A DNA stretch of 64,000 nt from Liolophura sinensis (lineage: Eukaryota > Mollusca > Polyplacophora > Chitonida > Chitonidae): positions 27,511,608 to 27,575,607 of the forward strand of contig NC_088300.1 in the NCBI RefSeq assembly GCF_032854445.1, given 5' to 3'. This document shows, piece after piece, positions 1 through 64,000 of this stretch. Position 1 is the stretch's first letter. Every line of letters begins with the position of its first letter. The notes under the pieces were generated by a model that did not search any database, had not been told where the DNA came from, and saw only the letters and a program-made list of their open reading frames with translations. A program made the position numbers and the translations under genes.

Positions 1-2262
1 CTTTGGCAAGTTAATGATTAAAATTCCCAACTGTTAGATACAGATATGACCACAATATTGGTGGAAAATAAGCGTTTTTTTCAATGAACGTTAGACTTTA
101 CCTATTGCCACATGAGTGCCCTCAACTGCGTATTAATTGTCATTCCCAAACTTCCAAACAAACAATCCCAACTCAAACTACTTAATTTAGTTAAAATAAA
201 TCTAAACAAGACATTCAGAGGATACTGACAACTTGCCTGATTGATCAGTTTGTCAAACCTGAATAATGTTCAAGTCACGTGATACAATGAAATATGGATC
301 TCAGCTTTAAGTCTAAAAAACACTAAAATGATTGACACTGTCATACATAGATATTATCCTCTAATCATATAGAACTACGATCTTACAATTAAATCAACAA
401 GAAAGACCAGCATTATTATACTGTCACAACCATTACTGTTGATTGCACAGTGGTGACTTCATATATTATGGAGTTGTAAATCATTGTGGTGGTAAAAGAC
501 GCTGTGGGGAGTCGTGCACAACTTTACAACAGAGGTCTTTGATATGCAAATCGCGAACAGGAAGTGCATTTGGCAATCCATGCACTATAGGAGGCAATTA
601 TAACAGTGAGAATAGCTGGGCAAAGTGTTAAGCTATAGAAGATAAAGGATTCCCTTGATGATGGGCTACTGGACACCGCCATTGTCACCATTTGATCACC
701 CTCTTACAATACCTCTCCTTACTTCGTAAGACAAGCTAAAACTAATGATGTATTCTTGATTTTTATGTCTGATACTCCACACTCTTTACTTGTCGAGAGC
801 TGACAATTCCAGATATTCCATCCCACTGCATGCGCTATCTGTATATTGTACATGTATATATTTTAACACTAAATCCAGAAAATACAAGAAAACTGATTTA
901 ATCCCTCAAACAGTTAAAAGATGACAACACTAGATCAAATGTATACCTGCATCAACAAAGTTGGTATCCCATAGGAAATTTAAAAGGCATAGATGTTCAT
1001 TTTTGTGATGTTTCACAACCTAGATATTGCAGTTTAAAATAAGCAAAATCACCTACGTGGAGCCCAATCGAAAGCACTGCCAGATTCATCCAATCAGGGT
1101 GAGACACGTGTTATTTCAAAAATTTGTATAACTTGAGGAAGGCCGTTTCCAGTTATGTCAATCAAACCCTGTTTTGCCTATCAACCATATGTGCAAGTGA
1201 TACAACACTGCGTTTCTGGGTGATCTGGCGAATCCCATGACCTCGTAAGAATTCCCTATAAGCAGTTGATTTATAGAGTAACAAAGCACGTCAGAAAAAA
1301 ATGTCTGATCCATTAGGATTAGGAATGTTTCCCACTTCCTTGCTCTACCCCTTGCTCTATATGTCAGTCATCCTACTGACAACATCGAGTAGCAACGAAC
1401 ATATGTGTTGTCAGTACCTAGTGAGTAGATGTCTTACACTTTTTTATACAGTACAATGGATTAGCCAAGAAGATTGATCAGCTTTCAAAAACCACAATAC
1501 ATCCATATTCCGATGCTTAAAAATACTCAAGGCGCATCATTACCCCATGGCAGATATTCCATATACTAAACGTTGCCTAAGAATGTTATCCACAAGTCAG
1601 GCTTCGGGTCCCACACCGTAACACCTACTGCAACAACAACACCAGTTCACGCCTCCTGACTCTCGAAAGACCAGTCTGACTTCCACACTTAACTCCTTTA
1701 ACTGTCGCCTTTCTCACTTTCAAAGGAAAGCAACGCCCTAAAAACACATCTGGCGAAATTACCATTTTCAACTATCCACTTAAATTCTGTTTTCCTACCT
1801 GTCTTCGACACTGTTCTGTGGACCTCTGCAGCTCGAGACCAAAATGGCAGAAGAGAAAATGGGTGGGGCCTATGTTGTCAATTTTGTAACAAGCAACGCC
1901 ATTGGTCCATAGCCAGTATTATTAACCGGCTACCACTTGACCCCACATTTAAACTCACAACTTTGATCGCGCTACTGCTATAGTGTTATAGCCACAAGAA
2001 CTGTTAATTAAGCGCAACCTTCCTCCAAGTGTATCCATTACGCCCCAGGCGTAATATACATCTAAATATGGCAACACCTCTGATGCCGACAGTTGTAGAT
2101 ATGATTATTCACCACCGGCATAACAGGTACGCATATGGTACCGGCACATTAATTACTTACAGTATGTCAAAACATTTTGACATTTTATTTTACAATTCAC
2201 AATTTACACATTTCTTCACCTCTTTATAACATATAAATTTAAAAAATAAATGACTGTAAGAT

Positions 2263-2268
<6 letters not shown>
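1..2268. other. No gene seen
   Basis: AT-rich sequence with a family C fragment at 1-20. Short open frames only, none with domain-like composition. Confidence 0.6.

Positions 2269-2293
<25 letters not shown>
2269..2293. repeat. (TA)n microsatellite
   Basis: About twelve TA dinucleotides in the gene A 3' flank. A shorter one lies near 2548-2562. Confidence 0.95.
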
Positions 2294-2369
2294 CCTACCA
2301 TATGAAAGTAAGTTATCAAGAAAGTGTATAACTCTGCATATGCCTTTGTAGTGGTGGTTATATATGAGC

Positions 2370-2730
2370 CTATATAGTTTGACCGAGATGCAGGTTCAGT
2401 CCCAGCTTTGGACAGGAAATTTAGAGATACCCGCGCTAATTGTTTTGGGGGCTTGGTGCATGACAATAGCAGGTTGACAGTGCTCGCCGTGGGCCATTTG
2501 GCGTGTAAGTCTATATATTACATAGGCCCTGATACATGTAGATATTCATATATATATATATATGCCTATACATTACCCGTGTGAAAAATCGTCAGTTACT
2601 TCATTGCCGAAGTTCATTGCACTGTTCACAACGGCTTCCTCCACACATAAAACTGACCGCAATCGTGGTAGTGAAAAATACGTGAGTATATGGCGTTATA
2701 AGCAACAATCATAAATAAAATAATTAAATT
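2370..2730 (+). mobile_element. SINE family C (related to family A), diverged
   Basis: B-box-like GCAGGTTCAGTCCCAGCTTT, CACACATAAAACTGACCGC, GTGAAAAATACGTGAGTATA, then an AT-rich tail. Contains a short TA run. Confidence 0.55.
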
Positions 2731-5009
2731 GTCACGCTAAACCAAATAAGCTTAAAAACACTAAAAGATTAAATAAATCAGTGGTGTTAAACAGTACAAG
2801 GGATTGTCCATATCGACCTGAATCCTGTCAATTAACAGATCTATTTTCTTCAAACAAATTCTTTGACATGTAGGTTTGTGTAGGGGGTCTACATGTTATA
2901 CGCATAATTAAAATAGCTCGTATCTGTGCCATATTATACAGTGAACCTAGATACTTCGTTCTGTAATTGATGTGACGCCAGAAAGTAATTAAATAAATAT
3001 GATAGGAGCTTTGATAATGTCTAGCTGATTCTTAAATATGTAGAGGTATCTTGAACACAAGAACGATAATCGTGACATAAAAATACGATTTATATTTAAC
3101 GAGTTGTCTCCCTTGATTAATATCGCGGTAAACCTGTAGGCTGATCGGCTGTTAACTGTTAACATAGTCCATCACTAAACAGCGTTAACAACCCACGCAC
3201 CACCCAGCAGTAATTGTTACCTGTTTTAAATCCCAAAACAATGAAAATCAAACTACTGCATGAAATTAGGCCTCCAAAAATCGGAACTAACCTTGATTCT
3301 ATTCAGTTTGATAAGCTTGTCACTGATTATATCAATAGATCATTTGAAATTATACCTACTGTCGAATATTTTTTGCAAATGGAATTTTCGATCAACCTTT
3401 CAACAGGAAAGTGGCTTAACCACTCACGGTGACAAGTGATTATATGATGTACTAGATTATCAGAATACAATATTAACACCACATGAGGCATATAATCACC
3501 AAGATCTTTCACATCTAAAAAATTTGCTGGAAATGGAATGTTATGAAAAGATAGCTTTATATATACCGTTCGGTTGATATATAGGCCTACCCAGATAAAT
3601 TCAAACGTAGCCCTGAAAAGCCGCAACCACAATATCTCATCCAACAATAAGACAGGTGAATATTGTCTAGACCTATCCGATCGGTTCCTGCAGGCACAAT
3701 ACGGTCGAATGCAAAAACCCAGGGGCATTAATAAGGGATTAGGGGTCTCGGATTGTCTATGTACTGACGAAAAGCGGTTGTTTACTCTGTGTTCTCTGAT
3801 TTCGTAAAAACATGCAACAAACTATGCTTATTTATAAATCCCCTATACTGGTACCCGCGAGGAAACGGACTACAGAGTACACCGCACCTTCCAGACCCAC
3901 ACAAAACAACTTTCCGAATTTTTGGCTTTCTTTATAAAATTATTGTCGCAGTTATTTGTCTTGCACTGTTTTGTCCCATTTCAACAAAACTGTGGCCATT
4001 TTGGTCTTATTTATGCTTTTTGGACATAATTCAAAGCGGTTCATGGTATTGAATTGAAATTTAATTGGTTGTTTATGGACTACGAATGGTATAGGAATGT
4101 CGGACTTGACGCTTATATTCACCATATAACAAGTTGCAGATCCCGTTCCTGCTTGGCATTGTATTTATCCACTTCAGTCCAGTCTAAGCCTATTTGCTTT
4201 ATGTGATTTGCACACATATGTTATATATTACATGTAAAACTACACCATGAGCTGACAGTGCATGTTGTTTCAACACAGCTATAATTACGTATTATATTAA
4301 TACGACATCTAATGCAAAAGATCTATACATTAGACTGAAGAAACTTGCATGACGCTTTATTAATATTATAAATACCGTCCGCATACCTCGATATATGTTT
4401 ACAAATATAGTGACTTCTTTTTCCGACGAAATTCAAGGTCAGAGGTATAGTTATTTTTTGTAAAACTGGCCCATGCACAGGTCTTCATGTGTACACATTA
4501 TGTTTATGAACTTCATTCTATATAACTTTAATTCTCATTTTTGTCAGGATTCAAGTTATATTGAGCGATTTGTGTGTATATTTCCTTCGGAATACTGCTG
4601 TCACAATACTCATAACTTCAGAAATAGCACGTATAAATGCTTCCAGAGTCGAAAGGCAGCTACCGGACTTTCTGATCACAAAAAAAAATTTGATTGCGCA
4701 ATACAGCAAAACAAAATTGGCATTCATGCCCGAAGTGCACCTCGGACGGTTTGGTTAGCGAAAAACGCGTATATATGAAGTACACAAACAATGGTTTTTG
4801 AAAGTATTTTACATATGAACTAAATAAGTTTTTGACTGGAATGTACGTTATATAGTTAGATGATCTTATATACATGACGCTGAACCCATCCATGCTAAGT
4901 AGTGATAGAATAACATTAATCTATGCGTTTGCTTAAAGTTGCCTTCATCACCATTGCAAGATAATGTCTTGGAACGTCGCTTTTAACATCAACGAACCGT
5001 GGTAGGAGT
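2731..5009. other. No gene seen
   Basis: No splice-bounded coding stretch recognised on either strand. The longest open frame (3327-3728, minus) has no domain signal. Confidence 0.55.
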
Positions 5010-5296
5010 TGTTTGTATTCCAATGGCCGGCATACTGGTTGCAGGTTCAAATCCAGCCTTGGACCGGGAATATGTAGATTTCAGCGATCCACCTGTTTGT
5101 GGTGCCATGATTATATAAGCGTGGTTGACGTTCGTTGAAGCCACTTATCCTTACCAATATGATGTGTATGTATATCTGTTCGTCACATGTTGAGATATTC
5201 GCCCGTGACTTGCCAAAGGTCGGTGCGTGGTTTACGCCAGGTACTGGTTTCCTCCACCAATAAAATTGAGAAAAAACCAAGTAAACAAATAAATTT
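5010..5296 (+). mobile_element. SINE family C copy
   Basis: GCAGGTTCAAATCCAGCC, later GACTTGCCAAAGGTCGGT and TTTCCTCCACCAATAAAATT. The body matches copies at 21752 and 35195. Confidence 0.6.
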
Positions 5297-5892
5297 TAAC
5301 ATCATTTCACGATGATATCAATGGGTTTAAAATGTCTTTCAACGTCATTATACACGATGATGATGTCTTGAGGCTTGGCCGTTGCTCTGAAAGTCATTTC
5401 ACGATGACGTCTTGGGATATAACGTGACTTTTCCATAATTTCACAATGTATGATATCGCCTTGTATAACAATTAGTTGGTTTCCAATGTTAACACAGTTA
5501 CAGCACTGTTTCAATGGAGCGCCAGTCGCCAAACACCTCACACAAAGTCATGATGTAAATTAACACCGGGTACACCAGTTTTGGTATATCTCGTTTTGCT
5601 GGGGAAGTACGAAGTTTACATACAATCTTCTATGTAGAGACCTTTTCACAGAACTGTTGGAGGTTACATGTTGCATAGTACTGTAATAAGCACCATGCTT
5701 TTTCATGACGCCGAGGATACAGCATATGGTGTTGTAATAAGTATATGTCTTTTCATGCCATCGTGGAAAAAATCGTTATTTTAAAGTGGTTATCCAGTAT
5801 AGCAATTAACACATTTACGTTGTTTTAAGGCCAGTACTAAAGATTTTCATTCACACGACGGCGGTACATTTTCTGGAGGAAGACGGAGTATC

Positions 5893-6000
5893 CGGGGTTA
5901 AACCACCAACCTTTGGCAAGTTATACTGATGAACTTTCTCCGCCATGTGACGTACAGATGTGCATACCATATTGGTGAAAACAAGTGGTGTTTAAAGGCC
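5893..6000 (-). mobile_element. SINE family C fragment
   Basis: CCACCAACCTTTGGCAAGTT, then GATGAACTTTCTCCGCCATG. The same start is seen at 26935 and as a short piece at 1-20 of the window. Confidence 0.5.
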
Positions 6001-6044
6001 GTTAGAGTGAACTGCAACACAGCCGCTTATTGTCATTATGAACA

Positions 6045-6225
6045 GCTCATGCTGGTTTCCTCTCCGGCTCTACATTGCAAGGTCTGCAAGCTACCTGCGG
6101 ATGGTCATGGGTTTCTTCCAGGCTCTGCCCGGTTTCCTCCCACCATAATGCTGGCCGCCGTCGTATAAGTGAAATATTCTTAAAACACCAATCAAATACA
6201 CCAATCCGTTAGATAAATAATCATC
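6045..6225 (+). mobile_element. SINE family A, 3' part
   Basis: TGCTGGTTTCCTCTCCGGC, CCTGCGGATGGTCATGGG, CACCATAATGCTGGCCGCCG and an AAATA-type tail. Confidence 0.75.
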
Positions 6226-6229
6226 ATGA

Positions 6230-7230
6230 ACAGTGAGAGATGAAAGAATCTACAAACTCCCTGTCCAAGGCAGGTTTTGAACCTTCACCTTGTACGTCCT
6301 GCCTACTGAAAGGCCCACACTTTTCACCTCTAGACCATGGTCCGCTTCCAGTTTTCTGTGAGAGTAAGGTTATATTTACAAGGTCTATAAACTGTAACGC
6401 TTAGTCTTCGAAAGAACACCAATAATTTAACTGGCTTCTAGAATTCTAGAGATCGCGGTTTTGGACTTGGTTTATATTTTGTTTGTCAAGTACGATAACT
6501 TCTGACTCTCTTTCTGAATGTATAGGTGAAATAACGATCATTGCTACAAGCAATTCTTAATTGACATATGACAGTTGTAGCCGGATCACAGTGTCCATGC
6601 CGGATTCATATGAGGAGGACCATATGCAGTGATTCTTTCCGTTTATGCAATGGAGTATACTCAGCTTCAATGGCATAATCAACTTAAATCTTTATTTTAT
6701 GACAAAATAAATCGTTGCTCAAATATACAATGACAATAAATTTGACAAAGTCTATGCAGAGATGACGAAAGCACTCAAGAGCATTAACCAGATATAAACA
6801 CATAATGTCATACAGACATAAAAAGATCGAAATGATATTATGCCATTACAATTAAGTTGCTTAGTAAAATTTACATGTGCATATATAGTAAATCTGTGAC
6901 GTGTATATACCAAAAATCATTCATGTGCATGACATCAACTTGTACATGAATATAAAAACTAAAGTATAGTTTGAGGTAAAATGGTAAAATAAAATTTTCG
7001 GGAAATAACATCGTATTATAGTAAAACATAGACTTGTAAGCATGATTTGAAGGTACCAGCGTGCACCTGTTTATATACATATGCCTGTTTGTATTTCTTG
7101 ACGTGCATATGGGTACCCTAACATACTCATGATAAGCTGTGGATGTCTTCCAGCATGGTATAAATTGGGACACGGTTCCATAACAACGGATTCACATAGG
7201 TTATATATGCCAAATCTGAGGCCAATCCGT
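6230..7230. other. No gene seen
   Basis: AT-rich and non-repetitive; nothing recognised. Confidence 0.55.
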
Positions 7231-7234
7231 CGAG

Positions 7235-7445
7235 TTTTTCTTATTCATTTATTTAATTCATTAGGCCTAGTGTTTTACACTGTTCTGAACAATATTTCAT
7301 TTATACGACGACGGCCAACATGGCTGTAGGAGGTAACTGGGCTGTGCCCGAGGGAAGCCCCACGACCATCCACAAGCTGCTCGAAGACCTAACCCGTATA
7401 ATCGAGAGGAAAACCAGCTTCAGATGTTCTGTGCTAGCACGCCAA
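7235..7445 (-). mobile_element. SINE family A, diverged
   Basis: Reverse copy: CATTTATTTAATTCATTAGG, ACGACGACGGCCAACATGG, CCACGACCATCCACAAGC and AGAGGAAAACCAGCTTCAG. Confidence 0.65.
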
Positions 7446-8340
7446 TCACTCGACCGAGGAGGTAGCTGTTTTTAACTATGATATCATGCAGAAAGGAAAA
7501 TTTCAAGGAATGCACAAACAGATGAGGGGAGTCCAGTTTAAACTGAGTTAAACACACAGACGGGCAGATCTAGACGGATGGAAGAATCTGAACAAAAGGT
7601 TCCCGACAAAGGATTTCTATACCAAATCAGGGATCTAGCTGACAAATTTCTTGAACAAAGACATCATGCAAAACGACAATTTGAACAAATCCACAGATGG
7701 TAAGACAGACGAGCGAACCTAATCAAAAAGCAATTCAAAGAATGGCGTCAATGCAAGGGATTCTTATTATGCATGCATCAAACCTAAGATCGACCTATCA
7801 AATCTGAACAAAAAAAAATGTCGCACACGTAAGTTGGTACGGACAAGGTAACGGAAGTATAACAAATAAATAAAAAACTATAAAATTATATTCGGTAGTT
7901 TACTATCTTATAAAATGCCAATAAGTGCTTTCAGTATACGAAGCCCTTCATATATCACTGACATTTTAATTTGCTGCCGGGTACTTATAGTTGAGCGAAC
8001 ATGTATATATGCTCTTCAGTATCACAAAGGGTTGACACACAGAATAATATCTCACTCCTCGATGTGTTTATCCAGAATAAAAAAGAACTTTAAAAAAGGG
8101 CACAGCTCATTTCACACGGTTGATATAAATGGGAAGGGTCATATACCTAAGCGTAGAGGCTGCCTCACAAGCGCCTCCCTAGATTTCCGCCTGACAGGAT
8201 GAACTGGTCTCGTGTTGACACAGGTCACGTGGCTGGAACACGAGATGTTAGCATGAGTTCCTGTATTGTAATTGGTACGACCCGTTAAGCTCAAAAATGT
8301 CAGTGTATGACACTGATATACTATATAAACATAATCAGAA
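7446..8340. other. Gene A 3' flank, no gene seen
   Basis: Lies past the candidate poly(A) signal of gene A. Repeats of GAACAAA- and TCTGAACAAAA-like words near 7590-7810, no coding sequence. Confidence 0.5.
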
Positions 8341-8346
8341 TTTATT
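8341..8346 (-). terminator. Candidate poly(A) signal of gene A
   Basis: AATAAA on the minus strand, about 500 bases past the gene A stop codon. It is the only canonical hexamer I noticed close downstream, and nothing else confirms its use. Confidence 0.35.
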
Positions 8347-8555
8347 TCAATTCCTCACGTAATACACACTTGACATGCTATTCTTGAGCCGGGAAACTAG
8401 CCTCTACTCTACTACGTGTTCCTACAGGAAAACCGGAGTCATCGCTCAACATCTCCTGCCTACACAACCCGGTTCCAAGCTTTGCCAAACCCTGGACACT
8501 ATTCTCTGCTGTTACACTGCAATGCTTTTGAACTACCCTTTTGTTTTACAAGCAT

Positions 8556-8675
8556 AACTATACAGAAACAATGACGTATTGAGTAACTAACTATATAGAA
8601 ACCGCGACGTATTGAGCAACTATACAGAAACAGTGACGTAATGAGCAACTATATAGAAACAGTGACGTATTGAGC
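8556..8675. repeat. Four-copy 29-bp tandem repeat with TGACGTA cores, in the gene A 3' flank
   Basis: Copies start at 8556, 8589, 8618 and 8647; the last three are in exact 29-bp register. Each reads AACTATA(C/T)AGAAAC followed by a GACGTA core and ATTGAG. Three of the four contain TGACGTA, a CRE-like half-site. Confidence 0.8.
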
Positions 8676-8843
8676 AACTATTAAAGGAAAGGACAAAAGA
8701 GTACAACACTTGAGCCGACTTGACCCCTATTAACACTTCCACTGAACGTTTTCAGTATATGGTGTTATGTAGCATACCAATTCGCTAATGTGGACAGAGG
8801 TATGCAGTAATGGAATACAAGAATAGCTTGGAGTGAAGACTCT

Positions 8844-8983
8844 TCACACATCATCGTGGTAATTAAGGTACTCTGAGCCCTCGTTCTCGTAGATATTGTT
8901 GGCGGTCACTGCCTTCCCGTCCTGGTTGGACATCCATCGTCTTTCTTTGGTTCTTGTGTTGTACTCGTACATCTTCCCAGAGG
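8844..8983 (-). CDS. Gene A exon 28: cytoplasmic C-terminus and stop
   Basis: Encodes ASGKMYEYNTRTKERRWMSN, then NNIYENEGSEYLNYHDDV and a TGA stop at 8846-8844. Y-E-N-E fits the Grb2-type SH2 site (pYxN), and the terminal D-D-V fits a class III PDZ ligand. Both are consensus matches only. Confidence 0.88.
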
Positions 8984-11900
8984 CTTAAGTAAAGGATACA
9001 ATGTCATAATAAAATTCAAATTATATTAAACCTAGATGAATGTGCAACAACTGCAACGTACAGATGTTTATCACTCACAAGTCCTTCCCAGTTCTCAGAT
9101 TACGGTTAAATTGAATGAAGAATTGGTCAAATTCCCAACAAAGCCTGGAATGAGATTATAACCTTTTGCCACAAAGGCAAAGCTGAACTATGCCGCCGGA
9201 GAGGGAGGCGAACACGCGACCTTTGAGGTCTTGTGGAACTACCCATTATACCACTTGGCCAGCAGTGAGCGTTAAGTAATGTTAAATGTGAAGCATTTCA
9301 TTGGTGGATATTTATAACATGTATACTTGCCTGGATCAATGGCCATCCCATCAAAATCCCGCGCCAGTAATGAGGTACCATACACCGGTTTGTCACGTCT
9401 TAAGACGTCGCTATTATAATTCATGGCCTTGATCTATGGAAAAGATAGTCAAATATCATTTGAATTTCTCCCACTAAAAATTTTAAAGAGATCACAGTAT
9501 CGTAACTGTCAACTGTAAATGGCAAAATATGAATCTAGTTCAGTATCATGGACTCTTGATACCTCCGCTGTTCTATAACAACATGACAATTTGGTGAACC
9601 GTCTGGACTGAACAAGAGTGGTTATATCTTTCACCCAGACAAAGGCATTATGCCGTCTAATGGAAACAAAAAGCAGATCTACATGGATCTATCTACATTT
9701 AACCTACCCTGTCTGGTACGGGCAAAGAAAGAACTGCTGGCCTTATTCCTTTCTTGAGATCATCATTCCCAACCATGGACATTGGATGAATGTGTTTTGG
9801 CAATACTTCCTTTTCACTCCTCACTTCCTCTGTACAAGGGAAAAATACTTGAGTACTGTTACGAGATTAATGTACTTATATATCCCAATAGAGACCCGGT
9901 TTCCTACAGCTCCAATCATATATAAAACTTACTACCATGGTATAAGTGAAAAGTTGTTGAGTACGGCTTTAAACAACAATCCTTCAGTTCATTCATTTGA
10001 TGCTCGAGTAAATCTAAATTGTTGACTAGGTCATTGCCATATTGAAAAGTTTGCGAATACAAATCAATAACTACGCACAATGAGAAAGATAGAATATAAT
10101 AGTCAAACGGATCTAATAATACTGATGCTACTTTCTGTTAACTATATACTCGAAGGTCGAAAATGAATTCGGTATTGTTGAATTGATCTCTGCTGACTCC
10201 ATGTTCTGAGAAATCAGTTGTCATACCCATTGCTTCATCCGCTCCTCTGGTCATAGGCTTTACGGGAGTAATTGGTCTGTGGAAATAGAATATTAGATCT
10301 TTATATTAAGGTTCGACTGAGCCTACTCATACAAACGCAGATATGTATATCATGTGTTTATCGGTTATTTAACCTTTTTATGAAATGAACACTATGCTGT
10401 AGTCTTATACATTTTATTCATGCATAAAATGGGATTATTCTGTTGGTGATCAAGCATACCCCAGGCCTGATCCCATTGCATTATTTTGATGTGTTTGTAT
10501 ATTAAACAACACATTAAAGTATACAAATACAGCGTCACTAAATCAGTAACGTCTAATACATTGCAATTAACATCACTCCATATATTTTTATTTAATTCTG
10601 CATAGGTCTTAGTGCTGGGGGAGTGGTGGAGGCGGGGGGGGGTGCAGTTACTGCTATCTTCGGATTTACATGAACAGTAAGGATAAAACTGTAACTGAGG
10701 TAACTTGACAAGAGGCCGTATTTCACCCGGTTACGTGTGAGCATTTGCCAACTATCACACTGTTGTCGCTGCTCTGGCTTGGTTCCCTATGCTGTAGTCG
10801 CCTTTTATATAACATGCCCCTCTTCATCATTTGGTTAACTGTTCTACAATCAAGCCTACCTTTTTCTTCTTTTCGAACAGCAATAGTAGATTATACAAGC
10901 TGTCAGTAGTAGGAGCAGAAGAAAACCAACAACAGAGCAGACGATAACAGCTATTCCGGTTGTGGTCTGTACCCAAGGGGTCTCCTCGGCGTCATATGAG
11001 GTGACCTGTTCTATACCGTAAGCCGACCAACCCGCACCTGAATGGTAGCGAATAGCAAAACTGCATGGTGACTCAGTTTTTATTTTATATTTGATATATG
11101 AATATTTGTTCCGGAGAATTAAAAAGAATGACGTCTCGGTAAATGGGACAATTACTACCTAAATATCATATGTAATTCACTTTGTACACACCTAAATCAT
11201 AGTCCATTGTTTTCTCAAATTTGAGAGTTTTATTTATTTATTTTTAAATAAGATGCATGTATCATAATAATGAAAAGACCAGCACCAAAAGTAATATTTT
11301 ATGACCTTTAAATGTACTTTCTTGAGCCAATTCCAGGTCAAATACATTGTATGTTTTTATTTACCTGTTTATACTGGTATATTTGGAAACTTAAACAGTA
11401 GACAGAACTACGTAAACACTATTTGGTTATATAGAGCACACACCTGTTATCGCTGAGGATGGGGACCCGGAGCTATCGGAGACGAGACTAAGTGCATTCG
11501 TACTACTCAAAATGCTTTTGGTGACATCCACATTGTCCACGGAATTTGTGCTGTTGTCAGATAGGACATACGTATGTACCGTCACAGGTTTGTCTCTGGA
11601 ATATAAAGATACACGATATGCTCTTAATGTATCAGACTCTAAGGAAAGGGAATAATTCACTTTGTTATTCACTGGTTTTGTCTTTCTGGGTACTACGAAG
11701 TGAGAATGACTTGATCTAAATCTTGGATCGTAACACGTTTTCTTCTCAAGCTTTACAGAAGTTGTAAATCTGCAGGGCATCCAGAGAAGTCAGATTTCTC
11801 TGGAATTTGTCAAACATCTGGGAATTTTTACCCAGCTGAGAATATTTTGAATACAGTGATCTTACTTGGATAATTTGATGAATTCCTGACATAAATATTA

Positions 11901-14900
11901 TTGTGATCTATAAACACACTTAAAACTGATTGTTTACAATGACAAAACAATGAGTTCGCACGATATTTATTTATTTATTCGATTGTTGTTTTAAGCCTCA
12001 CTCAGGAATATTTCATACGACGGCGTTATGGTAGGAGGAAACAGGGTAAACCCACGAACATCTACAGATTGCTGGCAGACCTACCCACGAACAACACGAT
12101 ATTAAAAATACATTTAACCATTATCAGTTCTAATGAAAAGAGAACAGAACAGTTATCCCATTTTATACCCGGTTGCGAGCAGTCGTCGTCTGCCACTGAT
12201 TGTGTCGTCATTCGCTACCCCATCTCTCTCCTCTACACACCAAACTCGCACAACAGCGCTGGGATAAACGGTCTGGTACACCAATGCTAGGTCGTTCACA
12301 AAATTTTGTTGGACTGCGTGGAAGTATGTCTTGCTGGTGGACAGAACGAAGGAAATGGCGTTGATTGCTGGATCAAAGGTATCGATTCTCAGCGCTAGGT
12401 TGTTGACAGATGTCCTAGTGGTGGCGCCATTGTCCTGGGACATTATATATACTAAGTACTTAGTGTCCACTTCCGCCGTGGCCTTTAGTGTCACATCGCC
12501 TACAAGTAAGTAGATAATATAAGATTACATCATAGTAGGTAAACTAGAGCTGTGACCAACCCTACCCCTAATGGGCGAATTCAGCCTCTTCCCGATTTAC
12601 CTCTCAGGCTTTTACTCCAACTGTTTATGCAAACGGTTAAACAGAAGTAACTTATACACCTCAAGAACTGTGGCCAAAGCAAAGACAGGTAAAAATAAAT
12701 GAAGCCATGTTAATAGCAATGTTAATAGCATCAATAACTGATCAAAATGCTACATTGTCACATTTAATATAGAATAGCATGAAAATATTGCAGAGGGACC
12801 AGGCCTTGGGAATGATTTGTCCATCAACAGAATCCTGATTTTTGCAGGGATACAATAGTACAAACTGTAGCATAACGCGTCATCCTAAAGCACTGATATT
12901 GACTATAAAATGACAGTGTATCTACATTATGCAGAAGACTTCTAACCTCACCTGTGTTTTCACCAACGGCAAACAAATAATTGTTGGTGTTTTGGACAAG
13001 GAAATAGGTGACAAGCCCGTTTGACCCCTGGTCAGCATCCGTAGCTGATACGGTTGTGATCTGATTAGTACAAAGCCCATTGTATGCGACTTCGAGGTTA
13101 AGGAAAAGTGTTGTAAAAACCGGATTGTTATCATTTTCATCTAAAATAGAAATGGTGATACTAGTGGATGTGCTTTGTGGCAGTGTTCCACCGTCAGTTC
13201 CAATCAGCAGGAAGTTCAGAACGTCGTCAGTTTCTCGATCTATAGCTGCTTTAGTTGATATCACACCTGTAGATGAATTAACCGACAGCAACTGGCTTGC
13301 GCGAAGGCCGGCGGAAGTGGACATGTTAAACGAGAAACTGATGGCAGCGTTGACTCCAGTGTCTTTATCGGTAGCGAATATATTCAAGACGCTTGTGCCT
13401 TCCACCGAATTCTCCATCAAAGTGCTGACGTAAGACGATGAGCCAAACTCCGGAACTTGGTCATTTAAGTCCGTGACGCTTATAGTAACCTGGACTTCGC
13501 TGGAAAGCTGAGGGGTGCCATTATCCTTTACCCTACACAGAAGAACGTACTGATCTAAGGTTTCTCTGTCAAGGTTTGCGTTAGTCGTGATGTCACCGGA
13601 TGCAAGATCCACCGTGAAATGATCCGCACCTGGTTGACCGTACACCAGTTCGTACTGCAAGGCAGAATTAGCTCCGGTATCGGCATCTGTGGCGGCGATT
13701 CTGCCAGCCGAGGAACCCGTGGAAACGTTCTCTTCGATAGTGAAGGAATATGGCGAGGACGAGAAAACTGGTGTGTTATCATTAACATCCGCTATCGTCA
13801 GAGAGACTGTAGTAGAGACACTGTTTGCTGAAGTGCCCTTGTCCGTGACAACAACGACAAGGTGATATACCGCGGTTGTCTCCCTGTCTAGTGTATTAGC
13901 TACTTGTATGATGCCGTTTTCACTTTCAATCGCCCAGTCGTTGTTTGTGTTTCCGGCAGAGATAGTGTAGACCAGATCGGCGTTGGACCCCTCGTCCACA
14001 TCGAAAGCTGTGACTGTAAAAACCACGGAGCCCTGTGCTAAGTCCTCGGGGATACTTGTGTCGTAAGTACCAGTGATTACAGGAGAGTTGTCATTCCTGT
14101 CCAGAATTTCCACGGTTACCGTGCTAGTACCTGTTTGGGCTGGTGAGCCTTGGTCAGTGGCCTCAACGGTCAGCTCAAACCTGCAACAAAAGTTATACTT
14201 ACAAACGGTATAGGCCATCGGCAATTAATTTTCATGCAAAACTCACGGTATTAAATACCTTCATCTGCGTAATGTACATATTACGGAAGTCGAGCAGATT
14301 CCTTATACTTTTAGGTTTGTTTTATAACAGGTAAAACAATATTGTGCGAATGCATGTTCTTACATGTCACCCATCAGTATATATACATACAGCTACATAA
14401 CAAATTATGACATTCAAACAATAAACCTGTCTCTTGTAGCTGAACACGACAAATAATGGTTTTATTGTAATGTAATTTCTAGACACTGAAACCGCTACCT
14501 AGAGAGCCCTGCCGATGATTACAGTTGCTTTTAAAAACAATGGCTGTACGTAATAAGAAAGTGTCTTCTAGAAAAAAGTCTTGGCTGTCTATGTGATTAG
14601 TTATCCATAGAACATATGCAAACGAGTCGTCCTATTTGGTTTTAAGGCTCGGTTTATAAAGCGATTGAGTGAAATATCCTAAGTTGTGAGTTCGAGTCTC
14701 CCTCCAGTCAGAATTTTTACAGGTATCGATGAATACAGTTATTTTACTTTTGGCATTTGTGGATCTATAATACGTATTATTTAATGCGAATCTTTTAAAA
14801 ACAGTTGACTAGCACACTCACTTTGATGTCGTCTCTCGATCAAACGATGCAGACGTAGTAATTATCCCAGTAGTTGAATGAATGCTGAAATGTGTTGCTG

Positions 14901-17900
14901 GGGAGATGGTGTACGTGAATGCTGCATTAGAACCAGAATCTATGTCCGTGGCAACGACAGATGTTATAGAAACGGACAAATCTATGTCCTCAGACATAGA
15001 AACAGTGAAGGTTGCGGGTTGAAATACAGGCTTGTTATCGTTCAAGTCTGTAACAGTCAAATAGACGATACATTGAGAGGAAAGTGACTCAGGAGATCCG
15101 GCGTCAGAAGCGCGTATGACCAATGAATAATACGTCTTTGTCTCGTAATCAATGGAGGCGGCTGGGTCTGTCCGGATTTCTCCTGTGGTACTATCCACAG
15201 TAAATACCGATGTGTCTCCTGTAATGGCGTCGTAGGAGATTTGTCCGTTTGCACCACTATCAGAGTCTAGTGCAAGAACCACTCCTACGGAAGACGACCC
15301 GGCTATGTTTTCATCAAAAGTGAAATAATAGGAGTTCTGTGTGAACGTAGGAGTTTCATCGTTAACATCAGTTAGCGTAACAGAGAACGTCATCGTTGAC
15401 GACAAGCCACTGCCGTTCCCGATTTCGTCTTGAGCCAGAATACCAAGCGTGTAACTCCGTGGAGCAGTGTCGTAATCTAAAGATGCCCAAATCTGGAAAA
15501 AAATGATCATTGAATTGGGCTTAACGCTACATAAGCAACAGTCCATGCACCCATAGCGAGGAGAGAAAGAAACATGAAGTGGTTATATACTCTATGCAAT
15601 TACGGATTATTCATGGAACAATTTATGCTTCATTGTAAGAGCTTTGGCAAGCTGCCTGTGGGAAACAGTATCACCTTTATTAAGATTACACTTTCTAGTT
15701 ATAGCTCAGTTTCCAGAATACAAAATTGGCTGAGACCATGCTGGTTTGGAACCACCGACCTAAGTGTGGTACCCAATCGCCCATTTAATGAAGACATTGT
15801 TACTCAAAACCGCTTTTTTCTATACCTACCAATCAGCATGTGAGAAGACAGTATCTGAGATAACTGACGTGCTTGGAATGTATATTCTTACCTGGATGTT
15901 TCCAGTAAATGAATTAATGAAGAATGGAGATCCGGGCGTATTTCCCGATTGGATAGAGTATACGACATCCCCATGAGTTTCAGTGTCATTATCCATTGCA
16001 GATGCCGTCAGAATTACCGTACCCACTGCCGTGTTCTCTGGAATGGTCACCGATGTGTCGCCGGTGAATGTTGGGGTGAATTCGTTAACGGGAAGAACCT
16101 GAATGCTAACAGAAGTATAGGCCTTAAGAGGGGGTGTTCCTTGATCCGAAGCCTCCACTGTTAGAGTGTGGAATGTTAATGTTTCGTAATCTAAACTTTT
16201 ACCAGCGGAAATCTGTATTGTGTTCCCACTAACAGCGAATAGACCAGCCACATTCCCGGCTGTTATGGAATACACTAAGTCACTGTTCACGCCGTCGTCG
16301 TCATCCGAGGCTACGACGGTCACCAAAGCGCTGCCGGCAGCTGCAATCTCTGACACACTTACAACGTAAGAAGTCGGTGTAAATATGGGATAATTGTCGT
16401 TGACATCATCAATGGTTATATCAAGAGGAACGTCTGCAGTCCGTCTGTCCGGTGATCCCGCCGAACTATCAAGAACTCTTATCGTAAGGTTGTATACCGC
16501 TGTTCGTTCTCTGTTTAGTGACCCAGCCACCTTTACAACACCGGTGGTTTCCTCCACCGCGAAGTGGTTGTCAGAGTTTCCTGACACAATAGAAAAGCTC
16601 AAAGAACCATGAACACCTGCGTCCTGGTCAGTAGCCGTTACAGTCAGGACGGAAGTACCAGGAGCAACGTCTTCGCTAACAAAAGTCTGATAGGAGCCTG
16701 CAGAAAACTGTGGATCGTGCTCATTGACCGGTTCCACAGTTAGCGATATCAACGCGGTAGAAGATAAAGATCCGTCACTGACTTCAATGCTAAGATCATA
16801 AGACGTGGTAGTTTCGTAATCTAACGCCGATGTCACCGACAATTCACCTGTATTTGCAGCCAACGTCAGATCACCATTTGTGTTCCCAGACAAAACACTA
16901 TGCGTCAAGCTAACAGAAACTGTATCAGCGTCTGTACACGATAGTGTCAAGAGACTTCCTGAAGCCGTTTCGTTGGGTGTAAGTTGGTATGTGTCAGGGT
17001 TACAGACGGGCGGGTTATCGTTCACATCTATCAATGATACAGTCAGTGATGTAGTTGACGATAGGGAAGAAGTGTCAGAGCCATCTGCTACCGTGATTTC
17101 TAAGGTATAATCCGGCGTTGTCTCATAGTCTAATTGCTTGTTTACTCTAATTATCCCAGATGTAGGGTTTATCTGGAATGCATTTTCTGTGTTTCCAGCG
17201 GTTATAGAAAATGCAAGTGAATTTTCATTCGTGGACAAGTCAGCATCTGTAGCATTCAAATCTGCTATCGTAGTACCCACACTTTCGTTTTCTTTGATAA
17301 ATACAGTATATGGGCCTGCAGGATCAAAGTCAGGCGTGTGTTCGTTTATGTCGCTGATGTAAACTGTAACGGTGACATTTTCACTAAGAGACCCATCTGA
17401 AACCATGACATCAAGAACATAAATCGACGTGGTTTCGGCATCAAGGGTGCCAGAAACAGTCACAAGCCCCGAAGAACCATCAATGGCAAACGGTATAGAT
17501 GAAGTGAGAAATGAAGACACTAAAACTGCGTTTGCCCCTTCGTCATTATCTGTGCAATTAACTGTTACAACGGAATCCGAAGAGACCGCATTCTCGGCTA
17601 TGTTCCCATAATAATAGGAAGCAGAACAAGTTGGAGCGTTATCGTTGAAGTCTGTGAGATCAATCATTAGCGTAGCGGTGCCTGTGCGTGCGGGAGTTCC
17701 CAAATCGGTGGCTAGAATGGTTAAGCTGTATGAAGAAGTCGTCTCTCTGTCCAAAGTGGCTGAATTTCTTATATCTCCGGTAGTTGCGTCAATGGTAAAC
17801 TTGTTACCCGTGTTACCACTAAATATGGAATAAACCAAGGTGCCTTTAAAAAAGAAAGAAAAAAATTGTCAGAAAACCTGTAACCTCCATGCAGCACGGC

Positions 17901-20900
17901 ATATTCAGGCAGATTTCTATAACACTATAAGCTAACTGAATGAAAATTCTGAGATCCGTTGTACTGGAAATAACCCATTGCAAATAGTTCATATGGTATC
18001 AAGTTTAAATTTTTTGAACCAGAAGATAGAAAAAATACGCCAAAGTTTTAATTTCCAGGCATATTGTGAAACGTGCAATATTACTCGTTGAAAAAAAAAT
18101 CGTAAAAGATCAACTATTAAAAGAGAAAAGAGAAACAAAAGAGAAAACTATTAAATATCCATTCTTTGAGAGTCAACACGTTTGAGTTTTTCTTATTTTG
18201 TTTTAAGAGATATGAATCTCAGATTCCAGCTAAAATTATAAATAAATACCTGCTAAAGTTGTGTCCTGATCAGAAGCAACCATCTGATATATGGAAGTAT
18301 CGATGGCAACTTCTTCTCCTACAGACACAGAGTATGGAGAACAGCAAAACTGAGGGTCGTTGTCATTCTCATCTGGAAAAGAAGCAGAGAAACCAATGTA
18401 TATTAAATAATTAAATCGGCGGTTTCTTAAAGTTGTAGAGCTGACATATCTTACTGAACTTTCCATTACACCGCCAATCACGCGTTAACCTTTCTTCGTG
18501 GTTTTATTTTAGGTCACAAGACGTAAGATCTCGGAACACTAGATTGCCGATAAAAAGGACGTAATTTACACTCACTATATCAGTAGAGGATTTAATTTAT
18601 GTTAGCTCCATCCGAGGTCATGAATTTTAATTTATAAGATAATGGTTAGAATTAAATGATCGGGAAAAGTTGGACAATCTGGAAGCAAATAACACGTTAT
18701 TCACAGGGCCATTTACACTTCATCACGAAACAGCTTGGCCAGACTGCATTTATCGAGACTATATAAGAGATTATCTGACGTGAAAGGTATTTTAACCTGG
18801 ACCAAATGCCTTGATATTGCTTGATTATGCCTTGAAAATTTGTAGCTACAGTTCTTGACAACTAAAAGTTGATAAAGTGGATCCAAAGTGACAAACAAAA
18901 CAGCATGAATTAAAAGTAGCAATTAAATTACAAGTTTCCACTTCAGACAACTTACCTGAGATAGTAATGGCTATGTTTACAGATTCAGTTAGGCTGGAGA
19001 CGCCGTTATCTGACACTAGGACAGACAGTGTATAACTGGAAACAGTCTCCCGATCGAAACTCGATCCACTAGCAGTAGAGACTTCACCTGTGGAGGCGTC
19101 AATGACAAACAGACCGCTACCAGAGCCGCCCACTATAGAGTACACCAAATCTTTATTGGGACTATCGGTATCTGCATCAGTACAAGACACCTGTGACACA
19201 GACACGGAAGGTGCCGTGTTCTCTGTTATGACAGCGCTGTACCACGACCTTGTGCAGACCGGAGCTACATCGTTCACATCTGTGACATCTACCGTCAGCG
19301 AGTACGTTGCAGTTCTGGCAGAAGGATTCGTGCCCCCATCTACCGCGAGCACATCCATCGCATAGGAAGCCGTGGTCTCCTTGTCTAAAGACCCACTCAC
19401 AACGACAACACCGGTGGTTGGGTCTATGGTAAATTTACCTGATGCTCCCGTGGAGATGGAATACGTGATCGTACCATCCACGCCGCCGTCCGCGTCCGTG
19501 GCGTTCAAATCTATGACAACGTCATTGACAGAACTATTCTCGGCCACACTCTCTGTGGAGCTGGATGTAGGGCTGAAGACTGGTGGAAAGTCGTTGTATC
19601 CCGTAAGTTGCAATGACACAGGAGCATCAGCCGTCAGCCCTCCTCCATCTGTTGCTCGTATGACCAGACTGAATGAAGTCATAGTGTCATAGTTCAGATT
19701 TGTGACGTCGTCTACAATTAGGCGGCATTCTCCAGAAGGAACATGCTTCTCCACCCGGAACACGTTACCAACGTTGCCGCTGAGAATACTGTATGTTATA
19801 TCCCCATTGGCACCCGAGTCCTGATCAGTACTCGTCAAGCTTACCACTGTTGCTCCAGACGCTGTGTTTTCTGATAGAGAATTAGAGTACGATGCTGGGT
19901 TAAAAACAGGCGAATTATCATTTACGTCTGTCACAGATATCAACAAGGACGTTGAAGTCGTCCTGAAAGTGTCAACGTTTCCCGAATCGGTGGCTAAAAT
20001 TGTAAGATTGTATGTGTCTGTTGTCTCCCTGTCAAGAGGCGAATTTAATCTCAACTCTCCTGACTGAGGATCTAAACTGAACGCAGAGATAGCTGGAGTG
20101 AGGGTAAAGCTCACGGTGTCACCAGAATCAGCATCCACTGCGGAAACGGTGAATAAGCTATCACCAATCGCCGCATCTTCAGGTACGTTTTTACTGTAAG
20201 GCAATCCTGCGAACGCCGGGTCGTGTTCGTTGACGTCTGAAACGGAGACCACTATTTTGGCTGTGGTAGATTTAGTGGAAGTACCACCATCTACTACATG
20301 AATAACGACCGTGTATAAAGAGGAAGTTTCGTAGTCAAATGCCGAGTTTAAGATTAGAGAAGATCCACTCATAGCTAAAAATGGTCCATTTCCAACGACT
20401 GCATTCACAGAGTATATGCTGTAGGTCATATCCCCGTTCGCTCCATCGTCAAGGTCATTGCAGGTTAAGGATGCTATGGTTGTGGCTACACTGGTATCTT
20501 CTCTGAAGAACACCGTTTGTGTTGCTGGTGAACACTCCGGGCTGTTGTCGTTGACGTCGTCCACAGTGACGTAAAGTAAAGTTGTTGAGCTTTTAGCAGG
20601 ACTACCCTTATCAGTCGCAACAATGTTCAATACATAAGAAGCAGCTGTCTCATAATCTAGAGTATCTTTTAAGGTCACAGCTCCAGAAGACTGGTCCAAG
20701 TAAAACTTAGGATGCGATGCCATTGTGTACAAGATGACGCCATCGTCTCCGGAATCCGCATCATGGGCCGTTACCTGGCTTACTGTGGACCCAAGGGAAA
20801 TACTTTCCACCACAGTGTCGTTGTATGACGCTGAGGTGAATATTGGGCTGTTGTCGTTCTCACTGGTGACTAAAATTGTTACAACAGCCATAGTTTTCAA

Positions 20901-23900
20901 AGAACCCGATCCCCCACTTCTATCGACAGCAGCCACTATCAGACTGAAGGACGGTGAACTCAATGTGTCGTAATCAATAGATGACGTCGATTTGATTTCC
21001 CCATTACCAGAGTCAATGGTAAAGATACCCCCATTGTTGCCACCTACATTAGAAAAATAATATATGTTACATCTATTTTATTGGTATACGGATATGAGGG
21101 TGGTAATATTTATGGATGATAAAACCTGATCGGCAGAGCCTTAGAGACAAAATCATCTTAGGTAAAATCCCCTGTCGTTTGACGCAGTTAAGCAAGTACT
21201 ATCAAGCCCACTACCATATTGGTACGATCTTTTGTCCACTCATTTCACATTTTATATATTGTATAGAAACACAATAAAGTTCTTAAAGCTGATAAACTGG
21301 GTATGATGAGCTGTGTTTAATTACTGCTAGTCTGAATGCATTTGAATGCAACAACGGCATGTAATATATACCAGAGGAAAAGTTCAAGAAGACACACCTT
21401 TGCAAAACATGTACAGTGGTACAAATTAATATTAGGCTACCGTTTAATTACGATCATGATTACTTAGGACTTACTTATAATCGAATAAGTGACAACACCG
21501 TTGTTTGTGGTTGACGGGTCGTCCAAATCTATGGCTGTAACTGTTACAATGACACTAGCTCCTCCAGCATCAGTCTCAGACACGCTACCGCTAAGTATGA
21601 AAGACAGTTTGGTATTATGCTTTGTGAGAGGCAAAAACAGCGATCTAATAAACGTATGTATTTAATCCATTGTCTGTAAGACACCGGTGAGGATAAGCGC
21701 GCAACAGCGCTTGTGGGGCCGTCTCTGCAGTCTTTAATACGTTGAACACCAGTTAACCGCCAACAAACACAGAATGGAAGTCACACGTGAAAAAGTTTGT
21801 TAGCAGCTTGCCAAAGGTCGGTGGTTTACCCAGAGCTCTCAGCTTTTCATCACCCATTTAAATAACCGCTATCGAATTAATAAGTGAAAAAATTATTGCG
21901 TATGGCGTTGACTGATAAATAATTTATTAATAAATAAATGGGTTTTCAAAAATACAAGACTTCATCATTTCCATGCATGACTGTGCTTACATAACGTCTA
22001 AACAGTTATTCGTACGAACCGTTGACCACATACCTGTACGCATTAGTGCTAAATATTGGGGCATTGTCGTTGACATCCGTTACGGTGACTGTCACGGTGG
22101 CCGTGGCTGATAGACTTCCATCAGACGCCTTCACCAACAGTATATAGGAACCCACAGATTCCCGGTCGAGAGACGTCTGCAGAAGGATCATCCCACTATC
22201 AGTGTCGATTTGGAAATTTGGATAGGACGTCACAAAGCTGTAATGAACTTGTCCATCACTTGTGTCCACTGAATCGCTGTCAGACGCCGAAACAGAGGTA
22301 ACAGAACCTCCAACAGCTGTGTCTTCTACGATATCCACAGAGTACGTTCCTAAAAGAAAAGAGTACTTGGAAATGTCAGCCTACAGATTCTATTTCTAAT
22401 ACCCAGAACTGGTCTTGAAAACCCTCTGTGTTGACAGAACGTGAATCCACCCATTTCTAACTTAAGACAAAGATTCTACCACTCCAAAGAAGCTTAAGCA
22501 ACTGAAGTAATTTTTCTTTTTTACTGTTGTATACAATATTGAATACAATTTAGGCGACTTGAGTGTTTCCAAACCAGCGACTGGACACAAGACAGGCCGT
22601 GGCCAGGGGGAATGATATATTTTTGCGCTCGTATATAGACAACAAATGCCTTACACCTAAAATTTCGTAAAACAAGTTTTTTTGCCCGTAAATGATGTTG
22701 TCAAGGTTATAGCGCCATAAAGCGACGTGATGAAATTGATTTCGAAAGTCTGGTGAAAACGACACTATACGTCTTGTTTGTACAAAAGATAATCTTCTAA
22801 AAAATGCTCATTGGATATCTACATATTTTCTTTGTTGTGTTTCCTTTTTTTTTGTTTCGTCCATGTCTTGTGTTTCCTTTTTTGTTTTGTCCATGTCTTG
22901 GTGGTATCATGACTTAATCATTCTATTGAGAATAGAATCGACAGTTAGAATAAATAAGACACTTCCTGGATGGCTCAAAGTATTGATCCCCAAGTCAGAA
23001 TAAGGCTCTGTTAGAGGTAAAAGTGTCCAGTCGCCTTTTTCCATTGGTTATTAGTGACAAAATACCAATTATCATACTGTCTTGCTTTGGTACAACTGTT
23101 TGCCCACTGCTTTTTTTCTTGGGGGTTGGGATGAAGGTGGGGGGTTCGATGTTGAAGATATTTTATTCCGGTACCTGAGTTTGTGTAAACCGGAGCTCCC
23201 TCGTTGACTGGACTGATGTTCACTGTCACTTGAATGTTTTCTGTGTTTGTCCCATCAGACGCGGCGACTGTCAAATCGTACGATCTTGCTCCTAGGTCGA
23301 AGTCTACCAGTGCCTTCAGAGTGAGGTCAGAGGACAAGATCTGAAATATACCGGTGTCCCCGGATGTGATGGTGTAAGCGACGGTTGCATACGTCGGATC
23401 CTGGTCAGCATCCGTGCAGGCGAAAGACAGAATGACGTCATTCACAGAGGCATCTTCTGCCAATGAGGTGGTGATTGCTACGCTTGGACATGATGGAGTG
23501 TTGTCATTAACGTCGGTTACACTAACTGTGAGAGTTGTGGACGCGCTATTCGTACCGACCTGTTCAACGGCCTGGATAACTAACTCATATGACGCTGTTG
23601 TCTCTCGATCCAGGTATTTGTTGACCTGTACTCTTCCGGATGAGCCGTCAATGATGAAGTTGTTGTTGCCATCACCAGAGACAATAGAGTATATCAATTC
23701 TCCTTCCGGTGACGCAGAACTGTCTGGGTCGGAGGCGGTGACGTCATCCACCAACTGACCAATCGAAACAGATTCAAGTAGTGTTTTTGAAAACGTTCCG
23801 CTGAAGGCCGGACCCCCATCATTCTGATTTGTCACAGAAACTATGACAGTAACAATGGCTGATTTGGGTATCGGAGTTCCGTCATCCTCGGCTGTGATTG

Positions 23901-26900
23901 ATAATGTATAAGACGTTGAACTTTCGTAGTCAAGTGCACCTGGAAGAGCAGTGAAAAAATATTTCAACAGCCTTTTTCCTGAAACTTCATAAACCACTTT
24001 ACTTTTTAAACTTTACCGGAAATGATATTGTCTAGAGGCTTAAACGGCATGATACATAAGCAAAAGTGATTTACGAAGTTTTCTTAAAGTAGGCCGTAAA
24101 TGAGCCACAACCAAAGTAATGTCACTTACAAAAAAAAAAAACAAACAAACAAACAAAAAAAAACACCTTACGATGCTTTGTTACATTGGTACCAAGTGCT
24201 TTGGAAATTTTAACAAAACTACTTTTCTACAGCAATGTCCGTTTCTTTAACGTCCTTGTCATTTTTGAGAAGAGTAAGTCTTCTAGACTCTTACTTGTCA
24301 GCGTGACTTCCCCTGTGGAGTCTACGGCGAAATGGGTACCAGATGGCGACTGTGTCAGTGTATACGTCAGGGTGCCCAGAGCTCCATCATCCGGGTCCGT
24401 ACAGGAAAGGGAGGCAATCAAACTCAGGGGTAGACTGCCGACGTCTGGGAACATTTTTGTAAATGTACTAGTATTAACATATTTATGCATATATCTGATA
24501 CGAATGAAAATGTTTCTCGAACATCCAAAACGGAGAATTATTCCAAGGCTAGTTGAAGCACATTTCTAGATTTGCCAATTAATAATTATTAGACCTAAAC
24601 AGAAACTCAGAAAGATTAGTGTACATATATGTACGAAGTTGTCACCACCATTATCAATCAATCAATTATACCATGGACTTGGGCACTAACGCCATCCTTG
24701 AACGTAATCTGTTGTTTCTTCTATAAAAACTGGGCACTTTAAAACGGACATGAAAAGAATTTCCAAGTGGTGAACGGTTATTATTCGTCTTTCCACACGT
24801 ATACGATCACATAATTGTACTGAGCATATATTCAGTTTTCTAACCTTAATTTGATTCTGTCACGTAATTATAACAACGGCTAAAAACACCAAAAGATTGC
24901 CAATTTACATTGTCAATGTATTGTATTGGTCCGTGGTCGGCGATATATACATGTATGTCGCCAAGCCAAGCTAATATTTGTGTCCCTGCCTAATGTTATG
25001 TTATATGGAACTTACTAGTATTTTCCGCATTAGTGAGGGTTCGGAAGGCAGGACTGCAAGTCGGAGCGTTGTCATTTACATCTGTCACGGACACCGTCAC
25101 CGTGCCAGTTCCCTACACAACAAACACACGCTCTCAAAGGATCATACCTGGATCTCATACCTGAAACATTTCTTTTCTAGCATTTATTTATTTATTTATT
25201 TATTTGTTTAATAGATTTATCTATTAACTTATTTATTTGTTACAGAACTCAGGTGTCCTCCACCATATAAAGTTGGACTCCAAAGTGCCTCGCGTTAATC
25301 GCTGGAAAGAAAGGGAGATTCAACACGTGAACTCGTGACAAACAATCACCCTCATAACATCCTCATCACATAAATTCAATTCAGTTTGAACTACCGGTTC
25401 AATCACACGATGTTGGCGGTCAACAACCTCCTATAGCGACAGAGTTTGGAGGCCTACACACAACTGGGCGATTTTATCGTGAATTCATGAGACCAACGTC
25501 TGTTAATTGCTGTTTGCCTATAATACTAATCTTTGTGAAATCTTGTTATCAGATATTACTCTACACTTAGCATTATTACACACTCATATGAAAATGCCAT
25601 ACAAATTATTGGTCATAAGCATAACCGGACTCTTCCCATCGCTGGATTGAACAGCAATCGATTAACATAATATGTAAACGCCATGACCTCTTAAACCAGC
25701 ACTGCATGACCCGAGCGATTTCTTCACACTAAATCACAAAAATAATTTGTCAGAACGCACCAGGTAATGTTTAAATTTGCATTTGGCTTATAGTGCATTA
25801 GTATTCAATAAACATTTGGTTTGAAACTCATTGTTCATTGGCTGTAGAAGGACCACGCGATCTCGTGAGGAATGGTCACGCCCTTTGGAGTTCAGCCAAC
25901 ATCATACTGTTTTCATTTCACAAAATTTTCTGCATACCAGTGCTACTCCCTCCACATCCAGGCGTTCGCTTGTAATAGGTATTTCTCCTGCAAGAAAATC
26001 GTCAGCAATATAGGCCTGTGAGAGCTTGGATCACCCAGCCGAGCTCGCTTAACCTCAATACCTGCAATCCCTCACCGTCTGTTGCTGTCACAGTCAACAC
26101 ATAATATTTTACTCCGGTCGTCAATGCCTCGTAGTCTAGCTCTTTAACCAGTACAATTTTTCCCGTAGCAGTATCAACTTGAAAATTGGCAGATCCGCTC
26201 TGGCTAACTGAGAAAATAAGAACATTTTTGTTAGGATAATAAGCCATATTTTACATTGTATCGATGTGTATATATGCATATAGATATGTTAACTTTTAAA
26301 CCTCATTGTTTTTTTAAACAGAGAAAATGATACTTTTAAAATCGGCCAAGATAAGGTCGAGATAAGCAAAGCAGACTTTGTTGGTGGAAAGTTTATTTCT
26401 TTCTTAGGTTTGGATAATTACAACAAACGTTGTGAAATTTCTTTGACACCAAATCACGCGTTACAGCGAGGTTTGCATGTCATCAGAGAGACTCGTGTTC
26501 AGAAGTGGGATTTTCGATTACATAAACTGTGTATTTCATAATTAGTATTACCCTCTATACTCCCTTTTCCCCTATATAACCCAAATCCTTACTTTACCTG
26601 ATAAAATCGCATACGTGATCTGGCCATGTGTCCCAGCATCGCTATCAGAAGCCGTGTATGTGGTTAGGGCGGTAGTGGTAGGCGTGTCCTCAGCCCAGGA
26701 AACATTTACCTCGGGCGATGAAAATGCGGGAGCGTCTTCATTGACAGGATCTATCGTTACAGTAATATGTACATCCTCGGTGTTCACACCATCAGAAACT
26801 TCCACAACCAAGAAATAAGTGGTGGTCCCCGACTCGTAGTCCACAGCTGTATAAATCAAACAAGACAATGCCCAATTCGACGGAGTGAGTTTATAGGTGA

Positions 26901-29900
26901 AGGAAACTGGAGTGTCGGGAGTAAACTGTCGTCCTTTGGCAAGTTACTGACGAACTTTCTCACGTGTGCCGTTCAGGTATGCGCACCATACTGGCCACAC
27001 GAGCGTCGTCGACTGCTTATTATCACCAAAATCAAAATAATAGTGAATGATATAATTAAAGACGTACAGCATAGACAGTAAAACCAGATCAGCGACGACA
27101 GTGTGATAGTTGGCAAATGGTCACACGAAACAGGTGAAATACGGCCTCACTTTACCTCAGTCAGGGTTTTATTCTAACTGTTCAAGTAAATGCGTAAATA
27201 GCAGCAATTTACACGCCCAGGGATTTATTCTAACTGTTCATGTAAATGTATAAATAGCAGCAATTTAAACGCCCACCGGGACAGGCATACCGGGAAACCA
27301 CCGGGAAAGGCACCAATCCCTGTACAAGTTTGCTACTGAAATATGTAAATCGTGTGTCCTAGTAATCACTCAACAACAAATCACTTCCTGGGAGGCAGCT
27401 TCAGGTATACAGTACGCTCAAAGGGGAATTTTTGTCTCATAATGCTGAACCGTATTAGCTTTAGAAAGTTACTTGGTTTTCATGAAAAGTGAACTTTAAA
27501 GACAGTTTTAAACTGCAGGTTGTTAACGATCACATGATGAAGAGTACGTTAAACAGACTTACCGTTATTCAGCTGGACAACCCCAGCTGTCGTGACAAGG
27601 AAGGCGCCGTCAGTGTTACCGGAGGTGATCGTGTATGACAGCGTGTCGGACGTGTCAGGGTCGGAACAGGAAAGATTCTGCACCTGTAATGTACATACCA
27701 CAAACATGCTCATTAATCAAATAATATCATACCTTTACTTCGTGACACCTAATGGACTCGGAGTATAAATGATATGTTCCACTTTTCCTCTATGTTCCCC
27801 CATGATTTCAAGCCGGACTGAATGTAAATACTTCGCCTGCACACCAAAACAATCCTTTACACGCTAATTCTGCCAAGTGATACCAAAGCGCGATCAAAAC
27901 AGAGAAGTATTTTATATGGAGAGACAAACATTTTATAAGGACAGAAAAATGTTTGTTTTAGTTTCCATTTCGATCTTTACACAAATGTTTTCCTCCTCAA
28001 TAAACATTCCTGGTCATACCCCTTTTACGCTTCTTAGTTATACCGCTTTTACTGTTCCTTCATTTCTTGATAAATCTTTGTATGAGGAGATACTTACACT
28101 TGACCCCGTGGGTAAGTCCTCTCCTATGGGGACGAACAAAGAGGTAGAAGAACAGGATGGACTGTTATCGTTGACATCAGTGATGGACACAGTGACCGTG
28201 CTTGTGTCACTACGGCCTCCGCCATCAATGGCCACCACCGCCAGCAGGATAGGATTTACTGACAAGCCCTCAAAGTTAACCACCTTCACCAGTTTTATCA
28301 CCCCAGAAGCCGCATTCAGGTAAAAGTTATTTCCAGAGTCTCCAGCTGAAATGTAAACGTTTTCAACAAAAGATGAGACGATTTAGCTTCAGATTTAAAT
28401 AAACAAGTCAAATTCGCATCCTGCAAACAGTCGATCTCGTCCTGCATTCATGTTAAAAAGTACATAGGATGTCACAAAATTGCAACGACCGACTGAAGGA
28501 AAGACAGAGCGACTTCTAATATGCATTATGTTAGATTACAGAAACTTACATAATATGGAATAGGTAATCGTTCCATCTGTGCCGTAGTCATCGTCTGTGG
28601 CTGTGATGGTGGTAACAACAGCTCCCAGGCTGCTGCTCTCCGGAATCTGCAAGGAAGATAGGAAAAGCCAGTTCTGTCACAAATCTCCCAATTACTTAAC
28701 GATAATTATGTTATTTTTCACGAAAGAAATACTCCTACACCCAAAAATTGGTGTCTATATTAAATTATATTTTTAATGTCGACATTTTTCTCCGTGCTCT
28801 GTGCAGTTTCGGGAACTCATAAACCTGAGTATCACCATGTAAAATGAAATATTCTTGAGTAACAGCGTTTAACCAACTCTCAGCCATGGGCGAAGCAAAA
28901 GTCATGTACGGAGTAGTTCTTGACAATCACGATCACTGGACAAGTAAAAAGCGTACTCACCGTGACCGTGTTTGGTGCCACAAAGACTGGATCATAGTCA
29001 TTTGTAGGGGTAATGGAAACTAGGACTGTAGTGGAGCCCGTCAGCTGAGGACTGCCTCCATCTACAACCTGGATAACCAATGTATAAAATGAGGGGTCAT
29101 TGTTTGGTGAATCCACGTCCACAGCCGCCTGTACCTGGAGTTCGTCACTGACGATTTGGAACTTTGAGCCTGAGTTCCCGCTGAAAATAGAATAGGTAAA
29201 AGTGACCGTCTCGTCGTTGTCTGTTGCCGTCAGTGCTAGTACGGAAGTGGATATCGGTTCGTCCTCATTTAGGGCAACGTCATACAGCGTTTGAGGAAAC
29301 GCTGGCGTGTTGTCGTTGGCGTCCAGAAGCGTGATCACAATGAACCTGTCCACACTTTTTGCGGGGACTCCATTGTCCGTGGCGCGGACTAAGATCGTGT
29401 AGTTGGTAATTCCTGACGGTGGATCGCGTTCCAGTAGAGAATTCGTCATCACCACGCCAGATACAGAGTTTATCCTGAAACTTCCTGACTGGGCAGCGCC
29501 ATTCTCTGGAATACAAAGAACCAAACACTAATTTCTGCAACTTGGCATGAGAAGTCCAAAACTCTATCAAAATGAAGACTGGACAGGGTCTAATACAAGG
29601 ACATTTTGATACCCTCTACAGGTTGCCAGATTACAACACATTCTAAAGGAAAAGCCCAAATTATAGGTAATATTACCAGATAAATTCAACTTAACTGTTT
29701 AAATAAGTTCCTTATACTCAAAGGCGATGACTGTACAAAGATTTATGAGTTTATAAGATTTGACACTAAAATCTGGTATATAAGTTCAGGATTCGTATGA
29801 AAATTAAAAAGGCCTAATTAAAAAGGTGTAAGTTGCCCTGCCTTCATGCACATTACATGATATTCTTGCACCAGGAAACCGGATGGCTTCTAAATTTGAG

Positions 29901-32900
29901 AAAAAGTCTGAAAATCAGCTGTAGGCATTTCCCCATACGTGGTTAGCGCGCTAGCGCAGCGTAATGACCCAGGAGTCTCTCACCAATGCGGTCGCTGTGA
30001 GTTCAAGTCCAGTTCATGCTGGCTTCCTCTCCGGTCGTACTTGGGAAGGTCTTAAGCAGCCTGCGGATGGTCGTGGGTTTCCCCCGGGCTGTGCCCGGTT
30101 TCCACCCACCATAATGCTGGCCGCCGTCGTATAAGTGAAATATTCTTGAGTACGGCGTAAAACACCAATCAAATAAATAAATAAATCAAAATTTCACCAT
30201 GCATAAACAGCTTTACCCATATTCTAATCTATCCACACCGTCTCATATACCCACCATCAACAATGGAGTCTATGGAGTAGGTCAGAGTTCCATCAGACCC
30301 GTCGTCAGCGTCTGTGGCGGAGATCGTCACGATAGGCGAGCCTACAGTGACGTCCTCCTGGACAGTGTACGGCTTACCGGAGACGTAAACTGGAGAGAAG
30401 GTGTCCCACGCCGGGCTGGCATCATTCTCCGATGATACCTGATCGGATGAAGGAAATCATAGTTTGTGAGTATGTCTTAAATATGATCTGCCAGTTTGAA
30501 TATACAAATACTAGTACATCAGTTAACATCTTAATGTGAGGACATCCCAATGTAAATTTTTGGTGGCATTCTTTATCTGTTGGGCAATACTATGTCTGTT
30601 GCTTGTGTGTGAAATTACGCAGAAAGTTATCCAGGAATTTGAATGAAGTTTTGTGCACAGGATGGCCTTGGGCTAGGGGCAAATCCCCTTAATCGACTTC
30701 CTGATTTAAAATACATTTTATAAATGTATTCGTGATCAATGACACAAATAAAAAATACAGTCCCTTTGTATGTAGTACGGGAATTTGTACATTTAGCTGT
30801 GGCGGAGAATAAGCTCTCAGGGTGCACTTTGGGTTTTACCTGTATTATTACTGTTGCAGTTCCGATCTTAGGGACCGTCCCTCCGTCAGTACCAGTTATG
30901 ATAATTTCGTACTGGTAGTTCTGAGCAGACAAAGCTTCGTAGTCTATGGGGTTACCCGTTGTTTGCAGGTCATATCCTGATAAGGTGAACTTGGGTGTGA
31001 CATCATCACCAGAGGCAATGGCATAGGTAATGTCTCCGTTACCAGGAGAGAGGTCAGGGTCTGTACAAGTCACTGTCACAAGACTCACACCTAGGAACAA
31101 CATGACAGCATGTGGGTTGAAATGATCGCACATCTTAGAACATATTACAATGGAAAGGTGATACATGGTACTTGGTTGAAGAATTTGGTTTGTGGTTCAC
31201 AACCAGCATTTGATCTCGGAACCCCATATTCAAAGACTAGCTTTCTATCTACTTTTTATAATAGCCAAAGGGAAATTCCCACCTGTTAATGCCAGTGTAA
31301 GCACTTGAAAATTGTCCCCGTTATACATTCTACGATGACTATCGAAAGGAAGAAATTTCTCCATAAAAAGAATGTAGTTAGGTGAAGTTTACTTAATTGG
31401 AAACAGCAGTGTTTTTGCGTACCGACAGAAACACGGTCTGAATTACAAGGCGGAACTCACGCATGATACAAATAAATAGATGACAAGTGACGGCTGTCTT
31501 TGAATAGGATAAATATATACATCATGGCATCACCACATACCCGATGCCGTGTTTTCCAACACTGTTACGTAGTAGACACTAGGTGAAAACGTGGGCGTGT
31601 TATCATTGATGTCATCAAGTGTAACGACCAAGCTGGCTGCAGCTGAATTCCCTGCAGAGTCTGTCACGGCCAGAGTTAACTGATTGAAAACAAGTCTTGC
31701 TCCAGCTTCATCTCTGTCCAACTTGGTCTTCAAGCTAACGGTCCCCGAGGATGAGTCTATCTGGAAGTAACTTGTGTCACTACCTGTTAGAAAAGAAGTA
31801 GCGATCAGAAGGTGAACTGTGATAAGGTAACAAGGCCACGCCCTTTACTTATATGGTGTACCAAAAACAGTTAAAACACTCAAATGTATAGATGCACACT
31901 TTTTGATTTAGAAAAGGAAAAACACATATAAATTACAGCTCAGATGGTGATGATTGTGCCAGTGTTAAACATCACTGGGTTTGCACACGGATAACAACTT
32001 CTGATTTACTTGTGTGCAGCGTTTCGATTCGCATCGCCGTGAACCAAGTGACGACATAACCTCGCTAAAACTTTTTCTCTCATCAATTCTTGTTGATATA
32101 CTTTTGTTGTTTAAGTTATTTATGTACTTGAATGGGGTTTTACGCCGTACTCAAGAATATTTCACTTATACGACGGTGGCCAGCATTATGGTGCAGGAAA
32201 CCGGAAAGTCCGGGGCAAACCCACGACCAATGCCGACAGAATTTCCCACGTTGACCGGAGAGGGAGCCAGCATGAGCTGGGCTTAAACTTACAGCGACCT
32301 CACTGTTGGCTCCTGGAATATTGCTCACCGCTGGCACGCTAACCACCCCGGCCATGGAGGCCCCTTGTTTTCCTTACAATGGATATGGATTGGCATTTTA
32401 GTATTTAGTATTTCTATTTATTTCATTGGTGTTTTACCCCGTACTCGAGAATATTTCACTTATACGATGACGGCCAGCATTATGGTGGGGGGGGGGGGGG
32501 AACCGGTCAAAGCCCGGAGGAAACACACGACCATCCGCAGGTTGCTGCCAGATCTTCCCACGTGCGGCCTTATAGGAAGCCAGCATGAGTAATGGGGATA
32601 TGTTGCACAATTAATCCCTAACTGAACAATGCTGTACTATCTTGCCTGACAAGGAATTTGTTATACAATCTTATCGGACAGGGCATATGCTGTACAGTTT
32701 TACCAGACAAGACGTATGTTGCACAATTTTAGCGGTCAGGACATATGTTTTACAATTTTACCGAACAGGGCATATGCTGCAATCTTACCGGACAGGACAT
32801 ATGCTGTACAATCTTACCGGACAGGACATATGCTGTGCAATTTTACCGGACAGGACATATGCTGTGCAATTTTACCGGACAGGACATACGCTATACAATT

Positions 32901-35900
32901 TTACCGGAAAGGACAAATGCTGTGCAATATTTACCAGACAGTGCATATGCTGTACAATTTTACATGACAAACAATACGCTGTGAAATTTTACCGGACAGG
33001 ACATATTGTGTAAAAACTTACCTTACAGGGCATATATGTCGTACAGTCCTAGGTGGCAGACATGCTGTACAATATTACCAGGCAGGGGATGTTGCATACA
33101 AACTTACCTTACAGGGCATAAATGTTGTACAATCCTACTTGAAAGGACATATGCTGTGCAATCTTACCGGACAGGGCATACGTACACAAACTAACCTTAC
33201 AGGGCATATGTGTTGTACAATCCTACCTAAAAGGACACATGCAGTACAATTTTACCGGATAGTACATATGCTGTACAATTTACCGAACGTTGCATATGCT
33301 GTGCAATTTTACCAGACAGGACATATGTTGTACAATTTTACCGAACGTTGCATATGCTGTGCAATTTTACTGGACAGGACATATGTTGTACAATTTTACC
33401 GAATCTTGCATATGCTATGCATTTGTATCAGACAGGGCATATGCTGTGCAATTTCACCGGAATGGGCATATGCTGTGCAATTTTACCGGACTGGGCATAT
33501 GCTGTGCAATTTTACCGGACAGTGCGTTGCATATGCTGTGCAATTTCACCGGACTGGGCATATGCTGTGCAATTTCACCGGACCGGGCATATGCTGTGCA
33601 ATTTTACCGGGCAGTTCATTGCATATGCTGTGCAATTTCACCGGACTGGGCATATGCTGTGCAATTTTACCGGGCAGTGCATATGTTCTGCAACCTGACA
33701 GCTAAAATGATCTGACAGGTCATATGTTTTACAGCATTGTACAATCCTACCTGACACGACATATGTTGTAAGAAAGCCTACCTAACCGGACATATATGCT
33801 GTATAATCTTACCTGACAGGGCATATGTCAAAACATCACCGGCGTCCGCATCGGAGACATTGAACAATCCAGAGACTGGTGTTCCAACAGCCTGCTCTTC
33901 GTCAATAGTCACGCTCAGTGTACCGCTTATCACAGGATTTTCGTCATTCACATCTTGTACATTAACAGTCAATGAGCTGGTCCCTGTTACCGCTGCTGTA
34001 TCCGCACATCTAAGACAGGAAACATATATGTGTTGATTGCTATCTTTTTATCGTTTAATACCTGTAGAGTGAAACTATATACACCAGAACTCGTGCTCTT
34101 TCATTTCCATTTTGATTTATACCTTGTTTTTTTCTTCTTCAAAAGCTTGGATTCTATGGTGGGCTTTATTGTGATCGACTGATAAAGTGACACAGATTTT
34201 CTACTCTTACTTTCCCATTTTGAAGATATAACTGGGAAGGATACTAGTGCAACGTGTCCAAATGAGCTCTTACACGTTAAATACCAGGTTTGTGGTGAAA
34301 AATAAAAATACCTCTTAATAAAAAAGAAACACTAAACAATCAATCGAAGGTTGTAATATAATACTGCCAGTACCCTAACACCATGTAGCTATACATACAT
34401 TTGGCTGGTGGGTGTAGGCCTACTCACTCTATGACAAGAACAAACTGTGTCGTGGTTTCATAATCTAGAGCCACTGTGGTCTTTACATCCAGGCTGTTGA
34501 AGTCAAACCGCCTTGTGGCATTGTCTGGATCTTGTTGGACTATAGAACACGTATAAGGTACCGTTCCGCCGGATGGCGCCACTGTGTACACAACAGATCC
34601 CACGCCTATGTTCTCCGCTTTACTTGTACTGTCTGGTAGAGATGTGAATGTAACCTGGGCATCGGCTACAAAAGATGATGGCACAAATTATAGAACCAGT
34701 GTAGATGTGGCGAATATATGCCCGTTTCAGTAACGGTGTGACAGAAATGGCTCCATCCTCGCCTTGACGTTTCAGCAAGATGTGTGGAAACGTTCAGGCT
34801 TGTTCAGATTCAAGTTTGATAAAAATCAACCAAGGCATAGGTAGCATTTGTGAGCTGAGTATAGTTTATATGTCATGTGTGTCGAATTTTAGTGATTTTT
34901 GTAGTTTTTTAAGCCCTGCTATTTTACAAATGGACCTGACTAAAGAGCAACGACGCCGTGCAATTCCCCAAAATGATTCCAAGGACAGAAGCTGAATAAA
35001 CGTTGACAACAATGTGTAGAATGAAGACAATTTCATGTCGGATTAAATGTTTTTTTAAATTTTATGGGCTATATTCCTTTTATTTTTAAGATTTTTAATG
35101 GTTCAGACACCGGTGAAATGCGAAACATGACCATTTTCAAGACGGGATTTCTACTTGGCAAAAGTATCATGATGATCGTGGTAGATCACTTGCCTTCCAC
35201 CAATATGACACAGGTCTATGCCACACGATGAATGGCTTGCCACCTTAACTTGCCAAAGGTTGGTGGTTTAACAGGGGAAATTTGGTTTCCTTCGCCTACA
35301 ATATCCGGTGTTGACCTTAGTATAAGTTAACAATTCTTGAGTATGACGTTAAAGAACAATAAAAAAAATAATAAATAAATTAACAAAAAAAATGATGTGT
35401 CTCCAGGACTATGCTGACAATCACTGTATCATGTTTATAGAAATGCCAGAATTATACACCACTACTGTTATAAACAAACACTTGCGTTTATTATATAACC
35501 AATACACGTGTTTTCACGTCATATTTGTTCTTATTTCATAGACTATTTCGCGCTTTGATTAAAACTTTTTCCACGCAAATAACGGCGGTTAAGTTTATGA
35601 GTAAAGGAAACCGAATGCTCGGAGTAAACCACAGACATTCGTCAGATACCTAACAAGCATTTATACTTAAAGCCACAACCGAAACAACGGGGCCTCCCTG
35701 GCCGGGGGGGGGGGGTTTAGCACGCCAGTCTCTCCAGCGGCACGTGGGAAGGTCTGACAGAAACCTGCGGATGGTCGTGGCTTTCCCCTGGGCTCTGTCC
35801 GATTTCCTTCCACCATAATGCTGGCCGCCGTCTTACATAAGTGAAATTTATGAGTACGGCGTAAAACACCAATCAAATAAATAAATAAATAAACAACCAA

Positions 35901-36138
35901 AACAACCAGAACTGGATTCCAACACGCAATCACATAATTCAAGGGACATAGCCGAAGTGAGCCAGAACTTAAAAATATCTGAGTCAGCCAAACCCCTCAA
36001 GTAATTTTGAGAATACTTACGCTTGTTTTGAGGCTACAACATCTGTTTTAGCGATAGGACTGGACTATGCTGATGGTCCTATAATGTGTAATGAACATCT
36101 GGCAGACTATTTTGTCCCCTCAGAAATTAAGTAACTGG

Positions 36139-36219
<81 letters not shown>

Positions 36220-36285
36220 CGACAGAACGATACAAATCTCACCACTGAATTGTAAGAAGAACCATATCATGAAAAATCGCGCCAT
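8844..36285 (-). CDS. Cadherin gene A: giant EC-only transmembrane cadherin, complete, 28 coding exons
   Basis: Joining 28 exons gives 11,100 coding bases (3699 residues plus stop) with matching phase at every junction. The product is a single-pass adhesion protein: signal peptide (about residues 1-14), 32 EC repeats with LDRE, DxD and DxNDNxP calcium motifs (about 15-3390), a ferredoxin-like membrane-adjacent domain (about 3390-3517), a transmembrane helix (about 3545-3569) and a basic-start cytoplasmic tail. No EGF or laminin-G domains are seen, which argues against Fat, and no beta-catenin-binding tail is recognised. Overall the shape is nearest to cadherin-23 or Dachsous (27 ECs each), but longer. 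All introns are GT-AG except the last, which has a GC donor. Repeat-rich cadherins usually work in calcium-dependent adhesion at the cell surface; the partner is not predictable here. Gene B, upstream on the same strand, is a tandem paralogue. The orthologue name is uncertain. Confidence 0.9.
9331..9433 (-). CDS. Gene A exon 27: cytoplasmic tail, part 2
   Basis: Encodes IKAMNYNSDVLRRDKPVYGT, then ARDFDGMAIDP. The IDP start of the shared tail module is kept in gene B (IKVDP). The intron after it has a GC donor (CAG then GCAAGT). Confidence 0.84.
9938..9990 (+). mobile_element. SINE 3' tail fragment
   Basis: ATAAGTGAAAAGTTGTTGAG, then ACGGCTTTAAACAACAATCC resembles the family A/C tail. Gene A intron 26. 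Confidence 0.5.
10150..10276 (-). CDS. Gene A exon 26: cytoplasmic tail, part 1
   Basis: Encodes PITPVKPMTRGADEAMG, then SRDQFNNTEFIFDLR. No recognised domain. It has no clear counterpart in gene B, which uses two shorter, unrelated exons. Confidence 0.82.
10690..10790 (+). repeat. Dispersed repeat family D, copy 1
   Basis: AACTGAGGTAACTTGACAAG, GGCCGTATTTCACCC, then TTTGCCAACTATCACACTGT. The inverted partner is at 27090-27180. Confidence 0.65.
10860..11037 (-). CDS. Gene A exon 25: stalk and transmembrane helix
   Basis: Encodes WSAYGIEQVTSYD, a hydrophobic run starting GIAVIVCSVVGF with six leucines, then the stop-transfer sequence CCSKRRKR. The WxAYGI stalk motif is shared with gene B. 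Donor GTAGGC, phase 2. Confidence 0.9.
11444..11595 (-). CDS. Gene A exon 24: membrane-adjacent domain, second half
   Basis: Encodes DKPVTVHTYVLSDNSTNSVD, then VTKSILSSTNALSLVSD. It matches gene B (VTLHVYILADNSTESVNSF) in phase and position. Ends in phase 1. Confidence 0.86.
11966..12092 (-). mobile_element. SINE family A, 3' part
   Basis: Reverse copy: ATTTATTTATTCGATTG, AGGAATATTTCATACGACGG and AGATTGCTGGCAGACC. Gene A intron 23. Confidence 0.7.
12169..12499 (-). CDS. Gene A exon 23: EC32 end and membrane-adjacent domain, first half
   Basis: After VYIMSQDNGATTRTSVNNLA comes a non-cadherin segment: a strand (AISFVLS), a helix-like stretch (KTYFHAVQQNFVNDLALVY), a strand (VVRVWCVEE) and a loop ending SGRRRLLATG. 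With exon 24 it fits a beta-alpha-beta-beta-alpha ferredoxin-like fold, as known next to the membrane in protocadherin-15-type cadherins. The fold assignment is inferred from pattern only. Confidence 0.87.
12952..14180 (-). CDS. Gene A exon 22: EC28 end to EC32 start
   Basis: A 1229-base exon, the same length as in gene B. Linkers: DRNDNSPV, DVNDNTPVF, DLNDQVPEF and DENDNNPVF. EC32 starts with a degenerate VAYNGLCTNQ in place of a PEN motif. Confidence 0.92.
14822..15492 (-). CDS. Gene A exon 21: EC26 end, EC27, EC28 part
   Basis: Encodes WASLDYDTAPRSYTLGILAQ, DVNDETPTF, DENIAGSSSV, DLNDNKPVF, SEDIDLSVSI and SFDRETTSK. It ends in phase 2 at GTGAGT. Confidence 0.9.
15892..17843 (-). CDS. Gene A exon 20: EC20 to start of EC26
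   Basis: A 1952-base exon. Linkers in order: DFNDNAPTC, DINEHTPDF, DVNDNPPVC, PVNEHDPQF, DVNDNYPIF and PVNEFTPTF. The alternation of NDN-type and VNE-type linkers is clearest here. Confidence 0.92.
18250..18372 (-). CDS. Gene A exon 19: EC19/EC20 linker
   Basis: Encodes DENDNDPQFCCSPYSVSVGE and then YQMVASDQDTTLA. It is 123 bases, as in gene B, where CCSPYS is also kept. Confidence 0.87.
18956..21043 (-). CDS. Gene A exon 18: EC13 end to EC19
   Basis: A 2088-base exon holding the rest of EC13, EC14-EC18 and most of EC19. Linkers seen: SENDNSPIF, DVNDNSPEC, DVNEHDPAF, DVNDNSPVF, YNDFPPVF and DVNDVAPVC. EC15 and EC16 have no counterpart in gene B. Symmetric phase 1-1. Confidence 0.92.
21475..21590 (-). 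CDS. Gene A exon 17: EC13, first part
   Basis: Encodes GSVSETDAGGASVIVTVTAI, then DLDD and NGVVTYSII. No counterpart exists in gene B. Confidence 0.86.
21752..21945 (+). mobile_element. SINE family C copy
   Basis: CACACGTGAAAAAGTTTGTTA, CTTGCCAAAGGTCGGTGGTT, AAGTGAAAAAATTATTGCGT and an AATAAATAAATG tail. Gene A intron 16. Confidence 0.6.
22034..22349 (-). CDS. Gene A exon 16: EC12
   Basis: Encodes YSVDIVEDTAVGGSV, SLDRESVGSYILLVKASDGS, DVNDNAPIF and STNAY. Gene B keeps the start of this repeat (YSIDILED) but continues with EC14-like sequence. Confidence 0.89.
22838..22904. repeat. Two-copy tandem repeat in gene A intron 15
   Basis: Two copies of TGTTTCC, a T run, and GTCCATGTCTTG, about 30 bases each. 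Confidence 0.7.
23175..23939 (-). CDS. Gene A exon 15: EC9 end, EC10, EC11
   Basis: Encodes ALDYESSTSYTLSITAEDDG, EC10 (LESVSIGQLV, YLDRETTASYELVIQA, DVNDNTPSC) and EC11 (LAEDASVNDV, FACTDAD, SPVNEGAPVY). The length of 765 bases equals that of the gene B exon. The donor is GTACCG, a weak site. Confidence 0.89.
24128..24168. repeat. A-rich simple repeat
   Basis: Poly-A with (AAAC)n. No other feature here. Confidence 0.8.
24295..24444 (-). CDS. Gene A exon 14: EC9 middle
   Basis: Encodes LIASLSCTDPDDGALGTLTY and HFAVDSTGEVTLT. The Cys in SCTDPDD pairs by pattern with APTC in exon 13. Confidence 0.87.
25016..25112 (-). CDS. Gene A exon 13: EC8/EC9 linker
   Basis: Encodes GTGTVTVSVTDVNDNAPTCS and then FRTLTNAENT. 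It begins in phase 0 after a TAG acceptor and ends in phase 1. Confidence 0.86.
26062..26207 (-). CDS. Gene A exon 12: EC8 middle
   Basis: Encodes SQSGSANFQVDTATGKIVLV, KELDYEAL and TVTATDGEGLQ. It is 146 bases, identical in length to the gene B counterpart. Confidence 0.87.
26598..26846 (-). CDS. Gene A exon 11: EC7 end, EC8 start
   Basis: Encodes AVDYESGTTTYFLVVEVSDG, the VNE-type linker DPVNEDAPAF, and WAEDTPTTTAL. It is 249 bases, exactly as in its gene B counterpart (62020-62268). Confidence 0.88.
26915..27005 (-). mobile_element. SINE family C fragment
   Basis: GTCCTTTGGCAAGTTACTGA, then CGAACTTTCTCACGTG and CACCATACTGGCC. Gene A intron 10. Confidence 0.5.
27090..27285 (-). repeat. 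Dispersed repeat family D, copy 2, with internal duplication
   Basis: The reverse complement of the 10690 copy lies at 27090-27180. It is followed by two tandem copies of a unit of about 60 bases starting TTTATTCTAACTGTTCA at 27173-27282. A related piece lies near 12595-12660. Confidence 0.65.
27563..27683 (-). CDS. Gene A exon 10: EC7 middle
   Basis: Encodes VQNLSCSDPDTSDTLSYTI, then SGNTDGAFLV and GVVQLNN. Short exon, phase 0 in and phase 1 out. Confidence 0.87.
28098..28345 (-). CDS. Gene A exon 9: EC6 end, EC7 start
   Basis: Encodes GDSGNNFYLNAASGVIKL, DVNDNSPSCSS and GEDLPTGSS. The SPSC cysteine pairs by pattern with LSCSD in exon 10. Confidence 0.88.
28550..28646 (-). CDS. Gene A exon 8: EC6 start
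   Basis: Encodes IPESSSLGAVVTTITATDDD and then GTITYSIL. At 97 bases it joins exon 7 in phase 0 and exon 9 in phase 1. Confidence 0.87.
28961..29505 (-). CDS. Gene A exon 7: EC4 end and EC5
   Basis: Encodes FRINSVSGVV, LDANDNTPAF, all of EC5 (LNEDEPISTSV, ALTATDND) and the non-canonical linker TNDYDPVF. Confidence 0.88.
29939..30190 (+). mobile_element. SINE family A, nearly full-length
   Basis: The clearest copy: A-box region GGTTAGCGCGCTAGCGC, B box GTTCAAGTCC near 30001, the family body and an AAAT tail. Possible degenerate target-site duplication ATTTCCCCATAC / ATTTCACCATGC (10 of 12). Lies in gene A intron 6. Confidence 0.85.
30255..30438 (-). CDS. Gene A exon 6: EC3/EC4 linker, EC4 start
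   Basis: Encodes SSENDASPAW, a departure from the DxNDNxP linker, then VQEDVTVGSPIVTISATDAD and GTLTYSI. Phase 0 in, phase 1 out, donor GTGGGT. Confidence 0.85.
30840..31090 (-). CDS. Gene A exon 5: EC3 body
   Basis: Encodes TVTCTDPDLSPGNGDITYAI, PIDYEAL and GTDGGTVPKIGTATVIIQ. It carries the Cys of the CTDPD motif, but EC3 lacks the partner Cys seen in other odd-numbered ECs. Confidence 0.87.
31541..31783 (-). CDS. Gene A exon 4: EC2 rest, EC3 start
   Basis: Encodes FQIDSSSGTV, KLDRDEAG, the linker DDINDNTPTF and LENTASG. It is a symmetric phase 1-1 exon of 243 bases, so skipping it would keep the frame. Confidence 0.88.
32110..32365 (-). mobile_element. SINE family A, nearly full-length
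   Basis: Reverse copy from TTTACGCCGTACTCAAGAAT to the head complement CATGGAGGCCCC. Immediately followed by a second reverse copy and then the minisatellite. Confidence 0.82.
32412..32590 (-). mobile_element. SINE family A, 5'-truncated
   Basis: Reverse copy with a 14-base G run inside (near 32486). Ends at GCCAGCATGAG, just before the minisatellite. Confidence 0.8.
32640..33827. repeat. 29-bp minisatellite, about 40 copies, seeded by the gene A exon 3 donor
   Basis: On the minus strand the unit is CATATGCCCTGTC(A/C)G followed by GTAAGATTRTACAG. The unit at 33799-33827 is the true junction: the last 15 bases of exon 3 plus the first 14 of intron 3. Later units carry GTAAGA, GTAAAA or GTGAAA after the same G. 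Some units have short insertions (around 33527 and 33610). The array lies in intron 3, downstream of the donor. Confidence 0.93.
33813..34009 (-). CDS. Gene A exon 3: EC1 end, EC2 start
   Basis: Contains the linker DVNDENP and the start of EC2 (VTIDEEQAVGTPV, NVSDADAGD). Its donor junction, CCTGTCAG then GTAAGA, is the first unit of the 29-bp minisatellite that fills the following intron. Confidence 0.88.
34428..34665 (-). CDS. Gene A exon 2: EC1, first part
   Basis: Follows the signal exon in phase and encodes the N-terminal EC repeat (KAENIGVGSVVYTV, then ALDYETTTQFVLVIE). The usual PEN start is replaced by KAEN. It ends in phase 2 at a GTGAGT donor. Confidence 0.85.
35195..35392 (+). mobile_element. 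SINE family C copy
   Basis: ACTTGCCAAAGGTTGGTGGT, TAACAATTCTTGAGTATGAC and a TAATAAATAAATT tail. Gene A intron 1. Confidence 0.6.
35689..35892 (+). mobile_element. SINE family A with 14-bp target-site duplication
   Basis: Starts GGGGCCTCCCTGGCCG with an internally shortened head (poly-G run), then the family body (CCATAATGCTGGCCGCCGTC, TACGGCGTAAAACACCAATC) and an AAAT tail. Flanks ACAACCGAAACAAC (35675-35688) and ACAACCAAAACAAC (35893-35906) agree at 13 of 14 bases. Confidence 0.85.
36142..36216. repeat. (TA)n microsatellite in gene A intron 1
   Basis: About 37 uninterrupted TA dinucleotides, beginning about 26 bases past the exon 1 donor. Confidence 0.97.
36243..36285 (-). CDS. Gene A exon 1: signal peptide
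   Basis: Reads MARFFMIWFFLQFS and then a split codon that makes Ala with exon 2 (mature start near DAQVTFTS). It is hydrophobic and typical of a secretory signal. Donor GTGAGA, phase 1. An in-frame upstream Met at 36339 has a better -3 base (A) and would add 18 residues before the hydrophobic core, so the exact start is unresolved. Confidence 0.75.
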
Positions 36286-36339
36286 AAATTTGACCCTTAA
36301 TTCCCCCGAACGTCCAAGCAAAGTTCTGTTTGGCGTCAT

Positions 36340-38200
36340 CTTCCGCCCACGAAGCGCCTCACATACAGTATGAGCTTTGCTCTGAAACGATCCGAATTCC
36401 TCTCATTACGGTACCTCAACAGAAATCTGACTTGCTATGAACGTACGGGAGTTTTGACGAGCCAAAGTTCAGTAATATACACCGGTACCGGTACACGACC
36501 CCAGGTAATTTACTCGGTATTATATGGCCCTTATTCACGGTAATCGTCCACACTTGATACCTAGTGCAGCGTTTCATGCGCCTCTACAGTTGGCCTTTGT
36601 GGCTCTGATGATTTCATTGTATATAGTCGTGTGAGAATGCGTCCGTTACGCGTCTGAAGTTCATAAGGTGTCATTCAAAGACAGATTGGCACCGCAAGCA
36701 TAATAGACGATACTAGCCACAAGTTGATTTGTGAAGGATATATACACTACTCGTACTGTATGCCGGGGTTTATTACTCGGTTGTAGAAGAAAAACACTGA
36801 GTTGACATTAAAAGGGTTTCCGCCTCAAGTGGGTATAGTCATTCACTCGTCAGTAACACGATTATTAATATATATTGAACTGTTGTGAGAGACTACTTAT
36901 TAAGCTATAAGAGCTGTCAGTTGATATTGAGAGAAGTATTGTCAAACAGGATCTTCCAGGTACTTTATTTGATTGAAATGTGTTAATTTCAAATTCTAAC
37001 CTTTAAAACTTGGTAGACAGCCAAATCTGTTATGAAAACTATTTTCAAGGGTACACGAACATCTTCGAAATTATACAATTATTTTCTGGATATTATTTCC
37101 ATTTAAACCCTTGGAAATATTTTGGAAGATGTCTTTCAACATAGAGTCGACATTTAAATTTTATAAAAATCTATAAAAATTTATAACACAGGTTTACTAC
37201 CATGTCTATATAATTATCACAAATACTTTATGCATATCATCACTAAATGTCACATATACGCTGTCATATAACAGCCGTCTGTTTAATGGGTGAAGAAAAT
37301 CGCACTAGCTAATGGTTATCTATACTGCCTTGTTGTTAACTAGAACTGAGGTTTGTTACGTATTTGTTTATTTATTGTATTCTCGCTAAAATTTGGGTGT
37401 AGACAGACAGTGGTATTTATTGAATCAATGGCGTAAGCGTTCTAGCTAGCTAGCCTATCGATCGGTAGTAGAAGCCTTCCAAATGCTTTGTCATAATTTT
37501 TAAAAATTTAGCTGATAGTCAGTCAGACTATTTATAGTTTTAGCTATGGCCATACAGTTGTACAGTGTAATTGAAGTTTGGATGCTACATTTCATTCATG
37601 GGAGACAACGAGATTGGTTCGTGGTCCCATATTCTGATAACTCTAAAACCCTAAGGTTGGTATTTGAAACTGTGGACTGGTGTAATCCGCTGTGGGGTGA
37701 TTCAAGGCCTTTACTATGAGGACTGTTATTTTGTCGACATACCTCAAGTATGTATATATCACTGGGTTGTTTGCCTGAGAATTACATTGCTAGTAGCAAT
37801 AACCATGTGCTTACTTTCGAGTCCCAGTAATTAACCGTTTGACCACCTCATAAATGTTGTCTTAAGATATTTCCAAAATCATATTAAGGCTTCTCAGCAT
37901 TCAATACTGAGTGAACATGCATAGGCAATATAGTGGACGTCATTTTCACCATATTACCATGCCATAGGAGATATCATATATCAGAGAGAATGGCAGGCAG
38001 AGAAGTATCCTTGTGTTGTGTGAAACTACTTTAAAGTAGACTGCATTTAGAAAAAAGCTTTCATGGTGGTGATTTACAAATACGATGTATATGCTGTGAA
38101 TGATGTACAGGGACAGTGTCAACAAAGTATGCACACATCAAACTTTCTACAGATATACACATTAATTTTCATTGATACGACACTGATAAGAATTTTTAGT
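36340..38200. other. Gene A upstream flank, no gene seen
   Basis: Should contain the gene A promoter and 5' UTR on the minus strand, but I see no convincing TATA or initiator element and no coding potential. AT-rich. Confidence 0.5.
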
Positions 38201-38227
38201 TATAACTTTATGTATAACACATAGTGA

Positions 38228-38458
38228 CTTGCAGGACAACATGTTTTGTGGAGTAGGATGTCCACGAGGGAAGGCAGGCTTTCCTGGCTGAGTTCGACCG
38301 GGCGCATCAGGGGCGATAACCCTTGGGAGTCCTCAAAGATCGCGGACTGGCTTATGTCAATCGGTATTGAAGAACATTGCATAAATCTGTGCATTTTTGA
38401 GATCACGCAGTGGATATCAGAGCATAGACCTAAGTTCCGTACAGGCTATCCAACATGA
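38228..38458 (+). pseudogene. Possible SAM-domain-like fragment on the plus strand
   Basis: An open frame after a TTGCAG acceptor-like site contains PWESSKIADWLMSIGIEEHC, which resembles the N-terminal half of a SAM domain (W...V..WL..IG...Y). It stops at TGA 38456-38458. There is no recognisable C-terminal half and no clean donor before the stop. It could be chance. Confidence 0.22.
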
Positions 38459-38995
38459 CCCAACTTTTGATGACTCTGCAGCAAGTTGAATGCTGTTGAG
38501 GTAAGTTGAGTGTCCCGTACACACTACACATAGATGGGTCAACATTGTTCATCAATGTTGACGTGAGTTTAACAATGTTGAGCTGTGTGTTTTTTTTTTG
38601 ATAAATTTTGAGGAAATCTCCATATTTTCTCTCCAGTGCATGAGACACAATGGCCAGAAGCCAGAAGAATCATGTCGTTAGTTTATGAGCTGCACTTAGT
38701 GCCATGGCTGTTCAGCGTAGAAGACGTCTCATCATGAGACAAGTTTCTCTCTTTTTTCGCCATTTTGCCCAGGTCATGTGCTTTATGGCGGTCACGTTAT
38801 TTTTACACGCCCGCTGATTGGTTACTTTCACTCAACGTGTTGACAAAAAATACACATGCACATTTCCGATTCAACCTGGTTGGATAGTGTTGAGTGTTGT
38901 TGAACGAAGAAAGGAGCCCGTCCAGACTACTCAACATGTCTCAACTTGTTCACTCAACTTTAAGTTGACTCTTGTTGAGTTAACAAAATGATGTT
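38448..38995. mobile_element. MITE-like element with degenerate inverted ends
   Basis: Both ends are dense in GTTGAG and CTCAAC. The left end (TTGAGTGTCCCGTACACAC) faces a right-end complement with TTGAGTAGTCTGGACGGGC. There is no internal ORF. It may be a non-autonomous DNA transposon; target-site duplication not identified. Confidence 0.35.
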
Positions 38996-39370
38996 GAATA
39001 GTCTCAAAGCGGCTTTACTGTACATGTGAACTATACAAAAAGTGAACTTCAAAATCTGTATTTTAAAAATACGGTAGGCTTTTATTGGACAGTCGTCTTT
39101 ACATTGTTAACAATTCTCTATGTATGGGCAGAGCCGACAATATTTGGGGAAACATTTGTCAAGCTTAAATCCAGCGATATAACAAAAGAAGTTCCCACTT
39201 GTATGGGGCTGTTTCCACAAAGCTGTCATGACTGACATTGCGTTTCTCAATTACTAAGGTGACATACGTCTTAACTATATTTTTACGAGCTACAGATACT
39301 GATTATCTCAACTGTCATCATAGATTGGCCACTTTGCAGTTTGGTGAAGCGGCATGAACTAACTCATTGA

Positions 39371-39598
39371 ATGATGAAGGTCCATGCTTCTGTGGAAATT
39401 TTAGTTTTGGTTTTATCAATTTTAAGCGCTACATGTTTCTGCGGCCATGACCTCTTCATAGCAGATTCCTTCTCTTCCGTACATACTAATGCAAATTTCA
39501 CGTGCCAAGAACATGTTTTCAGCAGAAGGAATAAAATGGTGGAACTGTCAGTTTTGTGGGAGTATACTGTGACTTGGTGTCAGCATTTCAATGATTAG
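39371..39598 (+). CDS. Hypothetical small secreted peptide (75 residues), weak
   Basis: The frame begins with a classic signal-peptide profile (MMKVHASVEILVLVLSILSA, then TCFCG) followed by about 50 residues with two further cysteines (FTCQE, WCQH). The second ATG has A at -3. There are no homologues I know and no clear promoter, and the frame abuts a degenerate repeat, so chance is quite possible. Confidence 0.2.
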   Translation: MMKVHASVEILVLVLSILSATCFCGHDLFIADSFSSVHTNANFTCQEHVFSRRNKMVELSVLWEYTVTWCQHFND

Positions 39599-39990
39599 TG
39601 TCAGTGTACCAAGGTTTGGCGTGAGTGTGCCATGGCTATGTGTTTGTATACCATGCCTGTTGAATTGGATTGGAGTTGTAGTATGTTGTACTCAAGAAAA
39701 TTTTGTTTATATGAAAGTGGACTCATTTATGGCGGAAGGAACCAGGCAGAGTCCTGGGGAAACCCACCAACATCCGTAAGGTGCTGGTAAACCTTCCCAT
39801 GTACATTCAATGCCAGTAGAACATGGCATAGTGTCAGTTTACCACAACTATGTCAGTGTACCATGATTTGGTATTGGTATACCATGCCTTTGCCATTTCT
39901 TTGTTTCAATGTACCACGGTTCGGTGTTGAGATACCATGACTAGTTGCGTATGCCGTGCTTCAGTGTCACTATATCATTCCATCTTTATC
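39598..39990. repeat. Degenerate short tandem repeat around GTACCATG
   Basis: Repeats of AGTGTACCATGGTTTGGTG-like units of about 16-20 bases, interrupted by a reverse SINE family A copy at 39655-39815. Confidence 0.6.
39655..39815 (-). mobile_element. SINE family A, diverged 3' part
   Basis: Reverse copy with TACTCAAGAAAATTTTG, GGCAGAGTCCTGGGGAAACC and AACATCCGTAAGG. Sits inside a degenerate tandem repeat tract. Confidence 0.65.
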
Positions 39991-40309
39991 TTTTCCGGAT
40001 GATGCAGAATGTGACTGACTCAAATCCAAAAATCGTAAGCTAAGTTTGGCTTGCTGTCAAAGCACAAAGTACAGTTCCGTTCACTGCGACAATTTGATCT
40101 TTATCAATTGTAAATGCTGAGATCATATGAAGTCAAAATTAATGAAAGATTAAAGGAAACACGTTTTTGTAATGCAAACCTCTGACAAGTTGAAGACATC
40201 ACTCTTGAAAAGACCATGTTCCAGATTACTAAATGGAAGAGAACACATCTGTATATCTGAAAGCTAAGCTGAGTAGAATGAAACAGATCTCAGATCTAAT
40301 CACAATAAA

Positions 40310-40600
40310 TAGCTATAGTAATGCTGCCTACATACCAAATTTGAAACCGTAAGATTACATCGATGTATCCTATTTTATACTACTGTCCAACTTGTCTTCA
40401 TATATAGTAAGCCTACATGGCAAATGTGAAAGGGTATGACATTTTGAACTTGTTTCCACAACATAAATGTATACTGTCTTAAGACATGGTAAGCCTGTGC
40501 AACAAGTTTGAAAGACTAGGCTTTTTCATCTTGTGGCTGCTGCATAGATGTACCCTATTTTACATTACGAGACAGTAAGCCAACATAACAAATCTGAATA
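40310..40600. repeat. Degenerate tandem repeat, unit about 90-100 bases
   Basis: About three diverged copies sharing GTAAGCC, CAAATGTGAAAG and ATAAATGTATCCTATTTTA-like blocks. Lies in the gene B 3' flank. Confidence 0.45.
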
Positions 40601-40817
40601 CCCTTCCTGAAAGGGTAATAGCGTTAGCCTTGCCTACACTAAAATGTAACCACATAATCCCTGTAAAATAATATGAGCGGAGAGAGCGGAAAACAAGTCG
40701 GAGACAGAGAGACAACACATTTATCTAGGCCAACATGATGTACAGTTCATTTTTTAATAACAATTACTTCTGAACAGGCCAAATTCTTTTGGTGTTAAAA
40801 TAAGGTAGCTGTTAAAT

Positions 40818-40981
40818 TTAAAAGTTTTCTGTTGTATCTTCTTGGTTAAATCTATCAGCATTGCTATTATCTTTGCCCTGAAAAATTGAAAGTGATTCTA
40901 GGTTGAAAGGTATTCCATCTGGTGTTGACAGCCAGTGCAGTTGTTGGGTGCTGTTGTCGTATTGAAACAGGTTACCGGTCA
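40818..40981 (-). CDS. Gene B last exon: cytoplasmic C-terminus
   Basis: Encodes VTGNLFQYDNSTQQLHWLST, then PDGIPFNLESLSIFQG and ...EDTTENF, ending in TAA at 40820-40818. The xTGxxxxYxxxTxxxxW spacing is shared with gene A exon 28; the remainder is unrelated. Confidence 0.82.
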
Positions 40982-43900
40982 CTGAAGGTAATAAAAAAGA
41001 AGCTAATGAATGAGGGAGTTTCCAGGTCAAATTTTTTTTATCACTTTAGATATAAAAAGTCCTACTGAACCAAAGAGAAAACTGAGAAGCATTCTTGCTG
41101 AAGTTTCTGGAGGAACATGGTAAGAAAGGTCATTAATCTGTAAAGTAATGTCACCAAAAGCTACCTAAAAGTCACATGATACAGTAGGACTTTCATTATC
41201 GTTAGTGACAAAGAAGTTCAAAACCTCGCAGAGCAGATCAGAAAAGCTAATAATTGCCATACAAGTAGCGTATATAAGCCAGGTTTCCATAAGTATCCAT
41301 GTGGAGTGGTGTCAAACTAGTGCATGTGATGATCAAAAGTACATGCACGGTCATTTATGCATGCCCACGATGCCCACAGACTTGGTCCATGGTCCAAGGG
41401 CCCATTCCACAAAGACATTTCTAACTTAAGTCAAAATTTAAAATCTTTCTGCAATGCTCAGTTTTTGGTACTGCACGATGAAATTTCTTTATAAAACTGA
41501 AAAATAAGCTTTACGACAGCAGTTCAATTTTTTCATTTAAGTCATAAATGTTTTTAAGGAATTGATCCATGGACATCAATTCCAATTTTCTTATGTGTAT
41601 TTTTCTAATCTTTCAAATTGAAACTATGCTCGAGCCCATGTAATGTCTAGGGTGTCACAAAGACTGGCTAGAAGTGCACAAAAGTTGATTTAACATACAG
41701 CCACGTGACTTTGTTCATCAAACTTATATAAGAAAGTAAACTGTTCATAGAATAGATACAGTTTTAACTGTGACAGTTATACATGTAAAGTATATAGATT
41801 ACAAGAAATGACTAACAAACACCGAGAGATCCTCACAGAACGATGAAGTTACCACCAAGGGCGCACAGAGTTAATTATGGATGCAGAGTTGTGTCCATGG
41901 TAACATGAGGTTAGAATTTTTGAAATTGACACAATGATTTTTAAAAAGATTAAAATTTTAATAAAATAAAAAATTACCCGAAAAAAACAAAACAAAACGA
42001 AAAAAAAAAGAACAAAGCAAAAACAAATAAAAAAACAAATACTGGTACACATGTATAAGGCCAGATGGCCATACAGTAAACACACACACAAAGAGCTCTC
42101 CATAATCATGACGATCAAATTCATACCTGGGTCAACTTTAATTACTCTGTCCTTCCAAGGTCTAGACCTTTTGATTCCTGGCTGTTAACAGCAATTCAAG
42201 AAGACAGATTTTGTTATGAGGAAAATTTTCAGTAAATTGGCAAAAATTCAACAGATGTTTCCATATTTGCTTCAATAGTCCTGTTTCTTTCCGAATACAT
42301 GTATTCAGAGAATTTCTAATGAACATGTATGAAGATACTGCATTTGCCATAAGAATTTACCCAACAAAAGTTCAGGCAAAACCAGTATATGCCTGAACAA
42401 AGACATTGTCATTTATACAGAAGAGAAAGGGTAGATATTGGTATTCTAGTTACCATAGCAGCTACCTACACACATGACACATCATAACCTCTGTTTCTAT
42501 GTATATAATCCACCAAAAGCTAAAACAGTACACACAAAACAAATGGAGCCGTTGGTCAGACTTCATGTTACACTTTAAATACAGGGAAATCTATAGACAT
42601 ATTCCGGCACCGTAGTCGGTGTCTGCTTCGGGGGTGGTAGATTCAAGTTCCATCCTGGGTCGAGTCACACCTAAGACCTTAAAAGAGGAAGTTGTAACTT
42701 TCTCCCTTGGCATTCAGCATGAAGGGGAAAGTGCAACGACTGCTTAACCCATATCAGTATAATGACTCAAGCGGGCGGCTTACTTGCCTTTGGTAAGGCA
42801 TCTCAGTTAAGCAGCACTAGAGAAAAGAGCCGTGGCAATCCGTCCTGCAACAAAGAGGGCACATTACATGCACTCTAAGGGTTCCTTCGTTGTCTGAAAA
42901 ATTGTTAAGTACGATGTGAAACCCACTCACTCACTCACTCACTCACTCACTCACTCACTCTATAGACATACCTTAATTAGGATTCCTCAACCTTTTAGCA
43001 TATGAAAGAGCAACTTTCAATTTATGCAAATATTTAATTACATTTAGGAGATAAAACAATGTTGGTCAAATTGACCAGTTTTGGGGCTTCACAAAAAGTA
43101 TAATTGTATCAGTCTCTACAGAATAATGCCTTCAGAATATGCTTGAATAAACTCTTTACAAACATGCAGAAGTGTTGAGGATTTACAGTAGATGAAAAAC
43201 AGATGAAAATCTGGTTACGAAGTTCATACCTATTTATATAATATATATCTGGCAACCATGGCTATTGCGGAAATGGACATGCGTAAGTCGCAGAACAGCA
43301 TCTCCATTGAATCTATGTACATCTACCCATCATATCTATTTATACAGTACATCAGGGAAAATAGCAATCTCAGTGATATAAAAATGCATACCAACAGACT
43401 GATTTTTAATGTTTAATAATCACTTAAAATAAACCATAGTTGTCGTATAAGTGAAATATTTTTGAGTATGATGCAAAACACCAGTCAAATAAATAAATAA
43501 ATAAAATGATTAGAATTGTGCAGCTATGTAAACATACCGAGTGCAGTTCTGATGTGCCTCGCCCTGCGTTGGTTTCCCCTGTTATACAAAATATAGACAT
43601 GCATGCATGTATTCAATAACCGCCTGAGTTGGTGTAGAAATAAATGAATTTAGTTTACTCCTTATTACAAACCCATTGATAAATTTTTTTTATAGAAACA
43701 GGGACACTTGATAAAGTATTTAATAGCTTCTAATATACATATATGTTCTAAAACAAATATTTCCAGAAGTAAACATCATTGATTATGGATAATATATATT
43801 ACTGTACATACCCACTGCTGTTTAAATGCAAGTACTGGTTTACTCTACATGCCGTTAAGTACAGATTTATCGGTTCAAAGGAACATCACTATGAAGAAGG

Positions 43901-46900
43901 TAACGTCAAAACTCAAAATGTTCATATTGCAGCTATTCAGAAGTTTATTAAGACCACACTTAACCACGCATGCAGCTATTACTCTGTTTGGACACAAGAA
44001 GAAACCTGAGAACATATAATTCTGACTTAAATTCTTATGTAAACTATTGACATAAATACCTGCTAATGAATACAATTTAATAATCTTTGCATAATAATGT
44101 CTCAGGGAGCAGCATGCTCACTCTGCATACCACCAATTGTACATAAATAAAAGGAAGTATGCCTTAAATGACTGGACAGGTCACATGGAGTTTTAACGCA
44201 TTTTCCCAATGTTTCACCTTTCTCGCGTACAATGTTCTGTCTTTCCATGCATCAATAAATGCATATCCTTTGGAATAGGTAGGATAGAGAATCCCATATA
44301 GCAAGTATATTGCAGTTCCCTTTATGTAGTTCTGACAATAGTTTATACTTCCAGGCTTATGGCTAACATGATATACACGTGAATACGTGTATTATATACA
44401 TGTACAATGTACTTACAAGCTAGCTCTTGTAGGGCAATTTCATCCGTTCTGAAAAAGAAAACGAATTTTTTTTTAACACATTCAAAATTTGTCCTTACTT
44501 ATTTGAGAGGTTTGAAATAAAAAAAAAAAATAAAAAAAGATAAAATAAACATACTATATACTAGGGTTATACATTGTATATGTAAAGATTTCATTCCTGT
44601 TTCATGTTCTGTACATTCGTTTCAACTCTAGCTGAAAGGAAATCCAGTACCATTTCAATTTACTGTAAATCTTCAACCTTTACAAACAGTTTTCTTCAGT
44701 GGAATTTATGCATACAATTTTAATGAAAGTGACACTAAAAATGATTTGTTTATTTTATTAAGGATGCAAACTTCATAAAACTGCAAATTATTTCTCTACA
44801 CCCCATAGATCTTTTGGAATGTTCCAAACTAATGGATGTAAAGGCAATTAAAACGGTTTAAGAATTAGGGTATCTGTATTTTTACTTCAAAGTCTACATA
44901 GCACGGTTAATTATGTTGCAGTGTTACATGTACCTTTCTTTCTCTCGCAGATGACATTTAACCAAGATAAAGATAAGAATTGCACACAGTAGAAATCCCA
45001 ATACTGAACAGATAACAATTACAGCGATGTCAGAAATCGGGTCCTCCACTGGCTGGGAGAGCTGTGCCCCAACAATACCATAGGCTGTCCAGTTGTAAAC
45101 TGTTGGCATACAAAAAAATAGATTTGGTACTAAGAACACCCAAAAGCTCGCCTGTAGGACACACGTGAATGCAAAAATTCAGCTCAATACATAAAGTACG
45201 CAAACTTAAGCATTTACATTAACATGGATTCTAATACACAAAATTGGAAATGTACATGTAAAGGTCATGAGTGTGTAATTCACAGCAATTAAAAACACAT
45301 AAAGATCATCAACAAAGGAACATTGCCACTGTGTTATTGCGCTTAACATGTAAGGGTATGCAAAACCTGAGCTCAATACATGCAGTGCTTATTAAAATAC
45401 CAACCTTAACGTTTATCTCAACACTGCTTTAAATATTAAACTGTCATTGGGCGACAAGGCTGATGCCTGAAGTATAAAATAAGCTTGACCTGTACTGTGT
45501 ACAGGTTGCTAATAGTTTATTAATAATTTTTATTTATTTGAATTATGCCGTACTCAAGAATTTCGCATTTATGTGATGGCGACCAAAATCACGGCCGGAG
45601 AAAACCAGGCACAGCCGAGGGGAATGTTGGACTAACTGAACATTTTTAAGTAATTTATATACAATTTTCTTTTCTTTTTAAGTCTGACAAAACTGTAATG
45701 ATGGTATCATTATTCTACTGATCATTCACACCTTGACTTTGAGAAGTCTTCCTGCACAAGTGACTGAAATGATTTAAGCAGTCTGTCTTCAATTTTTTAA
45801 TTTACAGTTCAGATTTGAAATTGCAGCACAATTATTAAAAGACAACATTCTCTTAGCCAGAATATTTATTTGTCAGGTGTTTCATAACGTTTCAAAATGA
45901 AAACATTTAACCTATTATATTGGCATATCATGGTAGTCATGTGCGTATATAAGTACATATAGCAGGTAAAAGATAAATCTAAGTTTTAATCTATTTAGAA
46001 AGTACCTTTTATTACAGAGCAGTTACCTTTTTCTTAAAAGAGGTTAAACATTAATTAGACAATTGGCGAGCACTTTATGGCATTGCATTCCCTCACATGA
46101 TCAACAGCCTGTTCAATGGTCCAGCAAACTGTCTGTACTTGAATGTATTCAGTATCAACTATTAATTTTCAAAAGTATGTTTTTGTACAGATAAAACAAT
46201 TGAACTTCAAGGTAACAAATTATCTTACCTGCAAAGGTCTCTGATATATTACCACCATTTTCTTTCAGAAGGTAATGAAGTGCTACATATGCTGTCAAAT
46301 ATGTCTTTGCTTTATAAAAGCTGTTTACTGATTCAGTGCTGTTGTCTGCCAAGATATACACATGGAGAGTAACTGCTTTGCTCCTGAAAAAAATTTCAAC
46401 AATACTGAGGTTAAGCATGTCAAGATTCTAGCATGACTTTTATCATCTGAATTGTGAACTGCATAATTCTGACCCTATTCCTCAACTTTTTTACAATTGG
46501 GAAATATGGTGTCATAGTGAAATGTAGGCATATATATTAAATTTGAAAACAATCCATAATTGAAAGCAATCCAAATAAACCATAACAATACATGTAGATG
46601 TATTTAGTGCCACACAAATTCATCAATCTTTTCCCATAGAAAAGAGCAAATTTCAGCGCAATTTATGCACCTTTTTAAGTTGACTGTAAAGACAAAACTA
46701 TTTTTGCTGGGTTAGCCACAGTTCAGGGCTTCACAAAAATTATAATGTTATCAGTATATACAGAAAAATGCCCTCAGAATACTTTTTCTATTTTTGGGAC
46801 ACCCAGTCTGCTCGTTTTAGTGAATATATATGTAATTCTAAAAAAGAAATATTGAGTTTCTTTTTCCACACATGGTCAGATCAAGTAATGAACAACACAC

Positions 46901-49900
46901 TCATATATCTGCTTTTCCAAAAAAATTGGTAGAGACATGTAATATTCTACTTTGAACACTACATGTACTAACATCTGTCCCAAAAGTTAGAGTTTATGGT
47001 AGGCCTATATGTCTTACCCAGCTGGAATAGCTCTTCGACGGCGTGAAACGGGATCCTCAGCATACTCTTCTCTCTCTTCCCTGCACCACAATTTTGGCAC
47101 AGCTAAAGGATATTCCTTTCTGTAGATAGTGGTTAGATCAGCCATAAAACTGTCTTCAAACTGAGCAATGTATGACTTACTCACACTCGCAGGAAATGAA
47201 ATGGAAACAGCAGCAGGATCAAATGAGTCTACTCGTAGAGACAAGTAGGCATCAGTGCTCTTGGGGGGAGCGCCGTTGTCTTGTGCATTTATATACAACG
47301 CGAAAGTCTTCTCCTTCTCTAGTTCCTTCCTCACTTGCACTTCACCTGGGTAAAGAAATTACTTGCCTTACCCACATAAAGAAAAATAGTTCCTCATGTG
47401 ATAATTTATTATAGGTATTGCAATTTCAATATTAATGATGGCAAAGAATCATGAACCATGAAACACATCATCTAGAACTGTTGTATTTACTTGTGACAGT
47501 CATATATTTCACTTACATTAAGTTTAAACAAAAAAAGACTTAATTCCATCGTGTGTTCTTGCTATCCCTACATAAACCCTGTTTTTGGGCCTGTACCATG
47601 ACATTTTTTTGCTCAAAATTTCTCACAAAAATTTTCCCAGAGCAGAAAAATGAGCACTTAAATAACATACATGTACCTAAGCTATTTACATCTACTTTTT
47701 TGCACTTTAATGTGAAATGGTAAATCAACAAATTGCCATTTAAATTTCTCATTTAAAACAGGATTTTCTCCTCAAACTCTGATGTGTCATATGAAACTCA
47801 CGCTAAATTATCTACCAGTTTACTCAACCAAAATCTCCTTACAATTTAGACACTCAGCAACACCTGTATATACATAAATAATATAGCACTTACCCGACCG
47901 TTCTTCAACAGAAAATGAGAAATAGTGTGAGCCAGGTACAAGGTAGTATGATACTGTACCAGCTAGTCCGACATCAGCATCATTTGCCTTCACTGTGGTA
48001 ATCAAAGTACACCGTCTATCGTAAGCTGCAGCTAGATTTAGAAATGTTTCCTCAAACACTGGGTTGTTGTTGTTTACAGTCATAATTTGCAAAAATATTG
48101 TTGTTGAACCAGTCTGAGGTGTAGCTCCTCCATCAGAAGCCAAAAGGAGAAAGGAAAGACCGTCGAGGGTCTCTGGCTCAACAGCCCTTTGCAAGGTTAT
48201 GGATGTACCTGATGGATCCCCAGAAAAGAAAGAGGCAGCCTTTGTACCATTAACAGTAGCATCAAAAGAGAGAGTAATCTGAGCATTCTGTCCCACGTCC
48301 TTATCAAAGACAGATAAATTCAGGGAACCAACACCAACAGATGCATCCTCAGCTAATGTCCAGATGTACAATGGTAGCTCAAAATGAGGCTTGTTGTCAT
48401 TCACATCGGTCACTTCAATAGTTATGTTTGTATCAGATGAGAGTGTGGGAGTTCCTTTGTCACGAACACGACAGACAAACACATACTGACTTATGCTTTC
48501 ACGGTCCAAAATATTAGCTACGAAAATAGATCCGGTCAATTGGTCAATATCGAAATGAGAAGGACCATGGAGAAAGTACAACAGCTCATATTCTACAGCA
48601 GCATTCACACCAATGTCATTGTCCTGTGCAACTAATATGCCTACAAATGACCCGGTTGTGGCATCCTCTGATACTGTAAATGAAGTATTGCCGGATGATA
48701 ATGTTGGCTCACAGTCATTAGCATCATCAACTGTAATCAGTACAGTCGTTGAGGTGTTCATTGGTGGGTTACCTTTGTCTGACACAACAACGGTCAATTC
48801 GAAATATGCTTGAGACTCTCTGTCCAATGAATTATTCAGGAAAAGTGTTCCGTAGGTCTCATCTATTGCCCAGGTATTGTTTGTATTTCCAGAAGTAATA
48901 GTAAAGAAGAGCTCAGCATTCAAATCATCATCTGAATCAGATGCTTCAATAGTGATCACTATGGATCCTGGCATAGTGTCTTCTTTGACATTCTTGGTAT
49001 GTACCGCAGCAACATTGGGGCTGTTGTCATTGATATCTTGGATAACAACTGTCATTGAACATGTTCCTGTCAGCGGACTCAAGCTGGTGTCTTCAGCCGT
49101 TACGATTAGTGTTAACACATGCCTAGGAAAATAAAAAAGCGACAGGTATTATTTCAGAGTTAAAGTTTAAAGGCCGTTTAATATGGTGTGATAACTTATC
49201 AGCTGATATTCATGAACTAAAGGATGGCAACCAAAGGTTTGTAGATGTTTTGACATTTCAATTCTTAATTATCTTATTAAGATAGTTTCAAATTTGTATC
49301 CTCTACCCTTGACAGTTAGAACAGAACACTACCCACCAACAAACTCATTCTGAATCATCTAATGTATTCTCTCACATTAATTAATTTCCCCATGAATCAC
49401 ATGGAACACATATACATTTATATAAACACAACTAAAGATCAATTTTATAGAGAGAAAGATCAGTATAATAAGACTCTAACTTATTTCATCTTACCACAAA
49501 CTCGTCTCAAAAAGACAGCAAAACAGCTGGGTCTAACGAAAAGTTAAAGAATAGATAGATGCCTCAATATTCACTGATGCAAAAAATAGTAATTTATTTA
49601 CTCATTTGATTGGTGTTTTATACTATACTCAAGAATATTTCACTTATATGACAGCAGCTAGCAAAATGGTAAGAGGAAACTGGTCAGAGTTCGAGGGAAA
49701 CCCATGACCATCTGCAGGTTCACAAAGATAGTGTGAGCAAAACTAACAAAAACATACATTATGTTCTTACCCAACCCCATAACACAAATCTACCCAGTGT
49801 TTGGTACCATTCAAAATACTTACTCTGAAAGCGTGTCACGGTACAAGGGTGCTAATACCGTGACTACTCCAGTGTTGGCGTCAATATTAAAATGTAAGGT

Positions 49901-52900
49901 TGGGAAAAGGCTATAGGTAAGGTTACCACCTACAGTGTCCACATCTCTTGCAACCATTTTGACAATGAATGATGATACTGGGGTGCTCTCACTGACATAA
50001 ATTGTGAAATTTCCCAGTTCAAACACAGGTATGTTATCATTTAAATCCAACAGTGACACATAAACAAGAGTTTGAGAGGACTGTTTTGGCGATCCAAAAT
50101 CTGATGCCTTGATCACAAGAAAAAATTCACTCTTATATTCAAAATCAAATGTTCCATTGAGACTTGTTCTAATTTCTCCAGTGTCATTGGTAACAGTGAA
50201 GTCGTCAACATCTCCCAACATGGCGTCATAGCGCACAAGGCCGCTTGGACCAGTATCAGGATCAGTGGCAGTGACTTTTCCAACAATCGTTCCACCAGGA
50301 ATATTTTCTGCTAGCGAGAAAGAGTAGCTGGTCTGGCTAAAAATGGGCATCTTATCATTTACATCTAACTGTATCACAGACAGTGTCATCTTGCCAGACA
50401 AAGCACCAATGGCACCAGCCATATCTTCTGCAACAATCTCTAAGCTGTAGTTTGCCAACCCAGTATTACACCTCAGATCAGACCACACCTGAAGGAAGAA
50501 ATTTTATTGTGAATTTTTGTCAGCAAAAATGCTACATCTTAGCAATGATAATATTTACATATTTATTTGATTAGGGTTTTACGCCAATATTTCCCTTATG
50601 CGATGGCAGCCTACATTACTGTGGGAGGAAGTAGAACCCCACTACCACAACCCACTACCATCCACAAATTACTGGCAAACCTTCCTACATGTACGTACAA
50701 CGTACAAATTGAGAGGAAGCCAGTATGGAGCAACTGCATTGGTGAGAGCCTCTTGAGTCATTGCGCTGTGCTTGGATGATGTAAACCCACTCAGCCATGG
50801 AGGCTCCACTAATGATAATATGAATAATCATAAAAAATTTACTTTGAGAGGTGTTAATTAAAGGTACAGAATTTCTTAAAGAATGACAAGACTTGACAAG
50901 TGTTAGTAGTACAAAAAATTCACAAATAAATAGACAGAATAAATTATATGTGCATAATCACATGAAGTCATAAATTAACAAGTTCAGGTGACCACAACAT
51001 ACACTCCAACAAATACATCTGTTTGAAATGTATAAAAGAATACCAGCACCATTGTGGCGAGTATAACTGCTGAGGGGAATCTTCATGGGTGTTGCTAATA
51101 GGTATGTGGTTACCATGACAACCACACAAGTGGACAAATATGTTCACCAAAATTAAAAACTCAGTTACACATAAAACAGTTGGAATTATAGCCTGGACAG
51201 GAAATCATAACTATTTATATAGTATACATAAGGAAAATGGCTATGTGGTTACCATGACAATCATGGAAATGAACAAGTGTGAGTCACGACACATCATCAT
51301 CTGTGTATTTATATATCCACCAAAATTAAAACTCTTCATTGAAAACCGGGAGGTATAGCCCAGACACGAAATCATATCTTTTTATACAGTGTATAAGGAA
51401 ACTGGCCCATTGGCGGGACAGTACAAAAATGTGTAATAAACGCAAGGCATGTTGTTATTAACCTAGATAACACCTGAATGAACTGTACCATCACAACAAT
51501 AAGAAATAACTGACATATACAGTCAGTGTAGGCATTACTCAAAATTACAGGCTGTGGAATGATTCCTCTATTCTTTAGGATACCGTCATCAACTTTTGCT
51601 TAACTGTGGAGGTACATGTATTTCATAATTCACAACATGACTAACAAGATTCTGAAGATCAAGACGGGGCTTTCTATTCTGTTGATGTAATTTTGAAAGA
51701 GTTATAGATGATTTGTGATCAGTAGTACTATTGACATAGCTATGCATATTACAATAGAAAATGCATAGCAACTGAGTGCACTAACTGGAAACATCATTTG
51801 TACTTTCAAAAGAGTTTTATGGTTGAAGTAGCAGACCTTTTAAAACCATCTGCGAAAAAAGCCATGATACACAATATCAATTGTTATCTTCCAGTTGTAT
51901 AATTAAATAATTGTGCAAAAAGAACAAATATACAACATACCTCAACCTCGCCAGAGATAGGGTGAATAAAAAATGGCATTTTTGCTGAGACGGCAGCAGT
52001 TATTGAGTAAACTACTGATCCATAAATGCCGGAATCAGAATCCGTCGCTGTCGCAGTGTAGATCACAGTTCCTGTAGCTATGTCCTCCTTAACAATCACA
52101 GTGTCATTAGTGTCAAAGGTTGGTGTGAAATCATTCACCAGAACGACCTGTATACTAACAACTGCAAAGGAGGACTTTACAACAGTTCCCATATCAGAAG
52201 CCATGACAGTAAATGAATGACTCTGTGCTCGTTCATAATTTAGACTTTTTCCAAATTTGATCGATATGTTACCTCCAGTAATATCAAAGATATCATCAGC
52301 ATTGCCGGCAGTAATTGAATACGTAATGTTGGCATTTAATCCTTCATCAGCATCTGTCGCTAACACTTCAACCAAATTGATGTTAGCAGGTTGAGTTTCA
52401 TTGGCTGATGCAAAATAATAATCTGATGTAAAAATTGGACTATTATCATTGGCATCCTGGACAACAATATCAACTGTCACATCACTGCTAAAGAATTCAT
52501 TATAACTTGGTGGCCTGTCACGTGCACAGATTGTCAGGGAATAACTCTTGATTTGTTCTCTGTCTAAAGATGATAACAAGCGCAGGAGACCTGATGTCTC
52601 ATCAATCATGAATCTGAGATCTTCATTGCCCGAGATGATCGAGTAAAACGTAGAATTTGCATCACCTGCATCCTGGTCCACTGCAAGAACAGTAAATAGG
52701 GATGACCCAACAGCCGTTTCCTCATGAACTGTTACAGAATAATTTGACATTGTGAAAACAGGCTCATGTTCATTTATGTCCTTTACAGTTACATATATCT
52801 CTGTCTCAGAGGACAAGCTTCCATCTGTTACATTTATTACAAGGACATACAACGTTGCATTCTCAGCATCCAGAGGTGAAGACACCATTAATTCACCAGT

Positions 52901-55900
52901 GTTCAGGTCAACAGTAAACTCGTTGTAAATATTCCCTGAGGAAATGGAGTAGAACATTTCTGTAGACACCGAATCTCGATCAAAGCAGGAAATAGTTCTC
53001 ACAGATCCCACAAAATTCTCGTTCACCTCAACATTGTAAAATGGTGGATCACAAATCGGTTTATTATCATTGACATCTACCACTGAAACTGTTAGAGTGA
53101 CTGTTGAAGAAAGTGCCTCCAAGCCCAAACGGTCCAATACAGTTACCACCACTTCATAATCTCGATACCTTTCATAATCTAACGGTCGGTCCACATGAAT
53201 AGCACCAGAAAAAGTGTTTACCGAAAAAAAATTGTTTCCTCTACCTCCTGTGATGTAGAAGTATGTTGTGTTGATCACATCTGCATCTGTGGCATTAACA
53301 GTGGTTATTATTGTCCCGACTGGCTCTTGCTCACTGACCATGACTGTGTACAGATCTAGCAGATCAAACACAGGTGCAACTTCATTTACATCTTCCACAT
53401 TCACTATAATAGTCGCATCTTTCACATCTTTTCCATCAGAAAGCAACGCAACCATAGTGTAAGACAGTGTGGTTTCTGCATCTAAAGATGAAGCCAATGA
53501 AATAACTCCAGATGCATTGATGGTAAATGGGACAGTAGAAGGGCTTAGGGAGAAAGACAAGACATCCCCATCATCATCCCAACAATTCATTTTCAATATT
53601 TCGTCCATAATTGTGACATTTTCCCTCACAGTTCTGGAGTAAAACGTTTCTGAACACACTGGCAATCGTTGAATTTTTACATGTATACTGATGAATAAAA
53701 TAGCAGTTGTCGATAAAGGAGGATTTCCAAAGTCCGAGGCTTGAACAGTCAGGTTGTATTCGAGTACTTTGATATTCAGTGCGGTTCGTGTACTAACAAT
53801 ACCAGTAGTGGCGTCAATGATGAAGGCAGTATTGATATTCCCTGACAAAAGGCTGAAACGGACTGTTTCTGTAAGAGAAAAAAAACAACATCTGGTGCAC
53901 CACGCATGTATTAAATGAGGTATCATCAGATTACTGAGGTGGAACATGCCATTTCAGAGGTGTTGAATGTTGCACTGTAGCATCAACAACACAATACTAC
54001 AGTGACCTAGTAGACCACATATATCATAGATGAAACGGCAGCATGCAACATTCTTGGAGTGGCACAGTAAATGGCTTACAACATGGAAGTCATACTTGAC
54101 CACTGTGCTTCCTGTAGCGACAGGAAATTCTGATGATGCTTCATTGAATAACCAACAAGAACTGCAAGACATACTCGTTTTATATTTGTAGATTATGCTT
54201 AATGTAAGTTATCATTGTTGATAATATTTCTATCAAACCAAACATTGCTTCACTAGCATAGATTAACCCAATAAATCTGTAACTAAAAACTAAGCTTACC
54301 ATAGGGAGGGGCATCTGCATCAGTGGCGTTGAATCTAAAAAGTGATGTGCCAATTGGACTGTCAGCTTCTGCTACGGTACTATATGGGGAACAACAAATC
54401 TGTGGAGCGTTGTCATTTTCATCTGAAAGAAAAGACGATGTATGCGAGGCTTAACAAATAAACTTGGAACCCGTAAGTACATGTAGCCTAGATTCTGCAC
54501 TGTGTGTTTAATACTTTAACACTACACAGAAACTTAAAACTACATCAGCAAAATTTTCCCTTAACAAGTTATAATTAGACACAATTAACTGGATCATAAT
54601 GAAAAGCCTGGGTTCGCCACAGGCAAGCTCAAAATTAGAAATTTATAAGTGGTGATTAAGTCAAAAGAATCCAAAATTTAGAAGGACTTACAAACACCAA
54701 GCGAGATAACTAAGGCAAAGTCTTTACTTCAATACATTTATGTTTTTCAAAACATACCTTTCACTTGCACAGTCACAAATATGGATGTTTTCAATGGTGG
54801 AGTCCCGCTATCAGACACAGTAATGGTCACTTCATAGATTGGAGTTGATTCCCGATCCAAGCTTGACACATGAATTGATGTGAAAAGATGCCCCACCCCA
54901 GGACTCACTTCAAAAATGCCACCAACGGTTGTGTTAGTGACTGTGAATACCAAATCCTTGTTAGGACTGGCCACGTCCAGATCAGCGCAAGAGAAATTTG
55001 CTAGAACCATCAAAGGTGACACGCTTTCAGGGGCAGAGAGGATATAAGATGATTGAGTGCAGACAGGTGCAACATCATTTAGGTCTCCTATATTAATAGT
55101 CAAAGTATAGGTGGCTGTTTTTTGTTCGGGATTGGAACCTCCATCAACAGCTAGAACTGTAAGGACGTGATGGGTCTCTCTTTCTGCATCTGATAACCGG
55201 GTAGCTATGACTTCACCGGTATTGGCGTCTGCAGTAAATGCATCAGACTGCATAAGAGAATACATTACTTCACCATCTGGTCCAGCATCTTCATCAGTTG
55301 CTGTCAGATGTATTATAGTAGATCCAACCGGGCTGTTTTCCACAAAAACTTCTTCGGAAGATGAAACAGGGACAAAAACTGGGGGAAATTCATTGTAGCT
55401 AAGTACTTGTACATGCAAAAATGCATCACTTACCATCCCAACTCCTCCTACTGACACTTGAATTACAAGTTGGAAAGATGTGTGCACTTCATAGTCCAAA
55501 CTGTTTACGACAAGCTTGCATTCACTCAAAGAAACATCGCTTTCTACCGCAAAAGCATTGTCAATATTTCCACTTAATAAAATGCAATCAACGTCAGAAT
55601 TCAAACCTTCATCTGGGTCACTGACGTTCATAACATGGACTACTGATCCTGAGGCAGTGTTTTCAGACAGAAAGAGTGAGTGAGATTTGGGGACGATTAC
55701 TGGTGGATTATCATCTACATCAGCAACTGTAACAAATATTGTAGCTGATGCAGTTTTCGCCGGAGAGCCAAGATCTGTAGCAGTAGCAGTCAATGTGTAA
55801 TGGGATTCTGTTTCATAATCTACATAATCCACCAGAATAATGTTCCCTGTACTGGGGTCCATGTCAAACTTTGGATGTGTATATAAAGAGAACAGGACAA

Positions 55901-58900
55901 CCCCATTACTTCCTAAATCTGCATCAGTGGCGGTAACACGAAAGATTGATGTTCCAGGTACCACATCTTCCAGTATATCAATAGAATAATTGCCTGCAAA
56001 TGAAAATGAACATTCCGTTGGTAAACTTTCTGATATTAAATAACATAATTAAAATGTACTAGTATTTATTTATTTGATTGCTGTTTTTGACTTACACAAT
56101 GCTGGTCAATATTATGGGTGCATGATATAGGAGCCAGAATTTGTTGAGAAGTTTCCTTGTTAAAAGTTGATCCTTAATTTATTTCTGCCACGAAATTCAG
56201 AAGTAAAAGCACTGAACATAGTCAGACTAATAATTACAGCAGAGTGAAATAGGGCTTTTAGCTTGAACGATAATTATTTACTTGTAACACCCTGTTGGGT
56301 CAGCACCACACTGGGGTGTATAAAGTGACTTACTCATACCAATGTATAAGATTTAGACCAATCTCACTTAAATCAAAAGATAACAAATAATTTAAACTTA
56401 ATTATTTCGAAAGAGGGATGGAAATAGAACTAATCGGCCATTTTGACAAAGAAAAACTGGAAACACGAAGTCAAGTCACTTGTACAGAAGGCTCATATGG
56501 CTAAAATGCAAAGCAGGGTATTGACTATGCCGCAAAATACCCAATCAAATAAATAAATAAATAAATAAAAATGGGGTACAGGGGACATCAGAGGAAACAG
56601 CTGCCCTCTTGGGTTGTAGAGATAAATTATGCCTGATTGGTTAAACCTGACAATTTGGCAGCCATTTCTATTGTCTCAATGTGTGAGATTTTGCACACTG
56701 TTCACCTGCGATATTTCTGTTACACAACATCACAAAATTAACAAGGTATGTTTTAATCTTCATGTGAAATACTTTATTGGTGCCTATATATACATTTGGT
56801 CTAGTGTTGTCTTTTCTTTAAACAGTAAGGAAGACCCCTGAGATTAGTTATACTGGAAATGAAAACCTGCTGCTCACAGTCCCTATAGCTACAAATTTAT
56901 TTTTTGCGAATTTTTTGTTGAACAAAACTAGAGGGTTACAAAGACAGAAAAACTATCTTGGGGAAGCCATTATTGTGAACTTATAATTGAATCTATGGTC
57001 CGTTAGCCAGTGAGGAGAAAGAATTCCTGGAAATCCCCTGACATCATTGACACAAAAGATGTGTTGCATTAGCTCCCTCTTGTAGCTGGCTGTAGACAGG
57101 CCACACACTGAAGAAGCCAGGGTCCAGCTAACTTCCAATTTCACTGTCAACATTGCTTGGGTTTTCTTTTCTTATTTACTTAGATGTAGTAAGATGCCTT
57201 TAACTATACCCCACTTGTCCCTCAATATATCCAAAAACATGCTTGCTCCCAGACTGTTAGACAACTCACCTTACTGACCTTGGTTGGAGAGATCAAATAT
57301 ACACAAATGGGTGAAAGAACGGACTTTCCAAATTACAGAAGCAAGAAACCAGCACAGTATAAGGCTTGAGAGTAGGATTAGTGTCATCAGATTTGGTTGC
57401 GGACAAGTCAGTACGGTGACAAGTCTACTTGGCTATGTGTGATGTGTGTGAGATTTGCTTTAATCCAGAAGACTGCTTTCTCTGTATATTTATGTTATCT
57501 ATAATATAAGAGATTAGACTGCACTGTAAAAAATTGACTAGAGCCGACAATACTGCATTTAATAACAGAAATTTATCCAGTGCACCATATTCTTAGTTTG
57601 AAGATATACTCTGCTGACCTAAAAATTCTAATAGTACAGTACATTTGGGGGCAAATTTTTAGGTCCAATTCAAGTATGAAATATAGCTGCTAAAGTAATG
57701 CTGCCGTGGTTCAAGCCAGTATTTTTAGGCTTTGTGGTGTCAAATTTCGGTTAACTGAATGGTGTCTTTATGCATTGGGATATAAATAATAGTTGTACCA
57801 AAATTTCATGTAATAAATCAACCCCTGGACACTTTTTGAAGGCCGGCAAGTCTTGTGTTTTTTAATACAGTTCAACGACTTTCAGCATGCTTACATATAC
57901 AGCCCTTTTCACTGATTGATTTTCAGATTAACAGCTGTAACAGTTTTCTGTCACGTACTTGACGTGAAAATATGGGCAGAGGAAAGGGCACTTTTCTCAC
58001 TTTGATCGCAAATTGCAACTAAACTGAGCATACGTCACATGAAAAAACAAGATCAGAGTCGTAATCGGGTTGTCAAATTACATCAGGTAAAATGTTTAGA
58101 AATTTTTGGTATTCACCTGACATCACTTCCACTGTATCAGGTAATAATAATTTGCGCACACATTGCACTCTTTTTCTTTCCAAATAGCTTCCTGGGTATG
58201 CATGTTATGTGTCTTAAACTTCAAGTCAATCAGACTCATAAACGTTTTCATTTCAACCCAATATGGCCAGAAGGTGTTAAACACCAAAATTACAACTCGC
58301 TGATGTTCATTTCAAGGTCTATCATATACCTAAGTGCAGTATCGTTTTTGCTGCAGAAATTTGCAAAAAGGTGTGATTTTTTTTTTTCAGCATTTCTTAC
58401 TTCCGCTTTGCAGTTGTCAGTTCCGGTTATGTAAAATTTGTCTCCTTGCATTTGGATAATCTTAGGCCTTAAGACTGCATGTCTAGCTTCATTACTAATA
58501 AAACAAAAAATATCAACTTCCGGTTTACAGAATGTCGCTTTTGGTGTTGAAAACATTGCATACTTGGAATGAGCATCCAAAACTGCATAAGATAGCAATA
58601 TTTTTGACGATAAAATTTTCAACAGTGTAGAAATTATTGAGAGTTTTTTGGTTAAATGACATTTCTACCCCATTGGGAGCTTGTACAATTTTTAACTGAA
58701 GAAGTTCTCAGCTCTCATGAAGAAACTGAACATGCCTCAGCTTTGTACACCTGCAGTTTGAATTCCAGCTCAATCCTATCAGCTGTTCTGGAGAGGAAGA
58801 CTTTTTTTTGTGTTGTGCAAAATCCAACTTGGCTGCCAAGACATGAGATAATAAGATTCCAAAGCTGCACAACTTCAGGTCCTTACCTAAAATGCCTGAT

Positions 58901-61900
58901 TAGCCGTATCCTCAAAAAACGCCCCACCAATTTTGGTGAGAATAATAAGCCCAACAGATACAATAGGGATTGAATGGGTTGGACCCCTAACCACACAGTA
59001 TGAAGCTGTTTTGATACGATGAAAAAAAAAGAAAAATTACCATTATTTGTAAATTCTGGAGAATGTCTATTGACAGGCATTATGTCAACTTTCACCTGGA
59101 TGACCTGGGTGTTTATGCCATCTGATGCTGTCACTGTTAAATCATATGATGTATGTCCACCATCATCGTCAATGTCTGCCTTTAAAGAAAGCTCATTGGC
59201 TAAAACTTGAAACTTGGTTGTGTCACCACTGGTCAAGGTGTACTCAATACTGTTATGAGCTGCTTCAACATCAGCATCTGAGCAGTTGAAAACTAGCAGT
59301 AAATCACCAACTGCTGAATTTGCACTGATCGTCACATAGGCAAAGTTGTCAGAGCAAACAGGACTGTTGTCATTAACATCCACCAAGGTAACATCAACTG
59401 TTGTTGTGGCGCTAAATGCGCCACCACGCTCAATTGCTTGCACTGTTAGCATGTAAAATGGAACTGCTTCTATGTCCAACTTTTTATTCACACTCATTAT
59501 GCCAGTTGTGATATCCAAATGAAACTGGTTGTTAGGATCTCCAGATATCAGTGAATACAGCAGCTCTCCTTCTGCAGTGTTAGCCGAATCAGGGTCAGAG
59601 GCTGTGGCATTAACGATAAAACTGCCTATATCAAGGGATTCTAACACATTGGAAGACAACACTCCAGAGTACACCGGTGGTCCATCATTGAGATTAGTTA
59701 CCGACACAACAACAGTTACTGTCGTAGATTTCAGAACAGGCATCCCACCATCATAGACGACAGCATCAAAAGTATACCAGTTCAGTGTTTCGTAATCAAG
59801 TGCCCCTAAAATAAGAACAAACATAAGTCACCTTATAACAAAAAATGTTTGTTATGGATGCAACGCTCTTGTGAATACATATAAAAGTTTTATGTCAGAC
59901 AGCTTATGTGATCATACTTCCTTCATTGCATGTGATCAGATTCCTGTCATCACACTGGTCACTACTTTAAATTTATTCATTTTTGTAATAATCAGGCATT
60001 ACCAATACTGAATCCTCAGCAAGTACAGTATATACAATTACCTGTTAGGTACATAATGCCAGTGTCATTGCCCAGAGCAAACCTAGTACCATGAGTGTTT
60101 TCAGAAAGAACAAATGTAAGGTTTCCCCCATCTTCCACGTCAGTGCAGGGCAAAGGGCTCCCAATGGGTTGTGGGAAACTGTCACCAGCTACAGTCAAAA
60201 CACACATACGATCACAAAATTTTCATACGGATGACATTTTCGGATTTATTTAATAGTCTGCAGCTTTAAGATATACTTTCTGAAATTGTTGTTGCAGTAT
60301 TTTGATGTACATTGCAACACTGTTCTCAAGAAAGTCTTGCAGACCAATAAATCAAAAGTTGCCTTCCATGTAAAAGTGACATGATGTTATTGTGTCAACT
60401 TCTAAACGTCTCAAAAATAAGGTAAAACTATCATAAACATACATAAAGAATTGAATGTAGTCAAAAGACTAAACGGTCGCTGTGAGTTCAAGTCCAGCTC
60501 ATGCTGGCTTCCTCTCCGGCCGTAAGTGGGAAGGTCTGCCAGCAAGTACGGCGTAAAACAACAATCAAAAAAAAAAAAAAAATCAAAAGACTAAAATAAA
60601 ACTTTCTGCATCTCTACTGTCACATGGTAAATGGTGTGACTCCTTAAACTGTCTCACACTTAAGTCTTAATCCAATAATTCATTCATGGCAAAGTATATT
60701 ATGTTTTAAACGTATTCTATTTGGCAGTAAAACTGGAAATTAGTTACCATCTATATCCACTTTACAGAGCAATGAACAAAATGTGTGAATAAGACATTTG
60801 GCAGAATATTTACCAGTGCTTTCTGGCGTGTGCATTACCACATAGGAGGGGTCGCAGGATGGCGCATTGTCATTGTCACTGACGTCAGTAACATACAAAT
60901 ATACTGTTCCTGTGCCCTTAAATCCGTAAAGAATGAGGTCAAAATTATAGTAAAATGGGTTAAATATTCATATAATGCAACAGATATATTAATATAGGAT
61001 GAACGTTTCAATTTTAGAGTGAATTACAATTAATGACTCCATATTTACAAGTGTAATGGTTTCAAGTTTAATACATGTAAATGGTTTCAAATTTTCAAAT
61101 TTATCAAGATTTGTGACAGAAGAATGGCTCCACGGGTTGATCAAGGAAAACAGAGAGCCCAGGGTACACCACCTACCTTAGACAAGCCACTGAGAATGTA
61201 CAAATATACACGCCATATTGGTGGAAAGCAACATCAGGCTATGGACACTGCCGAAGGCAACTGGTTATTGTCACCAAGCTTGGCCCAACAAGCAGTGAGG
61301 GTGCTCAAGGTTATACAAAGCTTTTCAATTAAAAACGTAATACTCGCTTAAATTTATAAGTGAATAAACTAACAGAATTGCAGAAGGGAATACCGAACAA
61401 GCATAAAGTCGGTAACATGACCAAAAAGCTTTAAGTAGTGATGGTATTTTATTACCTGTAAGCCCCCACCATCAGTTGCTGTCACTGTTATAGTTAGGTA
61501 TTTGGCTCCCTCTGGTAACATATCATAATCAAGCTCCTTAAGCAGCTCTATTCTGCCTTGGTACATATCCATCAGAAAAAGGCCATTTATAGGAGGAGAA
61601 ACTGTGAATAAACAAAAACATTTGTTGAAAACATTCCACCAGCCTACATGTAGCTGTTTGGTAACATACATGTATATTACAGCCGTTAAAGACTTGTATA
61701 TGCGTAACTACACCTATCAAGAGTGCAACCATCCTTCAATTCAGTACATCTACATGGGTGTTGGGTGACAAACAGTTTATAAAGATCAAGAGTTGCACAA
61801 TGAGACCATTACATCATATCTTACCACACATGTCAATTGTGATCATAGACATAATACATCAAAACATTCTTGAGTGTGATGTAAATTCCCTACAAAAATA

Positions 61901-62268
61901 AATGTAACGCGATATAAACTTTTTATAAAGTTTCCAGTTTGTTTCCCTCATGGCATTTAATAGACTCCAGAATCAGAAATCATACATGGAGTAAATAAAT
62001 AGTGAATAGTTATAATTACCATTTGAAATAGCATATGTGACAGTTCCATGGGAGTCGGCATCCACATCTGTGGCTGAGATGGTGACTAGTATGGTACCAG
62101 GAAGAGTATCCTCTGCCCAGGTAACATTGACAGGACTTGTCAAGAAGACCGGGGCAGCCTCATTTACTGGTATCACATTCAGTTTAATGAACAGTGTATT
62201 TACACCCCAACTATTGGACAATGAAATCACAAGGTTGAACTTGGTAAAACTGTAGTCGTAGTCCAGTC
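40818..62268 (-). CDS. Cadherin gene B: tandem paralogue of gene A, 5' end outside the window
   Basis: Seventeen exons join in consistent phase to 7532 coding bases (2509 residues to the stop). The first exon in view enters in phase 1 and matches gene A exon 11, so the signal peptide and EC1-7 lie past the right edge. In view are the end of EC7, EC8-11, an EC12/EC14 hybrid, EC17-32, the membrane-adjacent domain, a transmembrane helix and a tail of about 105 residues. Exon lengths of 249, 146, 765, 123 and 1229 are identical to gene A; others differ by multiples of three. The product is an EC-only type I adhesion protein like A. The tail shares only the IDP-xTG-xxxYx module with A and ends ...EDTTENF, without A's YENE and DDV motifs. 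Confidence 0.9.
42127..42181 (-). CDS. Gene B tail exon equivalent to A27
   Basis: Encodes PGIKRSRPWKDRVIKVDP. The VDP joins VTGNLFQYDN in the last exon, parallel to AIDP then ASGKMYEYNT in gene A. Donor GTATGA, an ordinary GT, unlike A27. Confidence 0.72.
42602..42959 (+). mobile_element. SINE of the ACTC-tail family, flanked by an 11-bp target-site duplication
   Basis: A 358-base element with a tRNA-like B box (GATTCAAGTTCC near 42640) and an (ACTC)n tail at 42923-42960. The flanks CTATAGACATA at 42591-42601 and 42960-42970 are identical. It lies in a gene B intron, antisense to the gene. Confidence 0.85.
43438..43506 (+). mobile_element. SINE family A 3' tail
   Basis: GTCGTATAAGTGAAATATTT, then CACCAGTCAAATAAATAAA. 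Gene B intron. Confidence 0.7.
43538..43578 (-). CDS. Gene B small tail exon (41 bases)
   Basis: Encodes WETNAGRGTSELHS across the junction, with an AACAG acceptor and GTATGT donor. Phase 1 in, phase 0 out, matching the neighbouring exons. No counterpart in gene A is recognised. Confidence 0.6.
44417..44448 (-). CDS. Gene B small tail exon (32 bases)
   Basis: Encodes TDEIALQELA after a CAG acceptor, with a GTAAGT donor. Phases fit both neighbours (2 in, 1 out). It is a microexon, so support comes only from splice sites and frame. Confidence 0.6.
44934..45099 (-). CDS. Gene B exon equivalent to A25: stalk and transmembrane helix
   Basis: Encodes YNWTAYGIVGAQLSQPVEDP, a hydrophobic run starting DIAVIVICSVLGFLL, then KCHLREKER. 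Phase 2 donor GTACAT. Confidence 0.89.
45520..45630 (-). mobile_element. SINE family A fragment
   Basis: ATTTTTATTTATTTGAATTA tail followed by GCCGTACTCAAGAATTTC and CCAGGCACAGCCGAGGGG. Gene B intron. Confidence 0.65.
46229..46383 (-). CDS. Gene B exon equivalent to A24: membrane-adjacent domain, second half
   Basis: Encodes SKAVTLHVYILADNSTESVN, then YLTAYVALHYLLKENGG. One residue longer than A24. Confidence 0.86.
47018..47345 (-). CDS. Gene B exon equivalent to A23: EC32 end and membrane-adjacent domain
   Basis: Encodes YINAQDNGAPPKSTDAYLSL, then strand VSISFPA, a helix-like stretch (KSYIAQFEDSFMADLTTIY), KLWCREER and the loop SRRRRAIPAG. RRRR fits a furin-type site. Confidence 0.87.
47894..49122 (-). 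CDS. Gene B exon equivalent to A22: EC28 end to EC32 start
   Basis: 1229 bases, as in A22. Linkers: DINDNSPNV, DANDCEPTL, DVNDNKPHF and VNNNNPVF. EC32 starts NLAAAYDRRCTLITTV, keeping the odd cysteine of gene A. Confidence 0.91.
49590..49722 (-). mobile_element. SINE family A, 3' part
   Basis: Reverse copy: ATTTATTTACTC tail, then ACTCAAGAATATTTCACTTA and the family body to CCATCTGCAGG. Confidence 0.75.
49824..50488 (-). CDS. Gene B exon equivalent to A21: EC26 end to EC28
   Basis: Encodes VWSDLRCNTGLANYSLEIVA, DVNDKMPIF, AENIPGGTIV, DLNDNIPVF and SESTPVSSFI. Ends in phase 2 at GTAAGT. Confidence 0.89.
50555..50810 (-). mobile_element. SINE family A, full-length, 11-bp target-site duplication
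   Basis: Runs from the ATTT-rich tail to the head complement CCATGGAGGCTCC. The flanks AATGATAATAT at 50544-50554 and 50811-50821 are identical. Lies in a gene B intron, in the gene's own orientation. Confidence 0.85.
51020..51420. repeat. Degenerate tandem repeat in a gene B intron
   Basis: Repeating blocks ATGTGGTTACCATGACAA, CACCAAAATTAAAA, GAAATCATAACTATTTATA and ATAAGGAAAATGGC. Similar single blocks occur near 42424-42545 and 43190-43390, so this is a local repeat family. Confidence 0.5.
51941..53868 (-). CDS. Gene B exon equivalent to A20: EC20 to start of EC26
   Basis: 1928 bases, 24 fewer than A20. The EC20/21 linker reads HVKIQRLPVC, having lost the NDN core. Further linkers: DVNEVAPVF, DVNDNKPIC, DINEHEPVF, DANDNSPIF and VNDFTPTF. 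Confidence 0.91.
54300..54422 (-). CDS. Gene B exon equivalent to A19: EC19/EC20 linker
   Basis: Encodes DENDNAPQICCSPYSTVAEA and FRFNATDADAPPY; 123 bases, as in A19. Confidence 0.86.
54758..55993 (-). CDS. Gene B fused exon: EC12/14 hybrid, EC17, EC18, most of EC19
   Basis: A single 1236-base exon occupies the place of A16, A17 and A18 (2520 bases). The start, NYSIDILEDVVPGT, matches EC12. LYTHPKF and TDLGSPAKTASATIFVTV match EC14, and the next repeat (LSENTASGSVV) matches EC17. So EC13, EC15, EC16 and one further repeat's worth are missing, 428 codons in all. Confidence 0.9.
56060..56140 (-). mobile_element. SINE family A fragment
   Basis: TATTTATTTATTTGATTGCTG tail with a degraded body (GGTCAATATTATGGGTGCA). 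A second tail fragment on the plus strand lies at 56525-56570. Confidence 0.5.
59041..59805 (-). CDS. Gene B exon equivalent to A15: EC9 end, EC10, EC11
   Basis: Encodes ALDYETLNWYTFDAVVYDGG, LESLDIGSFI, DVNDNSPVC, FNCSDADV and PVNRHSPEF; 765 bases, as in A15. The EC11 linker (VNRHSP) is further eroded than in A. Confidence 0.89.
60042..60188 (-). CDS. Gene B exon equivalent to A14: EC9 middle
   Basis: Encodes GDSFPQPIGSPLPCTDVEDG, FVLSENTHGTRFALGNDTG and IMYLT. The PCTDVED cysteine is kept. Confidence 0.84.
60474..60582 (+). mobile_element. SINE family A, deleted copy with pure A tail, 13-bp target-site duplication
   Basis: Starts at the B-box region (CGGTCGCTGTGAGTTCAAGT), lacks most of the body, and ends in an A tail rather than AAAT. 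The flanks TCAAAAGACTAAA at 60461-60473 and 60583-60595 are identical. Confidence 0.85.
60814..60916 (-). CDS. Gene B exon equivalent to A13: EC8/EC9 linker
   Basis: Encodes GTGTVYLYVTDVSDNDNAPS, then CDPSYVVMHTPEST. Two residues longer than A13 because the linker reads VSDNDNAP. Confidence 0.85.
61456..61601 (-). CDS. Gene B exon equivalent to A12: EC8 middle
   Basis: Encodes SPPINGLFLMDMYQGRIELL, KELDYDMLPEG and TVTATDGGGLQ; 146 bases, as in A12. Confidence 0.86.
62020..62268 (-). CDS. Gene B exon equivalent to A11: EC7 end, EC8 start
   Basis: Encodes LDYDYSFTKFNLVISLSNSW, PVNEAAPVF and TWAEDTLPGTI. It is the first gene B exon in view; the preceding exon (A10 equivalent) is not found up to 64000. 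Donor GTAATT. Confidence 0.86.
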
Positions 62269-62819
62269 CTGGTAATATAAATCCATAATTTTCGTTAAAA
62301 CACTCTAGAGATCATCTTTCAACAATATTTAATATTGTGTACCAGTACTGTATGTGTGTATGATTTGAGTTTTGCATCATATTTTTCAGTAATATTATGA
62401 CAAGGAGTGATTAGGTGTGTGTATATACTAGTATACTTTGTCTTCTGGTAGGGCGAGTCCAGGCCATCAAAGTACTGCTGCCACAGAAGTATCATGCCTA
62501 AGACACTTAACATGACTCCCCACCCAGTCATATTATACTGACACTGGGGCCAACCAGTCCTGTTTGCCTGCTCTATAAACCTCTCAGTGCCGAGCGCCAA
62601 GCAGGGTAGCAACAGGTACCATATTTAAAGTCTTTGATGTGAACCGACCTGGGTTAGTTCCAAGGTCTCCCAACTTCCTATACTGAGCTCATATAAATTG
62701 ATTGAGCTTGTATACACTGACTGAGTCCCTGTACATTGATTCGGACAATAGGTCAAGAGATACCAGACTTACAGGAAAATATACCATGACTATAGCCTTA
62801 ATTTTTCAATAGATTTATT

Positions 62820-62880
62820 TTTGATACATCATTTTCTTAAAAATTGAACCAAAAAAAAAAACCAAAAAAAAAAAAACACT
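62820..62880. repeat. A-rich low-complexity stretch
   Basis: Two A runs separated by CC, within the gene B intron between the A11-equivalent exon and the transposon. No gene B exon (A10 equivalent) is found between 62270 and 64000. Confidence 0.7.
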
Positions 62881-63062
62881 TCATTTCGTAAACAAAATTC
62901 TGAAATCTGTCAAAAACCAGAAATTTTACATTCAGTGAAATTGTGTCATGTTTTTCCCTGACTGACATTTTCAAAGGTTTTGTTCCAAGTAATAATGGTA
63001 ATCCTAAAATATAAAATAGTGCTTGTCCTACTGCATGTTGCTCATCAACATGGTACATAAAC

Positions 63063-64000
63063 TACCGGGCAAAAGAAACGTATAACTTTTAAATGCAGTT
63101 TTTTCTATGGAAAAATAAGTTGAATAAGTTTAAACGTTGTGTGAATACGTTTGTACATAAGCACCCTGTGTACACGTCACTTTTTAACGAGATTCATTGA
63201 AATTGGTGTAAGACATCATGAAAAATCGGAAAAACAGAGTTTCGGGCCCTGTTGAAAATTCTCGATAATGACCGCCGTATAAATACCAATGTAGCACATG
63301 GTAAGGGTGCAATACCATAAAAAAACATCTAAGAGATGCCGAGACTCACACAAGCAGAATGTGATAGAGCCACTGGTATGGCCGACATGGGGGCCATCCA
63401 ACACCACATTGCCAGAACATTCAATTGCAGTCAAGCCACCATCAGCAGACTGTTGGGTCGTTAGCGCCTAACAGGCAGGACACAAGATCGGGCAGGCCAA
63501 GTGTTACAACGCCTGGCAAAGACCGGTACATCCGCACAATCCACCTGCGTAACCGGTTTGTGACGGCGACGTCAACGGCGGAAACGGCACTGGGACACCC
63601 CATCAGCAGACACACAGTCTTACGACGACTCCGCGTGAGTGGTATGAGAGCCTATCGCCCCTTCCGTGGAATGGCATCGACTCCTCTATACCGTCAAAAC
63701 AGGCTGCGTTGGGCAAGAGTTCTACGTCGATGGCAGCAACGAGACTGGGAAAGGGTGCTGTTCACTGATGAAAGCCGATATAACCTCTTCAGAAATGACG
63801 GTTGAATTCGTGTGTATCGACGCAGGCAAGGGCAAATGGCACAAAACTGCATTCAGAATGTCCACCCTTTTGGTGCTGGTGGGGTGCTTGTATGGGGCGG
63901 AATTTGTGGACAGGTGAGAACGAGATTGGTCATCATCCAGGGAAATCCGCCTGGCCAAAGATACCAAGATGAAATATTGGAACCTGTTGTGGTGCCATTC
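63063..64000 (+). pseudogene. Decayed Tc1/mariner-like transposase, cut by the window end
   Basis: From ATG 63336 the frame encodes a helix-turn-helix start (AIQHHIARTFNCSQATISRL), then stops at TAG 63462-63464. A frameshift near 63480-63495 moves the reading into the frame of SGRPSVTTPGKDRYI, then LRVSGMRAYRPF and FTDESRYNLF, where D is the first catalytic Asp. A further in-frame TGA lies at 63803-63805, after which VLVWGGICG and GNPPGQRYQDEIL continue. A TA followed by CCGGGCAAAAG at 63063 may be the left end. The later catalytic residues fall beyond 64000. Inactive as read. Sits in the gene B intron upstream of the A11-equivalent exon. Confidence 0.85.

What the first reader, a model, noticed from the sequence alone, without database searches (positions are those of the whole stretch)
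32640..33827. Minisatellite grown from a real 5' splice site: about 40 donor look-alikes in one intron
The 29-bp unit is, on the transcribed strand, the last 15 bases of gene A exon 3 plus the first 14 of intron 3. The genuine junction at 33799-33827 is the array's first unit. At least three distal copies (near 32772, 32812 and 33162) keep the full GGTAAGATTG donor core; others are GTAAAA or GTGAAA. If spliced, the real site must be chosen from many near-copies, and using a distal one would add repeat-coded peptide. This is a way of making a tandem splice-site array that I do not know from other genes.
Basis: partly seen in the sequence, partly recalled or inferred. Interest (0 to 1): 0.85.

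Follow-up and report, generated by a model that had tools for sequence, protein, structure and literature searches.

The report
Minisatellite grown from a splice site
In a chiton's large cadherin gene the end of an exon with its splice signal has been copied about forty times into the next intron; such arrays are already known from lancelets and a human gene, but here several other conserved genes of the same genome carry them too.

Summary
On the minus strand 42 units of 29 bp (33827..32594) run from the last 15 bases of exon 3; unit 1 is the authentic junction CAG|GTAAGA at 33812. 35 of 42 units have GT at the donor place. Two paralogs share the intron but lack the array, so the junction came first. 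Distal donors cannot add repeat-coded peptide in this gene: 33 of 34 lie behind an in-frame stop, the last is frame-shifted into one. The kind is known: 'mirages' (tandem exon-intron boundary minisatellites) in amphioxus, and the human IFI6 array. What I did not find in print is the scale in this mollusc (assembly figures match the Liolophura chiton). Of 24 other donor-motif arrays examined, 6 clearly and 1 weakly start at a homology-supported exon end (annexin, RRP7, POLR3A, GH31, SMAD, diacylglycerol kinase; aldolase weakly), 4 rest on open frames only, 1 is doubtful, 12 show none. Donors seed arrays at about the background rate, so neutral growth suffices.

The parts
33813..34009 (-). Exon 3 of gene A (large cadherin), ends CATATGCCCTGTCAG
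   Evidence: open frame, acceptor TCTTAG, donor CAG|GTAAGA, Cadherin match of exon 3+4
33799..33827 (-). Unit 1 of the array = authentic 5' splice junction (15 exon + 14 intron bases; donor GT at 33812)
   Evidence: wrap-around alignment
32594..33827 (-). 29-bp minisatellite, 42 units plus a partial one, consensus CATATGCCCTGTCCG|GTAAAATTGTACAG
   Evidence: found at one place of the genome
31784..33812 (-). Intron 3 (2029 nt) that holds the array
33778..33780 (-). In-frame TAG met when the real donor is read through
33095..33124 (-). Unit 25, strong distal donor AAG|GTAAGT (GT at 33107)
33008..33036 (-). Unit 28, strong distal donor AAG|GTAAGT (GT at 33021)
33154..33182 (-). Unit 23, donor CCG|GTAAGA (GT at 33167)
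32804..32832 (-). Unit 35, donor CCG|GTAAGA (GT at 32817)
32777..32803 (-). Unit 36, donor CCG|GTAAGA (GT at 32788)
32632..32660 (-). Unit 41 near the distal edge, keeps the exon-like CAG before the junction and AAGA after it, but reads GC in place of GT
31541..31783 (-). Exon 4, continues the cadherin domain in phase 1

Best explanation
The array is a boundary minisatellite (a 'mirage'). A 29-bp stretch across the exon 3/intron 3 junction of gene A was duplicated in tandem, most likely after gene A split from its paralogs, and then grew by unequal exchange or slippage into the intron. The first unit stays in place as the working donor. The other units are intronic near-copies, which I infer are mostly ignored. 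If one were used the product would be truncated, and presumably removed by nonsense-mediated decay (inferred). No special function is needed: tandem arrays are common in this genome, and those that start at a donor are tolerated because unit 1 keeps the gene working.
For: Unbroken register from exon into array, 1398 against at most 36 in 100 shuffles. Unit 1 matches the consensus of units 2-42 at 26 of 29 bases. Paralogs B and C share intron position and phase without the array, and B has the same donor CAG|GTAAGA. At -2/+5 the exon's state A/G occurs in 8 of 41 copies, among them units 3 and 41 near the edges; 4 are C/G, 19 are C/A, 10 are other, as expected if the exon type is ancestral and the C/A type spread later. 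Of 34 distal donors 33 lie behind an in-frame stop and the last is frame-shifted into one. Other genes of this genome show the same anatomy. The share of 9-mer loci that are tandem is similar for donor and control word: 5 of 48 against 4 of 58.
Against: No RNA, second haplotype or related species could be examined, so splicing and age are inferred. The time order rests on two paralogs; loss of an older array in B and C is not excluded. 9 of 300 shuffles score as high as B's best unit-like stretch and 72 of 300 as high as C's; both stretches (18.5 and 14.2) lie below the maximum of 104 background blocks, 21.4. In 10 of 12 arrays GT is kept better than other dinucleotides (p 0.08) and in 8 of 12 the donor columns better than the others (p 0.23), which could hint at use, but 11 of the 12 were picked by their donor motif. 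A block inside the array (units 21-30) is also exon-like and divergent, so the history is not simply edge against interior.
Confidence: 0.82

Rival explanations
1. The distal donors are a regulatory device: use of any of them gives a truncated reading frame, so the array tunes gene A output through unproductive splicing.
For: 34 distal GT units. Against 24 hand-annotated donors of genes A, B and C (the real site among them) 10 of 34 exceed the 25th percentile by a human matrix written from memory and 19 of 34 by a matrix made from the local donors; two AAG|GTAAGT sites score above the real site by the recalled matrix. Distal use ends in a stop.
Against: By U1 pairing energy and by the local matrix 0 of 34 reach the real donor. 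Only 13 of 41 copies keep A at -2 and 12 of 40 keep G at +5. Paralogs do without it. Donor columns are not better kept than other columns in gene A (0.789 against 0.833).
Confidence: 0.1
2. One reading: distal donors add repeat-coded peptide to the gene A protein.
For: Several units keep good donors.
Against: In-frame stop 32 nt beyond the real donor; 0 of 34 distal donors gives an open extension into exon 4.
Confidence: 0.02
3. Reverse order: a pre-existing satellite lay in the intron and its sequence replaced the end of exon 3.
For: Unit 1 could in principle be a gene-converted copy.
Against: The exon end aligns without gaps to B and C and encodes a similar peptide end (TYALSG, SYSLSG, VHSLTG). 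No copy of the unit was found outside this array (the search scores only its best candidates).
Confidence: 0.05
4. 5' splice sites are true mutational hot spots for tandem duplication in this genome (for example through R-loops or stalled complexes on nascent RNA).
For: Triple AGGTAAG hits 2061 against 967 for the reversed word; triple CAGGTAAGT 238 against 85.
Against: Single CAGGTAAGT occurrences are themselves 9807 against 4854. By locus in the first 100 printed occurrences on C1, 5 of 48 against 4 of 58 are tandem, Fisher p 0.73. Acceptor-like words show a similar ratio, 1133 against 586. Numbers are small, so a modest hot spot is not excluded.
Confidence: 0.12

Closest known systems
Mirages: minisatellites spanning exon-intron boundaries in amphioxus (Adh3, globins, troponin C, PGBD5); PMC3087553 abstract and passages, PMC3902484 passage; the Adh3 original (Canestro 2002) is not held
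   Same: Tandem units that span an exon/intron boundary next to the authentic one; many keep AG/GT signals; both 5' and 3' boundaries are reported.
   Different: A mollusc; 42 units here and 88 CAG|GTAAGT sites in one other gene, against 6 and 3 units in the two haplotypes of BflGb6; many genes of one genome. RT-PCR in amphioxus pointed to regular splicing; not tested here.
Human IFI6 (6-16, G1P3) minisatellite with multiple splice donors (Turri 1995, not held; passages in PMC4526556; reference title only in PMC2572611)
   Same: A minisatellite that provides repeated splice donors downstream of the exon.
   Different: In IFI6 two downstream repeat units are used as donors and encode isoforms. 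In gene A the unit is 29 bp and distal use ends in a stop. The GH31 gene (L033, 39-bp unit) is the closer parallel.
Dual-specific splice sites in tandem repeats, UBC and VCX3A (PMC10809524, passages)
   Same: Splice motifs multiplied by a tandem repeat; a route to new introns is proposed.
   Different: There AGGT sites act as donor or acceptor, and in UBC they bound coding repeats; here the repeats are intronic and no acceptor use is shown.
Intronic VNTR affecting ABCA7 splicing (PMC5954066, search listing and abstract start only)
   Same: Intronic tandem repeat that bears on splicing.
   Different: From the listing alone I cannot say whether its unit contains a splice junction; not compared further.

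Membership tests
Mirage (boundary minisatellite) | Tandem units that span an exon-intron boundary | tested here: met
   Unit 1 = 15 exon + 14 intron bases, 42 units in register
Mirage (boundary minisatellite) | Authentic boundary is the edge copy of a protein-coding gene | tested here: met
   Frame exon 3 to exon 4 intact, same intron in paralogs B and C; no transcript seen
Mirage (boundary minisatellite) | Many units keep splice signals | tested here: met
   35 of 42 units have GT at the donor place, the real one included
Mirage (boundary minisatellite) | Homogenised interior, edge units left out of homogenisation | tested here: inconclusive
   Units 2-5 and 42 share 15-21 of 29 bases with the consensus; of units 6-41, 26 of 36 share 24-28, but ten share 17-23, most of them in a block at units 21-30. 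No formal test made
Mirage (boundary minisatellite) | Regular splicing is not disturbed | not testable with these tools
   No RNA data
Mirage (boundary minisatellite) | Length differs between haplotypes or cells | not testable with these tools
   One assembly only
IFI6-type multiple-donor minisatellite | Distal donors extend the exon without a stop | tested here: not met
   Gene A: 0 of 34. Met in another gene, L033: seven in-frame donors at +39 to +273
IFI6-type multiple-donor minisatellite | Distal units are used in transcripts | not testable with these tools
   No RNA data
Dispersed satellite or transposon-borne array | Copies elsewhere in the genome | tested here: not met
   Both matches and all 21 places (unit pattern, up to 3 mismatches) lie in this array; the tool warns that a missing match does not show absence

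The most novel reading that the evidence does not exclude
In this chiton, boundary minisatellites are a genome-wide class, probably a hundred or more introns, that gives ordinary conserved genes rows of up to dozens of near-identical 5' splice sites, so that only position can tell the right one. In a few genes with in-frame units, such as the GH31 glucosidase at C1:26353473, distal donors are really used and make a ladder of 13-residue insertions whose length varies between individuals.
Probability: 0.2. Interest if true: 0.75.

Novelty: new member of a known kind. Interest (0 to 1): 0.5.

Why it matters
How the spliceosome picks one donor among many equal ones is usually studied with built minigenes (recalled). 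This genome offers natural series: an array behind a SMAD MH2 exon with 11 distal donors identical to the real one, an RRP7 array with 52, a diacylglycerol kinase array with 88 CAG|GTAAGT sites over 4 kb. If the first site always wins, that is strong evidence for choice by position; if not, the genes pay with stops or, in GH31, gain peptide repeats. It also carries the mirage kind from lancelets to a mollusc and bears on models of intron gain by tandem duplication.

Tried and rejected
Relic array in the paralogs: unit-like stretches in the introns of B and C are within chance (9 of 300 and 72 of 300 shuffles as high; background blocks reach 21.4).

Selective weakening of decoys: the step from CAG|GTAAG to CCG|GTAAAA is seen in gene A, but my hand-worked chance that two of three fixed changes fall in the nine donor bases is about 0.2, and other arrays keep full-strength donors (those were picked by motif), so I do not claim selection.

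Hot spot at donors: not shown.

Frame length as proof of exons: stop-free runs at the 5' edge of 22 donor arrays (L017 and L031 left out, no flank) do not separate from the same edges read antisense (p 0.18) or from 34 runs at 17 control edges (p 0.28; 3 of 20 control edges left out because the array filled the piece). So L025, L027, L035 and L038, which rest on open frames alone and found no homolog (L027 not scanned), are not counted as shown. The controls were 10 arrays with the reversed word out of the list. Pfam on the 20 longest of the 34 control runs gave one clear coding match (P4Ha_N beside C1:6639059), two weak ones (E 0.025 and 0.047) and 17 none. So a control array can lie beside an exon too; there the exon end is not clearly part of the unit.

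Acceptor-seeded arrays: of 13 three-prime flanks fetched, one (L049) has an exon start of tetraspanin type, Pfam E 0.003, below that family's cut-off; in at least L042, L044, L045 and L053 the stretch read is still repeat, so the edge was not seen.

U1 landing pad against early polyadenylation: considered only; one AATAAA in the intron, no test made.
Full report
WHAT IS THERE. On the minus strand of the window a 29-bp unit is repeated from 33827 down to 32594, 42 units and a partial one. The score of the tandem alignment is 1398; 100 dinucleotide shuffles reach at most 36. The first unit is CATATGCCCTGTCAG|GTAAGATTATACAG: the last 15 bases of an exon and the first 14 of the intron. With the array consensus as unit the alignment reaches 15 bases further into the exon as a weak extra piece. 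Exon 3 (34009..33813), intron 3 (33812..31784, 2029 nt) and exon 4 (31783..31541) join in phase 1 and encode an unbroken cadherin stretch. The consensus of units 2-42 is CATATGCCCTGTCCGGTAAAATTGTACAG.

THE HOST. The window is C6:27511608-27575607 of a 609-Mb assembly with 632 contigs. Contig C1 is 96,433,062 bases. These figures equal those printed for the Liolophura chiton assembly (632 scaffolds, longest 96,433,062; PMC11068029, passages), named L. japonica at first and corrected to L. sinensis (PMC12441733, whole text). Totals differ slightly (609,464,459 against 609,495,693). So the host is, by these figures, a chiton, a mollusc. Gene A has at least two paralogs at higher coordinates of the same chromosome (which lists 119 cadherin-like matches in the genome); three of its long open frames match Cadherin with E between 2e-74 and 9e-118.

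WHICH CAME FIRST. Paralog B has the same intron, phase and donor (CAG|GTAAGA, 1165 nt), paralog C the same intron with CAG|GTCTGA (408 nt); neither has an array. Their exon ends align to gene A's without gaps. A search for a relic was negative: B's best stretch is matched by 9 of 300 shuffles, C's by 72 of 300. Both matches to the whole array and all 21 places of the unit pattern with up to three mismatches lie in this array; the tool scores only its best candidates, so rare distant copies could be missed. Hence the junction is most likely older than the array.

THE DONORS. 35 of 42 units have GT at the donor place, 34 of them distal. Measured against 24 donors that I annotated by hand in genes A, B and C (the real site among them), 10 of 34 exceed the 25th percentile on a human matrix written from memory, 19 of 34 on a matrix from the local donors. 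Two (AAG|GTAAGT, 33107 and 33021) exceed the real site by the recalled matrix, none by the local matrix, none by pairing energy to U1. Reading past the real donor meets TAG after 32 nt: 33 of 34 distal donors lie behind it and the remaining one is frame-shifted and meets a stop at the start of exon 4. So distal use truncates; it cannot lengthen the protein by repeats.

NOT ALONE. A genome search for three AGGTAAG words spaced 8-38 bases gave 2061 hits against 967 for the reversed word; three CAGGTAAGT spaced 6-36 gave 238 against 85. Hits overlap within arrays, so they are not counts of arrays, and only about the first hundred are printed. I fetched all 16 arrays in the printed part of the first list and 8 of the 9 new ones in the second; I left out C2:176925, which looked like a copy of C2:109440 (with 54 for flanks). 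In 6 of 24 the upstream flank is clearly a coding exon whose donor is the donor of the first unit: L018 annexin (PDB E 2e-20), L020 RRP7 (8e-11), L032 POLR3A (3e-9), L033 GH31 (Pfam 3.5e-13), L039 SMAD MH2 (5e-11) and L040 diacylglycerol kinase (1.3e-9). L034 is weak: deoxyribose-phosphate aldolase at E 0.0027, far below the family cut-off, nothing in Pfam or PDB. The share of exon bases in the unit varies, from 5 in L039 to more than 30 in L040.

Beyond the array the protein continues in L018 (3.3e-6), L032 (4e-9), L033 (7.8e-21; all), L039 (SMAD2, 1e-19), weakly in L034 (0.01) and by eye in L020 (Pfam found nothing there); it was not looked for in L040. Four more (L025, L027, L035, L038) rest on open frames alone: searches found no homolog, and a control shows that open frames prove little. 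L024 is doubtful: its array starts 160 nt past the donor and the peptide found no family. Twelve show no exon; in two of these, L017 and L031, no usable flank was seen. Ten control arrays with the reversed word were looked at too: one lies beside a coding exon (P4Ha_N, E 8e-8), without the exon end being clearly part of its unit.

STRENGTH IN THE OTHER GENES. Many of those arrays keep full-strength copies: 11 distal donors identical to the real one in L039, 52 in L020, 88 CAG|GTAAGT sites including the first over 3976 nt in L040; all were found by such motifs, so this is no measure of conservation. In L018, L020, L032, L034, L035, L039 and L040 reading through meets a stop within 23 nt. The exception is L033: unit 39 bp, seven in-frame distal donors before the first stop at +275, five of them CAG|GTAAGT, stronger by the recalled matrix than the real CAG|GTATGT, encoding a 13-residue repeat.

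HOW IT ARISES. Triple hits are 238 to 9807 single occurrences for CAGGTAAGT and 85 to 4854 for the reversed control. By locus in the first 100 printed occurrences on C1, 5 of 48 and 4 of 58 are tandem. Donors thus seed arrays at about the rate of another word in a genome rich in tandem arrays; the numbers are small. From 16 arrays in about 100 printed hits of 2061 I guess, roughly, a few hundred AGGTAAG arrays, a quarter to a half of them at donors; this is an extrapolation, not a count.

WHAT IS KNOWN. Amphioxus papers describe the same anatomy as mirages, at both 5' and 3' boundaries, with length instability and, by RT-PCR, signs of regular splicing (PMC3087553, abstract and passages; PMC3902484, passage). 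Human IFI6 uses two downstream repeat units as donors (PMC4526556, passage). I found no paper on such arrays in molluscs, but only two searches named molluscs or chitons with minisatellites, their lists were cut at 15 of 134 and 10 of 47 papers, one listed paper on cone-snail introns (PMC3862624) was not read, and the library lacks most subscription papers. The verdict is a new member of a known kind, with a scale in this genome that I have not seen reported.

Noticed in passing
L033 (C1:26351500-26355200) 2877 and 3080: The GH31 gene with the in-frame array is followed by two near-identical copies of the next exon about 200 nt apart, each behind its own acceptor: a candidate for mutually exclusive or duplicated exons.
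   Followed up: partly
L049 (C1:65033260-65034000): A likely acceptor-side boundary array: the unit carries TTTTCAG|GACT and the array ends at an exon start of tetraspanin type (Pfam E 0.003, below cut-off).
   Followed up: partly
window 32615-33715, + strand: Four stop-free frames of 132-245 aa run over the array on the plus strand; they follow from a unit without plus-strand stops and a length not divisible by three, and are most likely no genes.
   Followed up: partly
window 32130-32560: Two near-copies of a dispersed repeat (GAATATTTCACTTATACGA) lie just beyond the distal end of the array, one with a run of G; the motif also lies beside the array in L026.
   Followed up: no
window 63368-63805, + strand: Open frame that looks like a Tc1/mariner-type transposase (recalled resemblance, no search made).
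   Followed up: no
window 8556-8681: A second 29-bp minisatellite of 4.2 copies with an unrelated unit.
   Followed up: no
C6:27586403-27586384 (intron of paralog B): A stretch resembling an array unit; within chance by shuffles (9 of 300 as high) and background blocks.
   Followed up: yes
C1:535112-537903, 1291132-1292266, 1413360-1415600: Further CAGGTAAGT arrays with longer periods (about 47, 85 and 82 bp by the spacing of hits), not in the triple-pattern list; flanks not fetched.
   Followed up: no
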